DNA of 64,000 nucleotides from Acidobacteriota bacterium (lineage in GTDB: Bacteria > Acidobacteriota > Terriglobia > UBA7540). The notes below the pieces were generated by a model that was not told where the DNA came from, searched no databases, and saw nothing but the letters and a program-made list of their open reading frames with translations. Below are positions 1 to 64,000 of this stretch, in pieces (position 1 is the first letter of the stretch; every line of letters begins with the position of its first letter). A program made the translations under genes and the position numbers. The DNA lies in the NCBI GenBank assembly GCA_004298155.1, contig SCRD01000017.1:124001-188000 (forward strand), read 5' to 3'.

Positions 1-285
1 GCGCCCGCAAACCACGTGGCCCTCGCCGCTCACGGTCATTCCGGGCTCAAAGTCGGTGACGTTCGATCCCACCTCCGCAATCTCGCCGACAAATTCGTGA
101 CCTATCACGAGCGGCACGGGAATCGCCTTTTTGGCCCAGTCGTCCCATTCATAAATATGCAGATCGGTGCCGCAGATGCCGGTCAATTGCACGCGGATCA
201 GGACGTCGTTAATCCCAATCACCGGTTTGGGAACATCTTCAACCCAAAGGCCTTTATCTGCCCGGCTCTTTACCAGTGCTTTCAT
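1..285 (-). CDS. tdh: L-threonine 3-dehydrogenase, N-terminal part (cut by window edge)
   Basis: The first 95 codons of a zinc-dependent medium-chain dehydrogenase are read on the minus strand and run off the left edge of the window. The protein starts [14 protein letters not shown] and contains the ligand-bearing stretches [14 protein letters not shown] and GHEFVGEI, then SGEGHVVCG. These match the start of L-threonine 3-dehydrogenase, which oxidises threonine to 2-amino-3-ketobutyrate with NAD. Cys in CGTD and His-Glu in GHE are the family's catalytic zinc ligands. The ATG is preceded by GGAGAGA at a suitable distance. The NAD-binding half lies outside the window, so another zinc alcohol dehydrogenase cannot be fully excluded. 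Confidence 0.87.
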
Positions 286-1288
286 CAGTATCTCTCCGGA
301 ATTTCGGTTCGCGCGGACCTTATGGGTGCGGCCTGCGGGTCTCTCTTTAATGGCAGAATGATAAGCTCTGATTATCTCACGAAAAGCGCGGAAAGCTTTT
401 CAGCGCGACCAATATTTGCGGGGAAGGGCTCTGGTTTTTTTCGCCTTGCGTGGCAATGGGAGCAGGAGTTTGCTTGTAACATAATGCGCCAGTCGGGGGC
501 TTTGGGTTTATGAGCGGCGCGGAAGATGAAAGGCCGCGTACTTGTTGCCCGCTAACTGTGATAGTCCTGGAGAAAGCATCTGTTCAAAGTGTAAAATGGA
601 ATTAAAGGCAGTCAATAAACCTTGAGATGAGTCATGGCTTCCCTCGCCTTAGTTCGGCTTCTACTCTCAGCGCTTAGCAGCTTCGAGACTGGCTTGCCCG
701 TGCTGCCTCTAGTCGGTGCGAGCATGGCAAAAGCAGGCGGTCCGGCCTGGGCGGTTTCAAACGCTGCGGCGCTTCCTTGGACTGCTTTGGCTGGCATCGA
801 CAGCGCGTATCGGCAGCCGGCTGAAGGCAGATCGACCCCAAGGGAGAGAATTGCCCGGCCAGGGCCTTCCCCATCGGCAAAGTTGCAGCTCCGGGCAGAG
901 GGTCTCGGAAGGCCTGAAGTTCTGAGATCCGAAGACCCGGATCCCCTTTTTTGCCATTGCAGGACTAGGCGTGTCAACACGCGAAATGTCCAGGTCTTTG
1001 GCAACGTCCAGATGTAATTTGCACCATTAAGAAACAAGGACTTCGACGCGATGCATACCTCGATGGTGGACGATCACGGCCTTGCGGACGTTGTTTTGGA
1101 AATCGGCTACACCTTTGCATGGGACTACCCCTTCAAGCTGAAATATCAAAATGTGGGCTTGCTTCTTCTTGCCGGCAATGGGTCATCCACCTTTTCGATA
1201 CCTGCGGGCGGGTTCTGCGTACGCCCAAAAAGCTGCATCAAAGAAACAAGTGCGACCGTTTGAATCAAATGAAAGAGAGGGTGTATTC
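286..1288. other. About 1 kb without a convincing gene
   Basis: This stretch lies between the divergent tdh start and the first cupin gene. Overlapping open frames exist on both strands around 612-1037, but none has a good ribosome binding site, a recognisable motif or a hydrophobicity pattern typical of a protein. It presumably holds the tdh and cupin promoters. I see no strong promoter, repeat or RNA gene in it. Confidence 0.4.
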
Positions 1289-1720
1289 ATGACTAAAGAT
1301 CGAACAAATGAAAAGCATTCATCGAATGAGACAAGCGCAGGATCCCGGCCTACGGGTCATCCAGTTCCAGGCCTCGTCGGACCTTTGCTCAAATTTGACT
1401 TGGCGTCCGAAACTGAGCAATTGCAGAAGGAGGACGCCTATACCGCCACCCTGCGGAACGCGAAGACGCTGGTGAAATATCCGGATCTCCGTATCGTCTT
1501 AATTGCGATAAAGGCAGAGACGCATATCGAGGGGCACAAGGCGCCCGGGACTATTTCGATTCAGGCTCTCACCGGTAGGCTCCGCCTGTGTCTGCCTGAT
1601 CAGGAAGTGGAAATTGCAGCTGGGTCCCTTATAACGCTCGAACGTGCACTACCACACGATGTGAAGGCCCTTCAAGATAGTTCCTTCCTGCTCACAATTT
1701 CGGGGTCGGGAGGCGCATAG
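1289..1720 (+). CDS. Cupin-like small protein
   Basis: This is a 143-residue protein. The frame is open upstream, but the ATG at 1289 is preceded by GAGAGG at normal spacing and gives a compact product, so this start was chosen. After a polar, probably disordered first 40 residues, the C-terminal half reads like one cupin barrel: HIEGHKAPG, then GRLRLCLPDQEVEIAAGSL, then LPHDVKA. The first cupin motif lacks the usual second His and Glu, so metal binding may be altered. It is followed 43 bases later by a second cupin gene and then a DUF6448 gene on the same strand, which suggests one transcription unit. The function is unknown; small single-domain cupins can be enzymes or ligand sensors. Confidence 0.7.
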   Translation: MTKDRTNEKHSSNETSAGSRPTGHPVPGLVGPLLKFDLASETEQLQKEDAYTATLRNAKTLVKYPDLRIVLIAIKAETHIEGHKAPGTISIQALTGRLRLCLPDQEVEIAAGSLITLERALPHDVKALQDSSFLLTISGSGGA

Positions 1721-1763
1721 AAGATCAAACGGGCGTACTCAGGCTGATCATTGGAGGTGGACC

Positions 1764-2111
1764 TTGGACGAGAGCAGAAGATCCGGGCGATTCGAAAAAC
1801 TCATAGCATCGCCGGCAAAACTGGTTGAATTGGTTGATTACCAGGAAGGCTCAGTCGTGAGCAGGACCCTGATCGATAAGAAATCAGGAACGGTCACCCT
1901 GTTCGCGTTCGACGAAACGCAAGGCTTGAGCGAACACACCGCGCCATACGATGCAACGGTTTGTCTACTGGAAGGTAGCGCAGAGATTCTCATATCGGGC
2001 AGGCCTCATAATGTGCAGGAAGGTGAAGTCATCATTCTGCCGGCGAATGAGCCTCATGCACTAAAAGCCCTCAAGAGATTCAAGATGCTCTTGATCATGA
2101 TCCGATCTTGA
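1764..2111 (+). CDS. Cupin domain protein with TTG start
   Basis: This is a 115-residue single-domain cupin. The TTG start follows a strong GGAGGTGG ribosome binding site five bases upstream, and no in-frame ATG fits better. The conserved cupin pattern is visible in LSEHTAPYDATVCLLEGSAEI (motif 1, with one His) and in EGEVIILPANEPHALKA (motif 2, with the usual PxxxPH ending). It overlaps the extended upstream frame of the next gene and probably shares a transcript with the preceding cupin. The substrate cannot be told from sequence; related small cupins are often annotated only as cupin domain-containing proteins. Confidence 0.8.
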   Translation: MDESRRSGRFEKLIASPAKLVELVDYQEGSVVSRTLIDKKSGTVTLFAFDETQGLSEHTAPYDATVCLLEGSAEILISGRPHNVQEGEVIILPANEPHALKALKRFKMLLIMIRS

Positions 2112-2125
2112 AAGGAATAAGCGCC

Positions 2126-2749
2126 ATGCAAAGACAACGAGTGATTACATATCTGGCCAGTTTGGCTGCCCTGTTCGCAGTCGGGCTCTTCTTGCCGGTC
2201 AAACTATCTGCTCACTGCGATGGAATGGATGGCCCGGTGGTGATGGCAGCCCAGCGAGCGCTTGAGAGGGGTGACGTCAACACAATCCTGATATGGGTCC
2301 AGAAGAAGGACGAAGGTGAGGTACGCCAGGCGTTCGAGAAGACCCTGGCTGTGCGCAAACTAGGCCCGGAGGCCAAGAGTCTTGCGGACATGTATTTCTT
2401 TGAGACGGTGGTACGCCTTCATCGTGCTGGAGAAGGTGCTCCTTACACTGGTTTGAAACCGGCGGGACGTGATTTGGGCCCGGCCATTCCGGCTGCCGAC
2501 AAGGCGCTCGAAAGTGGTTCCGTCGAGCAACTGGTTAAACTGCTGACGCACTCACAGCAAGAAGGTATCCGCAACCATTTCAAAGACACGCTCGCCAAAA
2601 GGGATTTCGACAAAGGCGATGTTGAGGCGGGGCGCACATACGTGAAAGCCTACGTCGAGTTCGTTCATTACGTCGAGCGACTCTATGAATCGGCCAATGG
2701 TCCGGTGCATGGCCACTATGCAGAGTCTGAGGAAGCAGACATGCGCTAG
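2126..2749 (+). CDS. DUF6448 family exported protein
   Basis: This is a 207-residue protein with an N-terminal hydrophobic segment (about residues 7-30, signal-peptide-like, ending at SAHCDG). The mature part begins HCDGMDGPVV and continues with VWIQKK-like and ADMYFFETVVRLHRAGEGAP stretches. These are typical of the DUF6448 family, a helical periplasmic family of unknown function. The ATG at 2126 follows AAAGGAATAA; an in-frame TTG at 2108 has no comparable site. Conserved His and Asp residues near the mature N-terminus suggest metal or cofactor binding, but that is inference. It is the third gene of the cupin cluster. Confidence 0.8.
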   Translation: MQRQRVITYLASLAALFAVGLFLPVKLSAHCDGMDGPVVMAAQRALERGDVNTILIWVQKKDEGEVRQAFEKTLAVRKLGPEAKSLADMYFFETVVRLHRAGEGAPYTGLKPAGRDLGPAIPAADKALESGSVEQLVKLLTHSQQEGIRNHFKDTLAKRDFDKGDVEAGRTYVKAYVEFVHYVERLYESANGPVHGHYAESEEADMR

Positions 2750-2886
2750 GCCGGACGGTGAGGCGTGCGGTGGCGCAACATGCTGCCGCGAGGGAGTGTT
2801 TTTTTCGCAGCGTACTCTCCATCTGAGACAACAGGCGGCACGGAAGTCGATTTCGTGCTGGCCGGATCAGCCACGCTGGGCTCACC

Positions 2887-3870
2887 TTACCGCTGTGCCG
2901 CGAGGGTCTGACTGGCTACAATCTGGTTGAGATTCTCAAGTTCTTCTCTTGAGAGCGTAACGTTGCCTGCTGCGGCGTTTTCTCGGGCCTGCTGGGCGTT
3001 GCGGGCTCCCACCAGCGCGTGCGTCAGGCCCGGCTGAACGACGGTCCAGGCAATCACGAGTTGCGCGAGTGTCAGGTCGTGTCTTTCCGCAATAGGTCGC
3101 ATTCGCTCCAGCATGGCCAGAACCTGCTTCCTCGACTCCTCGCTGAACCTCGGGTTGTTGTGCCGAATGTCATCTGCCGGAAACTGCCGCCCTGGCGCCA
3201 CTTTGCCGGTTAGCAGTCCGTATGCCAACGGTGAATAGGCCAGCACGGCAATATTGTTCTTCAGTGCATAGGGCAGATAACCGGTCTCGATCCCGCGGTC
3301 CAGCATGCTGTATTTTTCCTGCCCCGAGTCCACCGGACCAAGACGCCGGTATTTCTCGATCTGCTCTACCGTGGCGTTTGATACACCGATGGCACGGATT
3401 TTTCCTTCGCGCTTAAGATCCAGCAGCGTCGCCATGGTCTCTTCAATAGGAGTGGTCTGGTCCTGCCAGTGGGTCTGGTAGAGATCGATGTGGCCGGTGT
3501 TGAGCCGCTTCAGGCTCTGCTCCACTTCATAGCGGATCGACTCCGGCCCAAGATAGCGGTGCATTGTCCTCCCGTTCTGGCTGATAAAGGGTGTGCCCTT
3601 GTCGGTATGCCACACGATTCCGCACTTGGTCGCGACCACCACCTGTTGCCGGCGGTCCCCAATCGCCTTTCCCACGATGGTCTCTGAGAGCCCCATGCCG
3701 TAGGCGGGCGCGGTATCTATAAAGTTGATGCCGGCGTCGATCGATGCCTGGATGGCTTCCACCGATTTGCGCTCATCTGTGCCGCCCCACATCCATCCGC
3801 CGATAGCCCAGGCTCCCAAGCCCACTACGGACGCTTCAATTCCCGACTCTCCCAACGGACGAAACTCCAT
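2887..3870 (-). CDS. Aldo/keto reductase
   Basis: This is a 327-residue NADPH-dependent aldo/keto reductase of the YajO/Tas-like type. Visible signatures are GLGAWAIGGWMWGG near the N-terminus, DAGINFIDTAPAYGMGLSE (catalytic Asp and Tyr), ATKCG (catalytic Lys), YQTHWQD (catalytic His) and the C-terminal IVGARNAQQ-like nucleotide-binding loop. The frame is open for another 64 codons upstream, but the ATG at 3870 is preceded directly by GGAGGATGG and starts with the family's usual MEFRPLGESG. The upstream extension appears to be a relic of an unrelated gene. The physiological substrate is unknown; sugar or aldehyde reduction would fit the neighbourhood. Confidence 0.88.
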   Translation of the reverse strand: MEFRPLGESGIEASVVGLGAWAIGGWMWGGTDERKSVEAIQASIDAGINFIDTAPAYGMGLSETIVGKAIGDRRQQVVVATKCGIVWHTDKGTPFISQNGRTMHRYLGPESIRYEVEQSLKRLNTGHIDLYQTHWQDQTTPIEETMATLLDLKREGKIRAIGVSNATVEQIEKYRRLGPVDSGQEKYSMLDRGIETGYLPYALKNNIAVLAYSPLAYGLLTGKVAPGRQFPADDIRHNNPRFSEESRKQVLAMLERMRPIAERHDLTLAQLVIAWTVVQPGLTHALVGARNAQQARENAAAGNVTLSREELENLNQIVASQTLAAQR

Positions 3871-3960
3871 TCCATCCTCCACAGAAAGTTTCTTTGTTGC
3901 GTGGCCCTGAGAGCCCGCAAACTCAGCACCCGGCAAATATTGCCCGACGCTCTTATTCAA

Positions 3961-4062
3961 TGCCGAGCTGGTTATTTTGATCCAGAAGATAATCAGGCCG
4001 CAAGGCCCATCGTGGAAAGTAGTTGCAGCGAAAGGAAAAATTTCCAGCTCTGTGATTTTCAT
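3961..4062 (-). pseudogene. Relic of an enolase-superfamily (MR/MLE) N-terminus
   Basis: About 34 codons in frame with, and upstream of, the aldo/keto reductase read MKITELEIFPF, then TFHDGP, then FWIKITSS. This resembles the first beta-strands of mandelate racemase/muconate lactonizing enzymes, which commonly begin MKIT and continue with TFHDGP and a V-K-I-x-T strand. The similarity stops after about 34 residues and no catalytic region follows. I read it as a short 5' remnant of a deleted gene. It is short enough that chance resemblance is possible. Confidence 0.35.
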
Positions 4063-4117
4063 CGTTAGTCTGTCTCACGGGCTGCACCCCGGGAAAGCGG
4101 GCATTGCGCTACAAGAC

Positions 4118-4429
4118 TCAGATGAGCCAATTGCACAGGTATGCCGTAGCCGCCACAAGCGCACCCGCAACCGCATCAATTGAGTAGTGGTAGCGGCCCC
4201 GGATGGCTCCCAGCGTGATTCCAACGGCGATGATAAGGTAACACGCCCCGGCTATTGGCAGGGGTCGCATGAGGGCCAGGCTTGACGCTACCGCGCCCGC
4301 CACATGCCCGCTCGGAAAGGTGTTCACCTTGATGCTGGCATGGGCGTGGATCCAGAGATTGAAGCGGCGCAGCAACGAAGCCCCATGCGCCGGCCGCGAA
4401 TCCTGGGAATCAACTGAAGTGATGAGGTT
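4118..4429 (-). pseudogene. Truncated PAP2-type phosphatase (C-terminal part)
   Basis: The open part encodes the last two PAP2 superfamily motifs: NTFPSGHVAGA (motif 2 with PSGH) and RGRYHYSIDAVAG (motif 3 with R, H and D), followed by a final hydrophobic helix. PAP2 enzymes dephosphorylate lipid phosphates such as undecaprenyl pyrophosphate in the membrane. Motif 1 (KxxxxxxRP) and the N-terminal membrane helices are missing: an in-frame stop lies at 4430-4432 and the frames upstream are not conserved. Without motif 1 the protein should be inactive, so this is called a pseudogene fragment. Residues such as LLRRFNLWIHAHASIKVNTF fit the region just before motif 2. Confidence 0.7.
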
Positions 4430-4573
4430 TCATGCCACCGCAACCGGGTGGTGCAGGTTGGGACGCGTAGCGGCGATCGGAGTTACCCGGCGGGGCGGGG
4501 GAATTGCCTGAATCTAGCGGTTGGCGCAGACAGTTGCTTTGTACGGGCTGCGATCCCGCGAAGAGAGCGGTTC

Positions 4574-6190
4574 TTAATCCCCGCGCACGCCAGACTCTTC
4601 GGGCAGCCGCAATCCTTCCAGTGCGCCGTCCGTTGCCGCCAGCGGAGCGGGCATCATGCGCATCCTTAATCGCATATGTTTCTCGCGATGGAAGCGGTTG
4701 TAAGCGCTCACGGCGGCCTTGATCATCACCTTGGTCACCGTCCCGTTTTGCTTTCTTCGCACGCTATCGGCTGCCATCCCGTAGCCCGCGTAAGCCCGCT
4801 TGAACAGCAGGCAGACCAGGAGATATGTCAGCCGCGCCGGCACGGACCATCCTCTGGCGGATCCGCACCGGCTCCGTTTGAAACTCTCGCCCAGCGAGTA
4901 AAAACTGTCCCAGCACTTCTTATTTTCGGTGTGCAACTCATTCTTGGTCATGTTCGGATGCTTGATGATGTCCACCGGCCTCAGAGCTTTCAGCCAGTAG
5001 TCGTCATAGAGGAGTTGAGTTTGATGTTTGGGATGGAAGCCCGGATTTGCAAGATTCCTCCGGTCGCCCATCATTTCGTAAAAATCTTTGGTGCCGGGGT
5101 AGGGGTTGAAAACCGTAAACTGCGCAAACAAGGTACCGGACTCTGTCGCAAAATCCCTCATGGTCCGGATGGTCTGGATCGTGTCGGATTCAAGGCCGCA
5201 GATGATCGAGCTCAAAACGAAGATGCCACTGTCCTGGATTTTCTGGATAGACTGGACCATTCTCTCACCGACCGGATTCCACAGCTTCCCGGCGCTCCGC
5301 AATCCTTCTTCTGAAAACGACTCCACACCGATCAGCGCCACTCTGATGCGCATCTTCTGGTACATCGCCCGCAAGTATTCTTCATCGGTTGTTGCCTCGG
5401 TCGTCATCTGGGCAAAGGCGTACATGTCTTTCGGCACAGAGCGGTCGTATTCGTCAAAAAACTCCAGGCGTTCTTCGCGGAGTTTTTCAAATTCCCGCTT
5501 CTTGTTTGCGCCGGGCTCCCGAGCGATCCTTCCCAGCGTCGCCGGATTGAAATTATCGTCCGCAAACACGATGTACCGAAAGCCCAGATCGTGGAGCTCG
5601 TTCACTTCCTCGATGACTTTAGAGCCCAGACGCTGGCGCGGCCGCCGCCCTTCCGTTACCCAGACGGAACAGAAGCTGCAGTTTTCCGGGCAGCCGGCGA
5701 CAGTTTGAACGGAAGGGAAAACGTATTTGGTGGGGTCAAGAAGGTCCCATCTTGCTTTGCGCATCTCCTCCCCGGCGATTCGCCCGCCTGCATATTGCTG
5801 TTTCAAACGCTTTTGAAGCGCGTCCTGGACGGCTTGCGCCCACACCGCTTCTCCGCTGCCGGTCACCACGGCGTCGGCGCCCATCTGCAAGGGTTCCTGG
5901 GGGAAAATCGTGGCATGAATTCCTCCCATAATCACGGTTGCGCCCCGCGCCTTCGCTTCTCTTAATACCCTATACCCGGGAATGCAGTTGCCTGTGGTGA
6001 TGCCAATCCCGACGATATCTCCGGGGCCGACGATCCCGGGATTGAACTTCTCGATGGATTCATCCACCAGAATCGGATTGCCCACCAGTTCAAGGGGTGT
6101 GGCCTGAGCAATTACAAAAAGCCACCGCGGCGTAATAAAGCTGTAGCCCACGGTGGACATGGAAGGGTTAACCAGAATAACTTTTGCCAA
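4574..6190 (-). CDS. B12-binding-domain radical SAM protein
   Basis: This is a 538-residue protein with a TTG start preceded by AAGGAG. Residues 1-130 form a cobalamin-binding Rossmann-type domain (VNPS near the start, GIGITTGN, VIMGGIHATIFP, ADAVVTGSGE). Residues 160-400 form a radical SAM barrel with the cluster motif CPENCSFC (Cys167, Cys171, Cys174). The layout matches the BchE/hopanoid-methylase/YgiQ-like group, which catalyses methyl transfers or ring rearrangements. The C-terminal 130 residues contain a hydrophobic stretch (LTYLLVCLLF) and a very basic end. The B12 domain lacks a clear DxHxxG motif, as in many members of this class. No pathway partner is adjacent, so the substrate is unknown. 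Confidence 0.85.
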   Translation of the reverse strand: MAKVILVNPSMSTVGYSFITPRWLFVIAQATPLELVGNPILVDESIEKFNPGIVGPGDIVGIGITTGNCIPGYRVLREAKARGATVIMGGIHATIFPQEPLQMGADAVVTGSGEAVWAQAVQDALQKRLKQQYAGGRIAGEEMRKARWDLLDPTKYVFPSVQTVAGCPENCSFCSVWVTEGRRPRQRLGSKVIEEVNELHDLGFRYIVFADDNFNPATLGRIAREPGANKKREFEKLREERLEFFDEYDRSVPKDMYAFAQMTTEATTDEEYLRAMYQKMRIRVALIGVESFSEEGLRSAGKLWNPVGERMVQSIQKIQDSGIFVLSSIICGLESDTIQTIRTMRDFATESGTLFAQFTVFNPYPGTKDFYEMMGDRRNLANPGFHPKHQTQLLYDDYWLKALRPVDIIKHPNMTKNELHTENKKCWDSFYSLGESFKRSRCGSARGWSVPARLTYLLVCLLFKRAYAGYGMAADSVRRKQNGTVTKVMIKAAVSAYNRFHREKHMRLRMRMMPAPLAATDGALEGLRLPEESGVRGD

Positions 6191-6637
6191 AGGGACTCCT
6201 TATGACTCCGGGATGATCGTGCCCGAGATTTCGATCGAGGTTTGCAGCGATGAGGGATAGTCGTCGCCCCGCCGGAGAGTCTACACCCAATTACCAGCCC
6301 CTTGCATATAAAACTTCACCAGCGTGCCGTCCCGACCATTGCATAAACCAGCCTGGCCGCACAGATCTGAGCACCTGCAGCACATTGCTCCGCGGCTCTT
6401 TCGCGGGCGGCCAGCGCGGATCCTCAGTTCTTGAATGTTATTCGCCGTGCTGGCGCAGATGGCTGCCTTGCAGCCTCTGCGACCTCACGGGGCGAGGGAG
6501 TTTTTACCTCTGGTTGAGCCAACGCCTGCAGGAACTCGCCGTACACAGAAATCCGGGGTCTGTGCCAGCCGGGCCTTTTCCGGCCACATGGGTCGAGCTT
6601 GGGCGGCCTGCATCTATCTTTTTGCCGTAAAATGTTC
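6191..6637. other. Intergenic stretch without a gene
   Basis: This lies between the divergent radical SAM gene and the aromatic leader. Short open frames are present on the plus strand but lack ribosome binding sites and recognisable motifs. Apart from the two flanking promoters I see nothing in it. Confidence 0.4.
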
Positions 6638-6667
6638 TTGCCCCAGCCTGATGTCTTAGGTTATAGT
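6638..6667 (+). promoter_or_regulatory. Probable sigma-70 type promoter of the DAHP synthase leader
   Basis: TTGCCC (6638-6643) and TATAGT (6662-6667) are separated by 18 bases. A start about seven bases beyond the -10 box falls just ahead of the leader ATG at 6677, so the leader transcript would have only a few untranslated bases. This is inferred from sequence only; another promoter further upstream cannot be excluded. Confidence 0.5.
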
Positions 6668-6676
6668 GCATACACG

Positions 6677-6751
6677 ATGGTCAGTTCGAATTTTGCCTAC
6701 GCGTTTAGCTTTAGCTACTGGTATTGGGGCTTTTTTGCCTCGATCCGTTAG
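6677..6751 (+). CDS. Aromatic-amino-acid-rich leader peptide of DAHP synthase
   Basis: This 24-codon open frame ends TAG at 6749-6751. Ten of its 24 residues are aromatic, including the run FAYAFSFSYWYWGFF, with five Phe, three Tyr and two Trp. The next gene is the first enzyme of aromatic amino acid synthesis. Leader peptides enriched in the regulated amino acid are the hallmark of ribosome-mediated attenuation, as in trpL and pheL. Here all three end products are represented, so starvation for any one could stall the ribosome. Two or more competing RNA helices follow directly. It has no strong ribosome binding site; given the putative promoter it may be translated from a nearly leaderless transcript. 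Confidence 0.8.
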   Translation: MVSSNFAYAFSFSYWYWGFFASIR

Positions 6752-6804
6752 AGTGGCGTTGGCCTGACCAGGAAAAACGAGTTTCAAGAAAAGCCAGCCC
6801 ACTC
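6751..6804 (+). promoter_or_regulatory. Antiterminator helix of the aromatic attenuator
   Basis: Bases 6751-6763 can pair with 6793-6804 in a 12-bp helix with one bulged C (6757) and one G-U pair. The 3' arm shares 6796-6804 with the terminator stem, so the two helices exclude each other. The 5' arm begins on the last base of the leader stop codon, so a ribosome that finishes the leader would cover it and let the terminator form. A ribosome stalled on the aromatic codons would leave it free. A weaker helix between 6714-6719 and 6752-6757 could act as the pause hairpin. Confidence 0.7.
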
Positions 6805-6823
6805 AGAGTGAGTGGGCTTTTTT
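6796..6823 (+). terminator. aroF: Intrinsic terminator of the DAHP synthase attenuator
   Basis: A perfect 9-bp stem (AGCCCACTC, 6796-6804, with GAGTGGGCT, 6810-6818) closes a five-base loop and is followed by six T residues. It lies between the leader peptide and the structural gene, 22 bases before the ATG, which is where an attenuator terminator belongs. Confidence 0.88.
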
Positions 6824-6844
6824 GTTGTCGAGGAGAGAGGACCC

Positions 6845-7888
6845 ATGATCATTTCCATGCGGCCGCATGCCACCAAAGAAGAGATTGACTACGTTTGCGA
6901 GCGGATACGTGAATTCGGATATAAGGTGCATTCCATCGAGGGTGAAGAAAGGGTGGTGATTGGCGTGATTGGCGTAGGTGACGTTACGGCTTGCCTGGAA
7001 TCACTGGAGGCGACTCCCGGAGTTGAGCGGGCAGTGCGGATTTCAGCACCCTACAAGTTCGTCAGTAAGGAATTCAAGCAAGAGCGTTCACGGATTCGAG
7101 TGAATGGTTCAGAAATCGGCGGCGACGAATTTGTAGTGATGGCCGGACCCTGTTCAGTGGAAAGCGAGAAGCAGATCCTCGAAACTGCCGAGGCCGTTGC
7201 GGCCGCCGGGGCTAAAGTGCTGCGTGGAGGCGCCTTTAAGCCGCGGACCTCGCCATATGACTTCCAGGGCCTGGCGCTCGAAGGACTCAAGCTGCTGGCT
7301 AAAGCGCGCGAAGCCACGGGCTTAGCCATTGTGACGGAAGTGATGAGCGAGGGCGACGTTGATGCAGTGGCGGAGTATGCCGATGTGATGCAGGTGGGTG
7401 CGCGCAACATGCAGAACTTCTCACTGCTGAAGGCGCTGGGCAAATGTACGCGGCCGGTGTTGCTGAAGCGCGGCATGAGCTCAACCATCAAGGAGCTGCT
7501 GATGTCGGCCGAATATATCACGGCACATGGCAATTCCAACGTGATTCTCTGCGAGCGCGGCATCCGTACTTTTGAGACGGCCACACGCAACACCTGCGAC
7601 ATTGCGGCCGTGCCGGTACTCAGGGAATTGACACACCTGCCGGTGATCCTTGATCCCAGCCACGCCACTGGCAAGCGGAGCCTGGTGCCCGCTCTCTCAC
7701 GGGCAGCCGTTGCCATTGGGGCGGACGGCCTAATCGTTGAGGTTCACCCCCGACCTGAAAAGGCCATGAGCGACGGGGCCCAATCCCTTAGGACTGAACA
7801 GTTTGCCACTATGATGCAGGATCTGGAGCCTTATATCCGGCTCTGGAAGGAGGATCGCGTTTCAGCCGCCGCTGCTGCTACCGTCTAG
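6845..7888 (+). CDS. aroF: 3-deoxy-7-phosphoheptulonate (DAHP) synthase, type I-beta
   Basis: This 347-residue enzyme condenses phosphoenolpyruvate and erythrose 4-phosphate, the first step of the shikimate pathway. Residues 1-70 form a ferredoxin-like N-terminal domain of the type found in I-beta enzymes, where it acts in feedback control. The catalytic barrel follows, with MAGPCSVES (about 99-107), [11 protein letters not shown] (128-138), [26 protein letters not shown] and DPSHATGKR, all family signatures for PEP and metal binding. The ATG at 6845 follows GAGGAGAGAGG. An in-frame GTG further upstream lies inside the terminator stem and is rejected. Expression is probably controlled by the aromatic leader peptide and attenuator directly upstream. 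Confidence 0.95.
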
Positions 7889-8039
7889 CTGAGGGTGAGA
7901 AGTATACAACCCGGCCATGGCCAGCAGGCATCGTAGCGGAGGCGTAGTGCTGTCGAACAACAGGCAGTAGCTGAATCTTCAGGGTACCGCAGGCCTCAAG
8001 GCTACACTGGAAGCACGGCAGAAAGATCAACATAACTCC

Positions 8040-8543
8040 ATGTGGCGAAGAGTACTGGCAGGACCTCTGAAACGGGCCTCGAAGTTCGGTGCGGTTTATC
8101 TGCTCTACCTGTCCATCATTTGGCTATTTGATTACGTCTACTTTCCCTGGCTTACCATCAGATTTCGCTATCTCGTTTTCTTTCCTTTGTTTCCCTCAAT
8201 CTTTTTGGCTTCCTGGGGAGGTTACTACCTTTACCGGCACTTCCAGGAGGACGTGTTTTTTGCCGACAAGATCTATCACTGGCTGGAGCGCCCGGGGACG
8301 GGCGGCCTGCGGGGAAAGATTCGATCGGTGGTCCTGAACCGGCCAGCTTGTGTGTTCGCGGCTGTCTCGACATGGTGGAGCCCGCTTCACGCGTATGTTT
8401 TTCTCAATAGAGATCAGGAATTCAGGCTGTTTTCGTTCCTCAAGTTGCTCGCCATTGGTTCCCTATTCTGCGCTCTTTTTTGGGGCTTCGTCGGAGACTC
8501 TTTAATCTTTTCGTACAGTTTACTAAAGGCAATCCTGCGTTGA
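8040..8543 (+). CDS. Hypothetical integral membrane protein
   Basis: This is a 167-residue protein of unknown family with about four hydrophobic segments (roughly residues 17-35, 42-62, 100-120 and 134-160) and a polar, basic loop around residues 70-95 (HFQEDVFFADKIYHWLERPG). It ends 32 bases before the start of the SDR gene on the same strand, so the two may be co-transcribed and the protein may assist that enzyme at the membrane. No catalytic motif is visible. Confidence 0.65.
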   Translation: MWRRVLAGPLKRASKFGAVYLLYLSIIWLFDYVYFPWLTIRFRYLVFFPLFPSIFLASWGGYYLYRHFQEDVFFADKIYHWLERPGTGGLRGKIRSVVLNRPACVFAAVSTWWSPLHAYVFLNRDQEFRLFSFLKLLAIGSLFCALFWGFVGDSLIFSYSLLKAILR

Positions 8544-8575
8544 TGTTCGCAAGGCATTACTTTTGAGGTGGAATC

Positions 8576-9739
8576 ATGAATGTTTTTCTTACGGGATCGA
8601 CGGGCTTTCTGGCGGGAGAGTTAGCAGTTCTCCTTTCCAAGAAGTCGCAGATCCGGCGGCTTTATTGCCTGATCAGGGCAAACGACGCCCAGAAGGCCTG
8701 GAGCCGGCTGCAACAGGTTTTTCAATTCCACGGAGATGCATTTGACAGAACCAGAATCATTCCGGTTGTCGGTGATCTTGCGGACGGCTCGCTTGCGGAA
8801 AAGCTTTGCCGTCTGAAAGATCTGGGTGAGGTTGACACGGTGATTCATGCGGCGGCCGACACTTCCTTCGCGCCATCTTCCACCGAGAGTGTGGAAAGGA
8901 TAAATATTGGCGGCACGCAGCAGATACTCACCTGGGCTCAGTCCCTGCCGAACCTGGATACCTTCCTCTATGTGGGAACGGCCAGCATCTGTGGAACCAG
9001 CCTGACGCATTGCAATATCCTTGAAGACCAGTCGCCGAGCACAGGTGCTGCCCACCTAGTGCGGTACTGCTACACCAAGATGATCGGAGAGATGAACGCC
9101 AAGCACGCCATCCCCCGTGAAAAGTTGCTTGTGGTCCGGCCATCCATCATCATGGGCGACACACGTGACTGGACGCCGCGTTCCTACGTCATCATGTGGG
9201 CGCTGGCAGCGGTCAACGCGATTCGCCTGATTCCCTCCAATCCTGAAGCGCATCTCGACATCATTCCAGTGGATTATACTGCGGATGCAATTGTGGAATT
9301 GCTCTTTGCCAAACGGAAGTGGACCACCTATCACATTTCTGCCGGTAAAGGGTCTTCCTCAACCCTGGAGGCAATCCTGCGCGCCGCCGACGACTCATTG
9401 GACGACCGTCCTCCCTTCAAGTTCGTCCGGCATGAACTGCTTCAACAGATGAAGAAGTGGCCCAGGAAGCTCCTGCCTCAAAGCGAGCTTCAACGGCCGG
9501 AATTCAGCAAATATCTTTCTTATTGGAATACCGCTTTCAACGGTAACGGCAACCTGCGGATCCTGCTGACAGCCATGGGGCCTTATTTCCGGTTTATGGA
9601 TTTGGATCAGACTTTTGACAACTCGCGCCTTCTGGCGGACACATCCATCGGGAATCCACCTCCTGCTCATGAATACGTGAGGAAAACAACCCGGCACCTG
9701 AGCAAGATTGACCTCACAGAAGGCGCGCTCGACCCATAG
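8576..9739 (+). CDS. Extended SDR, thioester/acyl reductase-like
   Basis: This is a 387-residue NAD(P)-dependent enzyme of the extended short-chain dehydrogenase type. The Rossmann glycine motif is in LTGSTGFLAGELAVLL (residues 5-20). It is followed by RLYCLIRA, VVGDLADGSL, VIHAAADTSF, the YCYTKMIGE active site (Tyr-x-x-x-Lys) and VVRPSIIMG. This order is that of the NAD_binding_4 (male sterility/thioester reductase) group, which reduces acyl thioesters or fatty acyl-CoA. The roughly 130 C-terminal residues are not recognised. It follows a small membrane protein gene and precedes a convergent dgoD. A role in lipid or polyketide-like metabolism is inferred. Confidence 0.8.
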   Translation: MNVFLTGSTGFLAGELAVLLSKKSQIRRLYCLIRANDAQKAWSRLQQVFQFHGDAFDRTRIIPVVGDLADGSLAEKLCRLKDLGEVDTVIHAAADTSFAPSSTESVERINIGGTQQILTWAQSLPNLDTFLYVGTASICGTSLTHCNILEDQSPSTGAAHLVRYCYTKMIGEMNAKHAIPREKLLVVRPSIIMGDTRDWTPRSYVIMWALAAVNAIRLIPSNPEAHLDIIPVDYTADAIVELLFAKRKWTTYHISAGKGSSSTLEAILRAADDSLDDRPPFKFVRHELLQQMKKWPRKLLPQSELQRPEFSKYLSYWNTAFNGNGNLRILLTAMGPYFRFMDLDQTFDNSRLLADTSIGNPPPAHEYVRKTTRHLSKIDLTEGALDP

Positions 9740-9748
9740 CCCGGATCG

Positions 9749-10918
9749 TTACCAGTCTAGTATGGCGCCATCGGCGGCGCGGATGTTCATCGCGTGGATC
9801 ACTTCCTGCTGGAAGGGATGTCTGGCGGCTTCCTTTTCGTTCACGCTGATTCCAAGCCCGGGACTTTCCGTCTTCAACCAGTAACCGTCGCGGGTTTCGA
9901 GCGAGTGCTGTACCACGTCCCAACGCCACGGCACATCGGTCACCATATCTTCCTGAATCAGGAAATTGGGCGTTGAGAGCGCAAAGTGTAGTGCCGCTGC
10001 GTTGGCTACCGGCCCCAGCGGGTTGTGTGGCGCTACGCCCATCAGGTATGCCTCGGCCATGGCGGCGATCTTTTTGCCTTCCAATAGGCCGCCGCAATGG
10101 CACAGGTCCGGCTGGATAACGTGACACGCCTGCTGCTCGAAAATCTCGCGGAATTGGTGCCGCGTCACAAGCCGCTCACCGGTCGCAATCGGAACGGAAA
10201 CGGCCCGCTTTACTTCCGAGAGAGCCGCAACGTTTTCCGGCGGCACAGGCTCTTCGCAGAAGAACGGGCTGAACTCGGCCACAGCGTTGATGTATTCGAC
10301 GGCCATCGCGGGCGTAGTGCGGCCATGGAAATCGATCATGACGTCCACAGAATCGCCCACTGCGTCGCGCAGCTTTCCAATGACGCCGGCAAACCTTTTA
10401 ACGTAAGTAGCGTTCATCAGCGGCTCGGAATATGGTACGCAGACCACTTTGACGGCCGAATAGCCGCGATCTATAACCTGGCGCGCCAGGTCGATTACCG
10501 GCCCGGGGTCGAAGCTCTCATAGACGGCTTTCATATTGCCGCCTCCCAGATGCGTATACATCCGAACGCGATCACGCACTGCGCCACCCAGCAGTTTGTA
10601 GACTGGCACACCAAGCGACTTGCCTAGGATGTCCCAGCACGCCTGCTCGATGCCGCTGATGGCGCTCATGCCGATCACGCCCAATCGCCAGAATGACTGC
10701 CGGTAGAGCTTCTGGTAGATGTGTTCGATGCGCGCGGGGTCCTCGCCGATGACCATAGGTGCGAGGTCTTCAATCGCCCCCACCACGGCGCGCGTTTTCC
10801 ATTCGAGCGACGCTTCACCCCACCCAGAGAGTCCTGCTTCGTCAGTCTCCACCTTGACGAAGATCCAGTTCCTCATTTCCGCATTAACGACTACGCTCTT
10901 GATGGCTGTGATTTTCAT
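9749..10918 (-). CDS. dgoD: D-galactonate dehydratase (enolase superfamily)
   Basis: This 389-residue enzyme dehydrates galactonate to 2-keto-3-deoxygalactonate. It starts MKITAIKSVVV and carries the usual N-terminal capping domain (NWIFVKVETDE, SGWGEASLEW). The barrel contains the metal and acid/base residues in IDFHGR (Asp196, His198), CEEP (Glu222), TGER (Glu248) and VAPHNPLGP (His298). The DFHGR and APHNPLGP strings are typical of galactonate dehydratases within the mandelate racemase subgroup. It lies four bases downstream of an SDR gene, so the pair probably forms an operon for sugar-acid catabolism. Related sugar-acid dehydratases remain possible. Confidence 0.88.
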   Translation of the reverse strand: MKITAIKSVVVNAEMRNWIFVKVETDEAGLSGWGEASLEWKTRAVVGAIEDLAPMVIGEDPARIEHIYQKLYRQSFWRLGVIGMSAISGIEQACWDILGKSLGVPVYKLLGGAVRDRVRMYTHLGGGNMKAVYESFDPGPVIDLARQVIDRGYSAVKVVCVPYSEPLMNATYVKRFAGVIGKLRDAVGDSVDVMIDFHGRTTPAMAVEYINAVAEFSPFFCEEPVPPENVAALSEVKRAVSVPIATGERLVTRHQFREIFEQQACHVIQPDLCHCGGLLEGKKIAAMAEAYLMGVAPHNPLGPVANAAALHFALSTPNFLIQEDMVTDVPWRWDVVQHSLETRDGYWLKTESPGLGISVNEKEAARHPFQQEVIHAMNIRAADGAILDW

Positions 10919-10922
10919 AGGC

Positions 10923-11708
10923 TCAATCCATCGGATAGAGGCTGCATCCGCCGTCCACCAGCAGCGTTGCTCCCGTCATGTAATCGGAAGCATCGGAACA
11001 GAGAAAGATCATGGCGTCGGCAACGGATTCAGGGGTCTGCAAAATCCCGAGAGGGATTGCTTTTTCCGCACGACGTCGGTAATCGGGCTCGGTGTCCCAC
11101 TGGCGCTTTGCCATGCCAACACCCACAATGCCTGGCGCAACGGAGTTCACGAGGATTCCCTTCGGCGCAAGTTCGCGTGCCATGCCGCGCATCAGCATCT
11201 TCATGCCGCTCTTTGAAACATTGTACGGAGTGATGTCCGGCCAGGGAACGTCCTGCACCCATGATGACGTGAAGATGATTTTACCTTTCGTGCGGGCCTC
11301 CACCATCGCTCTTGCCGACGCCTGTGCCACCATGAACGCTCCTTTGAGATTCAGGTTGAGGATCCGGTCCCAGTCCTCGGAAGAATAATCAAGGATGGAA
11401 CTGCTCTGCGCCATACCGGCATGGCAGAGGACAACATCGATGCCTCCCATCGTGGCAATGGCGCTATCAACAAGAGCACGGGCTTTATGCGGTTTTGTCA
11501 CGTCGGCCTGATGATACGAGCAACGGTCCGCGGGCCAACCGGCCTTGTGCATGATTTCGGCAGCCTTCTCATCTTCAAGAATGTCGTTCACTGCCACGGT
11601 AGCGGAAACCTCAAGCAGACGCCCCACCACTGCGTGGCCAATTGCTCCCAGTCCGCCCGTGATTATTACGCGCTTGCCCTTCAGGCAATCCTTTGAATAG
11701 GTGGCCAT
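10923..11708 (-). CDS. SDR family oxidoreductase
   Basis: This is a 261-residue classical short-chain dehydrogenase. It has TGGLGAIG (17-24) for the dinucleotide, LCHAG in place of the usual NNAG, the catalytic Ser in FTSSW, the YNVSK active site and a C-terminal LLVDGG. The start MATYSKDCLKGK puts the glycine motif at the usual distance from the N-terminus; an ATG 21 bases upstream is an alternative. It is the first gene of a two-gene operon with galactonate dehydratase, so it may oxidise a sugar or sugar acid such as galactose/galactonolactone precursors. That substrate is an inference from context. Confidence 0.85.
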   Translation of the reverse strand: MATYSKDCLKGKRVIITGGLGAIGHAVVGRLLEVSATVAVNDILEDEKAAEIMHKAGWPADRCSYHQADVTKPHKARALVDSAIATMGGIDVVLCHAGMAQSSSILDYSSEDWDRILNLNLKGAFMVAQASARAMVEARTKGKIIFTSSWVQDVPWPDITPYNVSKSGMKMLMRGMARELAPKGILVNSVAPGIVGVGMAKRQWDTEPDYRRRAEKAIPLGILQTPESVADAMIFLCSDASDYMTGATLLVDGGCSLYPMD

Positions 11709-12125
11709 GGTTCCACGTTGTTGTTTCATACCCTCGGTTAACCCGGAATGTCGGGCTGAAGACTCTGTGTTAAAACCGCCGCTTCCCGCTTGTACTGGCA
11801 ATTGAAGTTTATCCCGATGGGGCCGGGGGTCGCCGAAATGATTGAAAAACATGAGGTCATCGTGCGTAGCTCGCCGGTACAATCCCCTCTTCTCATGTAG
11901 ACTTGGACACCTGGTTGTTACCAATCCGGCACCAGAGGAATCATCTCACAGAGCGCCAGTCCTTCAAAGCCGCTATTATTAATAAATTTAATTCGTGATG
12001 CCAGAGGGGATGGTTGATGCGGCGGGCTGCGCGCGAAACGTTTTGGTGAACGTGACCACGCAGCCACGCGAAAGGAGCATCAGCCACAGCGCATGGGTCG
12101 TGCCGTGGCTGATAGTTAGCGGCTT
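11709..12125. other. Intergenic region with a hairpin after the TonB receptor
   Basis: No gene is apparent. A hairpin with a 9-bp perfect stem (ATCAGCCAC, 12079-12087, with GTGGCTGAT, 12105-12113) lies just past the stop of the minus-strand TonB receptor and may end its transcript, although there is no strong T run. An AT-rich stretch near 11975-11995 may belong to the promoter of the minus-strand SDR-dgoD pair. Confidence 0.4.
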
Positions 12126-15100
12126 TCAGAAGTAGAGCTTCAGTGAAAGCTGCACGATTCTGGGGAAGTTCTGCTGGAAGAGGTTCACTGTTCCGAATCC
12201 TTGCCAGCGCCCATTCACCTCTCTGACACGATCGTTCGGGTTCGTGTCCGGGCCTGGGAAGAGCGGTGTGTTTGTGAGATTGAATGCATCCGCCCGGAAC
12301 TGAACCCGCTTGGATTCTGTCAGGTGGAAATCTTTCTGAAGCGAAAGATCAGTATTGGCAATGTGCGGAACCCGGAGGTACCCGATCCTCTTCGGCTGAT
12401 TTCCCTGGCCCCACGATGGAATCGAAGTGTAGCACGCCTTGGGATTGTCATTGCAGTTATAGAGCCACTGCGCGTAGGTCGGCCCACCGTCAGGAACGTA
12501 GCTATGTGTGGAAGTGTACCAGCTGTTCGGCACACCGGCCGGGAAGCCTGTCTCGTCTGAGAAGATTCCGCTTAGCCTCCATCCGCTCACCAAAATGCCC
12601 AGCGGAGCGGGAGGATTCGTGAGGAGGAAGTTCGACCCTTTCCCGAACGGAAGGTCCCATTGCCAGGAAATTGAGATGACGTTCGTGCGGTCGTATCCAA
12701 GCGGTTCATAGATTGGCTTCGGGTCCTGCCACGGCCAGCCGTTGCGATAGCTGGTGCTCTCCATGTTCTTCGAGTACGTATAGGCAAGCTGGTAGCTTAA
12801 TCCCCGGATTGTGCCATACAGCCGCTTGTCCATCTTCACTTGCAGCGAATCGTACCAGCTCTTGCCATAGGGATTCGTATAATTGCCAACCAGTCCGAAC
12901 TGGCTGAACGGTACGAGTAAACGAACAGCCTGGACGGTCTTCGATGATCCCAGGCTGCTGTTTGGCGGTACAACACCATAATAAGGGTTGGGTACCTGCT
13001 CACCCAGCTGGCTGGCGAGCTTCGGGTCGTAGTTATTCTGTTGGAGGTCAGGGTAGCCAAATGAGAGGGGTAAGCTGCCGTTGACCCATGTGAAAACTCC
13101 CTGTGTCCGCAGCGCGCGAGCGTAATTGCCCGAATACTTCACGCTGAGCACTGTGTGCGCGGGCAATTCGCGCTGGATCCCGATCGACATGATCGTCGAG
13201 CGAGGAATCTTGCGCTGAGGGAAATCGAGTTGCTGAGTGTTGCCGAGGTTGGTCAGCAGACCCAGGGAAGAACCGACCGGCTGCACGGCACCGTTCGGGT
13301 AAGGCATGCCGTTCAGGAAGTAATCCGTAGGAGTGATGCCGCTGTTCTGGGAATCGATATAAGGGGTGGAGATGCTGAAGCCCGATCTCGTTCCTCCCTC
13401 GATCCCGTAGGCAAACTCCCAGCCCCATCCTCCGCGGATTGCGGTCTTATCGTTGATCTTGTACGCGAACCCGAGCCGTGGAGCGATATTGCCCCAGTCG
13501 ATGTTGTAGGCATGCCGGGGCTGCCCCTGCGCGCCTGTAAACAGGATTCCTCCATAAACCGTCGAAAGGTTCGGAACGCTGATGCCCATGCCACTGTAAG
13601 CCGTTTGCCATGCCGCGATGTTCGATGGATTGGAGAGATTGGCCTGGTAGGTTGAATTGTTGGTGATAGGGTTGACGCAGGTCATACACATGCCGCGGTT
13701 CAGACCGTTGAAGCGATCGACCACGCCGCCTTCCACGTCGTACCGTAATCCGATATTCAGCGTCAGGCGATGGCTGACCTTCCAGTTATCCTGCGCGTAC
13801 GCGGCGTAGCCAGGGATTGTCTCATAGACGGTATGGTTCCAGTCTACCCCTCCGCCGGTTGGATAGCCCAGCAGCAGACCGGCGATAACGTTGCCATCCG
13901 ATATTCCGGAGAGGGAGTTCCTTTTCGTAGGATTGTACTGGGTCGGCTGCGTGCCGAACGAAAAAGTGCCGTTCGGATGTCCCACATCGAAAGGGTTGGC
14001 AAAATTCCACCGGTCAATTTCACCTCCAAACTCGATGCTGTGCGCTCCGTGAATTTTCGTGAAGTCCACATTGAGCACTAACGTCTGGTCCAGATGCGTG
14101 CTCACCCTGTTACCGATGATGGTCGGGTAGAGCTCGCCGAAGCCAATCTCCGGCAGGAGCGGCTTCGACGCGGTGCCCACGTATGGCATGTTTAGCCCGA
14201 TCGAGCTTGGGGTGGGTGTGGAAAGCGGCCCGTCAGGAAAACTCTGGAAATAGCGTGTAAAGGAGAGCTTAAAATCGCCCACCATGGTGGGCGAGAACGT
14301 GTGCGTCATGTCCTCGCTGGCCACGGTATTCGTGCGCATCGAATGGATGTCGCCCCTTTGGGCCGGGCCGGTGAATCCGCTCGAGTTGCGGAACTCATGC
14401 CCTTTTTGCCATTCGTAGAAGCTGTACCAGCGGGTCCTGTTGCTGGTGTTGTAGTCCACCCGGACCATGGGCTGGTAATACCGATATTGGTCCGGAGTTG
14501 TTGCGATGTAGTTATTCTGGATTGAGCCCTGGTTGATATTCGGCAACGGAAACAGGTTCAGAAATGCCGCTCCGGCAGGGTCGATGCGGGCGACTGGAAT
14601 CGTGTCATTCGAGAATTCCGTGCGTGAATAGTTGTTTCCAGGGCAGTTGCCAAGCGTTCCGCCCGGCGCATTGCAGACTGTGGTTAAAGGATCGTAAATG
14701 GTGTAGCCGCTCTGAGAGAAATCCACTCCCTGGCCGGACTGTGGCCGCAAATAAGCGGGCGGCACGCTCGTGACCGTGGTGAATGGTATGTTTTCCCAGT
14801 AGCCTTCAAAGCTGCCAAAGAAGAAGATCTTGTCCTTCTTGATCGGCCCCGCCGAACGTCCCGCCGTACTGATGCTGGATTGTGTTCTGCCTCTTAAATC
14901 CATTGGCGTTATTCTCAAAGTTATTCGCGTTCAGAGCGCCATTCTCAAGATATTCATAAATGTTCCCGTGATATAGGTTGGTTCCGGACTTTGTAACGAT
15001 GTTCACAGTTCCGCCGGAAGTATGCCCGTAGCGGGCGTCGTAGGTATTCGACATGATGTTTGTTTCCTGGATGGCGTCAACATTTGGAGACGTCATCCAC

Positions 15101-15768
15101 GTGCCTTCTTCTCCGAACCCGCCCATCATGGTGATGTTCGTGCCGTTCAGCGTGAACAGGTTGTAGCCCTGGATGCCTCCGCCCAGGCTGTAGTTGTTCG
15201 ATACGTCCCATCCTCTGGTTCCTGAGTAGCCGGAAGCCCCGAACTGAGTCTGAAGGAACTGCGATCCCGGCGTGGTCCCGATCAGCATGTAAACCTGCCG
15301 GCCGTTGAGCGGCAGGTTCTCAATTGCCCGGCCCGTCAGGACATTCGAGCTCGATCCGCTGGCCGTATTGATCAGAGGCGGCGCTGATGTGACCGTGACG
15401 GATTGTGTGATCGAGCCAACCTGGAGCGTAAAGTTCAGCCCGAAGGATGCGGAAGCCTGTAAGAGAACGTTTCCCTGAACATTTGTCTTAAAGCCATTGG
15501 CGCCGACTGTGACCGTATAAACGCCAGGCAGCATGTAGGGAATGTAATAGTCGCCAGAACTGTTCGTTTTTGTAGAGTATGTCTGTGAAGTATCGTTCTG
15601 GACGGCGGTAACTTTAGCACCGGGAATCACCGCCCCCGAGGGATCGCTGACGCGCCCCGTGAGCGCCGATCGGAACTCCTGCGCTCGAGCTAATCCGGCT
15701 GAGATGGCAAAGCAGATGAAGAGGATCGCCGGAACACGAGCCTGTCTAGTAAATGAGCTACTGTGCAT
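12126..15768 (-). pseudogene. TonB-dependent receptor (Oar-like) with one frameshift
   Basis: An outer-membrane receptor gene of about 1,210 codons is read in two frames. The first part (from ATG at 15768 behind AGGAGG) has a signal peptide, a carboxypeptidase-regulatory-like domain (GRVSDPSGAVIPGAKVTA), the secretin-like plug region (RAIENLPLNGRQVYML) and the plug/barrel start (GGTVNIVTKSGTNLYHG). The second part begins PIKKDKIFFFGSFEGYW and continues through the beta-barrel to the terminal aromatic LKLYF. The two join at a run of four C (plus strand 14847-14850). Removing one base restores continuous coding, and everything else looks intact. It may be a recent mutation, a sequencing or assembly error, or phase variation. 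Such receptors import large substrates. Confidence 0.85.
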
Positions 15769-15788
15769 TCGGATATACCTCCTAGTAT

Positions 15789-15814
15789 TTGTATGACCTG
15801 TACTTGTATGACCT
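15789..15814 (-). repeat. Tandem 11-base repeat upstream of the TonB receptor
   Basis: TTGTATGACCT occurs at 15789-15799 and again at 15804-15814, a spacing of 15 bases. It lies directly upstream of the ribosome binding site of the frameshifted TonB receptor. Direct repeats at this place may be operator half-sites. The rest of the 440-base gap (15769-16207) shows no gene. Confidence 0.45.
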
Positions 15815-16210
15815 CAGACTGTGGACGCAAAGTTTTATGGGCACCTCCAAGAAATGTTCGTAAATATAACACGGTGAGAATTGCCTATCAAGAAGCTCCT
15901 CATTTTTTACGTAAGATGTCGGTGGCTCATCTTTGTCCAAGACTCTCACAATGATCAGGAGTTTTGAAACTCAGCGGTGCAACGGTCGGGTTGGTCTCTA
16001 ATCAGGGCAAGGTTCTCGTTATTTACGACGCGAAACGCAGACCTAGGGAATCTGTGCATGCAATCGAGCAAGAGTTCGCGCGCGCACCTCTGCAGCGGGA
16101 CACTCGAAAAGCATGCTGTGGCGTTGGGATAAACTCTGTATCAATTTTCCGTAACTTCTGCTATATCCACTTTCCGGGCTGATTGGACCCTGGCTGCCCG
16201 AATTCAATTG

Positions 16211-17422
16211 GTGGAGGGTGAACTGAACCATCTTGCATCACTGTTGGGCATTCTGACCATCCTTGTCACCTGTTACGTGATTTCGCGACGCCGCGAGGCC
16301 ATTAGCTGGCGGATTGTGGGCTGGGGCTTGGGCCTGCAATTCCTGATCGCTGTGTTTGTGCTTCGCACGAGTTCGGGCTACTGGCTGCTTGATGAAGCTT
16401 CACACGGCGTGGAATGGTTCTTGCAGTTTTCGTTCGAAGGCTCCAAATTCGTTTTCGGCCCGCTGGGTGATCCCAAGAGCAATACGGGCATGGTTTTTGC
16501 CTTCCAGGCGTTGCCTTTGATCATCTACGTTGCAACAGCACTTTCAATCCTCTATTACGTCGGCATCCTTCCTGCACTGGTGTCATTGGCGGCGAGAGCG
16601 ATGTTCAAACTGATGGGCACCAGCGGCGCCGAATCGCTGGAAGTCGTCGCCAGCATCGCTATCGGGCAGGCGGAAGCTCCCCTCGTGATTCGCCCTTACC
16701 TGGACACGTTAACCGAGTCAGAACTGATGACTGTAATGACGGCCGGCATGGCCCACATCGCAGGATCGGTACTGGGCGCTTACATCCTGTTCGGCGCACA
16801 GGCGCGCGACCTGCTGACCGCCGTGGTGATGACAGCCCCGGGAACGATCCTGGTCGCAAAGATGCTCATTCCGGAAACGGGCCAGCCGCAAACTGCTGGC
16901 AAGGTGAAGCTGATCGTCGAGCAAAAGGATGTTAACCTCCTGGATGCCATTACACATGGTGTCCTGGACGGTCTTTTTATAGCACTCAACGTCGGCGCGA
17001 TGCTGATCGCCTTCGTCGCGCTCATTGCCCTGGCGAATGGCGTTCTTGGCTTCGCCCATACCAGCCTCCCCACTGTTTTCGGCTACCTGCTAGCCCCGGT
17101 GGCCTGGCTATTGGGCGTGCCGTGGCATGACGCCATGGCCGTGGGAAATCTGCTGGCTACAAAGATCGTTTTGAACGAATTTGTCGCGTTTTCCTTGCTT
17201 GGCCCGCTGAAAGCCCACATCGCTGCGCGTTCATTCACCATTGCCACCTACGCTCTTTGCGGATTTGCGAATTTCGGCTCTATCGGGATTCAGATTGGCG
17301 CAATTGGCGCGGTGGCACCTTCACGCCGGCACGACATGGCAAGACTTGGGTTATGGGCGCTGCTGGGCGGCACCCTGGCGAATTACCTTTCTGCCGCCGT
17401 TGTCGGCTTGTTCATCCACTGA
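16211..17422 (+). CDS. NupC/CNT family nucleoside transporter
   Basis: This is a roughly 403-residue inner-membrane symporter of the concentrative nucleoside transporter family, which couples nucleoside import to protons or sodium. Family strings include VFAFQALPLIIYVATALSIL, GTSGAESLEVVASIAIGQAEAPLVI (the GQxEAP motif), MAHIAGSVLGAYI, NLLATKIVLNEFVAFS (NE motif) and ALCGFANFGSIGIQIG. About eight to ten membrane helices are visible and the length is standard. The start is uncertain: GTG at 16211 is given, but GGAGGG at 16213-16218 would better serve an in-frame CTG at 16223. No nucleoside-metabolism gene is adjacent. Confidence 0.9.
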   Translation: MEGELNHLASLLGILTILVTCYVISRRREAISWRIVGWGLGLQFLIAVFVLRTSSGYWLLDEASHGVEWFLQFSFEGSKFVFGPLGDPKSNTGMVFAFQALPLIIYVATALSILYYVGILPALVSLAARAMFKLMGTSGAESLEVVASIAIGQAEAPLVIRPYLDTLTESELMTVMTAGMAHIAGSVLGAYILFGAQARDLLTAVVMTAPGTILVAKMLIPETGQPQTAGKVKLIVEQKDVNLLDAITHGVLDGLFIALNVGAMLIAFVALIALANGVLGFAHTSLPTVFGYLLAPVAWLLGVPWHDAMAVGNLLATKIVLNEFVAFSLLGPLKAHIAARSFTIATYALCGFANFGSIGIQIGAIGAVAPSRRHDMARLGLWALLGGTLANYLSAAVVGLFIH

Positions 17423-17538
17423 GGCCTGCATCTTCCAAGGGAACCGGAAGATCACCCTTCGCAGCATTCCGGCGGATGAGGGGCGGCGCCTTACCCGAGC
17501 GCAGGATTTCCATGAGCCGTTCAGTACTGGCAGCAGCC

Positions 17539-18375
17539 TCATTCAGGCGTCTGGTTCTTCAGGCTCTTCCAGGTAAGGTGGACCTGCTTCACTTCGCCTT
17601 CACGGCCCAGCGGTTTCTGTGCTTGGCCGTTTAGTGTGAGGATTACTCCTTGGGCGTTTCCGGTAAGAACGTCAAAAAAGGTGTCGGCTTTGAAGGTTTT
17701 CACTGTGTTTGGATCCATGACGCCCTGCATCACTGTGTTACCGTCGGCATCGATGGCTACCCAGGAGCGCTCAGTAGCAGCGATTTGGAGAACCAGCCTG
17801 CCATCGGCATCCGTAACGGGTGGCAACTTGGGTGCGTCGGGAGCCACGACAGCCGTTGCCGCAAGTACGCCTCCTTCGCCAGTCTTGGGGTTCGTCTGTT
17901 GGGAGCTGTTGCCTGCCGTTTTTGCCGCGCCCGAGGTGGCTCTAGCGGGGGGAGTTCCGGCCGGGGAGACTTTTGCTGTTGGAGGGACTTGCAACGACCG
18001 GCGCGAGTGCCTCCACTGAGTAAAACCGAACGCCAGCAGGGTGACCGCAATGATTGCGACCCATAATTTGTGCCGGGCGGGTCGTTCCTGTCGGGCATGG
18101 ACGCTAGGGGGAGAGAACTGGCTGAGATCGACATCGACCTTGGTCTTCACAGCCAGCTGATACTCTTCGATGAGCGGATCTTCATCCAGGCCCAGATAGC
18201 GAGCGTAAGCCCTCACGAAACTGCGTCTAAAAATACCTCCCGGAAGCGTAGAAAACTCCTCATTTTCAATGGACTTAAGGAATCGGACACTGATTTTGGT
18301 AGCGGCTGAAATCTCCTCCAGCGTAATGCCGCGCATTTCCCTCTCTCGCCGAAGGTTCTCGCCAAATGAGCCCAT
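17539..18375 (-). CDS. RodZ-like helix-turn-helix membrane protein
   Basis: This is a 278-residue protein with an N-terminal XRE-type helix-turn-helix (MGSFGENLRREREMRG, LEEISAATKIS, FLKSIENEEFSTLPGG, RSFVRAYARYLGLD). A basic linker follows, then one membrane helix (LWVAIIAVTLLAFGF, about 120-135), a Pro/Ala/Ser-rich periplasmic spacer and a C-terminal DUF4115-like beta domain (SWVAIDADGN, KTFKADTFFDVLTGNA). This is the architecture of RodZ, which links MreB to the cell-elongation machinery. The frame is open upstream, but the ATG at 18375 follows GGAGAG and gives the usual N-terminus. It is divergent from the GGDEF gene. Confidence 0.88.
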   Translation of the reverse strand: MGSFGENLRREREMRGITLEEISAATKISVRFLKSIENEEFSTLPGGIFRRSFVRAYARYLGLDEDPLIEEYQLAVKTKVDVDLSQFSPPSVHARQERPARHKLWVAIIAVTLLAFGFTQWRHSRRSLQVPPTAKVSPAGTPPARATSGAAKTAGNSSQQTNPKTGEGGVLAATAVVAPDAPKLPPVTDADGRLVLQIAATERSWVAIDADGNTVMQGVMDPNTVKTFKADTFFDVLTGNAQGVILTLNGQAQKPLGREGEVKQVHLTWKSLKNQTPE

Positions 18376-18617
18376 CAGGCTAGTCTCTCCTGCTACTCTC
18401 CCGTGTGGAGTGCCTTTCATCATATTTCCGAGCTGCAACAGTGTCAATTCTTTCGCCCGGCGCTCCTCACCCAGAGAATTTCGGGCTCCCAGAAATGAAA
18501 TAATCGGAACTTCACATAAACAAAATGAAAGAAATGGCCGAAAGAAATACTGAAAAAGAGAAGTCTCATTTTGAGGAATAGGGGAAACCTGCAGGGGGGC
18601 AGGTTGGCAACCGGGAA

Positions 18618-19676
18618 ATGAGAGAGCGGGATGACAGAATTCGTGAGCTGGAGCAGCAGATTGCACGCCTTGCACTTTTTCATGAGGTGGGCAAAGCCGT
18701 TGCCTCCGCCCTCGACCTGCAGAAGGTTCTCGATACGATCATGACGAAGATCAGCGAATTCCTCCGGCCTGACACTTGGGCCCTGCTGATGGTCGACGAA
18801 AAAACCAAAGAGCTCCACTATCGAATAGCCGCGGGCGCCAGTGCCGCAAGCCTCAAAGACGTCCGGATCCGGCTAGGCGAAGGCATCGGAGGCTGGGTTG
18901 CTGAGCACGGCGAAGTGGTCCTGATCGAGGACGTTACTAAAGAGCCGCGTTTCAGTCTGAAAAAACATGCTTGGCACGCTGAAGCCCAATCGATCGTCTG
19001 TGTGCCTGTGAAAGGGCGCGGGCGGGTAATGGGCGCCATTGAGCTTGTGAATACATCTAGGAACCAGCGCTTCCATGAAGATGACATTCCAATTCTCGTC
19101 AATCTTGCTGATTACGCCGGTATCGCGCTGGACAACGCGCGATACGTCCAGCAGATCCACGAGCTGACCATCACTGATGACTGCACAACGCTCTACAACG
19201 CCCGGCATCTCAACTTCGTTCTTGATGCGGAAATCTACCGATCCATCCGGTACGGCTATGAGTTCTCGGTGGTCTTTATTGACCTTGACCACTTCAAGCA
19301 GGTGAACGATAGCCACGGCCATCTGGCCGGCTCCAAATTGCTCTGGCACGTTGGCGCCCTCATCAAAGGCCATCTTCGCCTCATCGATTACGCCTTCCGC
19401 TACGGCGGAGACGAGTTTGTGGTGCTCCTCCCGCAGACTTCTAAGCTCAACGCCTTGAGCGTGGTCCGCAGGCTGCGAGAAATCCTGAATTCCGTAATTT
19501 TCCTCGAGGAAGAAGGCCTGAATGTAAAGGTGACTGCCAGTTTTGGGGTGGCTGGGTTCCCCTCTGACGCCCGCACGCGAAAAGAACTCCTCTCGATGGC
19601 CGATGAGGCCATGTACCTGGTGAAGAACACCACCCGGAACAATATCGCCCTGGTCGGTGAAGGCGTGATGAATTAG
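18618..19676 (+). CDS. GAF-GGDEF diguanylate cyclase
   Basis: This 352-residue protein makes cyclic di-GMP. A short N-terminal coiled segment (residues 1-20) leads into a GAF sensor domain (about 20-175, with DTWALLMVD, GEGIGGWVAEHGE and SIVCVPVKGRGRVMGAIEL) and then a GGDEF domain (about 185-350). The active site is RYGGDEF (GGDEF at 263-267). An inhibitory-site motif, RLID at 254-257, sits five residues before it, which predicts product inhibition. There is no EAL domain. It is cytosolic by sequence and divergent from the RodZ-like gene across about 240 bases. The GAF ligand is unknown. Confidence 0.92.
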   Translation: MRERDDRIRELEQQIARLALFHEVGKAVASALDLQKVLDTIMTKISEFLRPDTWALLMVDEKTKELHYRIAAGASAASLKDVRIRLGEGIGGWVAEHGEVVLIEDVTKEPRFSLKKHAWHAEAQSIVCVPVKGRGRVMGAIELVNTSRNQRFHEDDIPILVNLADYAGIALDNARYVQQIHELTITDDCTTLYNARHLNFVLDAEIYRSIRYGYEFSVVFIDLDHFKQVNDSHGHLAGSKLLWHVGALIKGHLRLIDYAFRYGGDEFVVLLPQTSKLNALSVVRRLREILNSVIFLEEEGLNVKVTASFGVAGFPSDARTRKELLSMADEAMYLVKNTTRNNIALVGEGVMN

Positions 19677-19784
19677 CTTCAGCCTGATCCGCAGCGTCCT
19701 TTTTCAGCGCGGCAATTTCTATTGGAAAATGTTTTCTGCGAGACAGACATCAAGCACGACGTTTTTTCCATGCCATGGTTTGAC

Positions 19785-19832
19785 GCGCAAAAAGAAACCC
19801 CGGTACGCCTGAAACCGAAGGGCGTACCGGGG
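19785..19832 (-). terminator. Intrinsic terminator after the second TonB receptor
   Basis: A perfect 12-bp stem (CCCCGGTACGCC, 19798-19809, with GGCGTACCGGGG, 19821-19832) is followed on the minus strand by a T-rich tract (19785-19797). It lies 28 bases past the stop of the minus-strand TonB receptor and also between two convergent genes, so it may serve both strands. Confidence 0.85.
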
Positions 19833-19860
19833 GAAAAGGCAGGGAATTTACGTCCCTGAA

Positions 19861-22800
19861 TTAGAAGATAATGCGGCCCATGAACTGGGCTTCACGGCCG
19901 TAATTGCCGCCTGCTACCCATGTGCTCCTGCCCATGGTACCGCTGCTAATCCCGGTATCAGGATCGCTGGGCATGAACACGTTGGGCATATTGTAAAGTT
20001 CCATGCGCACCTCGAATTTAACCCGCTCAGTGAGGTTGAAGGTCTTGAAGAACGACGAGTCAAGCTCCCACCAATTGGGGCCTCGCAGACCGTTGTAGTA
20101 GCGCGGATTTGTCCGCAAAGTATACGCAGGGAGATTTGAGAAGACCGAAGGGTTGAAGTAATACCCGTCCGGGACATTTTGAGTTGGATCGCCGTTTACC
20201 ATCGCATCGCCAAATGTGAGCAGGTTGCCGCTCCGCCAAAAGAACAGTTGGCTGGTACCCCATCCGCCGATAACGGCATCGACGATCCTGGAGGCGTGGT
20301 TCACATAAGAGCGGCCTGTGCCGAACGGCAGCTCATAGGTTGCGCCCACGCGGAAATCATGCCGCGGCATCCCGCGATCAAACATGGTCGGTTTATTGTT
20401 GTAGGTGTCGAGGGCATTGAAGAATGCGTCCTCGGATTGACGGGCGTAGTTGTAAGCTACTGTCATCGTCAGGCCGTTGGCCATGGGCCGGTCGGCCTGC
20501 AGCGCAAGCGAGTAGTAGTGATCGCTGAAGCCTGGCCATGCGTATTGGGACAGGTCGCCGTATTGTGGATACGGCCTCAGCAGTTGGCTTGCCGAAACGG
20601 TTTGCTCCAGACGCAGGCTGCCCGGCATCTGATTGGCCGGCAACAGGTTGTAGAACGGATTTGGGACCTGCTGGTCAACCTGCCCCTTGTAGGTGTAAGC
20701 CAGGTTCGGGTTCATCTGGTTCACATTGTAGCTATAGTTGCCACCCCACATGCTGGGATCCTGAGCGTTGTGTTCAAACATCATGAACACTGTGGCTTGG
20801 GTGAAGAAATTGAACGGCGCCTGGTGCTGGATGCCGATGTTGAAGCGATCGTTCATCGGTGTCTGTAGCTGATTGCCGTTCCAGAAGGAGATGGAGTTGC
20901 CAAGGTCCGTGTAACGGCCCAGTGTGTTGCCTACCGGCAATTGAACCGGATTCTCGGTGATTTGCACGCCCTGATAAGCGTAGCTGGAATTAGGGTAGGG
21001 ATCCCTTACCAACGTGCGCGGTAAACCAGACAATGGCCCCAAACCACTGGTTGATTGCGCGAAACCGTTCACCTGCAAACCACCGGTCTCCGGGTGGATC
21101 ATGATCCAGGGCACTGCATACCGGGCATAGCCTGCCCGGATTGCGGTCTTATCGTTCAGGCGATACGCAATCCCGACTCGCGGTAGCCACAGATTCCAGG
21201 GCGCATTGTACATGCGCGGGTCTTTGGCACTGGTGTAGACCATCGCTCCATTAAACTGATAAGGGATCTGAGCGATGGCAGTTACCGCGGAAGGCATCTG
21301 CGGAGCGTTCGCACCCGACAACTCTGGAATCTGCTGGGTAAGATCCAGCGTCTTAACCAGGTGGTACTGCTCTTCCATTGGAGCCGTCTCGCGTTCCCAG
21401 CGGAGCCCCAGGTTCAGCGTGATGCGGTGGGTGAGGTGGTAGTTATCCTGGAAGTAGAGAGCGACCTGCTCCTGATGCATGTCCACAATGAGGGGGGTTT
21501 GGGCAGTTCCTGTGCTGAGAACTCCCAGAAGCGCTGATGCCCACATATCGCCGGTCTGGGAGACGTTGTAACTGCTCTGGAATGTGTTCCCGGTGTCGAT
21601 GGAACTAAAACCGATGTTCCCCGGCCCGCTTTGATTGACGTTCTGGTCATAAGAATGGCGCCATTCCCAGCCGAACTCCAGGCTGTGCTTGCCCTGCTCG
21701 CGGGTCACGTTCACTGTCGGGTTATACGAACGGCCCTGCACATGCCACCATCCGCCGAATCCCGTAATCTTTTGGAAGCCGCCGCCTGTCCCGATGCCGT
21801 TCACATCGAATTCAGGGAAATAGCAGCCGATTTCGGTCTCAGCGCAGTTGATCACGTTGGTATACCAGTTGCTGTTTGGCCACAGGCCCGCCCACACGCT
21901 CTGGTCCACCTTGGCCCAGGTTGAATTGTAGGTGTCTTCGTCATAAGTGACGCCCACGTTGAAGTCCACGGCGGTACGAGGGTTGACCATCCACACCGCA
22001 TCCATCACAGTGTTCAGCGCGTCCATGGTGCCGCCGTTGTCAGAAGGTACGGCAATCGTGCCTCCCCAGTTCACGTTGTCCAGGCGTGTCTCGAATTTGC
22101 TGAAGCGGGCGAAGAGGCGCCAGTTATCGCTCAGGTTGTAATCGGCGCGGTCGGTAATGTTCCAGTAATGGGTCCACCAGGGGTAGACCTTCTTGAAGTT
22201 GTTCGTGCCGGAAGGATCGTCGCCCGGGTTATTCGGCGCCCACAGATAGGTCATGAGCTTCTGGGCGGTGGGATCAATCATGTTTGATGGGATGATGTTG
22301 CCTGCAAACGGTTGACGGGTCACGGTATTGGAGTTGGGGTCAAACTGAGTGGTGAATGGATTGTAGATAACTCGCTGAGCGCCCGTCGGTGTCAGAGCTG
22401 CTGAAAAGTCGCCGTTCTTTTCGGCAGCCGTTGGCATGGTCTCTTCTAAGCTTGAGGGCTGCGTGGCGCGCCATTGCTCGTAGGCGAAGAAGTTGAACAA
22501 CTTGTTCTTGATGACGGGACTTCCGAATGTGCCGCCCCAGATATGTTGCCGGACGACGTTCGGGTCACGCGTGATGCGGTTGGCGAGGGCATTGAGTGCG
22601 GGATTGCGGCCGAAGTAATAGACATCGCCATGGTACTGGTTGGTGCCCGTCTTCATGGCCAAGTTGAGCGTGCCCCCGGCACTGAAGCCATACTTGGCAT
22701 CCGGAGTATTCTCCATCACGGCTACCTGCTGCACCGCGTCCATTGGAGCGTTATAAGAGCCGCGTGCAGAGATGTTCAGCGGCGTCCCGTCCAGCAACTG

Positions 22801-23427
22801 CTCGTTCTTCCCGCCGGTGGGGCCGCCGATGTCCATTCCGCCGTTGGACCACATGTAAAAAGGGTTGCGATGCGAGATGTCCCAGTACTGGTTCACCACG
22901 GCGGCGTCGAGCAATGCCAGTGTAAAGGGGTTGCGGGCCAGGACCGGGAGGTTCGCCAGGTTTGCTCCCTGGACGACCATTTTCATGGTTGAAGAGTTGA
23001 ATTCGACGTGAGCGGCAGCCTCCCCGGTGACAGTCACCGTCTGCGCCACGTTGCCGAGCTGTAATACCGCGTTCACAGTTACGTCCGATGTGGTCAACAC
23101 GTGGATCTCGCGTTGTACATACTTCTGGAAACCGGTTTTCTCCACCGTAATGACGTAGGTCCCAGGTTGCACGAAGTTAAACAGATAGAGGCCGTTGGCA
23201 TTCGTCTCCTGGACAGTTGCCACGGAAGTTTCCGTGTTTTCCATGGTGACCTTAGCACTGGGAACAACCGAACCGCTGGGATCGGTAACGACTCCTCTGA
23301 TTGTGCCGCGGTATTGCGCCGGCAAAGGTTGAACAAGGCAGAAGATAAATACTACCAACAGCAACGCCCCTTTCACAAAATACGAAAGGCGACGCCTAGG
23401 AGCGCCGTTCTGATGCTTGCTGCGCAT
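19861..23427 (-). CDS. TonB-dependent receptor, Oar-like
   Basis: This is an intact 1,188-residue outer-membrane receptor. The ATG follows AAGGAGGGG. It has a signal peptide (residues 15-40), a carboxypeptidase-regulatory-like domain (GVVTDPSGSVVPSAKVTM), a plug (GGTLNLAMKTGTNQYHGDVYYF, FGSPVIKNKLFNFFAYEQW) and a long beta-barrel ending in the aromatic GRIIF, as expected for barrel assembly. No SusD-like partner is adjacent. Receptors of this type are abundant in Acidobacteriota and are thought to take up oligosaccharides, peptides or other large compounds. The nearby prolyl oligopeptidase, read from the same strand upstream, makes a peptide-derived substrate conceivable but unproven. Confidence 0.93.
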   Translation of the reverse strand: MRSKHQNGAPRRRLSYFVKGALLLVVFIFCLVQPLPAQYRGTIRGVVTDPSGSVVPSAKVTMENTETSVATVQETNANGLYLFNFVQPGTYVITVEKTGFQKYVQREIHVLTTSDVTVNAVLQLGNVAQTVTVTGEAAAHVEFNSSTMKMVVQGANLANLPVLARNPFTLALLDAAVVNQYWDISHRNPFYMWSNGGMDIGGPTGGKNEQLLDGTPLNISARGSYNAPMDAVQQVAVMENTPDAKYGFSAGGTLNLAMKTGTNQYHGDVYYFGRNPALNALANRITRDPNVVRQHIWGGTFGSPVIKNKLFNFFAYEQWRATQPSSLEETMPTAAEKNGDFSAALTPTGAQRVIYNPFTTQFDPNSNTVTRQPFAGNIIPSNMIDPTAQKLMTYLWAPNNPGDDPSGTNNFKKVYPWWTHYWNITDRADYNLSDNWRLFARFSKFETRLDNVNWGGTIAVPSDNGGTMDALNTVMDAVWMVNPRTAVDFNVGVTYDEDTYNSTWAKVDQSVWAGLWPNSNWYTNVINCAETEIGCYFPEFDVNGIGTGGGFQKITGFGGWWHVQGRSYNPTVNVTREQGKHSLEFGWEWRHSYDQNVNQSGPGNIGFSSIDTGNTFQSSYNVSQTGDMWASALLGVLSTGTAQTPLIVDMHQEQVALYFQDNYHLTHRITLNLGLRWERETAPMEEQYHLVKTLDLTQQIPELSGANAPQMPSAVTAIAQIPYQFNGAMVYTSAKDPRMYNAPWNLWLPRVGIAYRLNDKTAIRAGYARYAVPWIMIHPETGGLQVNGFAQSTSGLGPLSGLPRTLVRDPYPNSSYAYQGVQITENPVQLPVGNTLGRYTDLGNSISFWNGNQLQTPMNDRFNIGIQHQAPFNFFTQATVFMMFEHNAQDPSMWGGNYSYNVNQMNPNLAYTYKGQVDQQVPNPFYNLLPANQMPGSLRLEQTVSASQLLRPYPQYGDLSQYAWPGFSDHYYSLALQADRPMANGLTMTVAYNYARQSEDAFFNALDTYNNKPTMFDRGMPRHDFRVGATYELPFGTGRSYVNHASRIVDAVIGGWGTSQLFFWRSGNLLTFGDAMVNGDPTQNVPDGYYFNPSVFSNLPAYTLRTNPRYYNGLRGPNWWELDSSFFKTFNLTERVKFEVRMELYNMPNVFMPSDPDTGISSGTMGRSTWVAGGNYGREAQFMGRIIF

Positions 23428-24104
23428 AACCCCTCCTTAGGCTATTCTTTTGATTTCTTGTTTTTAAGACCCAGACCCGAAAGCCGCAGCTTCCTGCGTT
23501 AATACCGCCCGACTAAAGGTACTGGAGCCCCGTAGTTTTGTGGTTGGCGGTGGACCATCTTCGGAGAATCTAAGCGCCATTCGAACCGAAAGCCAGATCC
23601 GCTCTTCACACTCAGGACATGCCACACACAATTACAGGTGCCAATAACCTAAAATCTTGCCCGACATACGCGAGCTCGAAAGCCATTCGAAACCAAGTAT
23701 TGCAGCGTGTCTTCGACTACCCAACTCTGAGACTGTAGGCAGACATACACCCAATGCCTTTAAGTTGTCAAGAAAATTTGTAAGATTTGTAACATTTTTG
23801 AAATAACTTCTGTAGGAAGGTTCGCTCTAGGAGCGGCTTGTAGGCCCTCGATATAGCCTTTTAACAGCCCTCTCCGGGCCCAGCGGGCAGCGCGCGATTG
23901 AGGCGAACACAAAGCCCTGGCATCCAGGGAACAATCTGAAAATCTCAACCTGTACGGGGCAAACGGAGGTTTTCGGTTAGGAATATGGGACTGATTCCTA
24001 GAGATCTTAAGGTCCGTTCAATAGAGTGTAGAGTATTGCCTCGCTGTATCGGATTTTGTGGCTTCCCATCTATAGCTAACGACACAATTTTTACCCGCGT
24101 GCGG
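23428..24104. other. Intergenic stretch without a supported gene
   Basis: This separates the TonB receptor start from the stop of prolyl oligopeptidase, both minus strand. A 62-codon open frame at 23760-23948 has no ribosome binding site or recognisable feature. The region near 23760-23800 is AT-rich and may hold the receptor promoter. Confidence 0.4.
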
Positions 24105-26240
24105 TCAGCGGGGAATGACTCCTAGTTGCCAAAACAGGAACTGCATTTCCATCGCCGTTTCGTCTATCTCCTTTGCGATCGGCAAGCCGCCCGAATGCCC
24201 GGCGCTGGTGTCATAGTGCAGCAGGATGGGATTCCCTGAGGTGTTGGCCCACTGCATCAGCGCGCACATTTTGCGCGCGTGCAATGGCGCGACCCGCGTG
24301 TCGGAATCGCCCGTGACGAACAGGGCAGCGGGATACTTGACGCCTTTCTCTACGTGCTGGTAAGGCGAGTAGGCGTAGAGGTACTTGAATTGCGCCGGGT
24401 TGTCGGCGGAGCCGTATTCTGAAACCCAGAAGCGCGCGACAAAGAACTTTTGGTAGCGAAGCATGTCAAGCAGCGGGAAACGGCAGACGACGGCGCGGAA
24501 AAGACCCGGTCGCTGCGTCATAGCCGCTCCCATCAGCAGACCGCCGTTGCTTTCTCCTGTGATGGCGAGCTTCGAAGGATTCGTATAGCCGGTCTTGATC
24601 AGCCAATTGGCCGCTGCGTAGAAGTCGTCGAACACATTCTGCTTGTTCTGGAATGTTCCGGCCTTGTGCCATGCTTCGCCAAATTCCCCGCCGCCGCGAA
24701 GGTTTGGTAGCGCAAAAAGGCCGCCATCTTCCACCCAGACAACCGCCTCCGGGCTGAAAACCGGGGTCATGCTGATATCAAACCCTCCGTATGCTGTGAT
24801 CAACGTCGGCACTTTGCCGTCTGGCTTGAGACCCTGCTTGTACAAGAGAAACATGGGCACGCGTGTTCCATCTTTCGAGCGGTACCAGACCTGCTTGAGT
24901 TCAAGATTACGCGTGTCCCGAGGGATATTCATTTGCGCCCAGGCGTTTTGCCGGGAGGTCTTCAAATCGTAGTGATATATAGTGGGCGAAACGGCGAAGG
25001 ATGTGAACTCGAAAAAAGCGTGATCACTTTTCCATCGGCCGCTCACTTCGCTCACGGTGCCGGGTATTGGGAAGGCCACCTGATACTGAGGCCGGCCGTT
25101 GGAATCGAAAATCTTCAGACTCGATGTGGCGTCATGCGTGTAGTTTATTATGATTTTACCGCCTGCCACGTTCATGCTTTGGATCACGCCATCACTTTGC
25201 GGAATGATTTCCTTCCAGTGCTCGCGTCCTGGGTCGGCAAGCGGAGCCGATAAGATGCGTCCGCGGGGCGCGTTCCAATCAGTCCTGATAAAGAGTGTGT
25301 CACCCCCAATGCTGGCGTTGAATTGTGCGTTAATGTCGGTGACAACCCGCCGGATAGGCCCGCCAGTTGCCAGGTTCTCTAGATAAAGTTCGGTCTTGTC
25401 TCCCGCTGAGCCATACAGAACAGTCAAAAGCAAATAGCTCCCGTCATCGGAAAGGTCCACCAGAATGATTTTGTCACGTCCGTAACCCTGGCCGAAAATC
25501 TGGCGATCAACCGCAGGATCGCTGCCCAGGGTGTGATAAAAGACGCGAGGGCCGGCGGCGTCCTGCCGCGAGTAATAAACACCCTTCTTGCCGGGTGCTA
25601 ATGCAAGTCCCTCGTAGCGCGCAGTAGGCAGTATGTCGGGCAGGTCCTGGCCTGAATCCACATTGCGTAACCTGATTTCCGTCTCGTCCGCTCCGCCCCT
25701 TCGAATGTCGTAAGCAGCCAGCGTGCTGTCCTTGGAGACATCGCGCAGATCGACTGTGGTTGTGTGGTCGGCGCTCATAGGTTCGGGGTCTACCAGCACG
25801 CGCTCTCTGCCTTCGAGCCTGTCGCGCAAATCAATCGTAAAAAGGTCCTGCGTGGCCAGTCGTTTCATGTAGAAGTAGCGCCCATTTCGTTCGATTGGAG
25901 TTTTGGTTACATCAACGCGTTCGAGCGCGGCAATGCTTTTCACCAGCGTCTCTTTGCCAGAGGCTTTGCTCAAGATCGAGTCGGTGTACTTGTTCTGAGC
26001 GTCGATCCAGGCGCGAGTCGCGGGGCTTTGCTGGTCCTCGAGCCAGCGGTAAGGGTCTGGAATTCTGATGCCGTGCACCAGATCCACGACACCGTCACGG
26101 TAGGCCAAAGGTGGCCTGGGCAGTCGCTGAAAGTCAGTATGCTCGGCGGGGAGAGCCATGCTGATCAGGAGGTTAACGGCCACAAGGCAGAGGATCTGGC
26201 AGACGCAGGGCTCGCGGCCACTCTGCCTCGGACTTACCAT
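24105..26240 (-). CDS. Prolyl oligopeptidase family serine peptidase (S9A)
   Basis: This is a 711-residue exported peptidase that cleaves short peptides after proline. The N-terminus has a signal-like hydrophobic segment (ILCLVAVNLLISMALPA). The family opening RDGVVDLVHGIRIPDPYRWLED follows, then the seven-bladed propeller. The catalytic hydrolase domain has the nucleophile in TGESNGGLLMG, the Asp in VTGDSDTRVAPLHARKM and the His in DTSAGHSGG. The ATG at 26240 has a G-rich ribosome binding site; an ATG 21 bases upstream lacks one. It is divergent from the cytochrome P460 gene and lies upstream of a TonB receptor in the same orientation. Confidence 0.93.
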   Translation of the reverse strand: MVSPRQSGREPCVCQILCLVAVNLLISMALPAEHTDFQRLPRPPLAYRDGVVDLVHGIRIPDPYRWLEDQQSPATRAWIDAQNKYTDSILSKASGKETLVKSIAALERVDVTKTPIERNGRYFYMKRLATQDLFTIDLRDRLEGRERVLVDPEPMSADHTTTVDLRDVSKDSTLAAYDIRRGGADETEIRLRNVDSGQDLPDILPTARYEGLALAPGKKGVYYSRQDAAGPRVFYHTLGSDPAVDRQIFGQGYGRDKIILVDLSDDGSYLLLTVLYGSAGDKTELYLENLATGGPIRRVVTDINAQFNASIGGDTLFIRTDWNAPRGRILSAPLADPGREHWKEIIPQSDGVIQSMNVAGGKIIINYTHDATSSLKIFDSNGRPQYQVAFPIPGTVSEVSGRWKSDHAFFEFTSFAVSPTIYHYDLKTSRQNAWAQMNIPRDTRNLELKQVWYRSKDGTRVPMFLLYKQGLKPDGKVPTLITAYGGFDISMTPVFSPEAVVWVEDGGLFALPNLRGGGEFGEAWHKAGTFQNKQNVFDDFYAAANWLIKTGYTNPSKLAITGESNGGLLMGAAMTQRPGLFRAVVCRFPLLDMLRYQKFFVARFWVSEYGSADNPAQFKYLYAYSPYQHVEKGVKYPAALFVTGDSDTRVAPLHARKMCALMQWANTSGNPILLHYDTSAGHSGGLPIAKEIDETAMEMQFLFWQLGVIPR

Positions 26241-26413
26241 TTTGTCCCCCCCCTCGCGCATCAGTCCTTTCCTGCTTTGCGCGTTGACACTGATAATGAC
26301 GTTAGCAGTGGAGTCTTATGGGGAAACCATACGCCCGCAAAACCCCGTTGTCAAGTTAATCAACAAGCGAAATATTCAATGATTCAGCTGGTCTCCGTGC
26401 CATAATCGGCCTG

Positions 26414-27040
26414 ATGCGTTTTCTAACGGGACGTTCCGCTGCGAAGCTCACGGTGATTATATGGACGTCGATTGCCGCCGTAGCGCTAATGCGGATGGGC
26501 GACGCTTCGGCCGCTCCGGCTGCATCCGACGCACCGCAGTATTCAGCGGACGGCGAACTCGTCCAACCGCGCGACTATCGCGAGTGGATTTATCTCTCGT
26601 CCGGGCTTGGGATGGAATACAACGCCGAAGGAAAACCGGGCAGCGAATTCACTAATGTCTTTGTCAACCCCTCCGCCTACCGCACATTTGTCAACACCGG
26701 GCGCTGGCCCGACAAGACGGTATTTATTCTCGAAGATCGCGCCTCGGCCACGCGGGATTCCATCAACCACGGCGGCCACTACCAGTCCGAGCTCCACAAC
26801 CTGTCCGCTTCTGTTAAAGATGTGATGCGCTTCCCGAAAACGTGGGCATACTTCTCTTTTAAGAAGGGTGTGCAACGGGCACGAGCCAATCCTCCGGATT
26901 CCTGCTTTCAGTGCCACCACGCTCACGGTGCCGTAGATAATACCTTCGTACAGTTCTATCCTACTCTCAAGCCAGTGGCAGAAAAGTACGGAACCTACAA
27001 CCAGGCCAGAGCCTCATCAGAACCCCAAAAGGTCCACTAA
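26414..27040 (+). CDS. Cytochrome P460 family protein
   Basis: This is a 208-residue periplasmic heme protein. A signal peptide (residues 8-33, ending ASAAPA) precedes the domain, which has REWIYLSSGLGMEYN, FVNPSAYRTFVNTGRWPDKT and the heme c motif CFQCH (Cys164, Cys167, His168) near the C-terminus. Members of the P460 family oxidise hydroxylamine or bind NO, and many homologues in heterotrophs have no known role. The Lys that crosslinks to heme in true P460 proteins cannot be assigned with confidence here. It is divergent from prolyl oligopeptidase across about 170 bases. Confidence 0.85.
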   Translation: MRFLTGRSAAKLTVIIWTSIAAVALMRMGDASAAPAASDAPQYSADGELVQPRDYREWIYLSSGLGMEYNAEGKPGSEFTNVFVNPSAYRTFVNTGRWPDKTVFILEDRASATRDSINHGGHYQSELHNLSASVKDVMRFPKTWAYFSFKKGVQRARANPPDSCFQCHHAHGAVDNTFVQFYPTLKPVAEKYGTYNQARASSEPQKVH

Positions 27041-27260
27041 CGTGTGCGTCTTTTGCGAGGGAGTTCCCATCTGAGCGTGTGCTCGCTCGCCTGGCAGTTA
27101 CCTTCTACAACCTCTACCTTGGACGGCAGCTCATACAAGTGGTAAATTTGGGCCATCGGACAACGCGCTGCTTGTTCGATGGCGGCTGGAAAAGCTCGAT
27201 TACCCCCGGGAGGGGTAAGGACTGAGTGCGCAGGCAACCGCTCAGAAAAGGAGAATCGAG

Positions 27261-27485
27261 ATGCTCTTTGAGGTCAGACGGAAGCACGTAACCATCAAGC
27301 TCAGTGACCACAACCTGCTCAACGCGATCGTTCGCGGCGAAGAAACGCAGGGGTTGTGGCTCACGCCGGGCGAGGACACCTCAATTCCGGAATTCCCTGG
27401 CGGAGTGCAAGAGCCTATAATCTTCGTGCCTTTTAACCAGATGGTCTGGCTGGTGACTTCTTCCGCCCGCCCGCCCGAGATGTAG
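27261..27485 (+). CDS. Small conserved-looking hypothetical protein
   Basis: This is a 74-residue protein that starts from an ATG behind a good AAAGGAG site. It has no signal peptide or membrane segment. The sequence alternates hydrophobic and polar residues (VTIKLSDHNLLNAIVRGEE, IIFVPFNQMVWLV) like a small beta-rich fold, and the clear ribosome binding site supports a real gene. I do not recognise the family. It stands alone between the P460 gene and a convergent secreted-protein gene. Confidence 0.6.
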   Translation: MLFEVRRKHVTIKLSDHNLLNAIVRGEETQGLWLTPGEDTSIPEFPGGVQEPIIFVPFNQMVWLVTSSARPPEM

Positions 27486-27667
27486 GATCCAAGGTTTTTC
27501 GCAAACGCCGCCGGAAGTGTGGCGTGTAGGGGGGCTTTTCGGCAAGAGCGATGAGTTCGCCGCCCGAAAACTTTCACACAGGAGCCCCAGGCGTTCACTA
27601 ACTTCTCAAAATCCCCGTCGCACAGATCGCGGTTTCCCGCGATCCATGCGACGCCAGCGATTGTCCC

Positions 27668-28201
27668 TCATCGGCCAAAATTGAAATTCAGTGAAATAAA
27701 GTCCTGTACGCGGTAACCGTTGTCTACCAGCACAACGTTTCCGCCGAAGATAAAGTAGCGGTGGCGGGGAGGTGGCGGCGGCAGCTCTTCTAGCATCGCC
27801 GCTGGCAGCGGATGGCAATATCCCCGGTAGCGGGGCGCCACAACGTAGCCATAACCGACCACGACCCCCGGCGGCCCCGGCTCCCTAAACCAGTCCTCGT
27901 CCTCATCCTCGTGATCGCGGAAATATGCCACAAACCCTCGGCGGTCATCGTCATCGAAGCGATAGTACCCTCTGCCATCGCGGTACCAACCCCTGTGTCG
28001 GCCGTTGTCCCAGTGTTCGCGCCCGTGCCCTTCGTGCCAACTGCCACGGTGTTTCCATTCCTTGTCGCGGCCGTGGCCGTGATCGTGATCATGACCATCG
28101 AAGGGAGGATTCGGCCGAGCCCAGCCGGCCAGAGAGCCTGGGCCCAGCGCCACGCCGGCGCCCACCAACACCACCATCACAAATTGCTGGAATTTCTTCA
28201 T
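27668..28201 (-). CDS. His/Asp-rich secreted protein of unknown function
   Basis: This is a 177-residue protein with an AAGGAG-preceded ATG and an N-terminal signal peptide (residues 5-28, ending LAGWA). The mature part has a run rich in His, Asp, Gly and Arg (GHDHDHGHGRDKEWKHRG, FDDDDRRGFVAYF), a Gly/Tyr-rich central strand (VVVGYGYVVAPRYRGY), a PPPPP stretch and an aromatic C-terminal end (HRYFIFGGNVVLVDNGY). The His/Asp-rich segment suggests metal binding in the periplasm. The frame is open further upstream, but that extension has no ribosome binding site. The family is not recognised. Confidence 0.7.
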   Translation of the reverse strand: MKKFQQFVMVVLVGAGVALGPGSLAGWARPNPPFDGHDHDHGHGRDKEWKHRGSWHEGHGREHWDNGRHRGWYRDGRGYYRFDDDDRRGFVAYFRDHEDEDEDWFREPGPPGVVVGYGYVVAPRYRGYCHPLPAAMLEELPPPPPRHRYFIFGGNVVLVDNGYRVQDFISLNFNFGR

Positions 28202-28466
28202 GAACTGTCTCTCCTTGGCCCGCCATCGAAGCCCGCTTTTTCGGGAAAAGGGGCAGTAAATGGCCAGGACATATCTGTGGAGCTGATGCTCCCTGCCCCT
28301 CCCCCAAGTTTCCAATTTGCACCAGTGGGTTATTAACTGTCAAAGAACTATTGTACCACTCACATCCCCCGTTGGTGGTATGTCCGCAAAAGCCCTTTGA
28401 ATCTGTTGGTTATGATATGAGCTGTTGAAAGTTGCCGGCGTCATCGGGTTGTTCTGAGGCCTTTTT

Positions 28467-28715
28467 TCAGACCCCAGCCTTCTGCCGGGCCAGCCGGCAC
28501 ATGGCCGGTGAGGCGTCAACGGCATACATCCGGAAGCCTCGCCGGGCTAGCTCAACGGCAGTGGTTCCCGTGCCGCAGGCGAGATCGCACGCCACGTCAG
28601 CGCTACGCAAAATATCCGTCAGCACTTGCCGCCGCACACGCCCCATCGGTGACCGCAGCGGCTCGAACAGCCGGTCGTAATAAACCGCCAGCAGTTTGTA
28701 AGGTGAAGCAGCCAT
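28467..28715 (-). pseudogene. Truncated class I SAM methyltransferase
   Basis: Only the first 82 residues remain: an N-terminal helix region (YKLLAVYYDRLFEPLRSPMG) and the SAM-binding motif I (VACDLACGTGTTAVELARRG) with motif Post I (MYAVDASPAM). Class I methyltransferases of this kind are normally about 200-260 residues. The frame stops right after LARQKAGV, and the following bases do not continue the fold in any frame I checked. The substrate-binding and C-terminal half are missing, so this is a 3'-truncated relic. Confidence 0.72.
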
Positions 28716-28823
28716 GGTAGTTGTTCTTTCCCGTTCTCTGGATTGTGCGCCCGCCTAGTCTTCCTGGCTTTGCAATTCGGGGCTGCCGGCGCCGTGGCCG
28801 CCGGCTACCCCCCGCTACGTGCG

Positions 28824-29189
28824 TTAGAAGATTCCGTTCTCGTTCGGGGATTCAACAGGCACTCCTTGAGAAGCTTCCCATTCCTCGATGATGAGGTCGT
28901 CTTCAAACCGGAAAATGTGAATCACCGACCAATGGGAGTCAGGCGCGAGCGCCACTCTTCCGTGTATGGCCACAAGCATTCCTTCTTCGATGGCGTGCAA
29001 CGTCTGGTAGGTCTTTTCGGGAAATTGTCTTGCATTCTCATCCATGCCCGCAAGCAGCGACTGCCGGTCGCCTCTGAAGTATGGATTGTGATGACGAAAC
29101 TGCGGGTGCACGTGCTTTTCATACGCTTCGCGCACTCTACCGGATGAAGCCAGCTTCAGAAATGATTCGCCGATTTCTTTTTTGGTCAT
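28824..29189 (-). CDS. SnoaL-like / NTF2-fold protein
   Basis: This is a 121-residue single-domain protein of the SnoaL-like NTF2 superfamily. It has the typical helical start (IGESFLKLASSGRVREAYEKHVHPQFRHHNPYFRGD), an ARQFPEKTYQTLHAIEEG strand-helix unit, VAIHGRVAL, and the ending IHIFRFEDDLIIEEWEASQ. Members are small hydrolases, cyclases or isomerases, or have no known function. Conserved His and Asp residues line the usual pocket. It stands alone on the minus strand after the truncated methyltransferase, so there is no context to assign a substrate. Confidence 0.8.
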   Translation of the reverse strand: MTKKEIGESFLKLASSGRVREAYEKHVHPQFRHHNPYFRGDRQSLLAGMDENARQFPEKTYQTLHAIEEGMLVAIHGRVALAPDSHWSVIHIFRFEDDLIIEEWEASQGVPVESPNENGIF

Positions 29190-29435
29190 GTCTTATTGCC
29201 CCCCACACTGACCAATTATCAGGCTGTTTTCGGCCAGAGTGGATGCCAAACCCAAATAAAGTCTCCGGCCCTGCAATTGGGGCGATGTCTCGCTGGCGTG
29301 GGGCCGCCGGAATTTACTCCGGAATTCTGAATCTGCAATCTGAGATCGCTCAATGTGACAGCCGCGGTAGGCATTTCACTTCATTTATTGTGCAAAATCT
29401 GAAATCATGAAAAGAGGAATGGCGGATCTCTTTTG

Positions 29436-29993
29436 ATGAGCGATGTTATCAGGATCAACCGAGCCCCGGTGCTGACGCTGTGGGCTGCGGTGGTTGCGGA
29501 GCGTCTCGGGTTTGATCGGGACGAAGCGCTTACGTTGGGGCGAGCCGTGGCCGGTCTCAATGCCTACAGCAAAGGAGTGAGCCTGGGATTATACAAACCC
29601 ACTCCCGAAGCTGAACGCGAGCGCCGCCACAAGCGCGCCAAAGGTGAGGTCTTGCAGGTGGATCTGCTACATCGAGCCGTGCCGTCCGTCCAGACCCACG
29701 AAGGACTTCGCGCACTAAGCAAGGACCAGCCGATTTCTCCCTCCAGCGTCGATCGCTATTTGCAGGGCAAGTTCGGCGACCGCCTGGATGATGCAAAAAA
29801 AGCAATGGAACGCCTGGCCCGTTCGTGGCCTGGCGAGGAGCTTTCCAGCCAGGCTTACGCTTTGTATGAGAAATTCCGCCCCACAATTCCGGCCGGCATT
29901 CGCGGTTGGGGGGCGGCCGGCAATCTCGACCTGAACCGCGTCGCAAGCCTCGCTAAGCAGACAGGAGGGGCGTCTTCCGACCTGCACCGGTAG
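29436..29993 (+). CDS. Conserved-looking hypothetical protein
   Basis: This is a 185-residue soluble protein. The N-terminal part (VIRINRAPVLTLWAAVVAERLGFDRDEALTLGRAVAGLNAYSK has the pattern of a helical domain, with the family-like core in APVLTLWAAVVAERLGF) is followed by a basic charged stretch (EAERERRHKRAKGE) and a helical C-terminal half. I do not recognise a named domain. The regular helix pattern and codon use suggest a real gene. ATG at 29436 is preferred to the overlapping TTG three bases upstream; neither has a strong ribosome binding site. The basic segment could bind nucleic acid, but that is speculation. Confidence 0.65.
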   Translation: MSDVIRINRAPVLTLWAAVVAERLGFDRDEALTLGRAVAGLNAYSKGVSLGLYKPTPEAERERRHKRAKGEVLQVDLLHRAVPSVQTHEGLRALSKDQPISPSSVDRYLQGKFGDRLDDAKKAMERLARSWPGEELSSQAYALYEKFRPTIPAGIRGWGAAGNLDLNRVASLAKQTGGASSDLHR

Positions 29994-30166
29994 CGAGGGC
30001 TATCGGTTGTGAGCCGCATAGACTTGCCTGGGAGCGCTTGGCTTCCGCCCGGCTATTTAGAGGCGTGGAAACCCAGGATTTTGTTTTCAGCCTTCACCCT
30101 CTTATTTGTAAGCTTTTACCTCAGGATGAACCCACGGTCATAAAATCACTGAACGTGGCCAACACG

Positions 30167-31291
30167 CTATGGTCCCGGTTTAAGCGGGGGAATGGGCGCG
30201 GGGGCCGATACCAGGCAGTACGATTGGCCGGCGGTCGCCATATCGTCCGACTTGCTGTAGGTGCTCTGGACAGCCCAGGAGTTTCCACCAACTGTGATGG
30301 TTGCCGATTCCCCATTGCAGATGTCGCCGTTCTCGCCTGCCTGGGGGTCCAGCCAGGCGTTCAATTCCGGGTCAGTCGCCATTTCGGCGAATTCATGGCT
30401 CGCCACCTGAGTTTGTCGTTGTTCCTGGGTCTGACTAAGATGCAACGAGCAGCCAGCGTCCTGTCCGCAGGACTCTTTGAGGCATGTATCCGTCAAACCA
30501 GGAATGACCGCGTAGTAAAACTTGTGTCCTCCAGTCGTGGTGAAGAAATTGTGGTAGCCGAACGCACTGTCATTCTGGGACTCGCACAACACCAGTTGAT
30601 CGGAAGGGTCGTTAACGCCGCTGTTCTCATCCAGGTAGATGATCAAAGCGACATTCGAGGGGTCCGCGGGCTCTGGGATCACTCCGTGGTTGATCGCCGA
30701 CTGGATCGTGGCCTGGATTGAAGGGTCCGTCAGCGTTTGCGGGGTGTTGCTGATCAAGCTATCACTAATGAAAGCTCCGCTGCTGCTTGCACCCTTTCCC
30801 ACACCGTACTGTGTAAGCACGTTCATGAACCCGCTTGCGAGCAGGTCGCGGTGGAACTGATTGAGCCGCAGGGCGCGCGCCTGGTGCGTGGCGTCTGACC
30901 AGAGTGCTCCCCAAAAGCTCGTGTAAACCTGCGGCGAAACGATTACCGGGCCACCGTGATAAGTAAAGTTTGGGAACTTTCCGGGGTCCTTCTTCCCTTG
31001 CCGCTTTCGCGTTCTGGCGCCACGAATGGCGGGCGCGTTCATGCGGGGACTCACCCCGCCACGATGGCTGCGAAGATCGGGAGGCAGCGGTCGTGGAGAC
31101 TTCTCTTGTTTGGCATTTTTCCTTGCGACTCTTTTCTGCACGTCAGTGGGTCGCTCAGCCGGTCTCTTTCGTGCGCTTCTTTTCCGCGCTGAGGTGGGTC
31201 GCTTGAGCTGCTTCTTCTTCGGTTTGGATTTCTTATGGCTGGAAGTCCTGCGCGCAGACACTCTCTTGGCTTTCTTCTTTTTGTCAGGCAT
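30167..31291 (-). CDS. Basic-tailed EXORDIUM/phosphate-induced-protein-like protein
   Basis: This is a 374-residue protein with ATG behind GGAGG. Residues 1-70 are extremely rich in Lys and Arg with Ser, Ala and Pro, like a histone H1 or HU tail. From about residue 105 the sequence changes to FTYHGGPVIVSPQVYTSFWG and later TQVASHEFAEMATDPELNAWLD, NGDICNGE and a C-terminal SYCLVS. The YHGGPV and SHE-xx-E-xxTDP-xLNAW strings resemble the plant EXORDIUM/phosphate-induced protein 1 family and its bacterial relatives. HEFAE may be part of a metal site. No normal signal peptide precedes the basic tail, so its cellular location is unclear. Confidence 0.65.
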   Translation of the reverse strand: MPDKKKKAKRVSARRTSSHKKSKPKKKQLKRPTSARKRSARKRPAERPTDVQKRVARKNAKQEKSPRPLPPDLRSHRGGVSPRMNAPAIRGARTRKRQGKKDPGKFPNFTYHGGPVIVSPQVYTSFWGALWSDATHQARALRLNQFHRDLLASGFMNVLTQYGVGKGASSSGAFISDSLISNTPQTLTDPSIQATIQSAINHGVIPEPADPSNVALIIYLDENSGVNDPSDQLVLCESQNDSAFGYHNFFTTTGGHKFYYAVIPGLTDTCLKESCGQDAGCSLHLSQTQEQRQTQVASHEFAEMATDPELNAWLDPQAGENGDICNGESATITVGGNSWAVQSTYSKSDDMATAGQSYCLVSAPAPIPPLKPGP

Positions 31292-31398
31292 TTTCACCTC
31301 CGGCCGGACAGGCAGGCCACATATTCCTGCCGGGCGTTAACATTCGCAAATCACAATCGCTGGTAGTCATCAAGCTCCTCTTCGTCCGCTTTTCATCC

Positions 31399-32712
31399 TT
31401 ATAGCGAATCGAGAAAGGTAATAAGGGCAGCCTTTTCTTTGGGTGTGAGGCGTTCAAAATTCTCTGTCGTCGCCTGAGCTTCTCCCTTATGACGGAGAAC
31501 CGCGTCGGTCAGCGTCACAGTATTTCCGTCGTGCATCAGGCGCGAGTGCGTGCGCACTCCCCAAAGCGGAGCGGTGCGGACCTTGTTGGCCGCGTCCTGA
31601 AGGCTCTTGTAAGAAAAATTCTGCCAGGTCCGTTTCATGGAGGCGGCCCCGAAATGTTCCTGCATGGCGATGGCAATGCCATCGCCCGTTCCCACATCGT
31701 GGAGCAGAAAGTCGCCATACGGGTGGAAGGTCTTGTTGCCGAGCGGGGAGGGAAGCTTGAATGTGCCCCCATCGATCTCGGTACCTGCGGAAGCCGTAAC
31801 CAGTGTGCGGACGTGGCAGATCGAGCAGCCAATCGTGTCGAAGACTTTGGATCCCGCCGCGGCCTGGGATGCGTCTGCCAGCGACATGTCGCGAGGTGGC
31901 GCTTTGGTCGCGCGGATGAAGCGTGCGAAGTGGTCTATATCCTCCAGGCCGTCCGATCCGGGCTTATCATTGGGCTCGGGCGCGGTATTGCAAAGCGCCG
32001 TGACCTCAGTTGGGAACAGCTTGTTGGTGATCCCCATCTCGTTGAGGTAGGCGTCGCCCGCAAAGGAAAGCAGACTGGCATGCGCGTCCTTCCAGCCAAA
32101 TCGCCCAATCCCCGTCTTGCCAGGTGCTTCCAGAATGGGAACGTAAAGCGCTTGCCCGCAAATCCGGCCGTTGGATTGGCGGCACTGTTTGCCGGCGATA
32201 TCCAGCAGAGCCTGGTCGGGAACAGCTTCCACAAATCCATCTCCGAGAAGGTTCAAGGAGAGGCGGGTGGTTCGAATAGTTTCGCTGTCCGGCACTCTTT
32301 CCTGGAGCTCTGTATTCGGAAAGGCGCCGCTGGGGCAGATGGCACGGTCGTTAACGAGGGTTCGACCCGTGACGAGGGCTTTTCCACGAGCGATGGGGAT
32401 GCTCGGGTTCTCGAACTGTCCGTTTGCGCTTCGATGCCCGACGCGAAGTTCGGCAATCTGGCTAAATCCGCCGGAAGCCGGACTCTGATGACACTCGCGG
32501 CAGGACTGGGCGTTATACAGCGGTCCCAGGCCGTCGCTGATCTGTTCAACTTCGTCAAATTTGTCCCGGTCTCCGGCATGGGTTTTCTGATCGACCAGTC
32601 CGTTGGTCTGGCCGTCAAATCCCGTTGGAGCTTCGGAACTGCCCGGAAACAGGGTGCAAGTTACGATGAGGCAAAGCGCAAGCGCGCTCCCGACCAGCGC
32701 AACTCTCTTCAT
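31399..32712 (-). CDS. Di-heme oxidoreductase (DHOR, thiol oxidoreductase-like)
   Basis: This is a 437-residue periplasmic di-heme protein of the DHOR family (formerly DUF1111). ATG follows AAGGAGG, and residues 1-27 form a signal peptide. Two heme c motifs are visible: CRECH (Cys71, Cys74, His75) and CSICH (Cys296, Cys299, His300). Other family strings are GDGFVEAVPDQALLDIAG, GRFGWKDAHASLLSFAGDAYLNEMGIT, HPYGDFLLHDVGTGDG, RTAPLWGVRTHSRLMHDG and ALITFLDSL. The reaction of the family is poorly defined; it is distantly related to MauG/cytochrome c peroxidases. It is preceded by about 470 intergenic bases. Confidence 0.92.
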   Translation of the reverse strand: MKRVALVGSALALCLIVTCTLFPGSSEAPTGFDGQTNGLVDQKTHAGDRDKFDEVEQISDGLGPLYNAQSCRECHQSPASGGFSQIAELRVGHRSANGQFENPSIPIARGKALVTGRTLVNDRAICPSGAFPNTELQERVPDSETIRTTRLSLNLLGDGFVEAVPDQALLDIAGKQCRQSNGRICGQALYVPILEAPGKTGIGRFGWKDAHASLLSFAGDAYLNEMGITNKLFPTEVTALCNTAPEPNDKPGSDGLEDIDHFARFIRATKAPPRDMSLADASQAAAGSKVFDTIGCSICHVRTLVTASAGTEIDGGTFKLPSPLGNKTFHPYGDFLLHDVGTGDGIAIAMQEHFGAASMKRTWQNFSYKSLQDAANKVRTAPLWGVRTHSRLMHDGNTVTLTDAVLRHKGEAQATTENFERLTPKEKAALITFLDSL

Positions 32713-33186
32713 AGGACTACCTCCTTAGTAGCCCCTCCCTGAATCGTTGCCTGTTAAGCCGGGATTACCCTAATGACCCGCTACTCCTGTTCATTGTACA
32801 CCTCGTCATCTCATCACTAAAATACAAATTAACAAGTTGGATAAAAATAAACCCAACAATGACGAACGCAGACGAATAGAAACAAATCTTCCGAGCTGGC
32901 CGCCAGCGGCCAATGCCTTCCGGTCTCTGTGCTTTTGCGCATGAAGAATCCATGGTCAGAAAGTTACTGACCGGAACTACCAGCATGGCGCCCGTTCCAT
33001 GGAATATCTTCACAGACTTCAGGCGACATTTGTGGCATACTTCCCGTAAAGATGAATCAGGTCACGGGCGATTTGTGTTAGCGGAAAAAGCTACGATGTC
33101 GCGTATGTAGTGGTTTATGGCCCATGGGAAAATAAGCGCACCGCATTGTTTACCCAGGGACTACAGTGTCAAAGAAGGGAGATCCG
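32713..33186. other. Divergent intergenic region
   Basis: This lies between the minus-strand DHOR gene and the plus-strand helix-hairpin-helix gene. It includes an AT-rich stretch (about 32815-32880) suited to promoters. Short open frames on both strands have no ribosome binding sites or recognisable content. Confidence 0.4.
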
Positions 33187-33525
33187 ATGAAAAATTCAAA
33201 TAAATTCTGGTTTGTTGTCCCCGCATTTGCACTGGCTCTGACTTTCCTGCTGTTGCCGGCATGGGGAGCGCAGGGCAGCAAGTCTCATAAGACCGCGAAG
33301 TCTTCTATGGAAGCGAAGAGCAACGCGGCCGTGGTTGATCTCAACACAGCAAGCAAAGAAGAGTTGCAGGCTCTGCCCGGAATCGGTGAAGCGTATGCGC
33401 AGAAAATCATTGATGGGAGGCCCTACAAAGCGAAAACGGACCTCGTGAATAAGAAGATCGTTCCCGCGGCCACCTACAAGAAGATTGCCCATCTGGTTAT
33501 CGCAAAACAAAAGTCAAAGAGGTAG
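33187..33525 (+). CDS. Exported helix-hairpin-helix protein (ComEA-like)
   Basis: This is a 112-residue protein with ATG behind GAAGGGAG. Residues 5-28 are a signal peptide or anchor ([21 protein letters not shown]). After a Ser/Lys-rich linker, the helix-hairpin-helix domain reads [28 protein letters not shown] (given here by its key elements DLNTAS, LPGIG and AQKII), then a second half [15 protein letters not shown]. This fold binds DNA; in ComEA it receives DNA in natural transformation. The strongly basic linker fits DNA binding. No other competence gene is nearby, so the uptake role is only a suggestion. Confidence 0.82.
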
Positions 33526-33863
33526 CCCTTCGACGGCAGCAAAACAACGAAGCAGATGGCACTGGATCCTTTAGATCCTCTGATTGTAAATAAGAAATTC
33601 TCTTTGGGAGGTTGAAGAACCCTTTTTCCTTGTAAGGCCCATGCGCCATCTTGTGGAAAAACTGGACTTGGGCCGAGAGGAATGATCCGACAGCGGGTAG
33701 TGCTTGGCGCCGTCGAAGCTCCCTTGTTGTTTGAACATGCGGCGGGTGACGCATCTAAGAAGGGGACGGCGGGAGCCGGCAGGAAATCTTAGCCCTTTAT
33801 TCTCTGTGGCGGAGCGAGCAAGCCAGGCCGTTAGGGCCTACGAGGATGCGAGCGAGGTTGCCC
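33526..33863. other. Intergenic stretch between convergent genes
   Basis: No gene, strong hairpin or repeat is apparent between the convergent helix-hairpin-helix gene and the ECF-operon tail gene. Confidence 0.4.
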
Positions 33864-34787
33864 TTATCGGCTGGGGCTGGCAAATCGCTTCAGTATCGCT
33901 CTGGCCTTTACCAATTCCTGTGCCAGGTCCTGTTTCTGTTCCACCACGCGGCTTGGGGCTGGAATTAGTTTTGGAAGCGGTTGTGGCGCACCCGCGATAG
34001 CTTTCTCGAGCTCTGTCACCTCTGCGGGATTGCTGAGCGCGCTCACATAGAGGGCGGTGATCCGCCCGAGCGCCTCCTTAGCCTGAGGGTCCAATTTCTG
34101 CACGCCTTCGCGGGTAGGAAACGGCGCGCGAAAAACTCTCAATTCGCGTTCCACGGCGGCACGCCAATCCAGGCCCTCAGGTCCAATCTGCGCCAGCACA
34201 TCTTGCAGGGTCGTCCGGTCGTCTTCAGACAGGCCAGTCATGTGTACGATGAACGCCATCGCACGAAGGTGGGCCACAAGCAGATTTTTCGCCGCCAGCG
34301 CCGAAAACATCGTGCCGCCGTTCGCCACGTCATGCGAAAAGCGTACTCCCGCCGCCAGCGCCTGCACGGCCGCATCGCGGTCGCTTATCCCCAGGTGCAG
34401 AGCGTACAGAACGTTCAGCCGCCCCAGCTCCAGCGCCTTCCGAACGTAGTCCACCGGCGCGTCCGGCCCCAGCTGGTAATCGATGCCCCAGTCGCAATAG
34501 GGCAGCTTAGTCCCGCGCGCCATGGTCCTGAGCGCCTTGCGGTTTCTTTCAATCAGGTCTTTGTAGGTTGACTCCACGAATGGCGCAGTGCCCTCAAGAA
34601 TCAGGTTCAATTTTTCCACCTGCGCGTCCGTGAGCGCCACGTCCTGCATCTGGGCAAACGCCGACCAGTATCGCAGGGCAGCGTTTTCGCCATGCTTCAC
34701 GGGCGTTTGCGCAAGCATTTGCACAGCCGCCACGGCCAGCAAGGTCAATGCCAGGGACGAAAAGGCGACGCAACGGAAAATCTTCAT
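33864..34787 (-). CDS. Exported helical protein of unknown function, third gene of an ECF operon
   Basis: This is a 307-residue protein with a signal peptide (residues 7-27, ending VQMLAQ). The mature part is almost all helical and rich in Ala, Leu, Glu and Arg, with repeated amphipathic segments such as LGRLNVLYALHLGIS, AAKNLLVAHLRAMAFIVHM and AKEALGRITALYVSALS. I do not recognise the family. Its start overlaps the stop of the preceding gene by four bases (ATGA), which indicates translational coupling with the putative anti-sigma gene. It is likely a periplasmic component of that stress or signal system. Confidence 0.72.
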   Translation of the reverse strand: MKIFRCVAFSSLALTLLAVAAVQMLAQTPVKHGENAALRYWSAFAQMQDVALTDAQVEKLNLILEGTAPFVESTYKDLIERNRKALRTMARGTKLPYCDWGIDYQLGPDAPVDYVRKALELGRLNVLYALHLGISDRDAAVQALAAGVRFSHDVANGGTMFSALAAKNLLVAHLRAMAFIVHMTGLSEDDRTTLQDVLAQIGPEGLDWRAAVERELRVFRAPFPTREGVQKLDPQAKEALGRITALYVSALSNPAEVTELEKAIAGAPQPLPKLIPAPSRVVEQKQDLAQELVKARAILKRFASPSR

Positions 34788-35194
34788 GGCTTCAAATCCT
34801 CCTTGCCCAGTACGGCAAGCGCGCTTTGGGTGCCTTCCGGAAATTGTTCAGCGCGGCCGTGGAACGCCAGCTCGTCGAGGGCTGACTTGACGGATGGTGC
34901 GTGGGCCAGCAGTTCGTTCGCGCTTCTGATGGTCAAAGGGCGACCGCCTGCCGGCGGCATTACTTTCACCGCGTCCACCACCTTCACCTTGCGGTGAATC
35001 GCTGAGAACTGAATAGCCCGCTGGCGAGCGATGACTGCTGCCACAACCATCATCACCACGACGGATACGCACACTGCCAGCGCAGACGTCCTGCGCCGCG
35101 CGCCGACGCTTCGCTCCATGGGCAGAGGCTCGGCGGCTAGGGGGCGGAATTTCTTCAGCCGGGCCTCAAATTGCTCATCGTCACGATCCAGCAT
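34784..35194 (-). CDS. Single-pass membrane protein, candidate anti-sigma factor
   Basis: This is a 136-residue protein with a short polar N-terminal part (MLDRDDEQFEARLKKFRPL), one membrane helix (ALAVCVSVVVMMVVAAVIA, about residues 38-56) and a periplasmic tail. Its start lies inside the last codons of the ECF sigma gene (14-base overlap) and it overlaps the next gene by four bases. Genes in this position and with this topology are usually anti-sigma factors, although no HxxxCxxC zinc anti-sigma motif is present. The function is inferred from position and topology only. Confidence 0.65.
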   Translation of the reverse strand: MLDRDDEQFEARLKKFRPLAAEPLPMERSVGARRRTSALAVCVSVVVMMVVAAVIARQRAIQFSAIHRKVKVVDAVKVMPPAGGRPLTIRSANELLAHAPSVKSALDELAFHGRAEQFPEGTQSALAVLGKEDLKP

Positions 35195-35684
35195 GGCAAC
35201 CCTCCCTGGCACACAAGAGTTCGCGCAGCTTGGCCAGCGCGTAACGGTACCGTGAGGCGGCAGTATTCGGACTCACGCCCAACACCTCGCCAATCTCCGC
35301 GAAAGTCAGCTCTCCCCAGATGTGCAGCACCGTCACCTCGCGCTGGCCGCCGTCGAGTGCCGCAAGCGCTTGCCGCAGCCTGAGCTCCCCCGCGTAGTCG
35401 CGTTCCGGCGGCTCAAACCACGCGATCCCGGCATCCAGCGCCACCTCGCGCCCGCGCGCTTTGGCGTCATTCAAAATCGCGTTCCGCACCGAGGCAAACA
35501 GATAAGCCTTAGCGTTGTCAGCATGGTCGATACCCTGCGCGAGCAGCTTCGCAAACACGTGGTGGACGGCGTCCTGGGCACGTGCGCGGTCACCCGCAAT
35601 CGCCGCCGCAAAAAGCACCAGCGCGGAACTATACTGCCGGTACAGCATCTCAATGGTTGTGCCGTTTGCTCGAGTGGTCGTCAC
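35181..35684 (-). CDS. ECF-type RNA polymerase sigma factor
   Basis: This is a 167-residue sigma-70 family protein of the extracytoplasmic-function type. It contains only regions 2 and 4: region 2 with DAVHHVFAKLLAQ and NAKAYLFASVRNAILND (the usual core-binding and -10 region) and region 4 with REVTVLHIWGELTFAEIGEVLGVSPNTAASRYRYALAKLRE (the -35-binding helix-turn-helix; key residues are LTFAEIG and SPNTAASR). It begins with GTG, has no strong ribosome binding site, and is the first of three overlapping genes. The next gene probably encodes its anti-sigma factor. Confidence 0.9.
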   Translation of the reverse strand: MTTTRANGTTIEMLYRQYSSALVLFAAAIAGDRARAQDAVHHVFAKLLAQGIDHADNAKAYLFASVRNAILNDAKARGREVALDAGIAWFEPPERDYAGELRLRQALAALDGGQREVTVLHIWGELTFAEIGEVLGVSPNTAASRYRYALAKLRELLCAREGCHAGS

Positions 35685-35946
35685 GTCGCGGTCTCAGGAA
35701 TAAGACAATCCAACCCTTTAGATTTGTTTATTTGTCTCGAACAAATTATCTCATTGGGCAGAGTTTGGCACGACGCACCATTACCGCTAAAACCCTCTCT
35801 GCCAGGGTGTGGAGCTCTTCGACCCTCGTAGAGGACCGGGATGGGGGGATAAATCCGCCGCTACAAGTACGCACTACGCTCGGCCTGAATATCTCCTATG
35901 TAGCGGAAAAAAATGCAACCCGGAGCCTGGTCCACGCATCTTGCGA

Positions 35947-37035
35947 ATGGTGGGGTCTGTTCAACCAAATCCGAGCCTGACGTCGGCTGGGATGCTTGCC
36001 GCCTGGGGCAGGGTGCTGAGCGGCAGGGTCCCGATGCTTTCCATCGAGATCACGCGGGAGTGCCCGCTGAGCTGTCCCGGGTGTTATGCCTTTGGAGAAG
36101 GGCACCTGGGCGGCGAAGTCACGCTGAGTGAATTGAACGACCTGCGCGGTGATGATCTGGTGGAAGGTGTTTTGCGCCTGGTGCGCCGGCACAAGCCGCT
36201 CCACGTTTCGCTGGTGGGTGGTGAGCCGATGGTGCGGCATCGCGAGCTGACCAGAATTCTTCCTGCGCTCGGCAGGATGGGCGTGTTTACGATGGTTGTG
36301 ACAAGCGGCGTTATTCCTGTTCCGATGGAGTGGTTGGGCATCCCGCGCCTGCGCATTGCGATTTCAGTGGACGGGCTGCCGGAACACCACGACGTCCGAA
36401 GGAAGCCGGCGACTTACCAGCGCATTCTCAGGAATGTGGAAGGCCGCGAGTTTAACGTGCACTGGGTGATCACGCGGCCGATGCTCGAGCGCCCAGACTA
36501 CCTGGAAGAGTACGTGAATTTCTGGAGCTTGCGCCCGGAAGTGAACCGCATCTGGGTGAGCGTCTACACTCCCCAGATCGGCGAGCAGAGCGCGGAAGTG
36601 CTGACGCCGGCGGACCGCGTCACCCTGTCCGCGCAGTTGCCTGCTTTGGCAAAGCGGTACCGAAAGCTTCTGTTCACCGAAGGCCTTGCCCAGGCCTTTC
36701 TTCGTCCGCCGGAAAACCCCGGTGACTGCGTCTTTGCAAAGATGTCAGCCAACTATTCAGCCGATCTTGAAACTCGCGTCGAGCCCTGTGTTTTTGGCGG
36801 GACGCCTGACTGTTCCCAGTGCGGTTGCGCCATCAGCAGCGGCTTGCACTGGATCAGGACCATTAAACTGGCAGGCCCTGTGAAGATTGATCACTTCATC
36901 ACGGCCTCCGTAAGCCTCGGGCTCTTATTGAGCCGGCTTCGGTCACGCGCGGCACGGCCTTCCCGATGGAAACCTTCCGCCATTCCTGTACAACCCGAAA
37001 CCGACCTGATACAAATTCGTTCTCGAAGCGTGTAA
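35947..37035 (+). CDS. Radical SAM protein with C-terminal cysteine cluster
   Basis: This is a roughly 362-residue radical SAM enzyme. The cluster motif is CPLSCPGC (Cys39, Cys43, Cys46) within MLSIEITRECPLSCPGCYAF. The GGEP motif follows in SLVGGEPMVRH, then the SAM-binding strands (IAISVDGLPEHHD). A C-terminal set of cysteines (GDCVFAKMSA, EPCVFGG, DCSQCGCA) looks like a SPASM-type auxiliary-cluster region. The start is uncertain: the frame is open to 35809, ATG at 35947 is used, and ATG at 35992 is also possible. No peptide or cofactor precursor gene is recognisable next to it. The last 40 residues are basic and poorly conserved-looking. Confidence 0.82.
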   Translation: MVGSVQPNPSLTSAGMLAAWGRVLSGRVPMLSIEITRECPLSCPGCYAFGEGHLGGEVTLSELNDLRGDDLVEGVLRLVRRHKPLHVSLVGGEPMVRHRELTRILPALGRMGVFTMVVTSGVIPVPMEWLGIPRLRIAISVDGLPEHHDVRRKPATYQRILRNVEGREFNVHWVITRPMLERPDYLEEYVNFWSLRPEVNRIWVSVYTPQIGEQSAEVLTPADRVTLSAQLPALAKRYRKLLFTEGLAQAFLRPPENPGDCVFAKMSANYSADLETRVEPCVFGGTPDCSQCGCAISSGLHWIRTIKLAGPVKIDHFITASVSLGLLLSRLRSRAARPSRWKPSAIPVQPETDLIQIRSRSV

Positions 37036-37359
37036 CAAATCGATTCTTGTAGCGCAAGGCTTCAACACGTCGTCAGCCGCCCTGAAAGGCGGCGGCAACA
37101 GGTACAAACTGACCCTTCACCTGCCGTCGCACCTCCGGCACTCTTTCCCCTCGGTGGGGGTTTGTTATTCCCGCGGATTGCATTTTCGGACACGAGTGGG
37201 TTCGCGCCCTCATGTCGCCGTGAATGCCGCAAATCCCAAGCACCGTACTGAAGGGGCTGCTACGAGGGTAGGCAGGCGGCTTGTTTTCCGGTGCGATTCG
37301 GCTCATAATGCCCGTCCTGGAGTTACAACTTTTAAACACAAGGCCTGTGGAGGGTTCGT
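37036..37359. other. Intergenic stretch with a small hairpin
   Basis: This lies between the radical SAM gene and the lactonase gene on the same strand. A short hairpin, GCCGCC-CTGAAA-GGCGGC (about 37076-37093), may end the radical SAM transcript but has no T run. No gene is seen. Confidence 0.4.
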
Positions 37360-38625
37360 ATGTCGCAAACGGGTGAGGGGCGTGCACGCCTCAGGAAGAC
37401 TTCGCGGCGGAGCTTTCTGAAAAGTGCCGCGGCATTGGGGGCGGGCGCGCCGGCCTTCTCTCACGATGCGCAGTTCCAGGCCAGCCGGGCCGGTCAAACG
37501 ATCCTCGCCTATGTTGGCAGCTACACTTTGCCGGCAGGCCCGGACGGGATGGTCGGCCGCGGGCAGGGAATCTATACCCTTGAAATGGATCCCGCCACGG
37601 GAGCTCTCAAGCAGCGCGAACTGATCAAGCGAAACACCAATCCGTCATTCATGGCCTACGACCCTGCGGGGAAGTACATGTATTGCGTCAATTGGACGCC
37701 GACCTACAAGGGAACAAAATCCGGGTCGGTGAGCGCTTACCTCATCGAGCGGCCGAGCGGCCACCTGACGCTGCTGAACACGGTGAGCTCGGAGGGCGCC
37801 AACCCCACCCATCTCAGCATTCATCCTTCGGGCAAATTCGTGCTGGTAGCGAGTTATTTTGGAGGCACCGTAGCCGTGCTCCCCATTCTCACCGGCGGCA
37901 GGCTGGGCGACGCCACCGACGTATCGCACGACCAGGGCAAGGTAGGGCCTGAGCGAGCGGCCAGCGCTCCACCAGGAAGCTTTGCTATCAGTGGGCATGA
38001 CCATCCGCACGCGCACATGGTGCAGGCTGATGCAGCAGGTCGCTTCGTATTCGCGGCCGACCTGGCGCTTGACCGTATCCTGGCCTGGAAATTCGATGCC
38101 GGGAAAGGAAAACTGGTCCCGAACGATCCTCCGTATATCGCTCTGCCGCCGGGCGACGGGCCGCGCCACTTTGCGTTTCACCCCAGCGGCCACTGGTTCT
38201 ATACGCTGCAGGAAGAGGGTTCCACCGTGGCCGTTTTCGATTATGATGCGGCGCGGGGCAGGCTCACCCTGAAGCAGACTGTCTCCAGCCTGCCGGCGGG
38301 ATTCACGGGCTCAAATTTCCCGGCTGAAATTCTGGTTTCACCCGACGGCAAATTTCTCTACGCTTCCAACCGCCTGCACGATACGATCGCCTGGTTTGCC
38401 ATCAGCGCCACCGGAACGCTTGCCTGGCGCGGCGAAGAATGGACTCGCGGCAATCATCCGCGGGCCTTTAACTGGGACCCCACGGGAAACTTTTTCTACG
38501 TGTGCAACCAGTTCGCCGACGCCATCACCACTTTTCGCCTCAATCGCGAAACCGGCGCCATCACCTTCACCGGGCAATACACTCCCGTGCCCAGCCCGGC
38601 ATCCATCATTTTCCTCACCCTTTAA
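37360..38625 (+). CDS. pgl: Tat-exported 6-phosphogluconolactonase-like beta-propeller
   Basis: This is a 421-residue protein with ATG behind GGAGGG. The N-terminus carries a twin-arginine signal (RRSFLKSAAALGAGAPAF, RR at 16-17). The mature part is a seven-bladed lactonase propeller: YVGSYT, GIYTLEMDPATG, NPSFMAYDPAGKYMYCVN, NPTHLSIHPSGKFVLVASY, DHPHAHMVQ, GPRHFAFHPSGHWFY, FPAEILVSPDGKFLYASNR and NHPRAFNWDPTGNFFYVCNQ. This family includes YbhE-type 6-phosphogluconolactonase, but an exported member more likely opens an extracytoplasmic sugar lactone or has another role. The gene symbol therefore reflects family, not proven substrate. Confidence 0.85.
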   Translation: MSQTGEGRARLRKTSRRSFLKSAAALGAGAPAFSHDAQFQASRAGQTILAYVGSYTLPAGPDGMVGRGQGIYTLEMDPATGALKQRELIKRNTNPSFMAYDPAGKYMYCVNWTPTYKGTKSGSVSAYLIERPSGHLTLLNTVSSEGANPTHLSIHPSGKFVLVASYFGGTVAVLPILTGGRLGDATDVSHDQGKVGPERAASAPPGSFAISGHDHPHAHMVQADAAGRFVFAADLALDRILAWKFDAGKGKLVPNDPPYIALPPGDGPRHFAFHPSGHWFYTLQEEGSTVAVFDYDAARGRLTLKQTVSSLPAGFTGSNFPAEILVSPDGKFLYASNRLHDTIAWFAISATGTLAWRGEEWTRGNHPRAFNWDPTGNFFYVCNQFADAITTFRLNRETGAITFTGQYTPVPSPASIIFLTL

Positions 38626-38795
38626 CGGGCAAGCGAAGAAATTGAAGGCGCAGTGTTGCCCGTGTTATGTCGCGGTCTTCGTCTAAAGCGACCGCACACA
38701 TCACAGGAACCGTGATGTACGCCCTACCCACGTTAGGGGCCAGGGTCAGTGAAATCATAAGCCGGATAGCGGGCTGCTGGAGGCTGCGGCCCGCC

Positions 38796-39908
38796 CTACA
38801 ACGTCCGGCGGAAGAGCAGCGTGGCGCAGGTCATCATGATGATGGTGAAGACGGTGAGAAACAACAGGTCGAAGGAGATGGCGGCAAACCCCGTGTTCTT
38901 GAGAAACAATGTCTTGAAGGCGTGCACAGCGTAGGTGAAGGGATCAACAACCGTAATGGCCTTCATCCATTGGGGGAAGGCGTTGATGGGATAGACGGCG
39001 CCCGAGGGAAAGAAGAGCAGGGTGTTGAGCACGCCAAAGACCGCGCGCGGCACCAACGGGTCGCTGATGCGCACCATCATCAGGAACATCATGCTGATCA
39101 GCGCCATCGAGCTGACAACGATCACCACCACAAGGCGCAGTAGCCGCAGCGGATCGAATGGATGCGGGATGCCCGCCAGCAAGGCACCGAGCGTGCTGAG
39201 CAGCAGTCCCGCCAGGATGGCTTTGCTGGCGCCCGAAAGCGTGAAACCCATGATCAATTCAAACTTGCTGATGGGCGTTACCAGATAGCCTTCATGCAGG
39301 CCGCGGGCCTTATCATCGATAAAGATGATGCCGCCGCCGATCATGGCCGAAACAAAAATGGCCAGCACAACGGAGCCCGCCAGCAGATACTGGATGTAGG
39401 GAACGTAAGGATAAAGCTCCACCACTTGCAAGCTGGCGCCGCGGGGCACGCGAGGCTCGACGCTGGGCTGGTTGTAGGCGCTCACCAGGCCTGTAAAGAC
39501 GCCCTCGAGCGCGCTGGTGACAAAGTTGTCCGTATTGTCTTCAACCAGGGCAATCTGCGGAGCGTGCTGCTCGAGAACGTTGCGCGAAAATTCGGGCGGG
39601 ATTTCCAGCAAGGCGTTGATGCGGCCCTCCTTGAGATCGGTGAGCGCCTGGCGCGGATCGTCGTAACTCACGGGGGTGAACGTTCTCGCGTTCGCGGCAA
39701 TCGCTCCAAACATCTCGCGCAGGCGTACAGTCTCAAGGCCGTGGTCCTGGTTGACGACGCCCACCTTCAGGTTTTTGATCTTGCCGCCGAAGGCGTATCC
39801 CAGCACCACCAGCTGCACCAGCGGAAAAATCAGCGAAGCCATCATCAGCGCAGGGCTGCGGAAGAACTTCAACAGGTCACGCTGGATGATGGCTGCAATG
39901 CGATTCAT
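38796..39908 (-). CDS. ABC-2 type transporter permease
   Basis: This is a 370-residue membrane protein of the YhhJ/YbhS-like ABC-2 permease type. One membrane helix near the N-terminus (ALMMASLIFPLVQLVVLGYAFGG) is followed by a long periplasmic domain (residues 45-175, with VVNQDHGLETVRLREMF) and five more helices near the C-terminus. Those include the conserved DKARGLHEGYLVTPIS segment and FFPSGAVYPINAFPQWM. It is the last gene of the TetR-HlyD-ATPase-permease operon, 44 bases after the ATPase gene, and would form a homodimeric export channel. Confidence 0.88.
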   Translation of the reverse strand: MNRIAAIIQRDLLKFFRSPALMMASLIFPLVQLVVLGYAFGGKIKNLKVGVVNQDHGLETVRLREMFGAIAANARTFTPVSYDDPRQALTDLKEGRINALLEIPPEFSRNVLEQHAPQIALVEDNTDNFVTSALEGVFTGLVSAYNQPSVEPRVPRGASLQVVELYPYVPYIQYLLAGSVVLAIFVSAMIGGGIIFIDDKARGLHEGYLVTPISKFELIMGFTLSGASKAILAGLLLSTLGALLAGIPHPFDPLRLLRLVVVIVVSSMALISMMFLMMVRISDPLVPRAVFGVLNTLLFFPSGAVYPINAFPQWMKAITVVDPFTYAVHAFKTLFLKNTGFAAISFDLLFLTVFTIIMMTCATLLFRRTL

Positions 39909-39952
39909 AAATGTTCCGTCCGGCTATAGACGGCGGCGCGTCCTCGGCCCCG

Positions 39953-40939
39953 TCAATTTCGCGGAGGCATCAGGCTCGTTTCGTAGGAGTGTTCCTGCAA
40001 CTCGTCGCGAAGCTGTCTGCCGGTGTAATGCGTAAAAACGTCGTCCAGCGTGGTGCTCTGCACCGAAAGCGACAATATCTCGATGCCAGCCCCGCGCACC
40101 GCTTCCATCAGCTCGACGGTTGTCCTGGGACCGTTGTGCGATGCAATGCGGTAAATGTGGTCGTGCTCGACAACACTTTCAACATGCGGCAGATGTTGCA
40201 GCGTTTCCTGCCAGCCCACAGGAATGGCCGAGAAGCTGACCTCCAGAAAACTCGCCGCCGGAATCGATGCCTTCAGCTTCATCGGCGAATCCAGCGCCAT
40301 CAGCTTCCCGTGATCGACAATGGCAATGCGGTCGCACAGGCGGTCGGCTTCGTCCATATAGTGCGTGGTCAGCAGGACCGTCAGGTCACGCTTCTTCTTG
40401 ATGTTCACCAGCATCTCCCACACTGCGATGCGCGACGTCGGATCAAGGCCCGTGGTCGGCTCATCAAGGAAGAAGATTTTGGGCTCGTGCACCAGCCCGC
40501 GCGCAATTTCAAGCCTGCGCCGCATTCCGCCGGAAAGGTGCTTGACGGGATGCTTTGCCCACTTTTCCAGTTCCACGGCGCGCAGCAGCTCCACGATGAT
40601 CTGCGAGCGCCGGCTGCGCGGCACGCCGTAGAGTTTGGCAAAGATGGACAGATTTTCCTCCGCGCTCAAGTCGAGATCGGAAGTCATTGCCTGCGGAATC
40701 ACGCCGATGCAGTTCCGCACTTCGTTTTGCTGGCGGACCACGTCAAAGCCGTTCACCAACGCCGTACCCTCGGTGGGTGGAATCAACGTAGTCAGCATGC
40801 GGATCAGCGTGGACTTGCCGGCGCCGTTCGGGCCCAGCAGGCCGAAAATCTCGCCTTCCTGCACACTGAAGCTGAGTGCGTCAACGGCTATGAATCCGTC
40901 GAAGCGCTTGGTCAGCTTTTCCACATCTATCGCTGCCAT
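39953..40939 (-). CDS. ABC transporter ATP-binding protein
   Basis: This is a 328-residue ATPase of the drug-export (YhhF/CcmA-like) type. Walker A is GPNGAGKST (about residues 39-47), the signature is LSGGMRRRLEIARGL, Walker B is IFFLDEPTTGLDP and the switch His is in VLLTTHYMDEAD. The C-terminal 90 residues form the DUF4162-like domain common in this class. ATG at 40939 follows GAGGAA; an in-frame TTG 15 bases upstream is rejected. It pairs with the ABC-2 permease and the HlyD-like adaptor of the same operon. Confidence 0.93.
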   Translation of the reverse strand: MAAIDVEKLTKRFDGFIAVDALSFSVQEGEIFGLLGPNGAGKSTLIRMLTTLIPPTEGTALVNGFDVVRQQNEVRNCIGVIPQAMTSDLDLSAEENLSIFAKLYGVPRSRRSQIIVELLRAVELEKWAKHPVKHLSGGMRRRLEIARGLVHEPKIFFLDEPTTGLDPTSRIAVWEMLVNIKKKRDLTVLLTTHYMDEADRLCDRIAIVDHGKLMALDSPMKLKASIPAASFLEVSFSAIPVGWQETLQHLPHVESVVEHDHIYRIASHNGPRTTVELMEAVRGAGIEILSLSVQSTTLDDVFTHYTGRQLRDELQEHSYETSLMPPRN

Positions 40940-40992
40940 TCCACAATTCCTCAACTGAAAGCCTGATGGATGTTCTCGCCGGGCGATGGAGC

Positions 40993-42048
40993 CTATTGCC
41001 CGTCGTTGACCGGCACCGTGACAAAGGCCGTGAGTCCCGGCGCGAGCCTGCGGTCCTGATTATCCACGCGCAGCCGAACTTCGAATGTTTTGATGTCGCG
41101 TTTGGTGCGGCTGACGTCGCGCTGGGTGGCATACTCGGCGTCCACGCCGCGGAGATAAACGGTCCCTGTGCGTTCCAGCCCGCCGGGGAAGCTGACGGCC
41201 AGGCGTTCCCCGATGCGGATGAGATGAATATCTGTTTCAGGAACGTCCGCTCGCACCCAGAGCTTGTCCGGGTCGTAAAGCACCACGATGGCCTGGGCGG
41301 GATTGACCACCTCGCCTGTGAGCGCCGCCCGCAGTGTTACCAGCCCGTTGATCGGCGAGCGGATTTCCGTGTAGTCCAGGCGCGCCCGGGCAGCCTGGTC
41401 CTGCGCCTGCGCCGCCCGAAACTGGTGCTGATTTGCGGCAAGCTGGCGTTCGCGCATGGTGACCTGCTCGGCGTTGGAACGGGCAAGCGCCACCGCCGCG
41501 CGGGCCGCCTGCACTTGCTTTTCGACCGATTCAACGTTCGCCTGCGCCGTCTGCAGCGTGGCCTCCGCCTGGTCCTGCTGCTGCTGTGAAACAATCTGCT
41601 GCTTGAACAATCCCGCGGTGCGCGTGTAATTCTGCCGGGCGAGTTCGAGGTTGGCCTGGGACTGCTTCAACTGCGCTTCGGTCGCGGACAGGTTGGCTTC
41701 CGCCTGGCGAATCTGGTCGCTCGTCTGCAGTTCCTGGAATTTCAGCGAAGCGCGCGCCGCACCCACCTGGGCGCTCGCGCTCTTCATCGACGAAGCGTAA
41801 AATGACTGGTCCGCCTGCAGCTCCCTGGGCACAATTGTCGCCAGCAGTTGCCCTTTGGTCACGGATTCGCCTTCATCCACCAGCACCTGTTGCAGCCTCC
41901 CGGCGATCTGCGAGCTGACAGAGACGGAGTCCGCGTCCACCAGGCCGGTGAGGACGAGGCCCTTTGACGGCGGGCGCGTGATGACGTAAACGGCGATGCT
42001 TGCCAGTACCACCAGGCCCAGAATCACAATAAACAGTCTTCGCGTCAT
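40993..42048 (-). CDS. HlyD-family membrane fusion protein
   Basis: This is a 351-residue periplasmic adaptor. It has one N-terminal membrane anchor (LFIVILGLVVLASIAVYVI), a biotinyl-lipoyl half (VSSQIAGRLQQVLVDEGESVTKGQLLA), a long Gln/Ala-rich coiled coil (about residues 75-220, with QQQQDQAEATLQTAQANVE as an example) and the second lipoyl half (YTEIRSPINGLVTLRAALTGEVV), followed by a beta-barrel domain. The ATG overlaps the stop of the TetR gene by four bases. It most resembles YbhG of the YbhGFSR exporter and would bridge the ABC transporter to the outer membrane. No TolC-like gene is in the window. Confidence 0.92.
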   Translation of the reverse strand: MTRRLFIVILGLVVLASIAVYVITRPPSKGLVLTGLVDADSVSVSSQIAGRLQQVLVDEGESVTKGQLLATIVPRELQADQSFYASSMKSASAQVGAARASLKFQELQTSDQIRQAEANLSATEAQLKQSQANLELARQNYTRTAGLFKQQIVSQQQQDQAEATLQTAQANVESVEKQVQAARAAVALARSNAEQVTMRERQLAANQHQFRAAQAQDQAARARLDYTEIRSPINGLVTLRAALTGEVVNPAQAIVVLYDPDKLWVRADVPETDIHLIRIGERLAVSFPGGLERTGTVYLRGVDAEYATQRDVSRTKRDIKTFEVRLRVDNQDRRLAPGLTAFVTVPVNDGQ

Positions 42049-42698
42049 TTGGAATCTGCCCCTCGATTCGTGAAAAGCGCCCGTCGGGCGAAACTGAGGA
42101 CCTCCTGTTTCCTTCTGGCCAGCTGTGATTTCCGGTAAGGATCTTCGATGATTCCGGCGGCTTTCAGCACCGGCGCCGCCGAAAAATAAAACACCGTCAG
42201 GGCCACAAGCGAGATGGCTGTATGGGTGCTGTCGGAGGCGGCGATTTCACCGCTGCGGATGCCCTGCGCGATCACCGCCTGAAACTTCCTTGCCACCGGA
42301 GAAAAATACCTTTTTCGGATGCGCATAAAAGGCCGTGAGTCCGCCATGATGAACCGCTGGAAGATCTTGGGATAGTCAGCCCGCGCGGCGATAAAATCAA
42401 AGTGCATGCTCACATAGTCGAGGACCTTGTCCTTCACGGTCCGCTGGCTGCCGAGTAAATCCAGCGCCTGTTGATGGAACTCCTTCATGTGCCGTTCAAC
42501 CACGGCCAGGTACAGCGCGTCCTTGCTCTTGAAATAGTAATAGATAAGGGCCTTGTTGACCCCGGCAGCGCGGGCGATGGCGTCGATGCGCGCGCCGGCC
42601 AGTCCCCGCTCCGCAAAAATGTGTTCGGCAGCGCGCAGGATAACTGTGCGGGACTCAGGCGTGCTCGCGGCCCCCCGGACTGATGCCTTCTTCCGCAT
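42045..42698 (-). CDS. TetR family transcriptional regulator of the efflux operon
   Basis: This is a 217-residue repressor. The helix-turn-helix is at about residues 20-60 (ILRAAEHIFAERGLAGARIDAIARAAGVNKALIYYYF; key parts are FAERGLAGARI and AAGVNKALIYYYF). The ligand-binding region resembles the CecR/YbiH type with a DUF1956-like C-terminus. ATG at 42698 is chosen; an in-frame GTG six bases upstream is an alternative. It overlaps the HlyD gene by four bases and is the first gene of the operon. A perfect palindrome lies 13 bases upstream of its start, so it probably represses itself and the transporter until a ligand is bound. Confidence 0.92.
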   Translation of the reverse strand: MRKKASVRGAASTPESRTVILRAAEHIFAERGLAGARIDAIARAAGVNKALIYYYFKSKDALYLAVVERHMKEFHQQALDLLGSQRTVKDKVLDYVSMHFDFIAARADYPKIFQRFIMADSRPFMRIRKRYFSPVARKFQAVIAQGIRSGEIAASDSTHTAISLVALTVFYFSAAPVLKAAGIIEDPYRKSQLARRKQEVLSFARRALFTNRGADSK

Positions 42699-42710
42699 CG
42701 ACACACCAAT

Positions 42711-42756
42711 TAACTATATAGTTAGTTAAATATCATGCCTGCGGGTGATCTGTCAA
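42711..42756 (-). promoter_or_regulatory. Promoter and palindromic operator of the TetR-efflux operon
   Basis: On the minus strand, TTGACA (42751-42756) and GATATT (42729-42734) are separated by 16 bases. Directly downstream lies the perfect 14-base palindrome TAACTATATAGTTA (42711-42724), where transcription should start. A TetR dimer bound there would block the promoter. Confidence 0.78.
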
Positions 42757-42794
42757 GATAGCGGGAAGTGTCTGCAAGGCGTGATTTGCCGGAG

Positions 42795-43895
42795 CTACCT
42801 GCCGTGATCGTAGCGCGTCTCTTCTTTTTCGCGGTGGTGTTCAAACGCAAGCTGGATCAGGCGGTCCAGCAACGCCGGGTAGGGCAGGCCGCTGGCCTCC
42901 CACATCTTCGGATACATGCTGATAGGCGTAAACCCTGGGATGGTGTTGACCTCATTCACAAACAATTTGCCGCTCCGGCGGTCGAGCAGGAAATCCACGC
43001 GCGCCATGCCGGCGCAGTCCACGGCGCGGAAGGCGCGCAGGGCCAGATCTTTCACTGAGCGTGTCTGCGCGCGCGAAAGTTTCGCAGGGATGATCAGTTC
43101 GGAGCCTTCCTTCACGTACTTGGCCTCGTAATCGTAAAACTCGTTCACCGGAATGATTTCCCCGGGCACCGAGGCTTCCGGCTGGTCGTTCCCGAGCACT
43201 GAACATTCAATTTCACGCGCGTCGAGGCCTTTCTCGACGATCACCTTGCGGTCATACTCCGCCGCGAGGTCGAGCGCTCTGGCCAGTTCTGCGCGCCCAC
43301 GAACCTTGCTGATACCCACGGAGGAGCCCAGGTTGGCCGGCTTGACGAACAGCGGGTAGCCGAGCTTCGTTTCAATCAGCCTGCGCAGCCGCGCCGGGCT
43401 CTGCTTCCACTCGCTGCGCAAAACCATCACCCATTCCACCACGGGAAGTCCCGCGTCGCGGAACAGGCGCTTCATCACGTCTTTGTCCATGCCCGCGGCG
43501 GAGCCCAGCACTCCCGCGCCGACGTATGGGATTCCGGCAAGCTCCAGCAGACCCTGGATGGTGCCGTCTTCGCCAAACGTTCCGTGCAGAACGGGGAAAA
43601 TGACGTCGACCTGCGGCCGTGCTTTTTGAAGCCGGTCTTCATCCAAGGGAACAAGCTGCGGTCCCTGAGGATCAACTGACGGAATGACAGCCGTACCCTT
43701 GCGAAGAACATCGGGCAACAGCTTAAGGGCTCCTGATCCAAGGCGCCATTGCCCTTCTCGGCTGATCCCGATGGGCACCACCTCATATTTTGCACGGTCC
43801 AGCGCCCCGACCACGGAAGCGGCGGAAACCAGCGAGACCTCATGCTCGCCCGAACGCCCGCCGAACAGGACACCGACTCGAATTCGCTTTTTCAC
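42795..43895 (-). CDS. ddl: D-alanine--D-alanine ligase
   Basis: This 366-residue ATP-grasp enzyme makes the D-Ala-D-Ala dipeptide for peptidoglycan. Signatures are VGVLFGGRSGEHEVSLVSA at the N-terminus, FPVLHGTFGEDGTIQGLLELAGIPYVG, the ATP-binding KPANLGSSVGISK, EKGLDAREIECSVLGN, and the metal-binding MARVDFLLD and NEVNTIPGFTPISMYP. The length is standard for the large-type Ddl. The start overlaps the arginase stop by four bases (ATGA), so the two are translationally coupled. The pairing with arginase is unusual. Confidence 0.96.
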   Translation of the reverse strand: MKKRIRVGVLFGGRSGEHEVSLVSAASVVGALDRAKYEVVPIGISREGQWRLGSGALKLLPDVLRKGTAVIPSVDPQGPQLVPLDEDRLQKARPQVDVIFPVLHGTFGEDGTIQGLLELAGIPYVGAGVLGSAAGMDKDVMKRLFRDAGLPVVEWVMVLRSEWKQSPARLRRLIETKLGYPLFVKPANLGSSVGISKVRGRAELARALDLAAEYDRKVIVEKGLDAREIECSVLGNDQPEASVPGEIIPVNEFYDYEAKYVKEGSELIIPAKLSRAQTRSVKDLALRAFRAVDCAGMARVDFLLDRRSGKLFVNEVNTIPGFTPISMYPKMWEASGLPYPALLDRLIQLAFEHHREKEETRYDHGR

Positions 43896-44797
43896 AGGAT
43901 TTTTTTCCCCAGAGCCGAAGCTGCCATCCCCACTGCCAGAATCGCCGTCCGGTTGAGGACGTCGATAATCGGATTCACCTCAACGACCTCGAGCGCCAGC
44001 ATCTTCTTCGTGTCAGAAATCATCTCCATGATCAAATGGGCTTCCCGGAAGGTAATCCCGCCCGGCACGGGTGTCCCCACACCGGGCGCCTCGTGCGGAT
44101 CGACCACGTCCATATCCAGTGATACCACATAACCCGCCGTGCTGTTGGTGGCGGCCGAGATGCTTTTTTCCATCACAGTTCGCAGGCCGTTTTCATCAAT
44201 ATCACGCATGGTAAAGGCGTGCACGCCGGAATCCTTTACCAGCCGGCGCTCGCGGCTGTCGAGGTCGCGCAGCCCGATAAGCGCGCAATTCTTAGCCTGC
44301 ACCTTGGGCGTAAAGCCCTCGATATGCGTCAGCTCTTCGGGGCCGAAACCGAGCGATGCGGCAAACGGCATGCCGTGAATGTTGCCGCTGGGGCTGGTTT
44401 CCGGCGTGTTCATGTCGGCGTGCGCGTCAATCCAGATGCAGCCGATTGACTGGCCCCGTTCGTGATAGAGCCTCGAGACGCCCGCCTGCGTCCCAACCGC
44501 AATCGAGTGGTCGCCGCCCAGCGAAATCGGGAACCAGCCATCCGTGACCGTCTGGTAAACGCGCTCCGCGGCTTCCCGGCACGTCCCGGCAATTTCCTTC
44601 AGATACTTGGCGCGCTTGTCGCCAAAATGCTGCTCCTCGGCAATCCGCACATGAATGTTTCCGCCGTCTTCCACGTGATGGCCAAGCGCCCTGAGCGCGG
44701 AATTCAACCCCGCCGCGCGCACCGCTGACGGACCCATGTCCACGCCGCGCCGCGCCTGCCCAAGATCAAGCGGAATTCCAAGAACGCGAATGTTCAT
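43892..44797 (-). CDS. rocF: Arginase
   Basis: This 301-residue Mn-dependent enzyme hydrolyses arginine to ornithine and urea. The metal and substrate residues are in ISLGGDHSIAVG, IWIDAHADMNTPETSPSGNIHGMP, LSLDMDVVDP-type (here VVSLDMDVVDPHEAPGVGTP) and ALEVVEVNP. These match bacterial arginase (RocF) more closely than agmatinase, since SPSGNIHGMP is the arginase substrate loop. It is the first gene of a two-gene unit with ddl, overlapping it by four bases, and is divergent from the decayed toxin-antitoxin locus. Confidence 0.94.
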   Translation of the reverse strand: MNIRVLGIPLDLGQARRGVDMGPSAVRAAGLNSALRALGHHVEDGGNIHVRIAEEQHFGDKRAKYLKEIAGTCREAAERVYQTVTDGWFPISLGGDHSIAVGTQAGVSRLYHERGQSIGCIWIDAHADMNTPETSPSGNIHGMPFAASLGFGPEELTHIEGFTPKVQAKNCALIGLRDLDSRERRLVKDSGVHAFTMRDIDENGLRTVMEKSISAATNSTAGYVVSLDMDVVDPHEAPGVGTPVPGGITFREAHLIMEMISDTKKMLALEVVEVNPIIDVLNRTAILAVGMAASALGKKIL

Positions 44798-44861
44798 AGC
44801 TTGCCCTGCCCGGCGCCCACAGGAAGCATAAAGCGATTATCATAGCGCGAAGTGTGAATTT

Positions 44862-45323
44862 ATGCTGAAGGCCGCCGCAGTGGATAACTCAAAGCTGATC
44901 GGTTTGATGAAGGGCAAGGTGGTGGTTCGCGGCGGCATCTTCACCACCGCCGCAAATGGGATGATCAATCTCGGCACTCACTCCCTGATCTCGCTCATCG
45001 CCGGTGATGCCAGAGAGGCAGAACGCCGCCTGGCGGTTCATAAGCGGCTGGCGGTCTCAGACATTGTTCTCTGAGAACCTTCCATGCTTGTGAGGCGCCG
45101 GCGCATCGTCCTGGGCCTCGACAGCCCGGAATTCCGCCTCAGGCTCCAGAATCTGGCCGTCCTTCCCATCACGCCGGAAATCACGGGGCAATGCGCTCAG
45201 CTCGATTTCACTTCCGGCCCCGCCGACGAAATCATTGCCGCCACCAGCATCGTCGAAAAGATACCACTCATGATCTGCGGCCTGCGTATGCGGCGCTCCA
45301 AAATGGTTCCTTTCGCCAATTAG
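44862..45323 (+). pseudogene. Decayed Phd-VapC toxin-antitoxin module
   Basis: Read in one frame, this locus shows the C-terminal end of a Phd/VapB-type antitoxin (SKLIGLMKGKVVVRGGIFTT) fused directly to a VapC-like PIN toxin that starts MINLGTHSLISLIAGD at 44961. The toxin reads on to RLAVSDIVL, then an in-frame TGA (45072-45074) where PIN proteins usually have Trp (DIxLWE). After the stop it continues in the same frame with RRRRIVLGLDSPEFRLRLQ, LPITPEI, GPADEIIAATSIVEKIPL and MRRSKMVPFAN. Catalytic acids are lost: LDTH is LGTH, DPAD is GPAD and TRDRR is ICGLR. The module is inactive. Confidence 0.75.
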
Positions 45324-45400
45324 CAGGTGGCTATGGTTGAATCGCAGTTTGATTTGAAAGAAAGGAGGTCCTTCCCGTTGCCCTCGGCCAGTTAAAAGCT

Positions 45401-45490
45401 CCAACACAGAGTACACGGAGAACCTCACAGTCCTCTGTGTTGGATGTTTTCATGGCACAGAGCGCACGGAGAAAAACTCAAGCCTCCACA
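45401..45490. repeat. CACAGAG/CACGGAGA-type dispersed repeat with long hairpin
   Basis: A perfect 11-bp inverted repeat (CCAACACAGAG, 45401-45411, and CTCTGTGTTGG, 45433-45443) flanks ACACGGAGAACCTCACAGT-like sequence. A second imperfect copy of the core (CACAGAGCGCACGGAGA, then CTCCACAGG) follows at about 45456-45490. This looks like a dispersed intergenic repeat. It lies in the gap between the dead toxin-antitoxin locus and the DUF2321 gene. Confidence 0.5.
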
Positions 45491-45562
45491 GGCTGAAGCC
45501 CATTCATTGTTTCGGCTTTTCGCGCACATCGTAAACACCGCGATGTATATGCCACATGCGTG

Positions 45563-46054
45563 CTATCTATCTGGGAAAATGATCTTTTTTGCAGTTTCAC
45601 TTACAACGTCAACGAGAATCTGCCGAAACGACTCAGATGCAGACTTGCCAGCCTTCGAAAGCAGTCGTTCAAATCTCCCCGCTGCGACAGCAGTCTGCGG
45701 ACTGTCTTTCACAAGGTCGTCTAGCGTGCCCTTCAGCTTGTCCTTTTCTTCCTTAGATAGCCCGTCGAGATCGTCCGATAGGTCCCGCGCAGCCTTCAGC
45801 GCGGCTTCGGTCCACGGGTATGCTTTACCGCAATTGTAGCAATACGCCGGTACTGCGCGTGGGTTAGGAGCGGCCACACCTGGGATGTGATAGTAGCCCC
45901 TTATGGGGGATTCGCACGCCACGCAGTTTATTATTGTTTTTGCCCCACATTTCGTGCAGAAATCCTGATTATGCTGCGGGCGGGAAACCCATCTAGCATT
46001 TGCAATGTGACCGTTAAGGCAGATCTGCGCGGTATCGTACCAATTCTCGTGCAT
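45563..46054 (-). CDS. DUF2321 zinc-ribbon protein
   Basis: This is a 163-residue cytosolic protein. The N-terminal half holds four Cys-rich knuckles: QICLNGH, FCTKCGAKTI, NCVACESPIRGYYH and YCYNCGKAYPWTE. This is the DUF2321 pattern, including the typical MHENWYDTAQIC start and the CGKAYPWTE turn. The C-terminal half is helical and charged (LSDDLDGLSKEEKDKLKGTLDDLVKD). The family binds zinc by its cysteines and has no assigned function. ATG at 46054 follows AGAGGAT. It stands alone beside two relics. Confidence 0.85.
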   Translation of the reverse strand: MHENWYDTAQICLNGHIANARWVSRPQHNQDFCTKCGAKTIINCVACESPIRGYYHIPGVAAPNPRAVPAYCYNCGKAYPWTEAALKAARDLSDDLDGLSKEEKDKLKGTLDDLVKDSPQTAVAAGRFERLLSKAGKSASESFRQILVDVVSETAKKIIFPDR

Positions 46055-46094
46055 ACGCAATCCTCTCGGCAATGACCAACTTACAACACCGTTG

Positions 46095-46181
46095 CTACGG
46101 CGCGAGGCGGTAGAGCATGCCGGGGAGAGATATCATTTCGCAGGCGTATTCGCCGTCGCAGACCCAGGCGACTTCGTGTTC
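46095..46181 (-). pseudogene. Relic of the 3' end of a second asparaginyl-tRNA synthetase gene
   Basis: Read on the minus strand and ending at TAG (46095-46097), these 29 codons encode EVAWVCDGEYACEMISLPGM and end LYRLAP. They align without gaps to the last residues of the intact AsnS encoded at 47943-49259 ([20 protein letters not shown], ending LHRLTP). I count 65 of 84 bases identical, with most differences in third codon positions, so the copy diverged while still coding. Upstream of about 46181 the similarity ends abruptly. Only this tail of the gene remains. Confidence 0.72.
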
Positions 46182-46197
46182 GTTTTGTTAAGGTTGC

Positions 46198-46443
46198 TCA
46201 AGCTTTCTTGATCAGGCGTGTAATCCAGACAAGGATTACCGCCCCAATGAAAGCTACAATGATGGATCCGATAAACCCGCGGCCATGCCAAACCCCGAGC
46301 AATGTGAAAATCCATCCGCCGAGTATTCCGCCGAGTATCCCAAGGACAACGTCGACAACAATCCCGTATCCTCCACCTTTCATCACCTTTCCAGCGAGCC
46401 AACCTGCAATCAGACCAACCACAATCCACTCAAGTAAGCCCAT
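46198..46443 (-). CDS. GlsB/YeaQ/YmgE family membrane protein
   Basis: This is an 81-residue protein with three hydrophobic helices rich in glycine (EWIVVGLIAGWLAGKVM, GIVVDVVLGILGGILGGWIF and IGSIIVAFIGAVILVWITRLI). This is the pattern of the transglycosylase-associated or GlsB/YeaQ/YmgE family of small stress-response inner-membrane proteins. ATG at 46443 follows GGGAGG at eight bases; an in-frame start 24 bases upstream lacks such a site. It stands between the asnS relic and the terpene-cyclase-like gene. The function of the family is unknown. Confidence 0.88.
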   Translation of the reverse strand: MGLLEWIVVGLIAGWLAGKVMKGGGYGIVVDVVLGILGGILGGWIFTLLGVWHGRGFIGSIIVAFIGAVILVWITRLIKKA

Positions 46444-46727
46444 GGTTGTTGCCTCCCTTCCTTTCAATTCAGGTAAATTACTGACGGAGTGTGTCTACCT
46501 TAGATCGAAACATGGCGAATGTCAACGCGCTGTGCTCTTTTGGCGAACCAGCGGCATACAGGTTCTTTGTTGGAGACAAGACTTGATAGGGAGTGAAGTT
46601 ACTGAAAGCTCGTTAAGTCACTGGTCGCGCATAGAGCGCGGTTATTTGGAAATGTGATCTAACCCTGGGCATCTTGCCGATGTCAGTAGCCCGTGGCTCA
46701 GAGCCAGTGCCGTGCCATTCGCCCCTC

Positions 46728-47807
46728 TTAAGTATTCGGATAGATCATGCCAGGTTTCATGGCGTGACCCCAGCCGAGCGTTTCGGCATCAGGCAGGTTG
46801 AAGTCGGCGCCGGGAATCCGGCCCGCCTGGATCAGCGTTCCCAACTGGAAATACACCGCGTCCACATCCGAGTGCTCGCCGGGATAATGGCTGAAGCCGC
46901 CGTCTGCCGTTCGGCAATTGAGCGCCCAGTCTGCTCCGCGGCTGATGGCTGCCTGGCAAGGTGCCGTGTTGCCCCCAATTTGCCGCAGAATGAAGACCGC
47001 GTCAAAGCAGGCATGGACGTCCCAGTCGGGAGGTTTCAGATGCCATCCACCGTCGGGCCGCTGGTCCTTGAGTACGCGTGCCACAATGGCCGAAGAACGG
47101 GGCGCGGGCCGGCCAATCAGTCGGAAGAAGTGTACCAGGTGGAAAGTGGACGCCACGTGATCGCCCAGGTAGCCATCGGAAGCCTGTTGGCTCTCGAGCC
47201 AGCTTTCAATCGCATTACGGTGCTCGTCAGGAAAATGCGCTCCCAATCCAGCGTAGAACAGCGGATAAAAACTCATGGTGTACCACGGCAGCTTGCGAAA
47301 ACGCCCATTCACGAAAAAGCGGTCAAGCGCGTGGACCGGATTGATTCGTGGCTTTTCCCCAAGCGCCCACAGCCCCACGGCTCCCTGCACGGTGTTGTAG
47401 AGCACAGCGAGGTCGGCTTTAGGGTCCAGGTTTCCTTCGCGGTTGGCAAAGACGCCGTCCTCCTGCTGGTGGCTCTGGATAAATTCAGCCGAGCGAGCAC
47501 TTCGAGGCAGAGCGCGCTGGAAAGTTTTCGCCAGCACGGCGGCATAGGTGACCGCCGCCAGATCGCTTTCCGCCGTGTCAGAGCTGCCGCGATAGCCAGG
47601 ATCGGGTGAAGGATTATAGCCGCCGTCGCTGCGGGCGCACTTTTGAAGGAAGGCAAATGCCGACTCCCGAATTCGAACGCCTTCCGTGGCGGAGAACGCC
47701 AGGTCCGGCACGCCGATTTTCCCATAGAGACCCGCTGTCACGCCCATCGAGCCTGCCAACATTAGCGCTTTGTGTAGAGCTTCCCGGCGTGAGATGGTCA
47801 AGGCCAT
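46728..47807 (-). CDS. Exported terpene-cyclase/prenyltransferase-repeat protein
   Basis: This is a 359-residue protein with ATG behind AAGGAAG. The N-terminus has a twin-arginine-like motif (ISRREALHKALMLAGSMG). The mature part is an alpha/alpha barrel with repeats of the squalene-hopene cyclase/prenyltransferase type, each marked by a DGG- or DG-containing turn: SDGGYNP, EDGVFAN, SDGYLGD, PDGGWHLKPPDWD and ADGGFSHYPGEHSD. No DXDD cyclase acid motif is evident, so it is probably not a true cyclase. The Tat-like signal points to the periplasm. It lies 135 bases after asnS on the same strand. The substrate is unknown. Confidence 0.75.
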   Translation of the reverse strand: MALTISRREALHKALMLAGSMGVTAGLYGKIGVPDLAFSATEGVRIRESAFAFLQKCARSDGGYNPSPDPGYRGSSDTAESDLAAVTYAAVLAKTFQRALPRSARSAEFIQSHQQEDGVFANREGNLDPKADLAVLYNTVQGAVGLWALGEKPRINPVHALDRFFVNGRFRKLPWYTMSFYPLFYAGLGAHFPDEHRNAIESWLESQQASDGYLGDHVASTFHLVHFFRLIGRPAPRSSAIVARVLKDQRPDGGWHLKPPDWDVHACFDAVFILRQIGGNTAPCQAAISRGADWALNCRTADGGFSHYPGEHSDVDAVYFQLGTLIQAGRIPGADFNLPDAETLGWGHAMKPGMIYPNT

Positions 47808-47942
47808 GGATTGCTTCCTTGCGTGTTGATCGTTAAGGCTAAATTCCTGGTTTTGATCTACCATCCGTTCTTCCCCGCGCCCTCTGCGTTGATTCTTTTT
47901 CACGGCGCGAGAGAAACCGAAAGCCTTTCAGCGTCTGAAACC

Positions 47943-49259
47943 TCATGGCGTGAGCCGGTGGAGCATGCGGGGGAAAGGTATCGTTTCGCGGACGTGTTCG
48001 AGGCCGCAGATCCAGGCTACAACGCGTTCGATGCCCATGCCGAAGCCGCCGTGCGGAACGCTGCCATAGCGGCGCAAGTCGAGGTACCACTCGAAGGCTT
48101 CGCGCGGAAGTTTGGATTCTTCCATGCGCTTCACCAGCAGATCGTAATCCGCCAGGCGCTCGCTGCCGCCGATGATTTCGCCGTAGCCTTCGGGCGCCAG
48201 CATGTCCACGCACAGAGCGAGTTCGGGGCGGTCGGGGTCAGGCCTCATATAAAAGGCCTTTACCTGGGTGGGGTAGCGGTGGACCAGCACCGGCCGGTCA
48301 AAACTCTCGGCAAGCAGAGTTTCATCCGTGCCGCCGAAATCGCCGCCCCACTCGATTTCACTTCCTTTTTCCTTAAGGATTTTGATAGCGTCGTCGTAGG
48401 AAATCCGCGGGAAGGGCGGCTTGCAGCGCTCGAGCTTTGAAACGTCGCGCCCCAGGGTTTCGAGTTCAGGCCGGCACCTCTCGATCACGCGCGCGACGAC
48501 GCCAGCCACCAGGTCTTCGGCCAGTTGCATCACGTCATCGAGCCCGGCAAAGGCGACTTCCGGCTCAACCATCCAGAATTCCATCAGGTGGCGGCGCGTT
48601 TTGGATTTCTCGGCACGGAAGGTGGGCCCAAAGCAGTAGGACTTGCCCACGCTCATGATGGCGGCTTCGCTGTAAAGCTGGCCCGATTGCGCCAGGTAGG
48701 CTTTCTGGTCAAAGTAATCCACTTCAAACAGCGTGGTGGTGCCCTCGCAGGCGCTCGGAGTGAGGATGGGCGTATCCACCAGAACGAAGCCGCGGTCGTC
48801 AAAAAAGTCGCGGCAGGCGCGAATGATCTGGTGCCGCACGCCCAGGATGGCCCGCTGCCGGGTGGAACGCAGCCACAGATGGCGATGGTCCATCAGAAAT
48901 TCCACGCCGTGTTCCTTGGGAGTGATGGGGTAAGGATGATCTGCGGAAACAAGCTGGATGACTTCGAGGCCCGTTACGCCCAGCTCGTAGCCTCCGGGCG
49001 CACGCGGCTCGGTGCGGACTTTGCCGGTGACGCGCAGGGACGATTCCTGCGTAAGCGCGCGGACCGTTTCAAACAGTTCCGGCGGAACGGCGCTTTTGAC
49101 CACAACGCCCTGCAGGAGGCCGGTGCCGTCGCGAAAAATCGGAAAAAGGATTTTGCCGCTTTCGCGCAGGTTGTAGAGCCAGCCTTCGACGGTGACTTCC
49201 TGGTCCACGTGCAGGTCCAGGTTGCGGATCTCAACAACGGGGGGCGAAGAAGTTGCCAT
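47943..49259 (-). CDS. asnS: Asparagine--tRNA ligase
   Basis: This is a 438-residue class II aminoacyl-tRNA synthetase. The N-terminal OB-fold anticodon-binding domain ([24 protein letters not shown]) is followed by the catalytic core with motif 2 ([24 protein letters not shown]; key part FRAEKS to HLMEFW) and motif 3 ([16 protein letters not shown]). The HLMEFW string and the overall length separate AsnRS from AspRS and LysRS. It starts two bases after the sugar-isomerase gene, so it is probably co-transcribed with it and with ggt. A short relic of another asnS 3' end lies at 46095-46181. Confidence 0.95.
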
Positions 49260-49261
49260 GC

Positions 49262-50083
49262 CTAGCGGATTTCCTCCATCCTTTGCATGATTTCGCGCAG
49301 CTTGTCGAAGCAGGTTGCAGCAGGCCCGAAATTGCGCAGCTCAAACATGATGGGAACCTGGCCGTTCAGGCCTTGGAAGCCACGCACCGCCCGATGCCAG
49401 TCGATGCCGCCATCGAACGGCACGAGGTGGTCATCCTTTTCATTCCAGTTGTCATGGACGTGCGTCGAGGCGATGTGGTCTTTCAACACTTCAAAGGCAT
49501 GGTTCACGCCGCAGGTCATGTGGGCGTGGCCGGTGTCAAAGCAGACCTTCATTCCCATGTGGGTGTAGTGCATAAAGCGGATGAGACGCTCGGGCACCGT
49601 CAGTCCATTAGGAATGTTTTCCAGCAGGATGCTGACGCCCCGCTCCTTGGCATAAATGTTCAGGTGCTCGATGGAAGTGAAAGCGGCGTCAAACCTTTCG
49701 AGATTGAACTCCTCTTTGGGCAGCCCCAGGTGGAGGATCAGGTAGCGGAAGGGAAGCTTCTCCGCCACATCGATCGCCCGCTTGATCTCTTCCATGCTCT
49801 CAATCCGCTTGCGGCGCTCGAGGTAAGCCACGGAGATGGGCAACCCGCCGGCGCGTCCCCATTCCTTGTCGGCGTAGATGGGCGCATGCAGCGAAAACAG
49901 CTCCATGTCGTGGTCGCGGAACCATTCTGCCACGTCGCGAACGTGGTTGGGATCGCGATAGTCCAGGTGCTGGGGCGCTGCGAAGATTTCAATTTGGCGG
50001 AACCCTGCGCCGGCAATTCCGTCCAGAATGTGCGAGGACAACCGGTCGTTCGCAAAGAGGTGAGTTGACAGGGCGAATTTCAT
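49262..50083 (-). CDS. Xylose-isomerase-like TIM-barrel (sugar phosphate isomerase/epimerase)
   Basis: This is a 273-residue protein of the AP endonuclease 2/xylose isomerase-like TIM-barrel family. It starts [10 protein letters not shown] and has the family strands [74 protein letters not shown] and PIMFELRN. The Glu in LLEN, the Asp-His in DTGH and the His in HVHD are the metal ligands. The start overlaps the ggt stop by one base (TGATG), and its own stop is two bases before asnS. The substrate, a sugar or hydroxy acid, is unknown. Confidence 0.87.
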
Positions 50084-51789
50084 CAGTATCCAGCCGCCTT
50101 TCCCGTGCCCCGTGGATCGGCCGCGCCGAAGCGCCAACCGGTTTCAGGGTCAACGTCGATGGCTTCACATTCGCCCAGGCTGTCCGTTTCCTGCAGTTTA
50201 TATCCGGCTTTTCTTAGTTTATCGAGTGTGTCGGCAGAAAACCCCCACTTCTCAACCGTTATCTGGTCCGGCTTCCACTGGTCATGAAAGCGCGGCGCCT
50301 CGACCGCCCGCAGCACGTCCATGTGATAAACCAGCACGTTCAGCATCACCTGGAGCACCGTGTTGATGATGGTGCCGCCGCCCGGAGATCCCAGCACCAG
50401 CCGCACCTTATTGTTCTGCAGCACGATCGCAGGCGTCATGGACGAGAGTGGCCGCTTGCGCGGCTCAATAGCGTTGGCCTGGCTCTGGATCAGTCCAAAC
50501 ATGTTGGGCGTGCCGGGCTTGGAAGTAAAGTCGTCCATCTCGTCGTTCAGCAGAAAGCCTGCGCCGTCCACCAGCAACCCGCTCCCATAACCGCTGTTCA
50601 GCGTATAAGTGTTGGAGACCGCGTTGCCTTCCGGATCCACCACGGAAAAATGGGTGGTGTTCGGCCCCTCAAACGGCGCCGGGTTCCCTTCTTTCACCGC
50701 TGCGTCGGGTTTTGCCTTCAGGATTTCCTTGCGCAGCTCTTCGGCGTATTTCGGGCTGGTCAGCCCCTTCACCGGCACGGACCCGAAATCCGTATCGCCC
50801 AGATAGGCGGCTCGGTCTGCGTAAGCGCGGCGCATGGCTTCGACCACCAGGTGCATGGAATCGTACGATTCCGGCGGACCCAGCTCCATCGGGTCGAGAA
50901 TGTTGAGCATCTCAATCAGCGCCACGCCTCCCGAGCTTGGCGGCGGCGGCGCCAGAATCTCATACCCGCGGAAATGTCCCACCAGCGGCTCGCGCTCTTT
51001 GGCACGATACTCGGAGAGGTCCTCGCGGGTGATGATGCCGCCATACTGTGACATGGCGGCGATAATGTTGGCGGCAACCGGGCCCAGATAGAACGCATTG
51101 GGGCCGTGTTGGGAGATCCGTTCGAGCGTCCGGGCCAGGTCCGGCTGTTTGAAAATCTCTCCGGGCTGATAAAGGTTCCCGTCGCGCAGGAAGATACGGC
51201 TGCTGGCGGTGAATTTCGAAAGCAGCTTCTGGTGGGCCTTGAGCGACTGGCTCAGATAGTAGCTGACCGGGAACCCTTCCCTGGCCAGGCGGATGGCCGG
51301 TTCCATCACGCGCAGCAGGCCCAGCTTACCATACTTCTGCTCGGCCGTGGCGAGCCCGGCTACAGTCCCAGGCACGCCCGCCGAGAGCGCGCCCACGATG
51401 GAGGCGTCAGGTATCACGCGGCCTTGCTTGTCCAGATACATGTCGCGGGTGGCGTGGCCCGGCGCCTCCTCGCGGTAATCGATCATCGCTGGCGGTTCGC
51501 CCGCCATGCGGACCATCATGAATCCGCCGCCGCCGATGTTTCCGGCAAAGGGATAAGTAACGGCCAGCGCAAAGCCCACGGCAACGGCGGCGTCCACCGC
51601 GTTGCCCCCTGCCTGGAGAATTTCAACGCCCGCCTGCGTGGCCAGCGGCTCGCTCGAAACCACCATCCCGTGCCGCCCGGCCACAGGATTGAGCGCCAGT
51701 GCTGGCACGGCCGGCAAAAGGACCACTAACAGAAGAAGTTTACGATAGGATGGAAGGCGCACGTAACCTCGCGTCACAGAAGCGGACAA
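50083..51789 (-). CDS. ggt: Gamma-glutamyltransferase
   Basis: This 568-residue exported enzyme cleaves or transfers gamma-glutamyl groups, for example from glutathione. The N-terminus has a signal peptide (LLLLVVLLPAVPALA). The large-subunit part has GMVVSSEPLATQAGVEILQAGGNAVDAAVA and YREEAPG. The autoprocessing nucleophile is in NTTHFSVVD (Thr378), followed by NTYTLNSGYGSGLLV and the glycine-rich GSPGGGTIINTV. Length and motif order are those of a full proenzyme. It overlaps the isomerase gene by one base and probably heads the ggt-isomerase-asnS transcript. Confidence 0.95.
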   Translation of the reverse strand: MSASVTRGYVRLPSYRKLLLLVVLLPAVPALALNPVAGRHGMVVSSEPLATQAGVEILQAGGNAVDAAVAVGFALAVTYPFAGNIGGGGFMMVRMAGEPPAMIDYREEAPGHATRDMYLDKQGRVIPDASIVGALSAGVPGTVAGLATAEQKYGKLGLLRVMEPAIRLAREGFPVSYYLSQSLKAHQKLLSKFTASSRIFLRDGNLYQPGEIFKQPDLARTLERISQHGPNAFYLGPVAANIIAAMSQYGGIITREDLSEYRAKEREPLVGHFRGYEILAPPPPSSGGVALIEMLNILDPMELGPPESYDSMHLVVEAMRRAYADRAAYLGDTDFGSVPVKGLTSPKYAEELRKEILKAKPDAAVKEGNPAPFEGPNTTHFSVVDPEGNAVSNTYTLNSGYGSGLLVDGAGFLLNDEMDDFTSKPGTPNMFGLIQSQANAIEPRKRPLSSMTPAIVLQNNKVRLVLGSPGGGTIINTVLQVMLNVLVYHMDVLRAVEAPRFHDQWKPDQITVEKWGFSADTLDKLRKAGYKLQETDSLGECEAIDVDPETGWRFGAADPRGTGKAAGY

Positions 51790-51985
51790 CGGTCTAAACG
51801 GGGGCGGAGCCCCTTACCGCAGCGCTTCTCAAGCAACCGTTCAAGGCGCTGTTTTTTGAACCTGTAATGTAAGCGAAAACTCGCAAGGCGTCAACTGGAA
51901 GGGGCGCTGGGATTGCTGGGTGCGTCATCGGCCATTGGCTGCTGCCGCGCGGCGGCCTTTATAGATGCGCCAGCCGCCGCAGCCG

Positions 51986-52711
51986 CTAGAACCTCCCGGC
52001 AAAAACCCTGACGTAAATGGCGAATCCAGCCGACAGCCAAGCTAATCCCAGCATTATCCAAGACATGGCGCGACTAGGCCCCTCGATCAATCGATGACGG
52101 ATTTCGAATGACCACTCTCCCAACAGCGCTAAAGCAACACCGCCCGCAACCCAGACTATGATGAGGTTGGCTGAAAAGAGCAGTAGCCACCAGCAGACAA
52201 CGGCAAGAAGGGATGTGATCCACCCAAGGCGAATACGTCCTGCAGGACGAACTGGAGTGGCATACTTCATCAACTCATCCAGGAGCAGATCGAAATTTTC
52301 TACATTCTTGGGAACCGCTATCCTTCGACGCGGATTGCCGCCCGCGACAACCAGACATCCCGATTGTTCGTAGGCGGATATAATCTGCTGTAGCGGAATT
52401 CGCACGTCGGGAAACCACGGTCTTTTGCGGATCAATTCGTTTTCATTCAGTAGAAAGGTTAAGTCGTGCCTCACTCGTTGGGAGATCCTTTGCATCGCCA
52501 CAAAATCTGTCGCAAGGGCAAAAAGAATAAGCAGGACTATAGCCCACTTCAGAATAGGGAAAGTCTGGTGCACAGCAGAGTGTGGGCCGTAGCCAATAAA
52601 GAGGAGTATGCCAAATGCTAAGAGGACTGTCCCGATTGAGACCAGTCCCACCATTATGTTGTCATGCCTTCGAGTCGGTAAGGTTCTCGGCGGCATCTTG
52701 AACTCTCCCAT
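51986..52711 (-). CDS. Hypothetical membrane protein with PH-like cytosolic region
   Basis: This is a 241-residue protein with ATG behind AAGGAG. Two membrane helices lie near the N-terminus (MVGLVSIGTVLLAFGILLFIG and LKWAIVLLILFALATDF), then a soluble region of about 90 residues (LNENELIRKRPWFPDVRIPLQQIISAYEQ), then further helices (LLAVVCWWLLLFSANLIIVWVAG, and WIMLGLAWLSAGFAIYV). The soluble part has the look of a bacterial PH-like domain (ELIRKRPWFPDVRIPLQQI). No catalytic residues are seen. It is alone in its region. Confidence 0.68.
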   Translation of the reverse strand: MGEFKMPPRTLPTRRHDNIMVGLVSIGTVLLAFGILLFIGYGPHSAVHQTFPILKWAIVLLILFALATDFVAMQRISQRVRHDLTFLLNENELIRKRPWFPDVRIPLQQIISAYEQSGCLVVAGGNPRRRIAVPKNVENFDLLLDELMKYATPVRPAGRIRLGWITSLLAVVCWWLLLFSANLIIVWVAGGVALALLGEWSFEIRHRLIEGPSRAMSWIMLGLAWLSAGFAIYVRVFAGRF

Positions 52712-52757
52712 TCGCCTCACTCCTTAATATCAAAAGTAAACATCCATGTGATTGGGT

Positions 52758-53105
52758 TCAATGAACACAGCTACCCAATTGGCTTAAGCCGTACCCCAGT
52801 GTCATCAGCGGGGCTCCTATTGCCTTTCCGTAACCCGAACCTAAATGAAGATAATCAAGAATTGCCTCACCTCCTTCAGCCAACTCGGGAAGACCTTCAG
52901 CAGCACCACCAGCCGTATAGTACATCAGGGTAGCCAAACCAGCTGTTGTCGCAAAACCAATGCCGGTAGCGGCAAGAGCTTCGCCGCAGGATGTCGAATT
53001 TGATTGTTCTTGCTGCTGAGGTTGCTGTTGCTGACTTTGCTGAGGCGGATTGCCGTTGTCTGGGTTTTCTCCCTGGCGGCTGGCGCAGACGCTTGCCTTG
53101 TAGCA
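52758..53105 (-). pseudogene. C-terminal remnant of an unidentified protein next to a REP pair
   Basis: This frame encodes a Gln-rich linker (QQSQQQQPQQQEQ) and then a small Gly/Ala-rich, membrane-like domain (ALAATGIGFATTAGLATLMYY, YGKAIGAPLMTLGYGLSQLG). Upstream it runs straight into a repeat element, and no start with a ribosome binding site is present. It looks like the tail of a longer protein, possibly of the RHS-repeat or secreted type, cut off when the repeat entered or the gene was deleted. The identity is unknown. Confidence 0.4.
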
Positions 53106-53106
53106 A

Positions 53107-53289
53107 GTAGCGAGGACCTCCGGTTTTGAGGTCCGCGGATTTTCCAGTGATGGTCGCTCGCGGTGTCGTATTCTACCGCCATGTCGCGGCTCCGGCGTCC
53201 CTTTCTTTCCCACCGTTATTTCTTCTTCACCGAGCGTCTGCTGAAAGGGAGCTAGAACCGCGGACCTCAACCCCGGAGGTCCGCGCTAC
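53107..53289. repeat. Pair of inverted REP-type hairpins (BIME-like element)
   Basis: Two similar arms of about 32 bases face each other across about 120 bases. Each begins with a GTAG head on its own strand (53107-53110; complement of 53286-53289) and contains a hairpin: GGACCTC/GAGGTCC at 53114-53134 and CGGACCTC/GAGGTCCG at 53261-53283. A GTAG head followed by an imperfect palindrome is typical of REP sequences moved by REP-associated tyrosine transposases. It lies between two minus-strand genes. No transposase is present. Confidence 0.75.
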
Positions 53290-53411
53290 TAGTTACGGGA
53301 TGACGGGCACACGCGCGCCGCCACGCCTCTTATTTCAGCGGGATCATTATAGCCGCAGGATGCGGAATCTGGAGCAAACCTTGGCCGAACTGCAGCAAAC
53401 AGGTTCGCTGG

Positions 53412-56400
53412 TCAGAAGTCCAAACGCAGCATGAACTGGAGGCGTCGCGAGGAGCCGACCCCTGTAGCGCCGTCGTTCAACTGGCCGGTGATGAGCCCAA
53501 AGTCGCTCGATGAGACATTATTTCCCGGGTCGCCGTAGATCGGATGGTTGAGCAGGTTGAACGCCTCGACACGGAAATCCAGCGCCAGGCGTTCGGTAAC
53601 GGCTGTCCTCTTCTCGAGGGCTGTGTCAATTTCATAATACCCAGGCCCGCGTGCAGTGTTGCGCCCCACGTTTCCCCAGGTGAAATTGGCCGGGTCCGCG
53701 AAGGCGGCTGGATTGAACCAGTTGTTGATCGTTTGGTCGGCCGGGTATATGGCCATGCCGGTGACCAGGTCCGGCCTCTGGCTTCTGTTGTTGCCGTCAG
53801 GCATGACGCTGGCGCTCCGTTCTATGGTAATGTCGATCGGACGGCCGCTCGTGGCCGCCGCAATCCCGCTCAGTTGCCAGCCGCCCAGCAGCTTTCGGGC
53901 AAAGCCTCCGCTGTTCAGGAAATGCTTGCCAGGTCCAAATGGCAGCTCGTAGACCGAATTGACCGACAGGGATTGGCGGACGTCAATGTCCGTGCTGCTA
54001 TAGTCACATTTGAGGCATGCCATGTTTTCAATGCTCGTCGAGTCGCCCGCTCCGAACCCCTGGTCCGCCATGGCGTGCGACCACATGTACTGCGTTCCCC
54101 AAAGCCATCCATGGGCCAGATGGCGCTGCAAGGATACCTGAAGCGAGTGGAAATTGCTGTTGCCGATATTGGCTTTCTCGCCGTACTGGCCAAAATCGGG
54201 CAATGGGCGTGTGCCTGTTAACGGATTTATGAGATTGGCCTGCAATCTGCCGAATAGCCGATGTCCCTCGCTGCCGTCGTAAGCAACCTGGCCCAGGAAG
54301 TTGCCTGGCAACAGCCGCTGGACCGTAAAATCCCAGTTTTCGAAGTATCCGTCCCTGCGATTTGGGTCCCATGCCTTTGGTGAGTAGGATGGAGCGGGTA
54401 GTTGGGAGGGAAGGACCGGCCATGCCAGACCTGGCACCTCCGCAGATGAAACATTAAATCGCTGGCCCGTGCTCTCGTGGCCGTCGGTAAAGTCGTCCAT
54501 CTGGTTCGGCGAAAAGTACATCCCGAATCCGGCGCGAATAACCGTTCTTCCACCGGCTCCTCCCGGGGCCCACGCGAGGCCCAGCCGCGGCCCAAAGTCC
54601 TTGTAGTACGGTGAATAGAGCGGCGTCCCTTGGGGGCAAAACCCACCGCACGAAACCTTCACTACGGCCTGGCGGCCGAACGCCTCCTTCAGGACAGTGT
54701 AATGTTCATATCTCAATCCGTAATTGAGGGTAAGGTTGGGCCGTATTTTGAACGTATCCTGCACATAGGGCATGATGTAGGTGCGCCGCTCGCCGCCCGG
54801 CGTTAACTCCCCGACAAAGGAGTAGCTATCCACAACGTTGTTAATGAAGTTATCCGGGCTGGCGAATGAGAGTACGCCGTTGGCGACAATTTCGTCCGAA
54901 TTGTTCAACCGGTGGCGCTCAATACCTATCCCCATCTTGATGGTGTGCCGGTCCTTAACGATAGTCAGGTCGTCATACCCGTCGATGGTAGTGCCGACTT
55001 CCATGTCGAGCTGGCTGTTACTGGGACCATCAAAGGGGGCCACGCTCGGACAAATGTCCCCAGGTTCGCCGTTGGCGGTTGACGCCGGACAAGTTCCATT
55101 CTGGTAGTGGTGCATGGCGGAGCGGTTGATTCCGCCCCTGAGCTCATTAATGATCGTCGGCGAGAAGGTGTGTGTCAATTGCACAGCGTAATTGGAGGGT
55201 CGTATGAGCGGGTTATCACGGCCTCCTAGCGTGTCCATCGGCGAGTTCATGTTCGCATCGTCGATGTTGACCCGGCCAAAGATAGAAGTCCTGTTGCTGA
55301 AAGTATGATCCAGACGGAACATGCCACTGTCCTCGCGGTCGGTGTTTTGCCCCAGCGAGGTCCATTGGTCTGTCAGGGAATCGATATGCGTCTGGCCGAC
55401 GGGCCAGGAATTGAGGAGAGGCGCGAGAACGGGCGAGGTTGTTGCGACCTGGTTCCGGTAAGCGAGGTTTGGCACGAAGCCGATTACAGTTGATTTTAAG
55501 TTTTGCCGAATCGCTTCATAATCCGCGAAGAAGAAAGTGCGGTTCTTCCTGATCGGCCCCCCCACGCTCCCGCCGAACTGGTTCAGGCGGAAGGGCGGGA
55601 CGTCCGTATCGAAAGGCGACCGCGCGTCGAAAACATTGTTGCGCAGAAAATCGAACGCCGATCCGTGAAAACTGTTTGTTCCCGTGCTTGATACGACGCT
55701 GACGATGGCTCCGGCTGCACCGCCCTGGTCAGCCGTATAGACCGAGGAAGCCACGCGGAACTCCGAGATCGAATCCAGTGAAATGGCCAGGCGCACACCC
55801 ACCTTCTGGCTTTGTTCCTGGACGCCGGTGGCATCGATGCCGTCGAACGTATAGTTGCTGTCATCAATTCCACGCCCGACGAACCGCAGGTCCCTCTGGC
55901 CCCCTGCTCCGAGGTTCACCGCGCCCGGAGCAAGCGTCATCAGGGTGGCCCAGTCGCGGCCGTTAATAGGGATATCCTGCACTTGTTGTGATTGGATGAC
56001 GGTTGAAATTTCGGCGTCGTTCGAATCAAGCGCCTCAGACGTGCCCCGCACCTCGACCTTCGTTGTGGGTGCTCCCACCTTAAGCCCGACGTTTACGGTG
56101 CGGGTCTGGCCAACCGAAAGCTCGATCCCTGTTATCGTAAAGGTCTTGAACCCTTCGTCGGAGACCGTCAGAACGTACGTGCCTGTCGGGAGGCTGTTGA
56201 TGCTGTAAATTCCACTGTTTCCGGTGGTCGTTTCTCTCTTGAAACCCGTCTCGGGAGCCACGACCGTTACTGTCGCAGTGGGAATGCGCGCGCCGCTCGG
56301 GTCGGTCACCGTCCCATTAAGGCTGGCCCGGTTGATTTGGGCGCCGAGGTTTGTTGTTAGACACATGAATACTATAGACACGATCACTTGAACCCAGAGA

Positions 56401-56417
56401 TGAGGTTGCCTCTTCAT
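53412..56417 (-). CDS. TonB-dependent receptor, Oar-like
   Basis: This is an intact 1,001-residue outer-membrane receptor. ATG at 56417 follows GAGGAGGAG; the frame is open 36 codons further up without such a site. Residues 8-30 are a signal peptide. It has a carboxypeptidase-regulatory-like domain (GTVTDPSGARIPTATVTV, INSLPTGTYVLTVSDEGF), a plug with QDIPINGRDWATLMTLAPG, GGAAGAIVSVVSSTGTNSFHGSAF and NQFGGSVGGPIRKNRTFFFADYE (key part GGPIRKNRTFFF), and a barrel that ends in the aromatic LRLDF. No SusD partner is adjacent. It is the third such receptor in the window and differs clearly from the other two. Confidence 0.93.
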   Translation of the reverse strand: MKRQPHLWVQVIVSIVFMCLTTNLGAQINRASLNGTVTDPSGARIPTATVTVVAPETGFKRETTTGNSGIYSINSLPTGTYVLTVSDEGFKTFTITGIELSVGQTRTVNVGLKVGAPTTKVEVRGTSEALDSNDAEISTVIQSQQVQDIPINGRDWATLMTLAPGAVNLGAGGQRDLRFVGRGIDDSNYTFDGIDATGVQEQSQKVGVRLAISLDSISEFRVASSVYTADQGGAAGAIVSVVSSTGTNSFHGSAFDFLRNNVFDARSPFDTDVPPFRLNQFGGSVGGPIRKNRTFFFADYEAIRQNLKSTVIGFVPNLAYRNQVATTSPVLAPLLNSWPVGQTHIDSLTDQWTSLGQNTDREDSGMFRLDHTFSNRTSIFGRVNIDDANMNSPMDTLGGRDNPLIRPSNYAVQLTHTFSPTIINELRGGINRSAMHHYQNGTCPASTANGEPGDICPSVAPFDGPSNSQLDMEVGTTIDGYDDLTIVKDRHTIKMGIGIERHRLNNSDEIVANGVLSFASPDNFINNVVDSYSFVGELTPGGERRTYIMPYVQDTFKIRPNLTLNYGLRYEHYTVLKEAFGRQAVVKVSCGGFCPQGTPLYSPYYKDFGPRLGLAWAPGGAGGRTVIRAGFGMYFSPNQMDDFTDGHESTGQRFNVSSAEVPGLAWPVLPSQLPAPSYSPKAWDPNRRDGYFENWDFTVQRLLPGNFLGQVAYDGSEGHRLFGRLQANLINPLTGTRPLPDFGQYGEKANIGNSNFHSLQVSLQRHLAHGWLWGTQYMWSHAMADQGFGAGDSTSIENMACLKCDYSSTDIDVRQSLSVNSVYELPFGPGKHFLNSGGFARKLLGGWQLSGIAAATSGRPIDITIERSASVMPDGNNRSQRPDLVTGMAIYPADQTINNWFNPAAFADPANFTWGNVGRNTARGPGYYEIDTALEKRTAVTERLALDFRVEAFNLLNHPIYGDPGNNVSSSDFGLITGQLNDGATGVGSSRRLQFMLRLDF

Positions 56418-56703
56418 GATCTCCTCCTCGTTTCCTTGCAGCCTGGCGGGCTTCTTACAGACTTTGCCGGCGCGCCCGGCACACTCCTTGTCGGATGAAA
56501 TGAGATAAGAATGATCATCCTCCATGCATGGTTACGGAAGTGTTACAGGGTTATAAATTTTTCGTGAAGCAACTGCGGCTGTTTCTTCCACTAAGCGCAG
56601 GGAAGGTTTTGGTTCTGCAGTGCAAGGATGCGCTCCTGCGGATTGATCATCGACTCCGTGATGGCCGCGGCCGGTCCCAGGACGCGCATCCGATCCAAAG
56701 CTC

Positions 56704-56782
56704 GTAGCCACGGTCAGTGCTTTTCTGACCGTGGGTTCTTCGCAAGGGAAAGTAGCCACGGACAGGAAAGCGTTGTCCGTGG
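56704..56782. repeat. Two tandem REP-type hairpins with GTAG heads
   Basis: Each unit starts GTAG (56704-56707 and 56752-56755) and is followed by a perfect hairpin: CCACGGTCAG/CTGACCGTGG (56708-56734, 10-bp stem) and CCACGGACA/TGTCCGTGG (56756-56782, 9-bp stem). The units are in the same orientation, 48 bases apart. The GTAG head is shared with the element at 53107-53289, although the stem sequence differs. They lie upstream of the third TonB receptor gene. Confidence 0.75.
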
Positions 56783-56908
56783 CTGCCAGACCGCGCGAAT
56801 TTGCTTGACATGCACTGGCCTAGCATGGTAGCCTTCTCTCAATCCCTGAAAGCGCGGGTTTGATGGGACAAATGAGACGAATGGGACAAAAAAATTCGTT
56901 TTTTAAAA

Positions 56909-57102
56909 AACGAACCGGAGAGGTTGTTGAAAACAAAGGATCGGCCTCAAAAAACGAACCGGAACGAACCGGAAAACGAAGCGGGGAAGTTGTTGAAAAC
57001 ACGTTGCTGCGGAAAAAACGAACCGAAAACGAACCGGAACTTAAGGCCGCGATGTTATTGAAAATACAGGAAAGCTAAGAAACGAGCCGGAAACGAACCG
57101 GA
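56909..57102 (+). repeat. Degenerate 66-bp tandem repeat (AACGAACCGGA / GTTGTTGAAAACA)
   Basis: The element AACGAACCGGA or a close variant occurs about eight times, and GTTGTTGAAAACA occurs at 56923, 56989 and (degenerate) 57054, a period of 65-66 bases. On the plus strand the first two units keep an open frame that encodes RTGEVVENKGS and RSGEVVENT, and the frame extends upstream to an ATG-rich start (ATGGGACAAATGAGACGAATGG). It is unclear whether it is translated. It is not a CRISPR: units are not separated by unique spacers of constant length. Confidence 0.6.
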
Positions 57103-57279
57103 GCAAAACCTGCTCAATTCATGTAGCCCTTCTTTCATCTCTCTCACGCTCCTTTGTGGCATCTGTTTTGGCCTTCGACGGCCCCTGGGCGAGAGTGGAA
57201 TTCAGCGGTTGCGGTAACCTGTCCGTGTGTTAAACTACCTCCTTTAATTTTCGAAAAGCAGGTTCTATCAGGAGGCGTT

Positions 57280-58902
57280 GTGCGCAAGCGGCTGGGGATT
57301 TTCTTGTTTGTCTTTAGTCTGGCGGCAACGTGGGTTCCTACACGCGCGGCTGCTCCGCAGCAGGCAGGCAGGGCCGCGGCCATCCGCAAGCCGCGATTGA
57401 TCATCATGCTGGTGATCGACCAGTTCCGTTACGACTATCTGCTGCGCTTCCGGCCTGAGTTTGTTCAGGGAGGTTTTAACCTGCTGCTGAGCGGCGCCAA
57501 CTTTGTGAACTGCAGGTACGATTACGCCACCACGGCCACCTGCCCCGGCCACGCTGCGCTGGCAACGGGGGCTTACGCAAACCTGAACGGCATCATCGGC
57601 AACAGCTGGTGGGCGCCAGCCCTCGGCAAGGAAGTCTATTGCGTTGCCGATCCCGATGTTCAAGTGGTGGGTGCAGCGTCCGGCGAAGGCATGTCTCCCC
57701 GCAACCTGACCGCCAGCACTTTTGGCGATGAACTGAGGCTGGCTTCCGGCCTGAAGTCGCAGGTGGTGGCCATCTCCTGGAAAGACCGTGCGGCCATCAT
57801 GTTGGGCGGCCACTTGCCGAGCGCCGTCTACTGGGCTGACCCATCGACCGCGCACTTTATCACCAGCACTTACTACACCAGCACGCTGCCCGGATGGGTG
57901 GCGCAATTCAACGCACAGGATCCGGCCAAAGAATATTGCGGCGAACCCTGGCGGGCGCTCCCGGAGACTCCTGACGTAGGCGGCAAAATGCTGCACGCCG
58001 CGGCAACCGGCCCCGGCGAGCCCTGCCCCAGCAGGAAGTTCTCTGAGCATCTGCCGTCCACGCCTTTCGCCAACCAGTTGGAACTTAACTTCGCCACGGC
58101 TGCCATTCAAAATGACCACCTCGGCCAAGGCCCGGCTACCGACCTGTTAGCTATCTCACTGAGCGCCAACGATTACATAGGGCACGGCTACGGACCTTAC
58201 AGCCCGGAAGTTGCCGACGCTACTCTCCGAACCGATCGTTACCTTGCCGACTTCTTCAAGAAAGTTAACCAGCTTGTGGGGCTCGATAACGTTTGGATCA
58301 CGCTTTCCGCTGACCACGGAGTGGCGCCGACGCCTGCATTTATCCTGGAGCACCATCTCGGACCGGGCCGGTTGGATCCAAAACCCGTCAAGGCAGCCGT
58401 CGAACAGGCGCTCGCGAAGGCCTTCGGGCCGGGCGACTGGCTTGCAAATCTTGGCGAGTTCTACATTGACCTGAACCATCCGGCCCTTGAAAGCCACAAC
58501 ATCAGCATCGCCCAAGCCGAGGAAGTGGCCGCCCATGCAGCCATGTCAGTTCCTACGATTCGCGCTGCGTTCACTCGCACGCAATTTCTCGATGGCGAAC
58601 TGCCCCGCACACCACTTGCCCGCAAAGCCGCCAACAGCTATAACCCCACTCGTAGTGGTGACGTCTTCCTGATACCCCAACCCTATGCGGTCATTAACGG
58701 TAGTATGACGGGAACCAGCCACGGCACTCCCTGGAATTATGACGCCCAGGTGCCGCTGGTTTTCTGGGGACAAGAATTCAAACCAGGGAATTACACCATG
58801 CCCGCCCAGCCTATCGATCTGGCATCGACGCTGGCGGCAGCACTCGGCATGACGCAACCTTCCGACGCTCAGGGCCAGCCGCTTACAAACATCCTCAAAT
58901 GA
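57280..58902 (+). CDS. PafA-like alkaline phosphatase (type I phosphodiesterase superfamily)
   Basis: This is a 540-residue exported phosphatase. GTG at 57280 follows AGGAGG; the frame is open further up but lacks a site. A signal peptide covers residues 5-25. The mature enzyme has VIDQFRYDYL (metal-binding Asp47), TTATCPGHAALATG (nucleophile Thr, about 87), GNSWW, SWKDRAAIML (Lys168 and Arg170, as in PafA-type enzymes), SANDYIGHGYGPYSPEV, SADHGVAPTP and GTSHGTPWNYDAQVPLVFWG. PafA-like enzymes release phosphate from many monoesters and are not inhibited by phosphate. It would supply phosphate from organic matter. Confidence 0.92.
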   Translation: MRKRLGIFLFVFSLAATWVPTRAAAPQQAGRAAAIRKPRLIIMLVIDQFRYDYLLRFRPEFVQGGFNLLLSGANFVNCRYDYATTATCPGHAALATGAYANLNGIIGNSWWAPALGKEVYCVADPDVQVVGAASGEGMSPRNLTASTFGDELRLASGLKSQVVAISWKDRAAIMLGGHLPSAVYWADPSTAHFITSTYYTSTLPGWVAQFNAQDPAKEYCGEPWRALPETPDVGGKMLHAAATGPGEPCPSRKFSEHLPSTPFANQLELNFATAAIQNDHLGQGPATDLLAISLSANDYIGHGYGPYSPEVADATLRTDRYLADFFKKVNQLVGLDNVWITLSADHGVAPTPAFILEHHLGPGRLDPKPVKAAVEQALAKAFGPGDWLANLGEFYIDLNHPALESHNISIAQAEEVAAHAAMSVPTIRAAFTRTQFLDGELPRTPLARKAANSYNPTRSGDVFLIPQPYAVINGSMTGTSHGTPWNYDAQVPLVFWGQEFKPGNYTMPAQPIDLASTLAAALGMTQPSDAQGQPLTNILK

Positions 58903-58976
58903 ATAAGAGTCCAGCTAGACTTGTAATTGTCAGATTATCAGACCAACCGGCCGGTAGATATAATCAATAAATAGTC

Positions 58977-59005
58977 TTGACACCCCATTACGCCCCCCTT
59001 AGGCT
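58977..59005 (+). promoter_or_regulatory. Probable promoter upstream of rlpA
   Basis: TTGACA (58977-58982) is followed 17 bases later by TAGGCT (59000-59005), a perfect -35 box with a weak -10 box. It lies about 85 bases before the rlpA start. Prediction is by sequence only. Confidence 0.45.
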
Positions 59006-59089
59006 GGGACTATCACATCCCCGTGAACAGAAAGATTGGGTTGAGCCAAGCGAGAGCCTGGTCGGCGGGGAACTGATTAGGAGGGGCAA

Positions 59090-59560
59090 TTGAGAAATCT
59101 CGTTATGGGTTGTGCAGTGGCAGCCTTGGTGGCGCTTTCTGCTCGATCCGAAGCCAGGTCCCCGGAGTTAAGAATGTTGCAGGTAGGGACTCCATCTGCC
59201 GCAAAGGCCCAGTTTGGCTTGGCGAGCTGGTATGGCCAGGAATTCCATGGGCATCCCACTGCCAGCGGACAGTCATTCGATATGGAAGGCCTGACCTGCG
59301 CCCACCGCAAGCTTCCATTGGGCACCCTGGTTAAGGTCACCAACGTGTTGAATGCCCGGTGGCTAGTGCTTGAGGTAACGGATCGCGGCCCGTGGGTCGC
59401 CAACCGCGTGCTGGACGTTAGCAAGGGGGCTGCAAAACGCCTGGGGTTTATTGATGCAGGGCTGACGCCTGTTTGCATCCAGGTGGTGTCCTATCCCCAA
59501 TCGAGTGGCGAGCTCATAAGCCAGGCCAATCCTCAGACCTCGATGTGGCAGACAAACTAA
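59090..59560 (+). CDS. rlpA: RlpA family septal ring lytic transglycosylase-like protein
   Basis: This is a 156-residue exported protein with a double-psi beta-barrel domain. It starts at TTG behind GGAGGGG; a later ATG (59105) is possible but less well placed. Residues 1-22 are a signal peptide. Family strings are GLASWYGQEFHGHPTASGQSFD (key parts ASWYG and TASGQ), LTCAHRKLPLGTLVKVTN, VLEVTDRGPW, RVLDVSKGAAKRLGF and CIQVV. RlpA cleaves denuded glycan strands in some bacteria; the catalytic Glu/His and Asp positions appear kept. There is no SPOR domain, so it is a minimal RlpA. Confidence 0.88.
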   Translation: MRNLVMGCAVAALVALSARSEARSPELRMLQVGTPSAAKAQFGLASWYGQEFHGHPTASGQSFDMEGLTCAHRKLPLGTLVKVTNVLNARWLVLEVTDRGPWVANRVLDVSKGAAKRLGFIDAGLTPVCIQVVSYPQSSGELISQANPQTSMWQTN

Positions 59561-59713
59561 TTGCCAACATTATTGTAAGTATCCTCTGATGATTCGAACC
59601 GGCCAGGCGTGCGCTCGTGGCATGACGCGTTGGCCGGAAAGGCCACGGCGGCCTTTCCTTCCTCATTGAAACTGAACAGGCCAGGCGGCAAAGCCGGAAA
59701 GTCAAGGGAAGGA

Positions 59714-60586
59714 TCAGCTTAGGCGCAGGTTCCGGATGTAATCGTAGCTGATCTTGATGGCTTGGAACTCCGGCAGGTTGCAACGGTCCTGTTCGACAAA
59801 GATATGTTTGGCCCCGGCCTCGCGAACGTGGGCGAAGATCCGCTGCCAATCGATGCGTCCCCGGCCAACGGGGGCAAAGGGGTTCGGCCCGCTTTCCCCG
59901 GGATCTTTTTGCGGACTGACCTTGACGCCCTTGCGCAGGTCTTTGATGTGCAGCAGGGGAAAGCGCCCGGGATAGAGTCGCCAGTAGTGGAGCGGGTCAG
60001 CCCCGGCATAGGTGACCCAGAAGATATCCATCTCCATTTTCAGAAGGTCAGGACTACAATTCTTGAGCATGATGTCGTAGCCGGTGGTGCCGCCAACTTT
60101 GGCGAATTCATGGAAATGGGCATGGTAGCAGAATTGGATGCCAGCCTGCGTTGATACCTCACCGCATTTGTTAAAGAAATCGGCGCGGCGCCTCCAGGCT
60201 GCGGCGTCCAGAACAGGGTTGTCGCCGATCACAATGTATTGGAGGCCGTATTCGTGGGCCTGGCCGACAGATTTCTTCCAGTCATCGAGGTTTTTGGGAG
60301 CATCGAAGTAGCCGCTGGGCGCAGTCAGGCCCGCGGCGCGCAGGTCCTCTTTCAGAGTGGCGGGCTTCGTTCCGGGGCCGATCTCAACCTCCCGGTAACC
60401 GGCCGCGGCAACCTTCTTCAAAGTCCCAGCGGGGTCCGTGGCGAAGCGGTCGCGTACCGTATAAAGCTCAAGCCCAACTGGACCTGGCCAGGCCGGTCTG
60501 CCTGCTGCCCAGGCGTCGCGAACGGGTTTTGCCGCACCGGCCGCTGCTCCACCAAGCACTCCAAGAAAATTGCGTCGCGTCAACAT
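59714..60586 (-). CDS. Tat-exported sugar phosphate isomerase/epimerase
   Basis: This is a 290-residue TIM-barrel protein of the xylose-isomerase-like family. The N-terminus is a twin-arginine signal (TRRNFLGVLGGAAAGAA). The mature part has GLELYTVRDRF, GYREVEIGPG, YIVIGD, FCYHAHFHEF, MEMDIFWVTYAGADP, FPLLHIKDLRKG, PVGRGRIDW and HIFVEQDRC. The metal-site Glu, Asp, His and Glu are all present. Such exported isomerases are common in Acidobacteriota and Planctomycetes next to Gfo/Idh/MocA oxidoreductases, two of which lie 2-3 kb away. The sugar acted on is unknown. It is divergent from the peroxiredoxin gene. Confidence 0.88.
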   Translation of the reverse strand: MLTRRNFLGVLGGAAAGAAKPVRDAWAAGRPAWPGPVGLELYTVRDRFATDPAGTLKKVAAAGYREVEIGPGTKPATLKEDLRAAGLTAPSGYFDAPKNLDDWKKSVGQAHEYGLQYIVIGDNPVLDAAAWRRRADFFNKCGEVSTQAGIQFCYHAHFHEFAKVGGTTGYDIMLKNCSPDLLKMEMDIFWVTYAGADPLHYWRLYPGRFPLLHIKDLRKGVKVSPQKDPGESGPNPFAPVGRGRIDWQRIFAHVREAGAKHIFVEQDRCNLPEFQAIKISYDYIRNLRLS

Positions 60587-60762
60587 GTTCCTACCTCCAA
60601 GTATGTGGCCGTCATTTAATAACAGGCGTAATCCTGTGTCAACTGTTACCGGTTCTCTTGAGTTTTTTTCGGATTCTGAATTACGATGAAAGGTTGTGCG
60701 ATCGGCGATTTACCGTTTTGTGTACCTGTAGTCACCATTACGAGCAAGGGAGATCACGTTCC

Positions 60763-61368
60763 ATGTCAGAAGCACTGAGGCTCGGGGAGAAAGTTCCTGA
60801 ATTTGACCTGACTACCTTCGACCCAGCCACCAACAAATTCGGCAATTTTAAGCTTGTCACCCAGATTAACCGGAAGCGATGGACGGTGTTGTTTTTCTAT
60901 CCCGCCGATTTTACTTTTGTTTGAGCCACCGAATTTGCTGCTCTGGCAGAGCAGCATGACCGGTTCGTGAAGATGGGCTGCGACATTATTACGGTCAGCA
61001 CGGATACGCAGTTTGTCCATCTGGCGTGGCGCAAAAGCGAGAAAGAACTGGCAAACGTCCGCTATCCGATGGCGGCTGATCCCACTGGCAAGGTCTCGCG
61101 GCTGTTCGGTGTTTACGATGAAAACACCGGGCTTGCCCTACGGGGAACGTTTATTATCAGCCCGGAAGGCATCCTCACGAACTCCGAAGTGAATTTTTAC
61201 AACCTGGGGCGCAACATTGACGAGTTAATGCGGAAATTCAAGGCCAACATCTATATGTCTCGGAAAACATCGGAAGTCTGCCCGTCTAAATGGAAGGACG
61301 ATGGAGACAAGACTCTCGTTCCTTCTGAGAATCTGGTTGGCGCTGTCCACGAAGCATTGCGCGATTAG
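60763..61368 (+). CDS. Peroxiredoxin with in-frame UGA at the peroxidatic position (probable selenoprotein)
   Basis: This 201-residue AhpC-type 2-Cys peroxiredoxin reduces peroxides in the cytosol. ATG follows AAGGGAG. The frame is MSEALRLGEKVPEFDL, then FFYPADFTFV, then TGA (60922-60924), then ATEFAALAEQ in the same frame, continuing without further stops to the end. In homologues the codon after PxDFTFV is the peroxidatic Cys (FVC-x-TE), so the UGA replaces exactly the catalytic residue and most likely encodes selenocysteine (Sec54). The Thr of the T-x-x-C motif (Thr51), the Arg in LRGTF (Arg127) and the resolving Cys in EVCPSKW (Cys173) are kept. A SECIS-like hairpin follows the UGA. A nonsense mutation is the alternative. 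Confidence 0.85.
60928..60964 (+). promoter_or_regulatory. Candidate bacterial SECIS element
   Basis: Right after the in-frame UGA, TGCTGCTC (60936-60943) pairs perfectly with GAGCAGCA (60949-60956) around the five-base loop TGGCA. A lower helix of ACCG (60928-60931) with CGGT (60961-60964) is separated from it by a four-by-four internal loop. The apical loop starts 20 bases after the UGA and has G as its second base. Both fit the bacterial SECIS model of a small loop with an early G about 16-37 bases from the UGA, recognised by SelB. Confidence 0.72.
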
Positions 61369-61594
61369 CATGACGGTTTTGGCCTCCTGGATTTCCGCTG
61401 GCACGGCGACCATCAAGGCTTCACCGAAGTCCATTTTGCGCTTCTCTATTATGTAGCTCGCGGGTAGCAATCGCAGAAAGTAGATGAGGGCTGCTGGAAG
61501 CAGTGTGCACAGGCGGGCTGAAATTCCGGGTGCTGTTCCGTGGAGCGTCTTTCACAAGCCAGGATTGGTCCGTGTAATATTTCGTGGGGTTCGA

Positions 61595-62080
61595 ATGCTT
61601 TGCATACGCCCGGCGGAGACCAAAGACATTCCGCTGATTATCCAGTTCATCAGCGAACTGGCTGAATATGAAAAGGAGCCGGACCAGGCCGTAGCCACGG
61701 AGCAGGACATCCGGCGTGACGGCTTCTCCGCCAATCCGAAATTTCGCGTCGTCATTGCCGAATGGAGCGGCGATCCGGCCGGCTTCGCACTCTTCTATTA
61801 TAACTATTCCACATGGATGGGCCGTCCCGGGCTTTACCTTGAAGACCTGTTTGTGCGACCGAAATTCCGCGACAAGGGAATCGGCAAAGCTCTGCTAGTG
61901 CATCTGGCGAAGATAGCAGTCGTAGAAGGCTGTGGGCGGTTCGAATGGCAGGTGCTCAACTGGAACATTCCGGCGCTTGAGTTTTACAGGGCGCTCGGGG
62001 CATGTGTGATGGAGGAATGGTCTACCATGCGTATTACCGGCGAACCGCTGAAGAAACTGGCTTCACTGAGCAAATTATAA
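61595..62080 (+). CDS. GNAT family N-acetyltransferase
   Basis: This is a 161-residue acetyltransferase. It starts MLCIRPAETKDIPLI and has the GNAT motifs YLEDLFVRPKFRDKGIGKALLVHLAKIA (motif A, with the RDKGIG acetyl-CoA loop) and FEWQVLNWNIPALEFYRALGA (motif B, with the N and Y usual for the family). The layout, including LAEYEKEPDQ and FYYNYSTWMGRPGLYLEDL, is that of spermidine/thialysine (diamine) acetyltransferases. The frame is open 37 codons upstream, but the ATG at 61595 gives the normal N-terminus. It may act on polyamines or lysine analogues. Confidence 0.88.
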   Translation: MLCIRPAETKDIPLIIQFISELAEYEKEPDQAVATEQDIRRDGFSANPKFRVVIAEWSGDPAGFALFYYNYSTWMGRPGLYLEDLFVRPKFRDKGIGKALLVHLAKIAVVEGCGRFEWQVLNWNIPALEFYRALGACVMEEWSTMRITGEPLKKLASLSKL

Positions 62081-62298
62081 GAAAGCCGGATGCCGTGCAC
62101 GCAATAGGAATTCTTACCGCGCAACGGATCCTCAAAGCCCGCACCTTAGCGGACGCGGGAGTCACATCGGAACAGTCAACCCGGCAAAAGGTTCGTGAAT
62201 AAAAGTCTTTCCCTCTGCGCCGGTTTCTGTCAAACTTGCCCGTTATCTAAGTTGTGTCGGCGCGCTTTTTAGAATTTCGCGAGGAGGGCAGGTGTTCT

Positions 62299-63666
62299 AT
62301 GTCTAGAGATTCAATCACACGTCGTGATTTCATGCGAGTGGGAGCGGGAGCGGCCGCAGCCGGTTCGGCTGCCAAGGTGATGTTGCTGGAACCGGCGCGC
62401 GCGATGGCGTCGCCCCGGCCCATACCGCCCTCGGACAGGCTTCGGTTTGCTTCTATAGGAACAGGAGTGCGGGGATGCGAGGATTTATCAACCGCGCTCC
62501 GTGCACCCGGAGTGGAAATGGTGGCCGTCTCTGACCTCTATGACGGGCGATTGATCGCTGCCCAGGAGCACGCCGGTAAGAAGTTGGACACCACCAAAGA
62601 CTACCGCAGAATCCTGGACCGCAAGGACATTGATTTTGTGATTGTGGCCACCATGGACCACTGGCACTCAAAGATCGTCGAAGACGCCTGTGCTGCCGGC
62701 AAGGACGTTTATTGTGAAAAGCCGATGACGCACAAAGTTCCGGAAGGCTTCCGGATCATTGAGGCAGCCCAGAAATACGGACGAATGGTGCAGGTAGGCA
62801 GCCAGCGGCGGAGCAACGTGGTTTTTGCCAAGGGGCGGGAGATCGTTGAGAGTGGGGCGCTGGGGCAGATAACCGCCGTGGAGGGCTGGATCGACCGCAA
62901 TGATCCGAGCGGCGCCTGGGTCTATCCGATTCCGCCGGACGCCAACGAGCGGACCATTGACTGGGAGCGATTCCTTGGCGACGCCCCCAGGCGGTCCTTC
63001 GACGCCAAGAGGTTTTTCCGCTGGCGCGGATACTCAGATTATGGCGAAGGCTTGCCCGGTGATTTGTATGTCCACATCCTGACCGGGATTTACACCGTGA
63101 TGGGGTTCGAGGCGCCGCCTCAAAGGGCCGCTGCCGGCGGCGGTCTTTATCACTATAAAGACGGCCGCGACGAGCCCGACATGATCTGGACGCTTTATAC
63201 GTTTCCGGGAACGACTGTTTCCGTCCGTTGCAACCTGAATAATGATTCGCAGGGTGGAGACACACGAATTTATGGCACCAAGGGTACGCTGATGTTTAAC
63301 GGTGAAGAATCGGTGACTTTTGTCCCTCAGGATACGCGTCCTCAGCCGGAAAGGTATTCCGTTGATGGATGGCCGAAAAAGATGCGCGAGGAGTACTGGG
63401 CGCACTGGAAAGAGGAGCATCCCGCGCCGCCGTTGAATTCGTTGACTGCTGTTGAACAATCGCAGACCTTCCGCGTGCCTGATGGTTACGATGAGGACCT
63501 GGTACACATGGAGAATTTCCTCAACGCAGTCAGGACGCGAAAGCCCAACGATGAGGGACCCGTCTTCGGCAACTGGACAGCCATTTCGTGCCACATGGCG
63601 AACCATTCCTATTTCAACAAGGCTGAGGCTATCTGGGACGAGAAGGCCAAAACGATCCGGACGTAG
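62299..63666 (+). CDS. Tat-exported Gfo/Idh/MocA family oxidoreductase
   Basis: This is a 455-residue NAD(P)-dependent oxidoreductase with ATG behind GGAGGGCAGG. The N-terminus is a twin-arginine signal (SITRRDFMRVGAGAAAAG). The Rossmann domain follows (FASIGTGVRG, VAVSDLYDG, IVATMDHWHSKIV) with the family motif DVYCEKPMTHKV (catalytic Lys in EKP). The C-terminal domain has WRGYSDYGEGLPGDLYVHI (key His) and INGTKG-like YGTKGTLMF. Exported members carry a bound cofactor and act on sugars in the periplasm. A second gene of the same kind starts 144 bases later, so the two are probably co-transcribed. Confidence 0.92.
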   Translation: MSRDSITRRDFMRVGAGAAAAGSAAKVMLLEPARAMASPRPIPPSDRLRFASIGTGVRGCEDLSTALRAPGVEMVAVSDLYDGRLIAAQEHAGKKLDTTKDYRRILDRKDIDFVIVATMDHWHSKIVEDACAAGKDVYCEKPMTHKVPEGFRIIEAAQKYGRMVQVGSQRRSNVVFAKGREIVESGALGQITAVEGWIDRNDPSGAWVYPIPPDANERTIDWERFLGDAPRRSFDAKRFFRWRGYSDYGEGLPGDLYVHILTGIYTVMGFEAPPQRAAAGGGLYHYKDGRDEPDMIWTLYTFPGTTVSVRCNLNNDSQGGDTRIYGTKGTLMFNGEESVTFVPQDTRPQPERYSVDGWPKKMREEYWAHWKEEHPAPPLNSLTAVEQSQTFRVPDGYDEDLVHMENFLNAVRTRKPNDEGPVFGNWTAISCHMANHSYFNKAEAIWDEKAKTIRT

Positions 63667-63809
63667 GACGGAAGGTCAAGAGTCAGTGCGGCCATGCCCG
63701 GGCCGTGGGCTGACTGTGCTGTGACCGCTTAATCCGGTTTCGCTGCCGGTCTTCCGGCACGCAGACAGATCATCACAATCTGGATTACACAAAGGGGAGG
63801 TGCCTCGAC

Positions 63810-64000
63810 ATGGGGAACGATGGGATATCGCGGCGCGATTTTATGCGGAGAACTTCCACTGCGGCCGGCGCGGCGCTGGTCGGAAAGTCTGTTCTGCTCG
63901 AAGCCGAAAATCTTGCCGCATCGCCCACGCCTGTGCCGCCCAGCGACACGGTGCGTTTCGGCATGGTCGGCATCGGCATGCAGGGCTCGGGCTTGCTGGG
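63810..64000 (+). CDS. Second Tat-exported Gfo/Idh/MocA oxidoreductase, N-terminal part
   Basis: ATG follows GGGGAGG, and the frame runs off the right edge. The first 63 residues hold a twin-arginine signal (ISRRDFMRRTSTAAGAALVG) and the start of the Rossmann fold (VRFGMVGIGMQGSGLL). The layout matches the preceding gene (RRDFMR, then PxPPSDxxRF, then GxGxxG), so they are paralogues, probably a tandem duplication that has diverged. The catalytic EKP motif lies outside the window. Confidence 0.85.
   Translation, partial: MGNDGISRRDFMRRTSTAAGAALVGKSVLLEAENLAASPTPVPPSDTVRFGMVGIGMQGSGLL

Follow-up and report, generated by a model that had tools for sequence, protein, structure and literature searches.

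The gene at 60763-61368 of the window (forward strand) very probably encodes a functional selenocysteine (Sec) peroxiredoxin of the AhpC/Prx1 type, in which a UGA codon (60922-60924) is decoded as Sec54 by way of a downstream hairpin; we put the probability of this reading at about 0.96. The window is the whole stretch of DNA that was analysed, 64,000 nucleotides in length, and corresponds to positions 124001-188000 of contig C17 in genome G000 (5.21 Mb, 97.6% complete). At the level of sequence, the reading is carried by the recoding site itself, by constraint on the RNA, by the Sec machinery of the host, by the predicted fold and by purifying selection.

The gene and its predicted protein

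The original prediction described an AhpC-type frame broken only by the TGA at 60922-60924, at the position of the peroxidatic Cys, and this is what we find: translated with TGA as a residue, 60763-61368 gives a protein of 201 amino acids with a single recoded codon (codon 54), and ends at a TAG stop. The residue set of a typical 2-Cys peroxiredoxin (Thr, peroxidatic Cys or Sec, Arg and a C-terminal resolving Cys) is complete in the sequence. Active-site Thr51 (60913-60915), codon 54 (with C standing for U), active-site Arg127 (61141-61143) and resolving Cys173 of the VCP motif (61279-61281) are the same in all 29 aligned relatives, and Thr51, Arg127 and Cys173 are intact, as had been claimed. 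The in-frame UGA aligns with a functional Cys of homologues, as is characteristic of bacterial selenoproteins, and the codon directly after it (60925-60927) specifies Ala, where nearly all Cys AhpC proteins have Pro.

Membership in the peroxiredoxins is indicated by the Pfam AhpC-TSA profile (PF00578), which scores 120.5 bits against a gathering cut-off of 26; the 1-cysPrx_C profile remains just below its own (19.8 and 21.1 bits, respectively). The protein also scores below the curated cut-offs of two equivalog families, namely TIGR03137 for AhpC (188.5 vs 272) and NF040737 for PrxU (175.1 vs 270). AhpC proteins are its closest solved relatives by sequence. An AlphaFold model has a pLDDT of 86.9, and the list of PDB folds similar to this model is headed by an Arabidopsis peroxiredoxin, with Salmonella AhpC second (TM 0.93 by target length).

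The dN/dS ratios, which are rough because dS is near saturation, are 0.31 before and 0.03 after the TGA for the pair L001/L006, 0.12 and 0.06 for L001/L007, and 0.16 and 0.05 for L006/L007; by this measure the region 3' of the TGA appears to be under purifying selection. A GTG start at 60967 opens a downstream ORF of 133 amino acids. No promoter- or terminator-like sites were found at 60500-61500.

Sec and Cys relatives

Aligned at codon 54, as the original prediction had proposed, the homologues have either TGA or Cys. TGA is shared by 43 genes from 43 genomes, the window's own included, and always lies in the motif FVUATE. The hosts of these Sec genes belong to Nitrospirota, Planctomycetota and the window's own phylum, with one Rokubacterium in addition. 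The residue following the active site is Ala in all 43, and among 80 Cys genes it is Pro in 74, Ala in five and Ser in one. Random stops elsewhere in the frame, which the prediction had named as a sign against it, do not occur in the 43 counted Sec genes, where no second stop interrupts the frame between the chosen start and a point at least 100 codons beyond the TGA. The 43 exclude L186, which comes from the same genome as L069 and was still counted in an earlier motif tally of 39 genes, and L011, which belongs to another subfamily. L156 (motif UATD, two TAG codons) and L158 (contig ending before codon 54) were not parsed.

The individual searches differ in depth. In the best 80 of 592 relatives, codon 54 is TGA in 11 and Cys in 69. 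Two further close copies (85 and 77% identity), both with TGA at the codon, were found in 101 near genomes. Among 396 genomes of the window's phylum there are 13 matches at E 1e-55 or better, its own included, with TGA in 11, Cys in one, and one cut off before the codon. The 198 genomes of Nitrospirota (the phylum of G103) gave 57 matches, 36 with one TGA and 21 free of stops; the DNA was read for 32 of the 57, and 14 others with one TGA were counted by the stop alone, its position unread. Many relatives have weaker matches with one TGA as well, counted without the position of the TGA. No close copy is present in G001, a 98% complete genome of the same genus.

Two trees were calculated, the first with 53 of 80 named loci, and the second with six of the 60 named loci L087-L146 kept and with L008 and L011 left out; the bootstrap is unsettled in both. 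In the smaller first tree, which lacks Cys genes of the CA type, 23 Sec genes form a clade (support 100/98), and in the second the 43 Sec genes group with the five CA-type Cys genes (90/85). The Rokubacterium gene stands beside genes of the window's phylum, and the Planctomycetota genes beside another gene of that phylum. This grouping across phyla points to transfer of the Sec-AhpC gene between them, as judged from the sequences.

The five CA-type genes (L204, L205, L206, L210 and L211; motif FVCATE) are Nitrospirota AhpC genes that fall within the Sec group or near it. They have the Sec-type protein sequence around the site, yet they have Cys and no hairpin, and selA is present in all five hosts. 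The second tree sets them among the Sec genes, and the AU test does not reject a topology in which the Sec genes form one clade that excludes them (p 0.122). Given this p value and the selA of their hosts, these genes may be intermediates rather than reversions from Sec to Cys.

Two of the loci set aside deserve separate description. L156 (1501-2100), one of the 11 TGA matches in the window's phylum, combines the Sec-codon TGA with two TAG codons, has no resolving Cys, and by eye has a longer perfect stem; it looks like a decaying copy. L011 (G018:C242, minus strand), from the same bacterial family, is 37% identical, has FVUSTE at the active site, lacks the VCP motif, forms another kind of hairpin, and is seemingly an independent Sec gene.

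The predicted SECIS hairpin

RNAfold yields exactly the two-part hairpin that had been claimed for 60928-60964. The lower stem is 4 bp long (60928-60931 with 60961-60964), and the upper stem-loop (60936-60956) has 9 bp (60936-60944 with 60948-60956) around the loop GGC (60945-60947). The upper stem can alternatively be read as the 8 bp of the original prediction, whose loop UGGCA begins 20 bases downstream of the UGA. The minimum free energy is -19.4 kcal/mol (z -2.8), and none of 200 shuffled sequences folds as well. According to PMC13188914, a bacterial SECIS has an upper stem of 4-16 bp, an apical loop of 3-9 nt with G at loop position 1 or 2, and a distance of 16-37 nt between UGA and loop. 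Either reading (9 bp with GGC, or 8 bp with UGGCA, the loop beginning 20-21 bases after the UGA) lies within those limits. An Rfam search gave no SECIS match, the sole hit at an E threshold of 5 being a sub-threshold miRNA on the opposite strand.

Conservation can be claimed for the upper stem only, as the MFE folds of relatives disagree on the form of the lower one. The 11-nt core CTCTGGCAGAG is unchanged in 41 of the 43 Sec genes and occurs in none of the 80 Cys genes, and the 18-mer GCTGCTCTGGCAGAGCAG is present in 35 of the 43. Codons +5 to +10 have a mean identity of 0.947 among the Sec genes, vs 0.432 over 92 other codon columns, the highest of which reaches 0.854. Codons +6, +7 and +9 are uniform throughout, and codon +10, where it specifies Gln (37 of 43), is always the same codon.

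Within the upper stem, it is the inner part that is conserved. Four of its nine pairs never change across the 43 genes; pair 23-27 is U-A in 41 and U-G in two, and pair 17-33 is C-G in 42 and A-U in one. Pair 18-32 is U-A in 36, C-G in three, G-U in one and unpaired in three (GA, AG and AA), and pair 16-34 is G-U in 26, G-C in 16 and unpaired in one. The outermost pair (15-35) is U-A in 25 genes and missing in the other 18. In an alignment of 15 sequences, L156 among them, the covariation score was reached by none of 500 shuffles, and the counts of pairs changed on both sides and of pair types were reached by 170 and 157 of 500, respectively; the covariation support rests on few pairs. None of nine near Cys genes forms the Sec-type hairpin, and one of them (L082) has a different fold of similar energy (-18.8 kcal/mol). 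Taken as a sequence pattern, the hairpin bears the marks of constraint at the RNA level.

A single SECIS sequence common to the selenoproteins of the host was considered and ruled out, as the TGA codons of L003, L004, L005 and SelD are followed by other folds (weak in L003). Over the same span, SelD elements have a mean pairwise identity of 0.467 (12 SelD TGA loci), vs 0.886 for Sec-AhpC (23 loci), in a partial comparison where the motif caught 15 of 23 SelD loci, the hosts are partly shared and the SelD protein is also less conserved. The 18-mer has no exact match in viral_contigs, and each of the 476 plasmid records that match falls below 60% identity. A second genomic GCTCTGGCAGAGC, at C24:56689, was dismissed as chance, with no in-frame TGA in the preceding 450 bases; the open frame around it looks, by eye, like that of a TonB receptor.

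The Sec machinery

The original prediction held that the host must carry selA, selB, selC and selD and that none of them is in the window, and the genome agrees on both counts. All four exceed their cut-offs: tRNA-Sec (68.4 bits vs 47; anticodon UCA by ARAGORN and the Rfam alignment), SelB (368 vs 242), SelA (585 vs 268) and SelD (377 vs 125). The host thus has the complete set expected of an organism with selenoproteins, and the best match to each of the four lies outside the window. The selD gene (L062, G000:C17:121050-121973) is about 2 kb to the left of the window, and itself has an in-frame TGA, in a GUAAK motif, followed by a different hairpin of its own. In 14 well-known control genomes the cut-off was exceeded by tRNA-Sec in five, SelB in two, SelA in one and SelD in two; the tRNA-Sec profile is the least specific of the four, and a hit to it alone is weak evidence.

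Among the hosts of the 43 Sec genes, many of which are incomplete assemblies, 41 have a selA match at E 1e-40 or better (the window's own genome, 11 of 11 with one contig-edge piece below the cut-off, and 29 of 31), and no match at that threshold was found in G215 and G533. SelD was found at E 1e-50 in 20 of 23 searched Sec-gene hosts, again with many incomplete assemblies, and is missing at that threshold from G264, G392 and G102. The SelB search covered the near genomes of the window. As selA also occurs in 13 of the 19 genomes that carry the nearest Cys genes (four of nine and nine of ten), the machinery does not predict the codon.

Other candidates and neighbouring genes

Three peroxiredoxin-like frames in the same genome also have TGA at the active-site position: L003 (1501-1836), L004 (1501-1887) and L005 (1501-1875), with the motifs FTPVUQNE, FTGGUTKE and NTPGUAQE. 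Two of the three adjoin. The neighbours of the gene are a type I phosphodiesterase (57154-58902), a DPBB (lytic transglycolase) domain protein (59090-59560), a xylose-isomerase-like TIM barrel (59714-60586) and a GNAT acetyltransferase (61484-62080), and no redox partner was found among these four. Further along, 62254-63666 encodes an oxidoreductase of the Gfo/Idh/MocA type with a twin-arginine-like start, and the beginning of a frame at 63810-64000 is similar to it by eye, with the same kind of start. No ORF family recurs in more than three of 23 loci, apart from the gene itself and frames that overlap it.

Alternative explanations

A Cys codon is one mutation from TGA (TGC or TGT), and the relative L156 looks decayed, so one could suppose a pseudogene or an assembly error. 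That the same codon is TGA in 43 genes of 43 genomes, the window's own included, that the downstream dN/dS is 0.03-0.06 in three comparisons and that the hairpin is conserved make this scarcely credible. The in-frame TGA seems to be read through, which a general recoding of UGA in the organism (e.g., to Trp or Gly) would also explain, but TGA is the commonest stop in 35 long non-overlapping ORFs of the window (TGA 14, TAG 11, TAA 10; at least 200 amino acids, picked by length and uncurated), Cys homologues have Cys rather than Trp or Gly at this position, and the Sec machinery is present. The chance of general recoding is practically negligible.

Sec insertion in bacteria competes with termination, and it could be that translation mostly ends at the UGA, with a truncated protein made alongside a little of the Sec form, or that the 133-residue ORF is translated alone from its GTG. 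We regard this as very unlikely: neither Thr51 nor the active-site codon is part of that ORF, the two parts of the gene are found together in all 43 counted genes, and a hairpin so nearly constant speaks for strong selection on decoding. The readings discussed so far, namely a pseudogene or sequencing error, a generally recoded UGA and a downstream ORF translated by itself, were all rejected on this evidence. The remaining alternative is that the hairpin is constrained for another reason, such as mRNA stability or a DNA-level element, and that Sec decoding relies on something else. So constant a sequence is indeed unusual for a bacterial SECIS, but its core tracks the UGA (41 of 43 Sec genes against none of 80 Cys genes, five close ones included), and the hairpin is within the bSECIS limits given in PMC13188914; we give this explanation very little weight.

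Relation to known systems

PrxU of Eubacterium acidaminophilum is, as we understand it, a Sec-containing peroxiredoxin that represents NCBIfam NF040737 (the "Prx TxxU" family). The window protein shares its TxxU active site and Prx fold and matches the family, but scores below its cut-off, is AhpC-like with a VCP resolving motif, and has a SECIS that is nearly constant across phyla. With the Cys AhpC proteins (TIGR03137; Salmonella AhpC, 4ma9 and 1n8j) it has in common the fold, the Thr/Cys/Arg set and the resolving Cys, and it differs from them by Sec in place of Cys and Ala in place of the Pro that follows, and by its score. COG0450 is presumably the AhpC group. A Prx-like selenoprotein from the Sargasso Sea is filed under that COG in PMC1088965, with a UxxC motif there, unlike the TxxU here. 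The AhpC selenoprotein of Blastococcus saxobsidens, as described in PMC5330540, also has an active-site Sec and a bSECIS downstream; the description sets it apart, with UAG and a CUA tRNA rather than UGA and UCA. Algal AhpC_a and AhpC_b likewise have an AhpC_TSA domain with Sec, but are eukaryotic and have the motifs TGGUT and UxxC (PMC7539508).

PMC13188914 and PMC9312934 give the TxxU Sec peroxiredoxins as a family, and PMC2398784 names Prx TxxU together with several Prx-like UxxC families. PMC1794560 counts 12 Prx selenoproteins, and four selenoproteins of three families in Acidobacteria, and PMC12013277 includes one Acidobacteriota genome, in which three known genes for selenoproteins are listed. 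A search of open-access papers by title, with passages of some, turned up no UGA-encoded bacterial AhpC with a near-constant SECIS; the published TxxU family may well include such genes. Sec peroxiredoxins themselves are already known; the unusual feature is a gene-specific SECIS that is nearly constant across phyla.

Proposed mechanism and significance

On the analogy of known AhpC and SelB systems, from which Sec insertion, chemistry and reductant are all taken, the hairpin at 60936-60956 would recruit SelB with Sec-tRNA(UCA), and the Sec-tRNA borne by SelB would decode the UGA at 60922-60924 as Sec54. Held by Thr51 and Arg127, Sec54 would reduce peroxide and become a selenenic acid, which Cys173 of the partner subunit would resolve to a selenenyl-sulfide, to be reduced in turn by a putative thioredoxin- or AhpF-like reductase.

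Beyond this single gene, we tentatively suggest, at somewhat under even odds, that the SECIS of the Sec-AhpC subfamily is specific to this gene and nearly frozen (GCUGCUCUGGCAGAGCAG), and that the SelB proteins of the window's phylum and of the three others named presumably read it. Synonymous constraint would be strong, perhaps because high AhpC output needs unusually efficient recoding, and the change from Pro to Ala would belong to the same adaptation, serving codon context or selenolate chemistry. On this near-frozen-SECIS reading, the hairpin seems to set the overlying protein sequence, from LADLAxK in the nearest Cys forms to FAALAEQ.

A gene-finding program that treats all TGA codons as stops splits this gene at its active site, so that a main peroxide defence of such organisms is easily missed. 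The near-constant hairpin is a candidate for a strong SECIS, and Sec genes that have it and close Cys genes that do not provide a natural comparison. The finding also raises the question of why this one SECIS should be frozen when other SECIS elements of the same cells vary.
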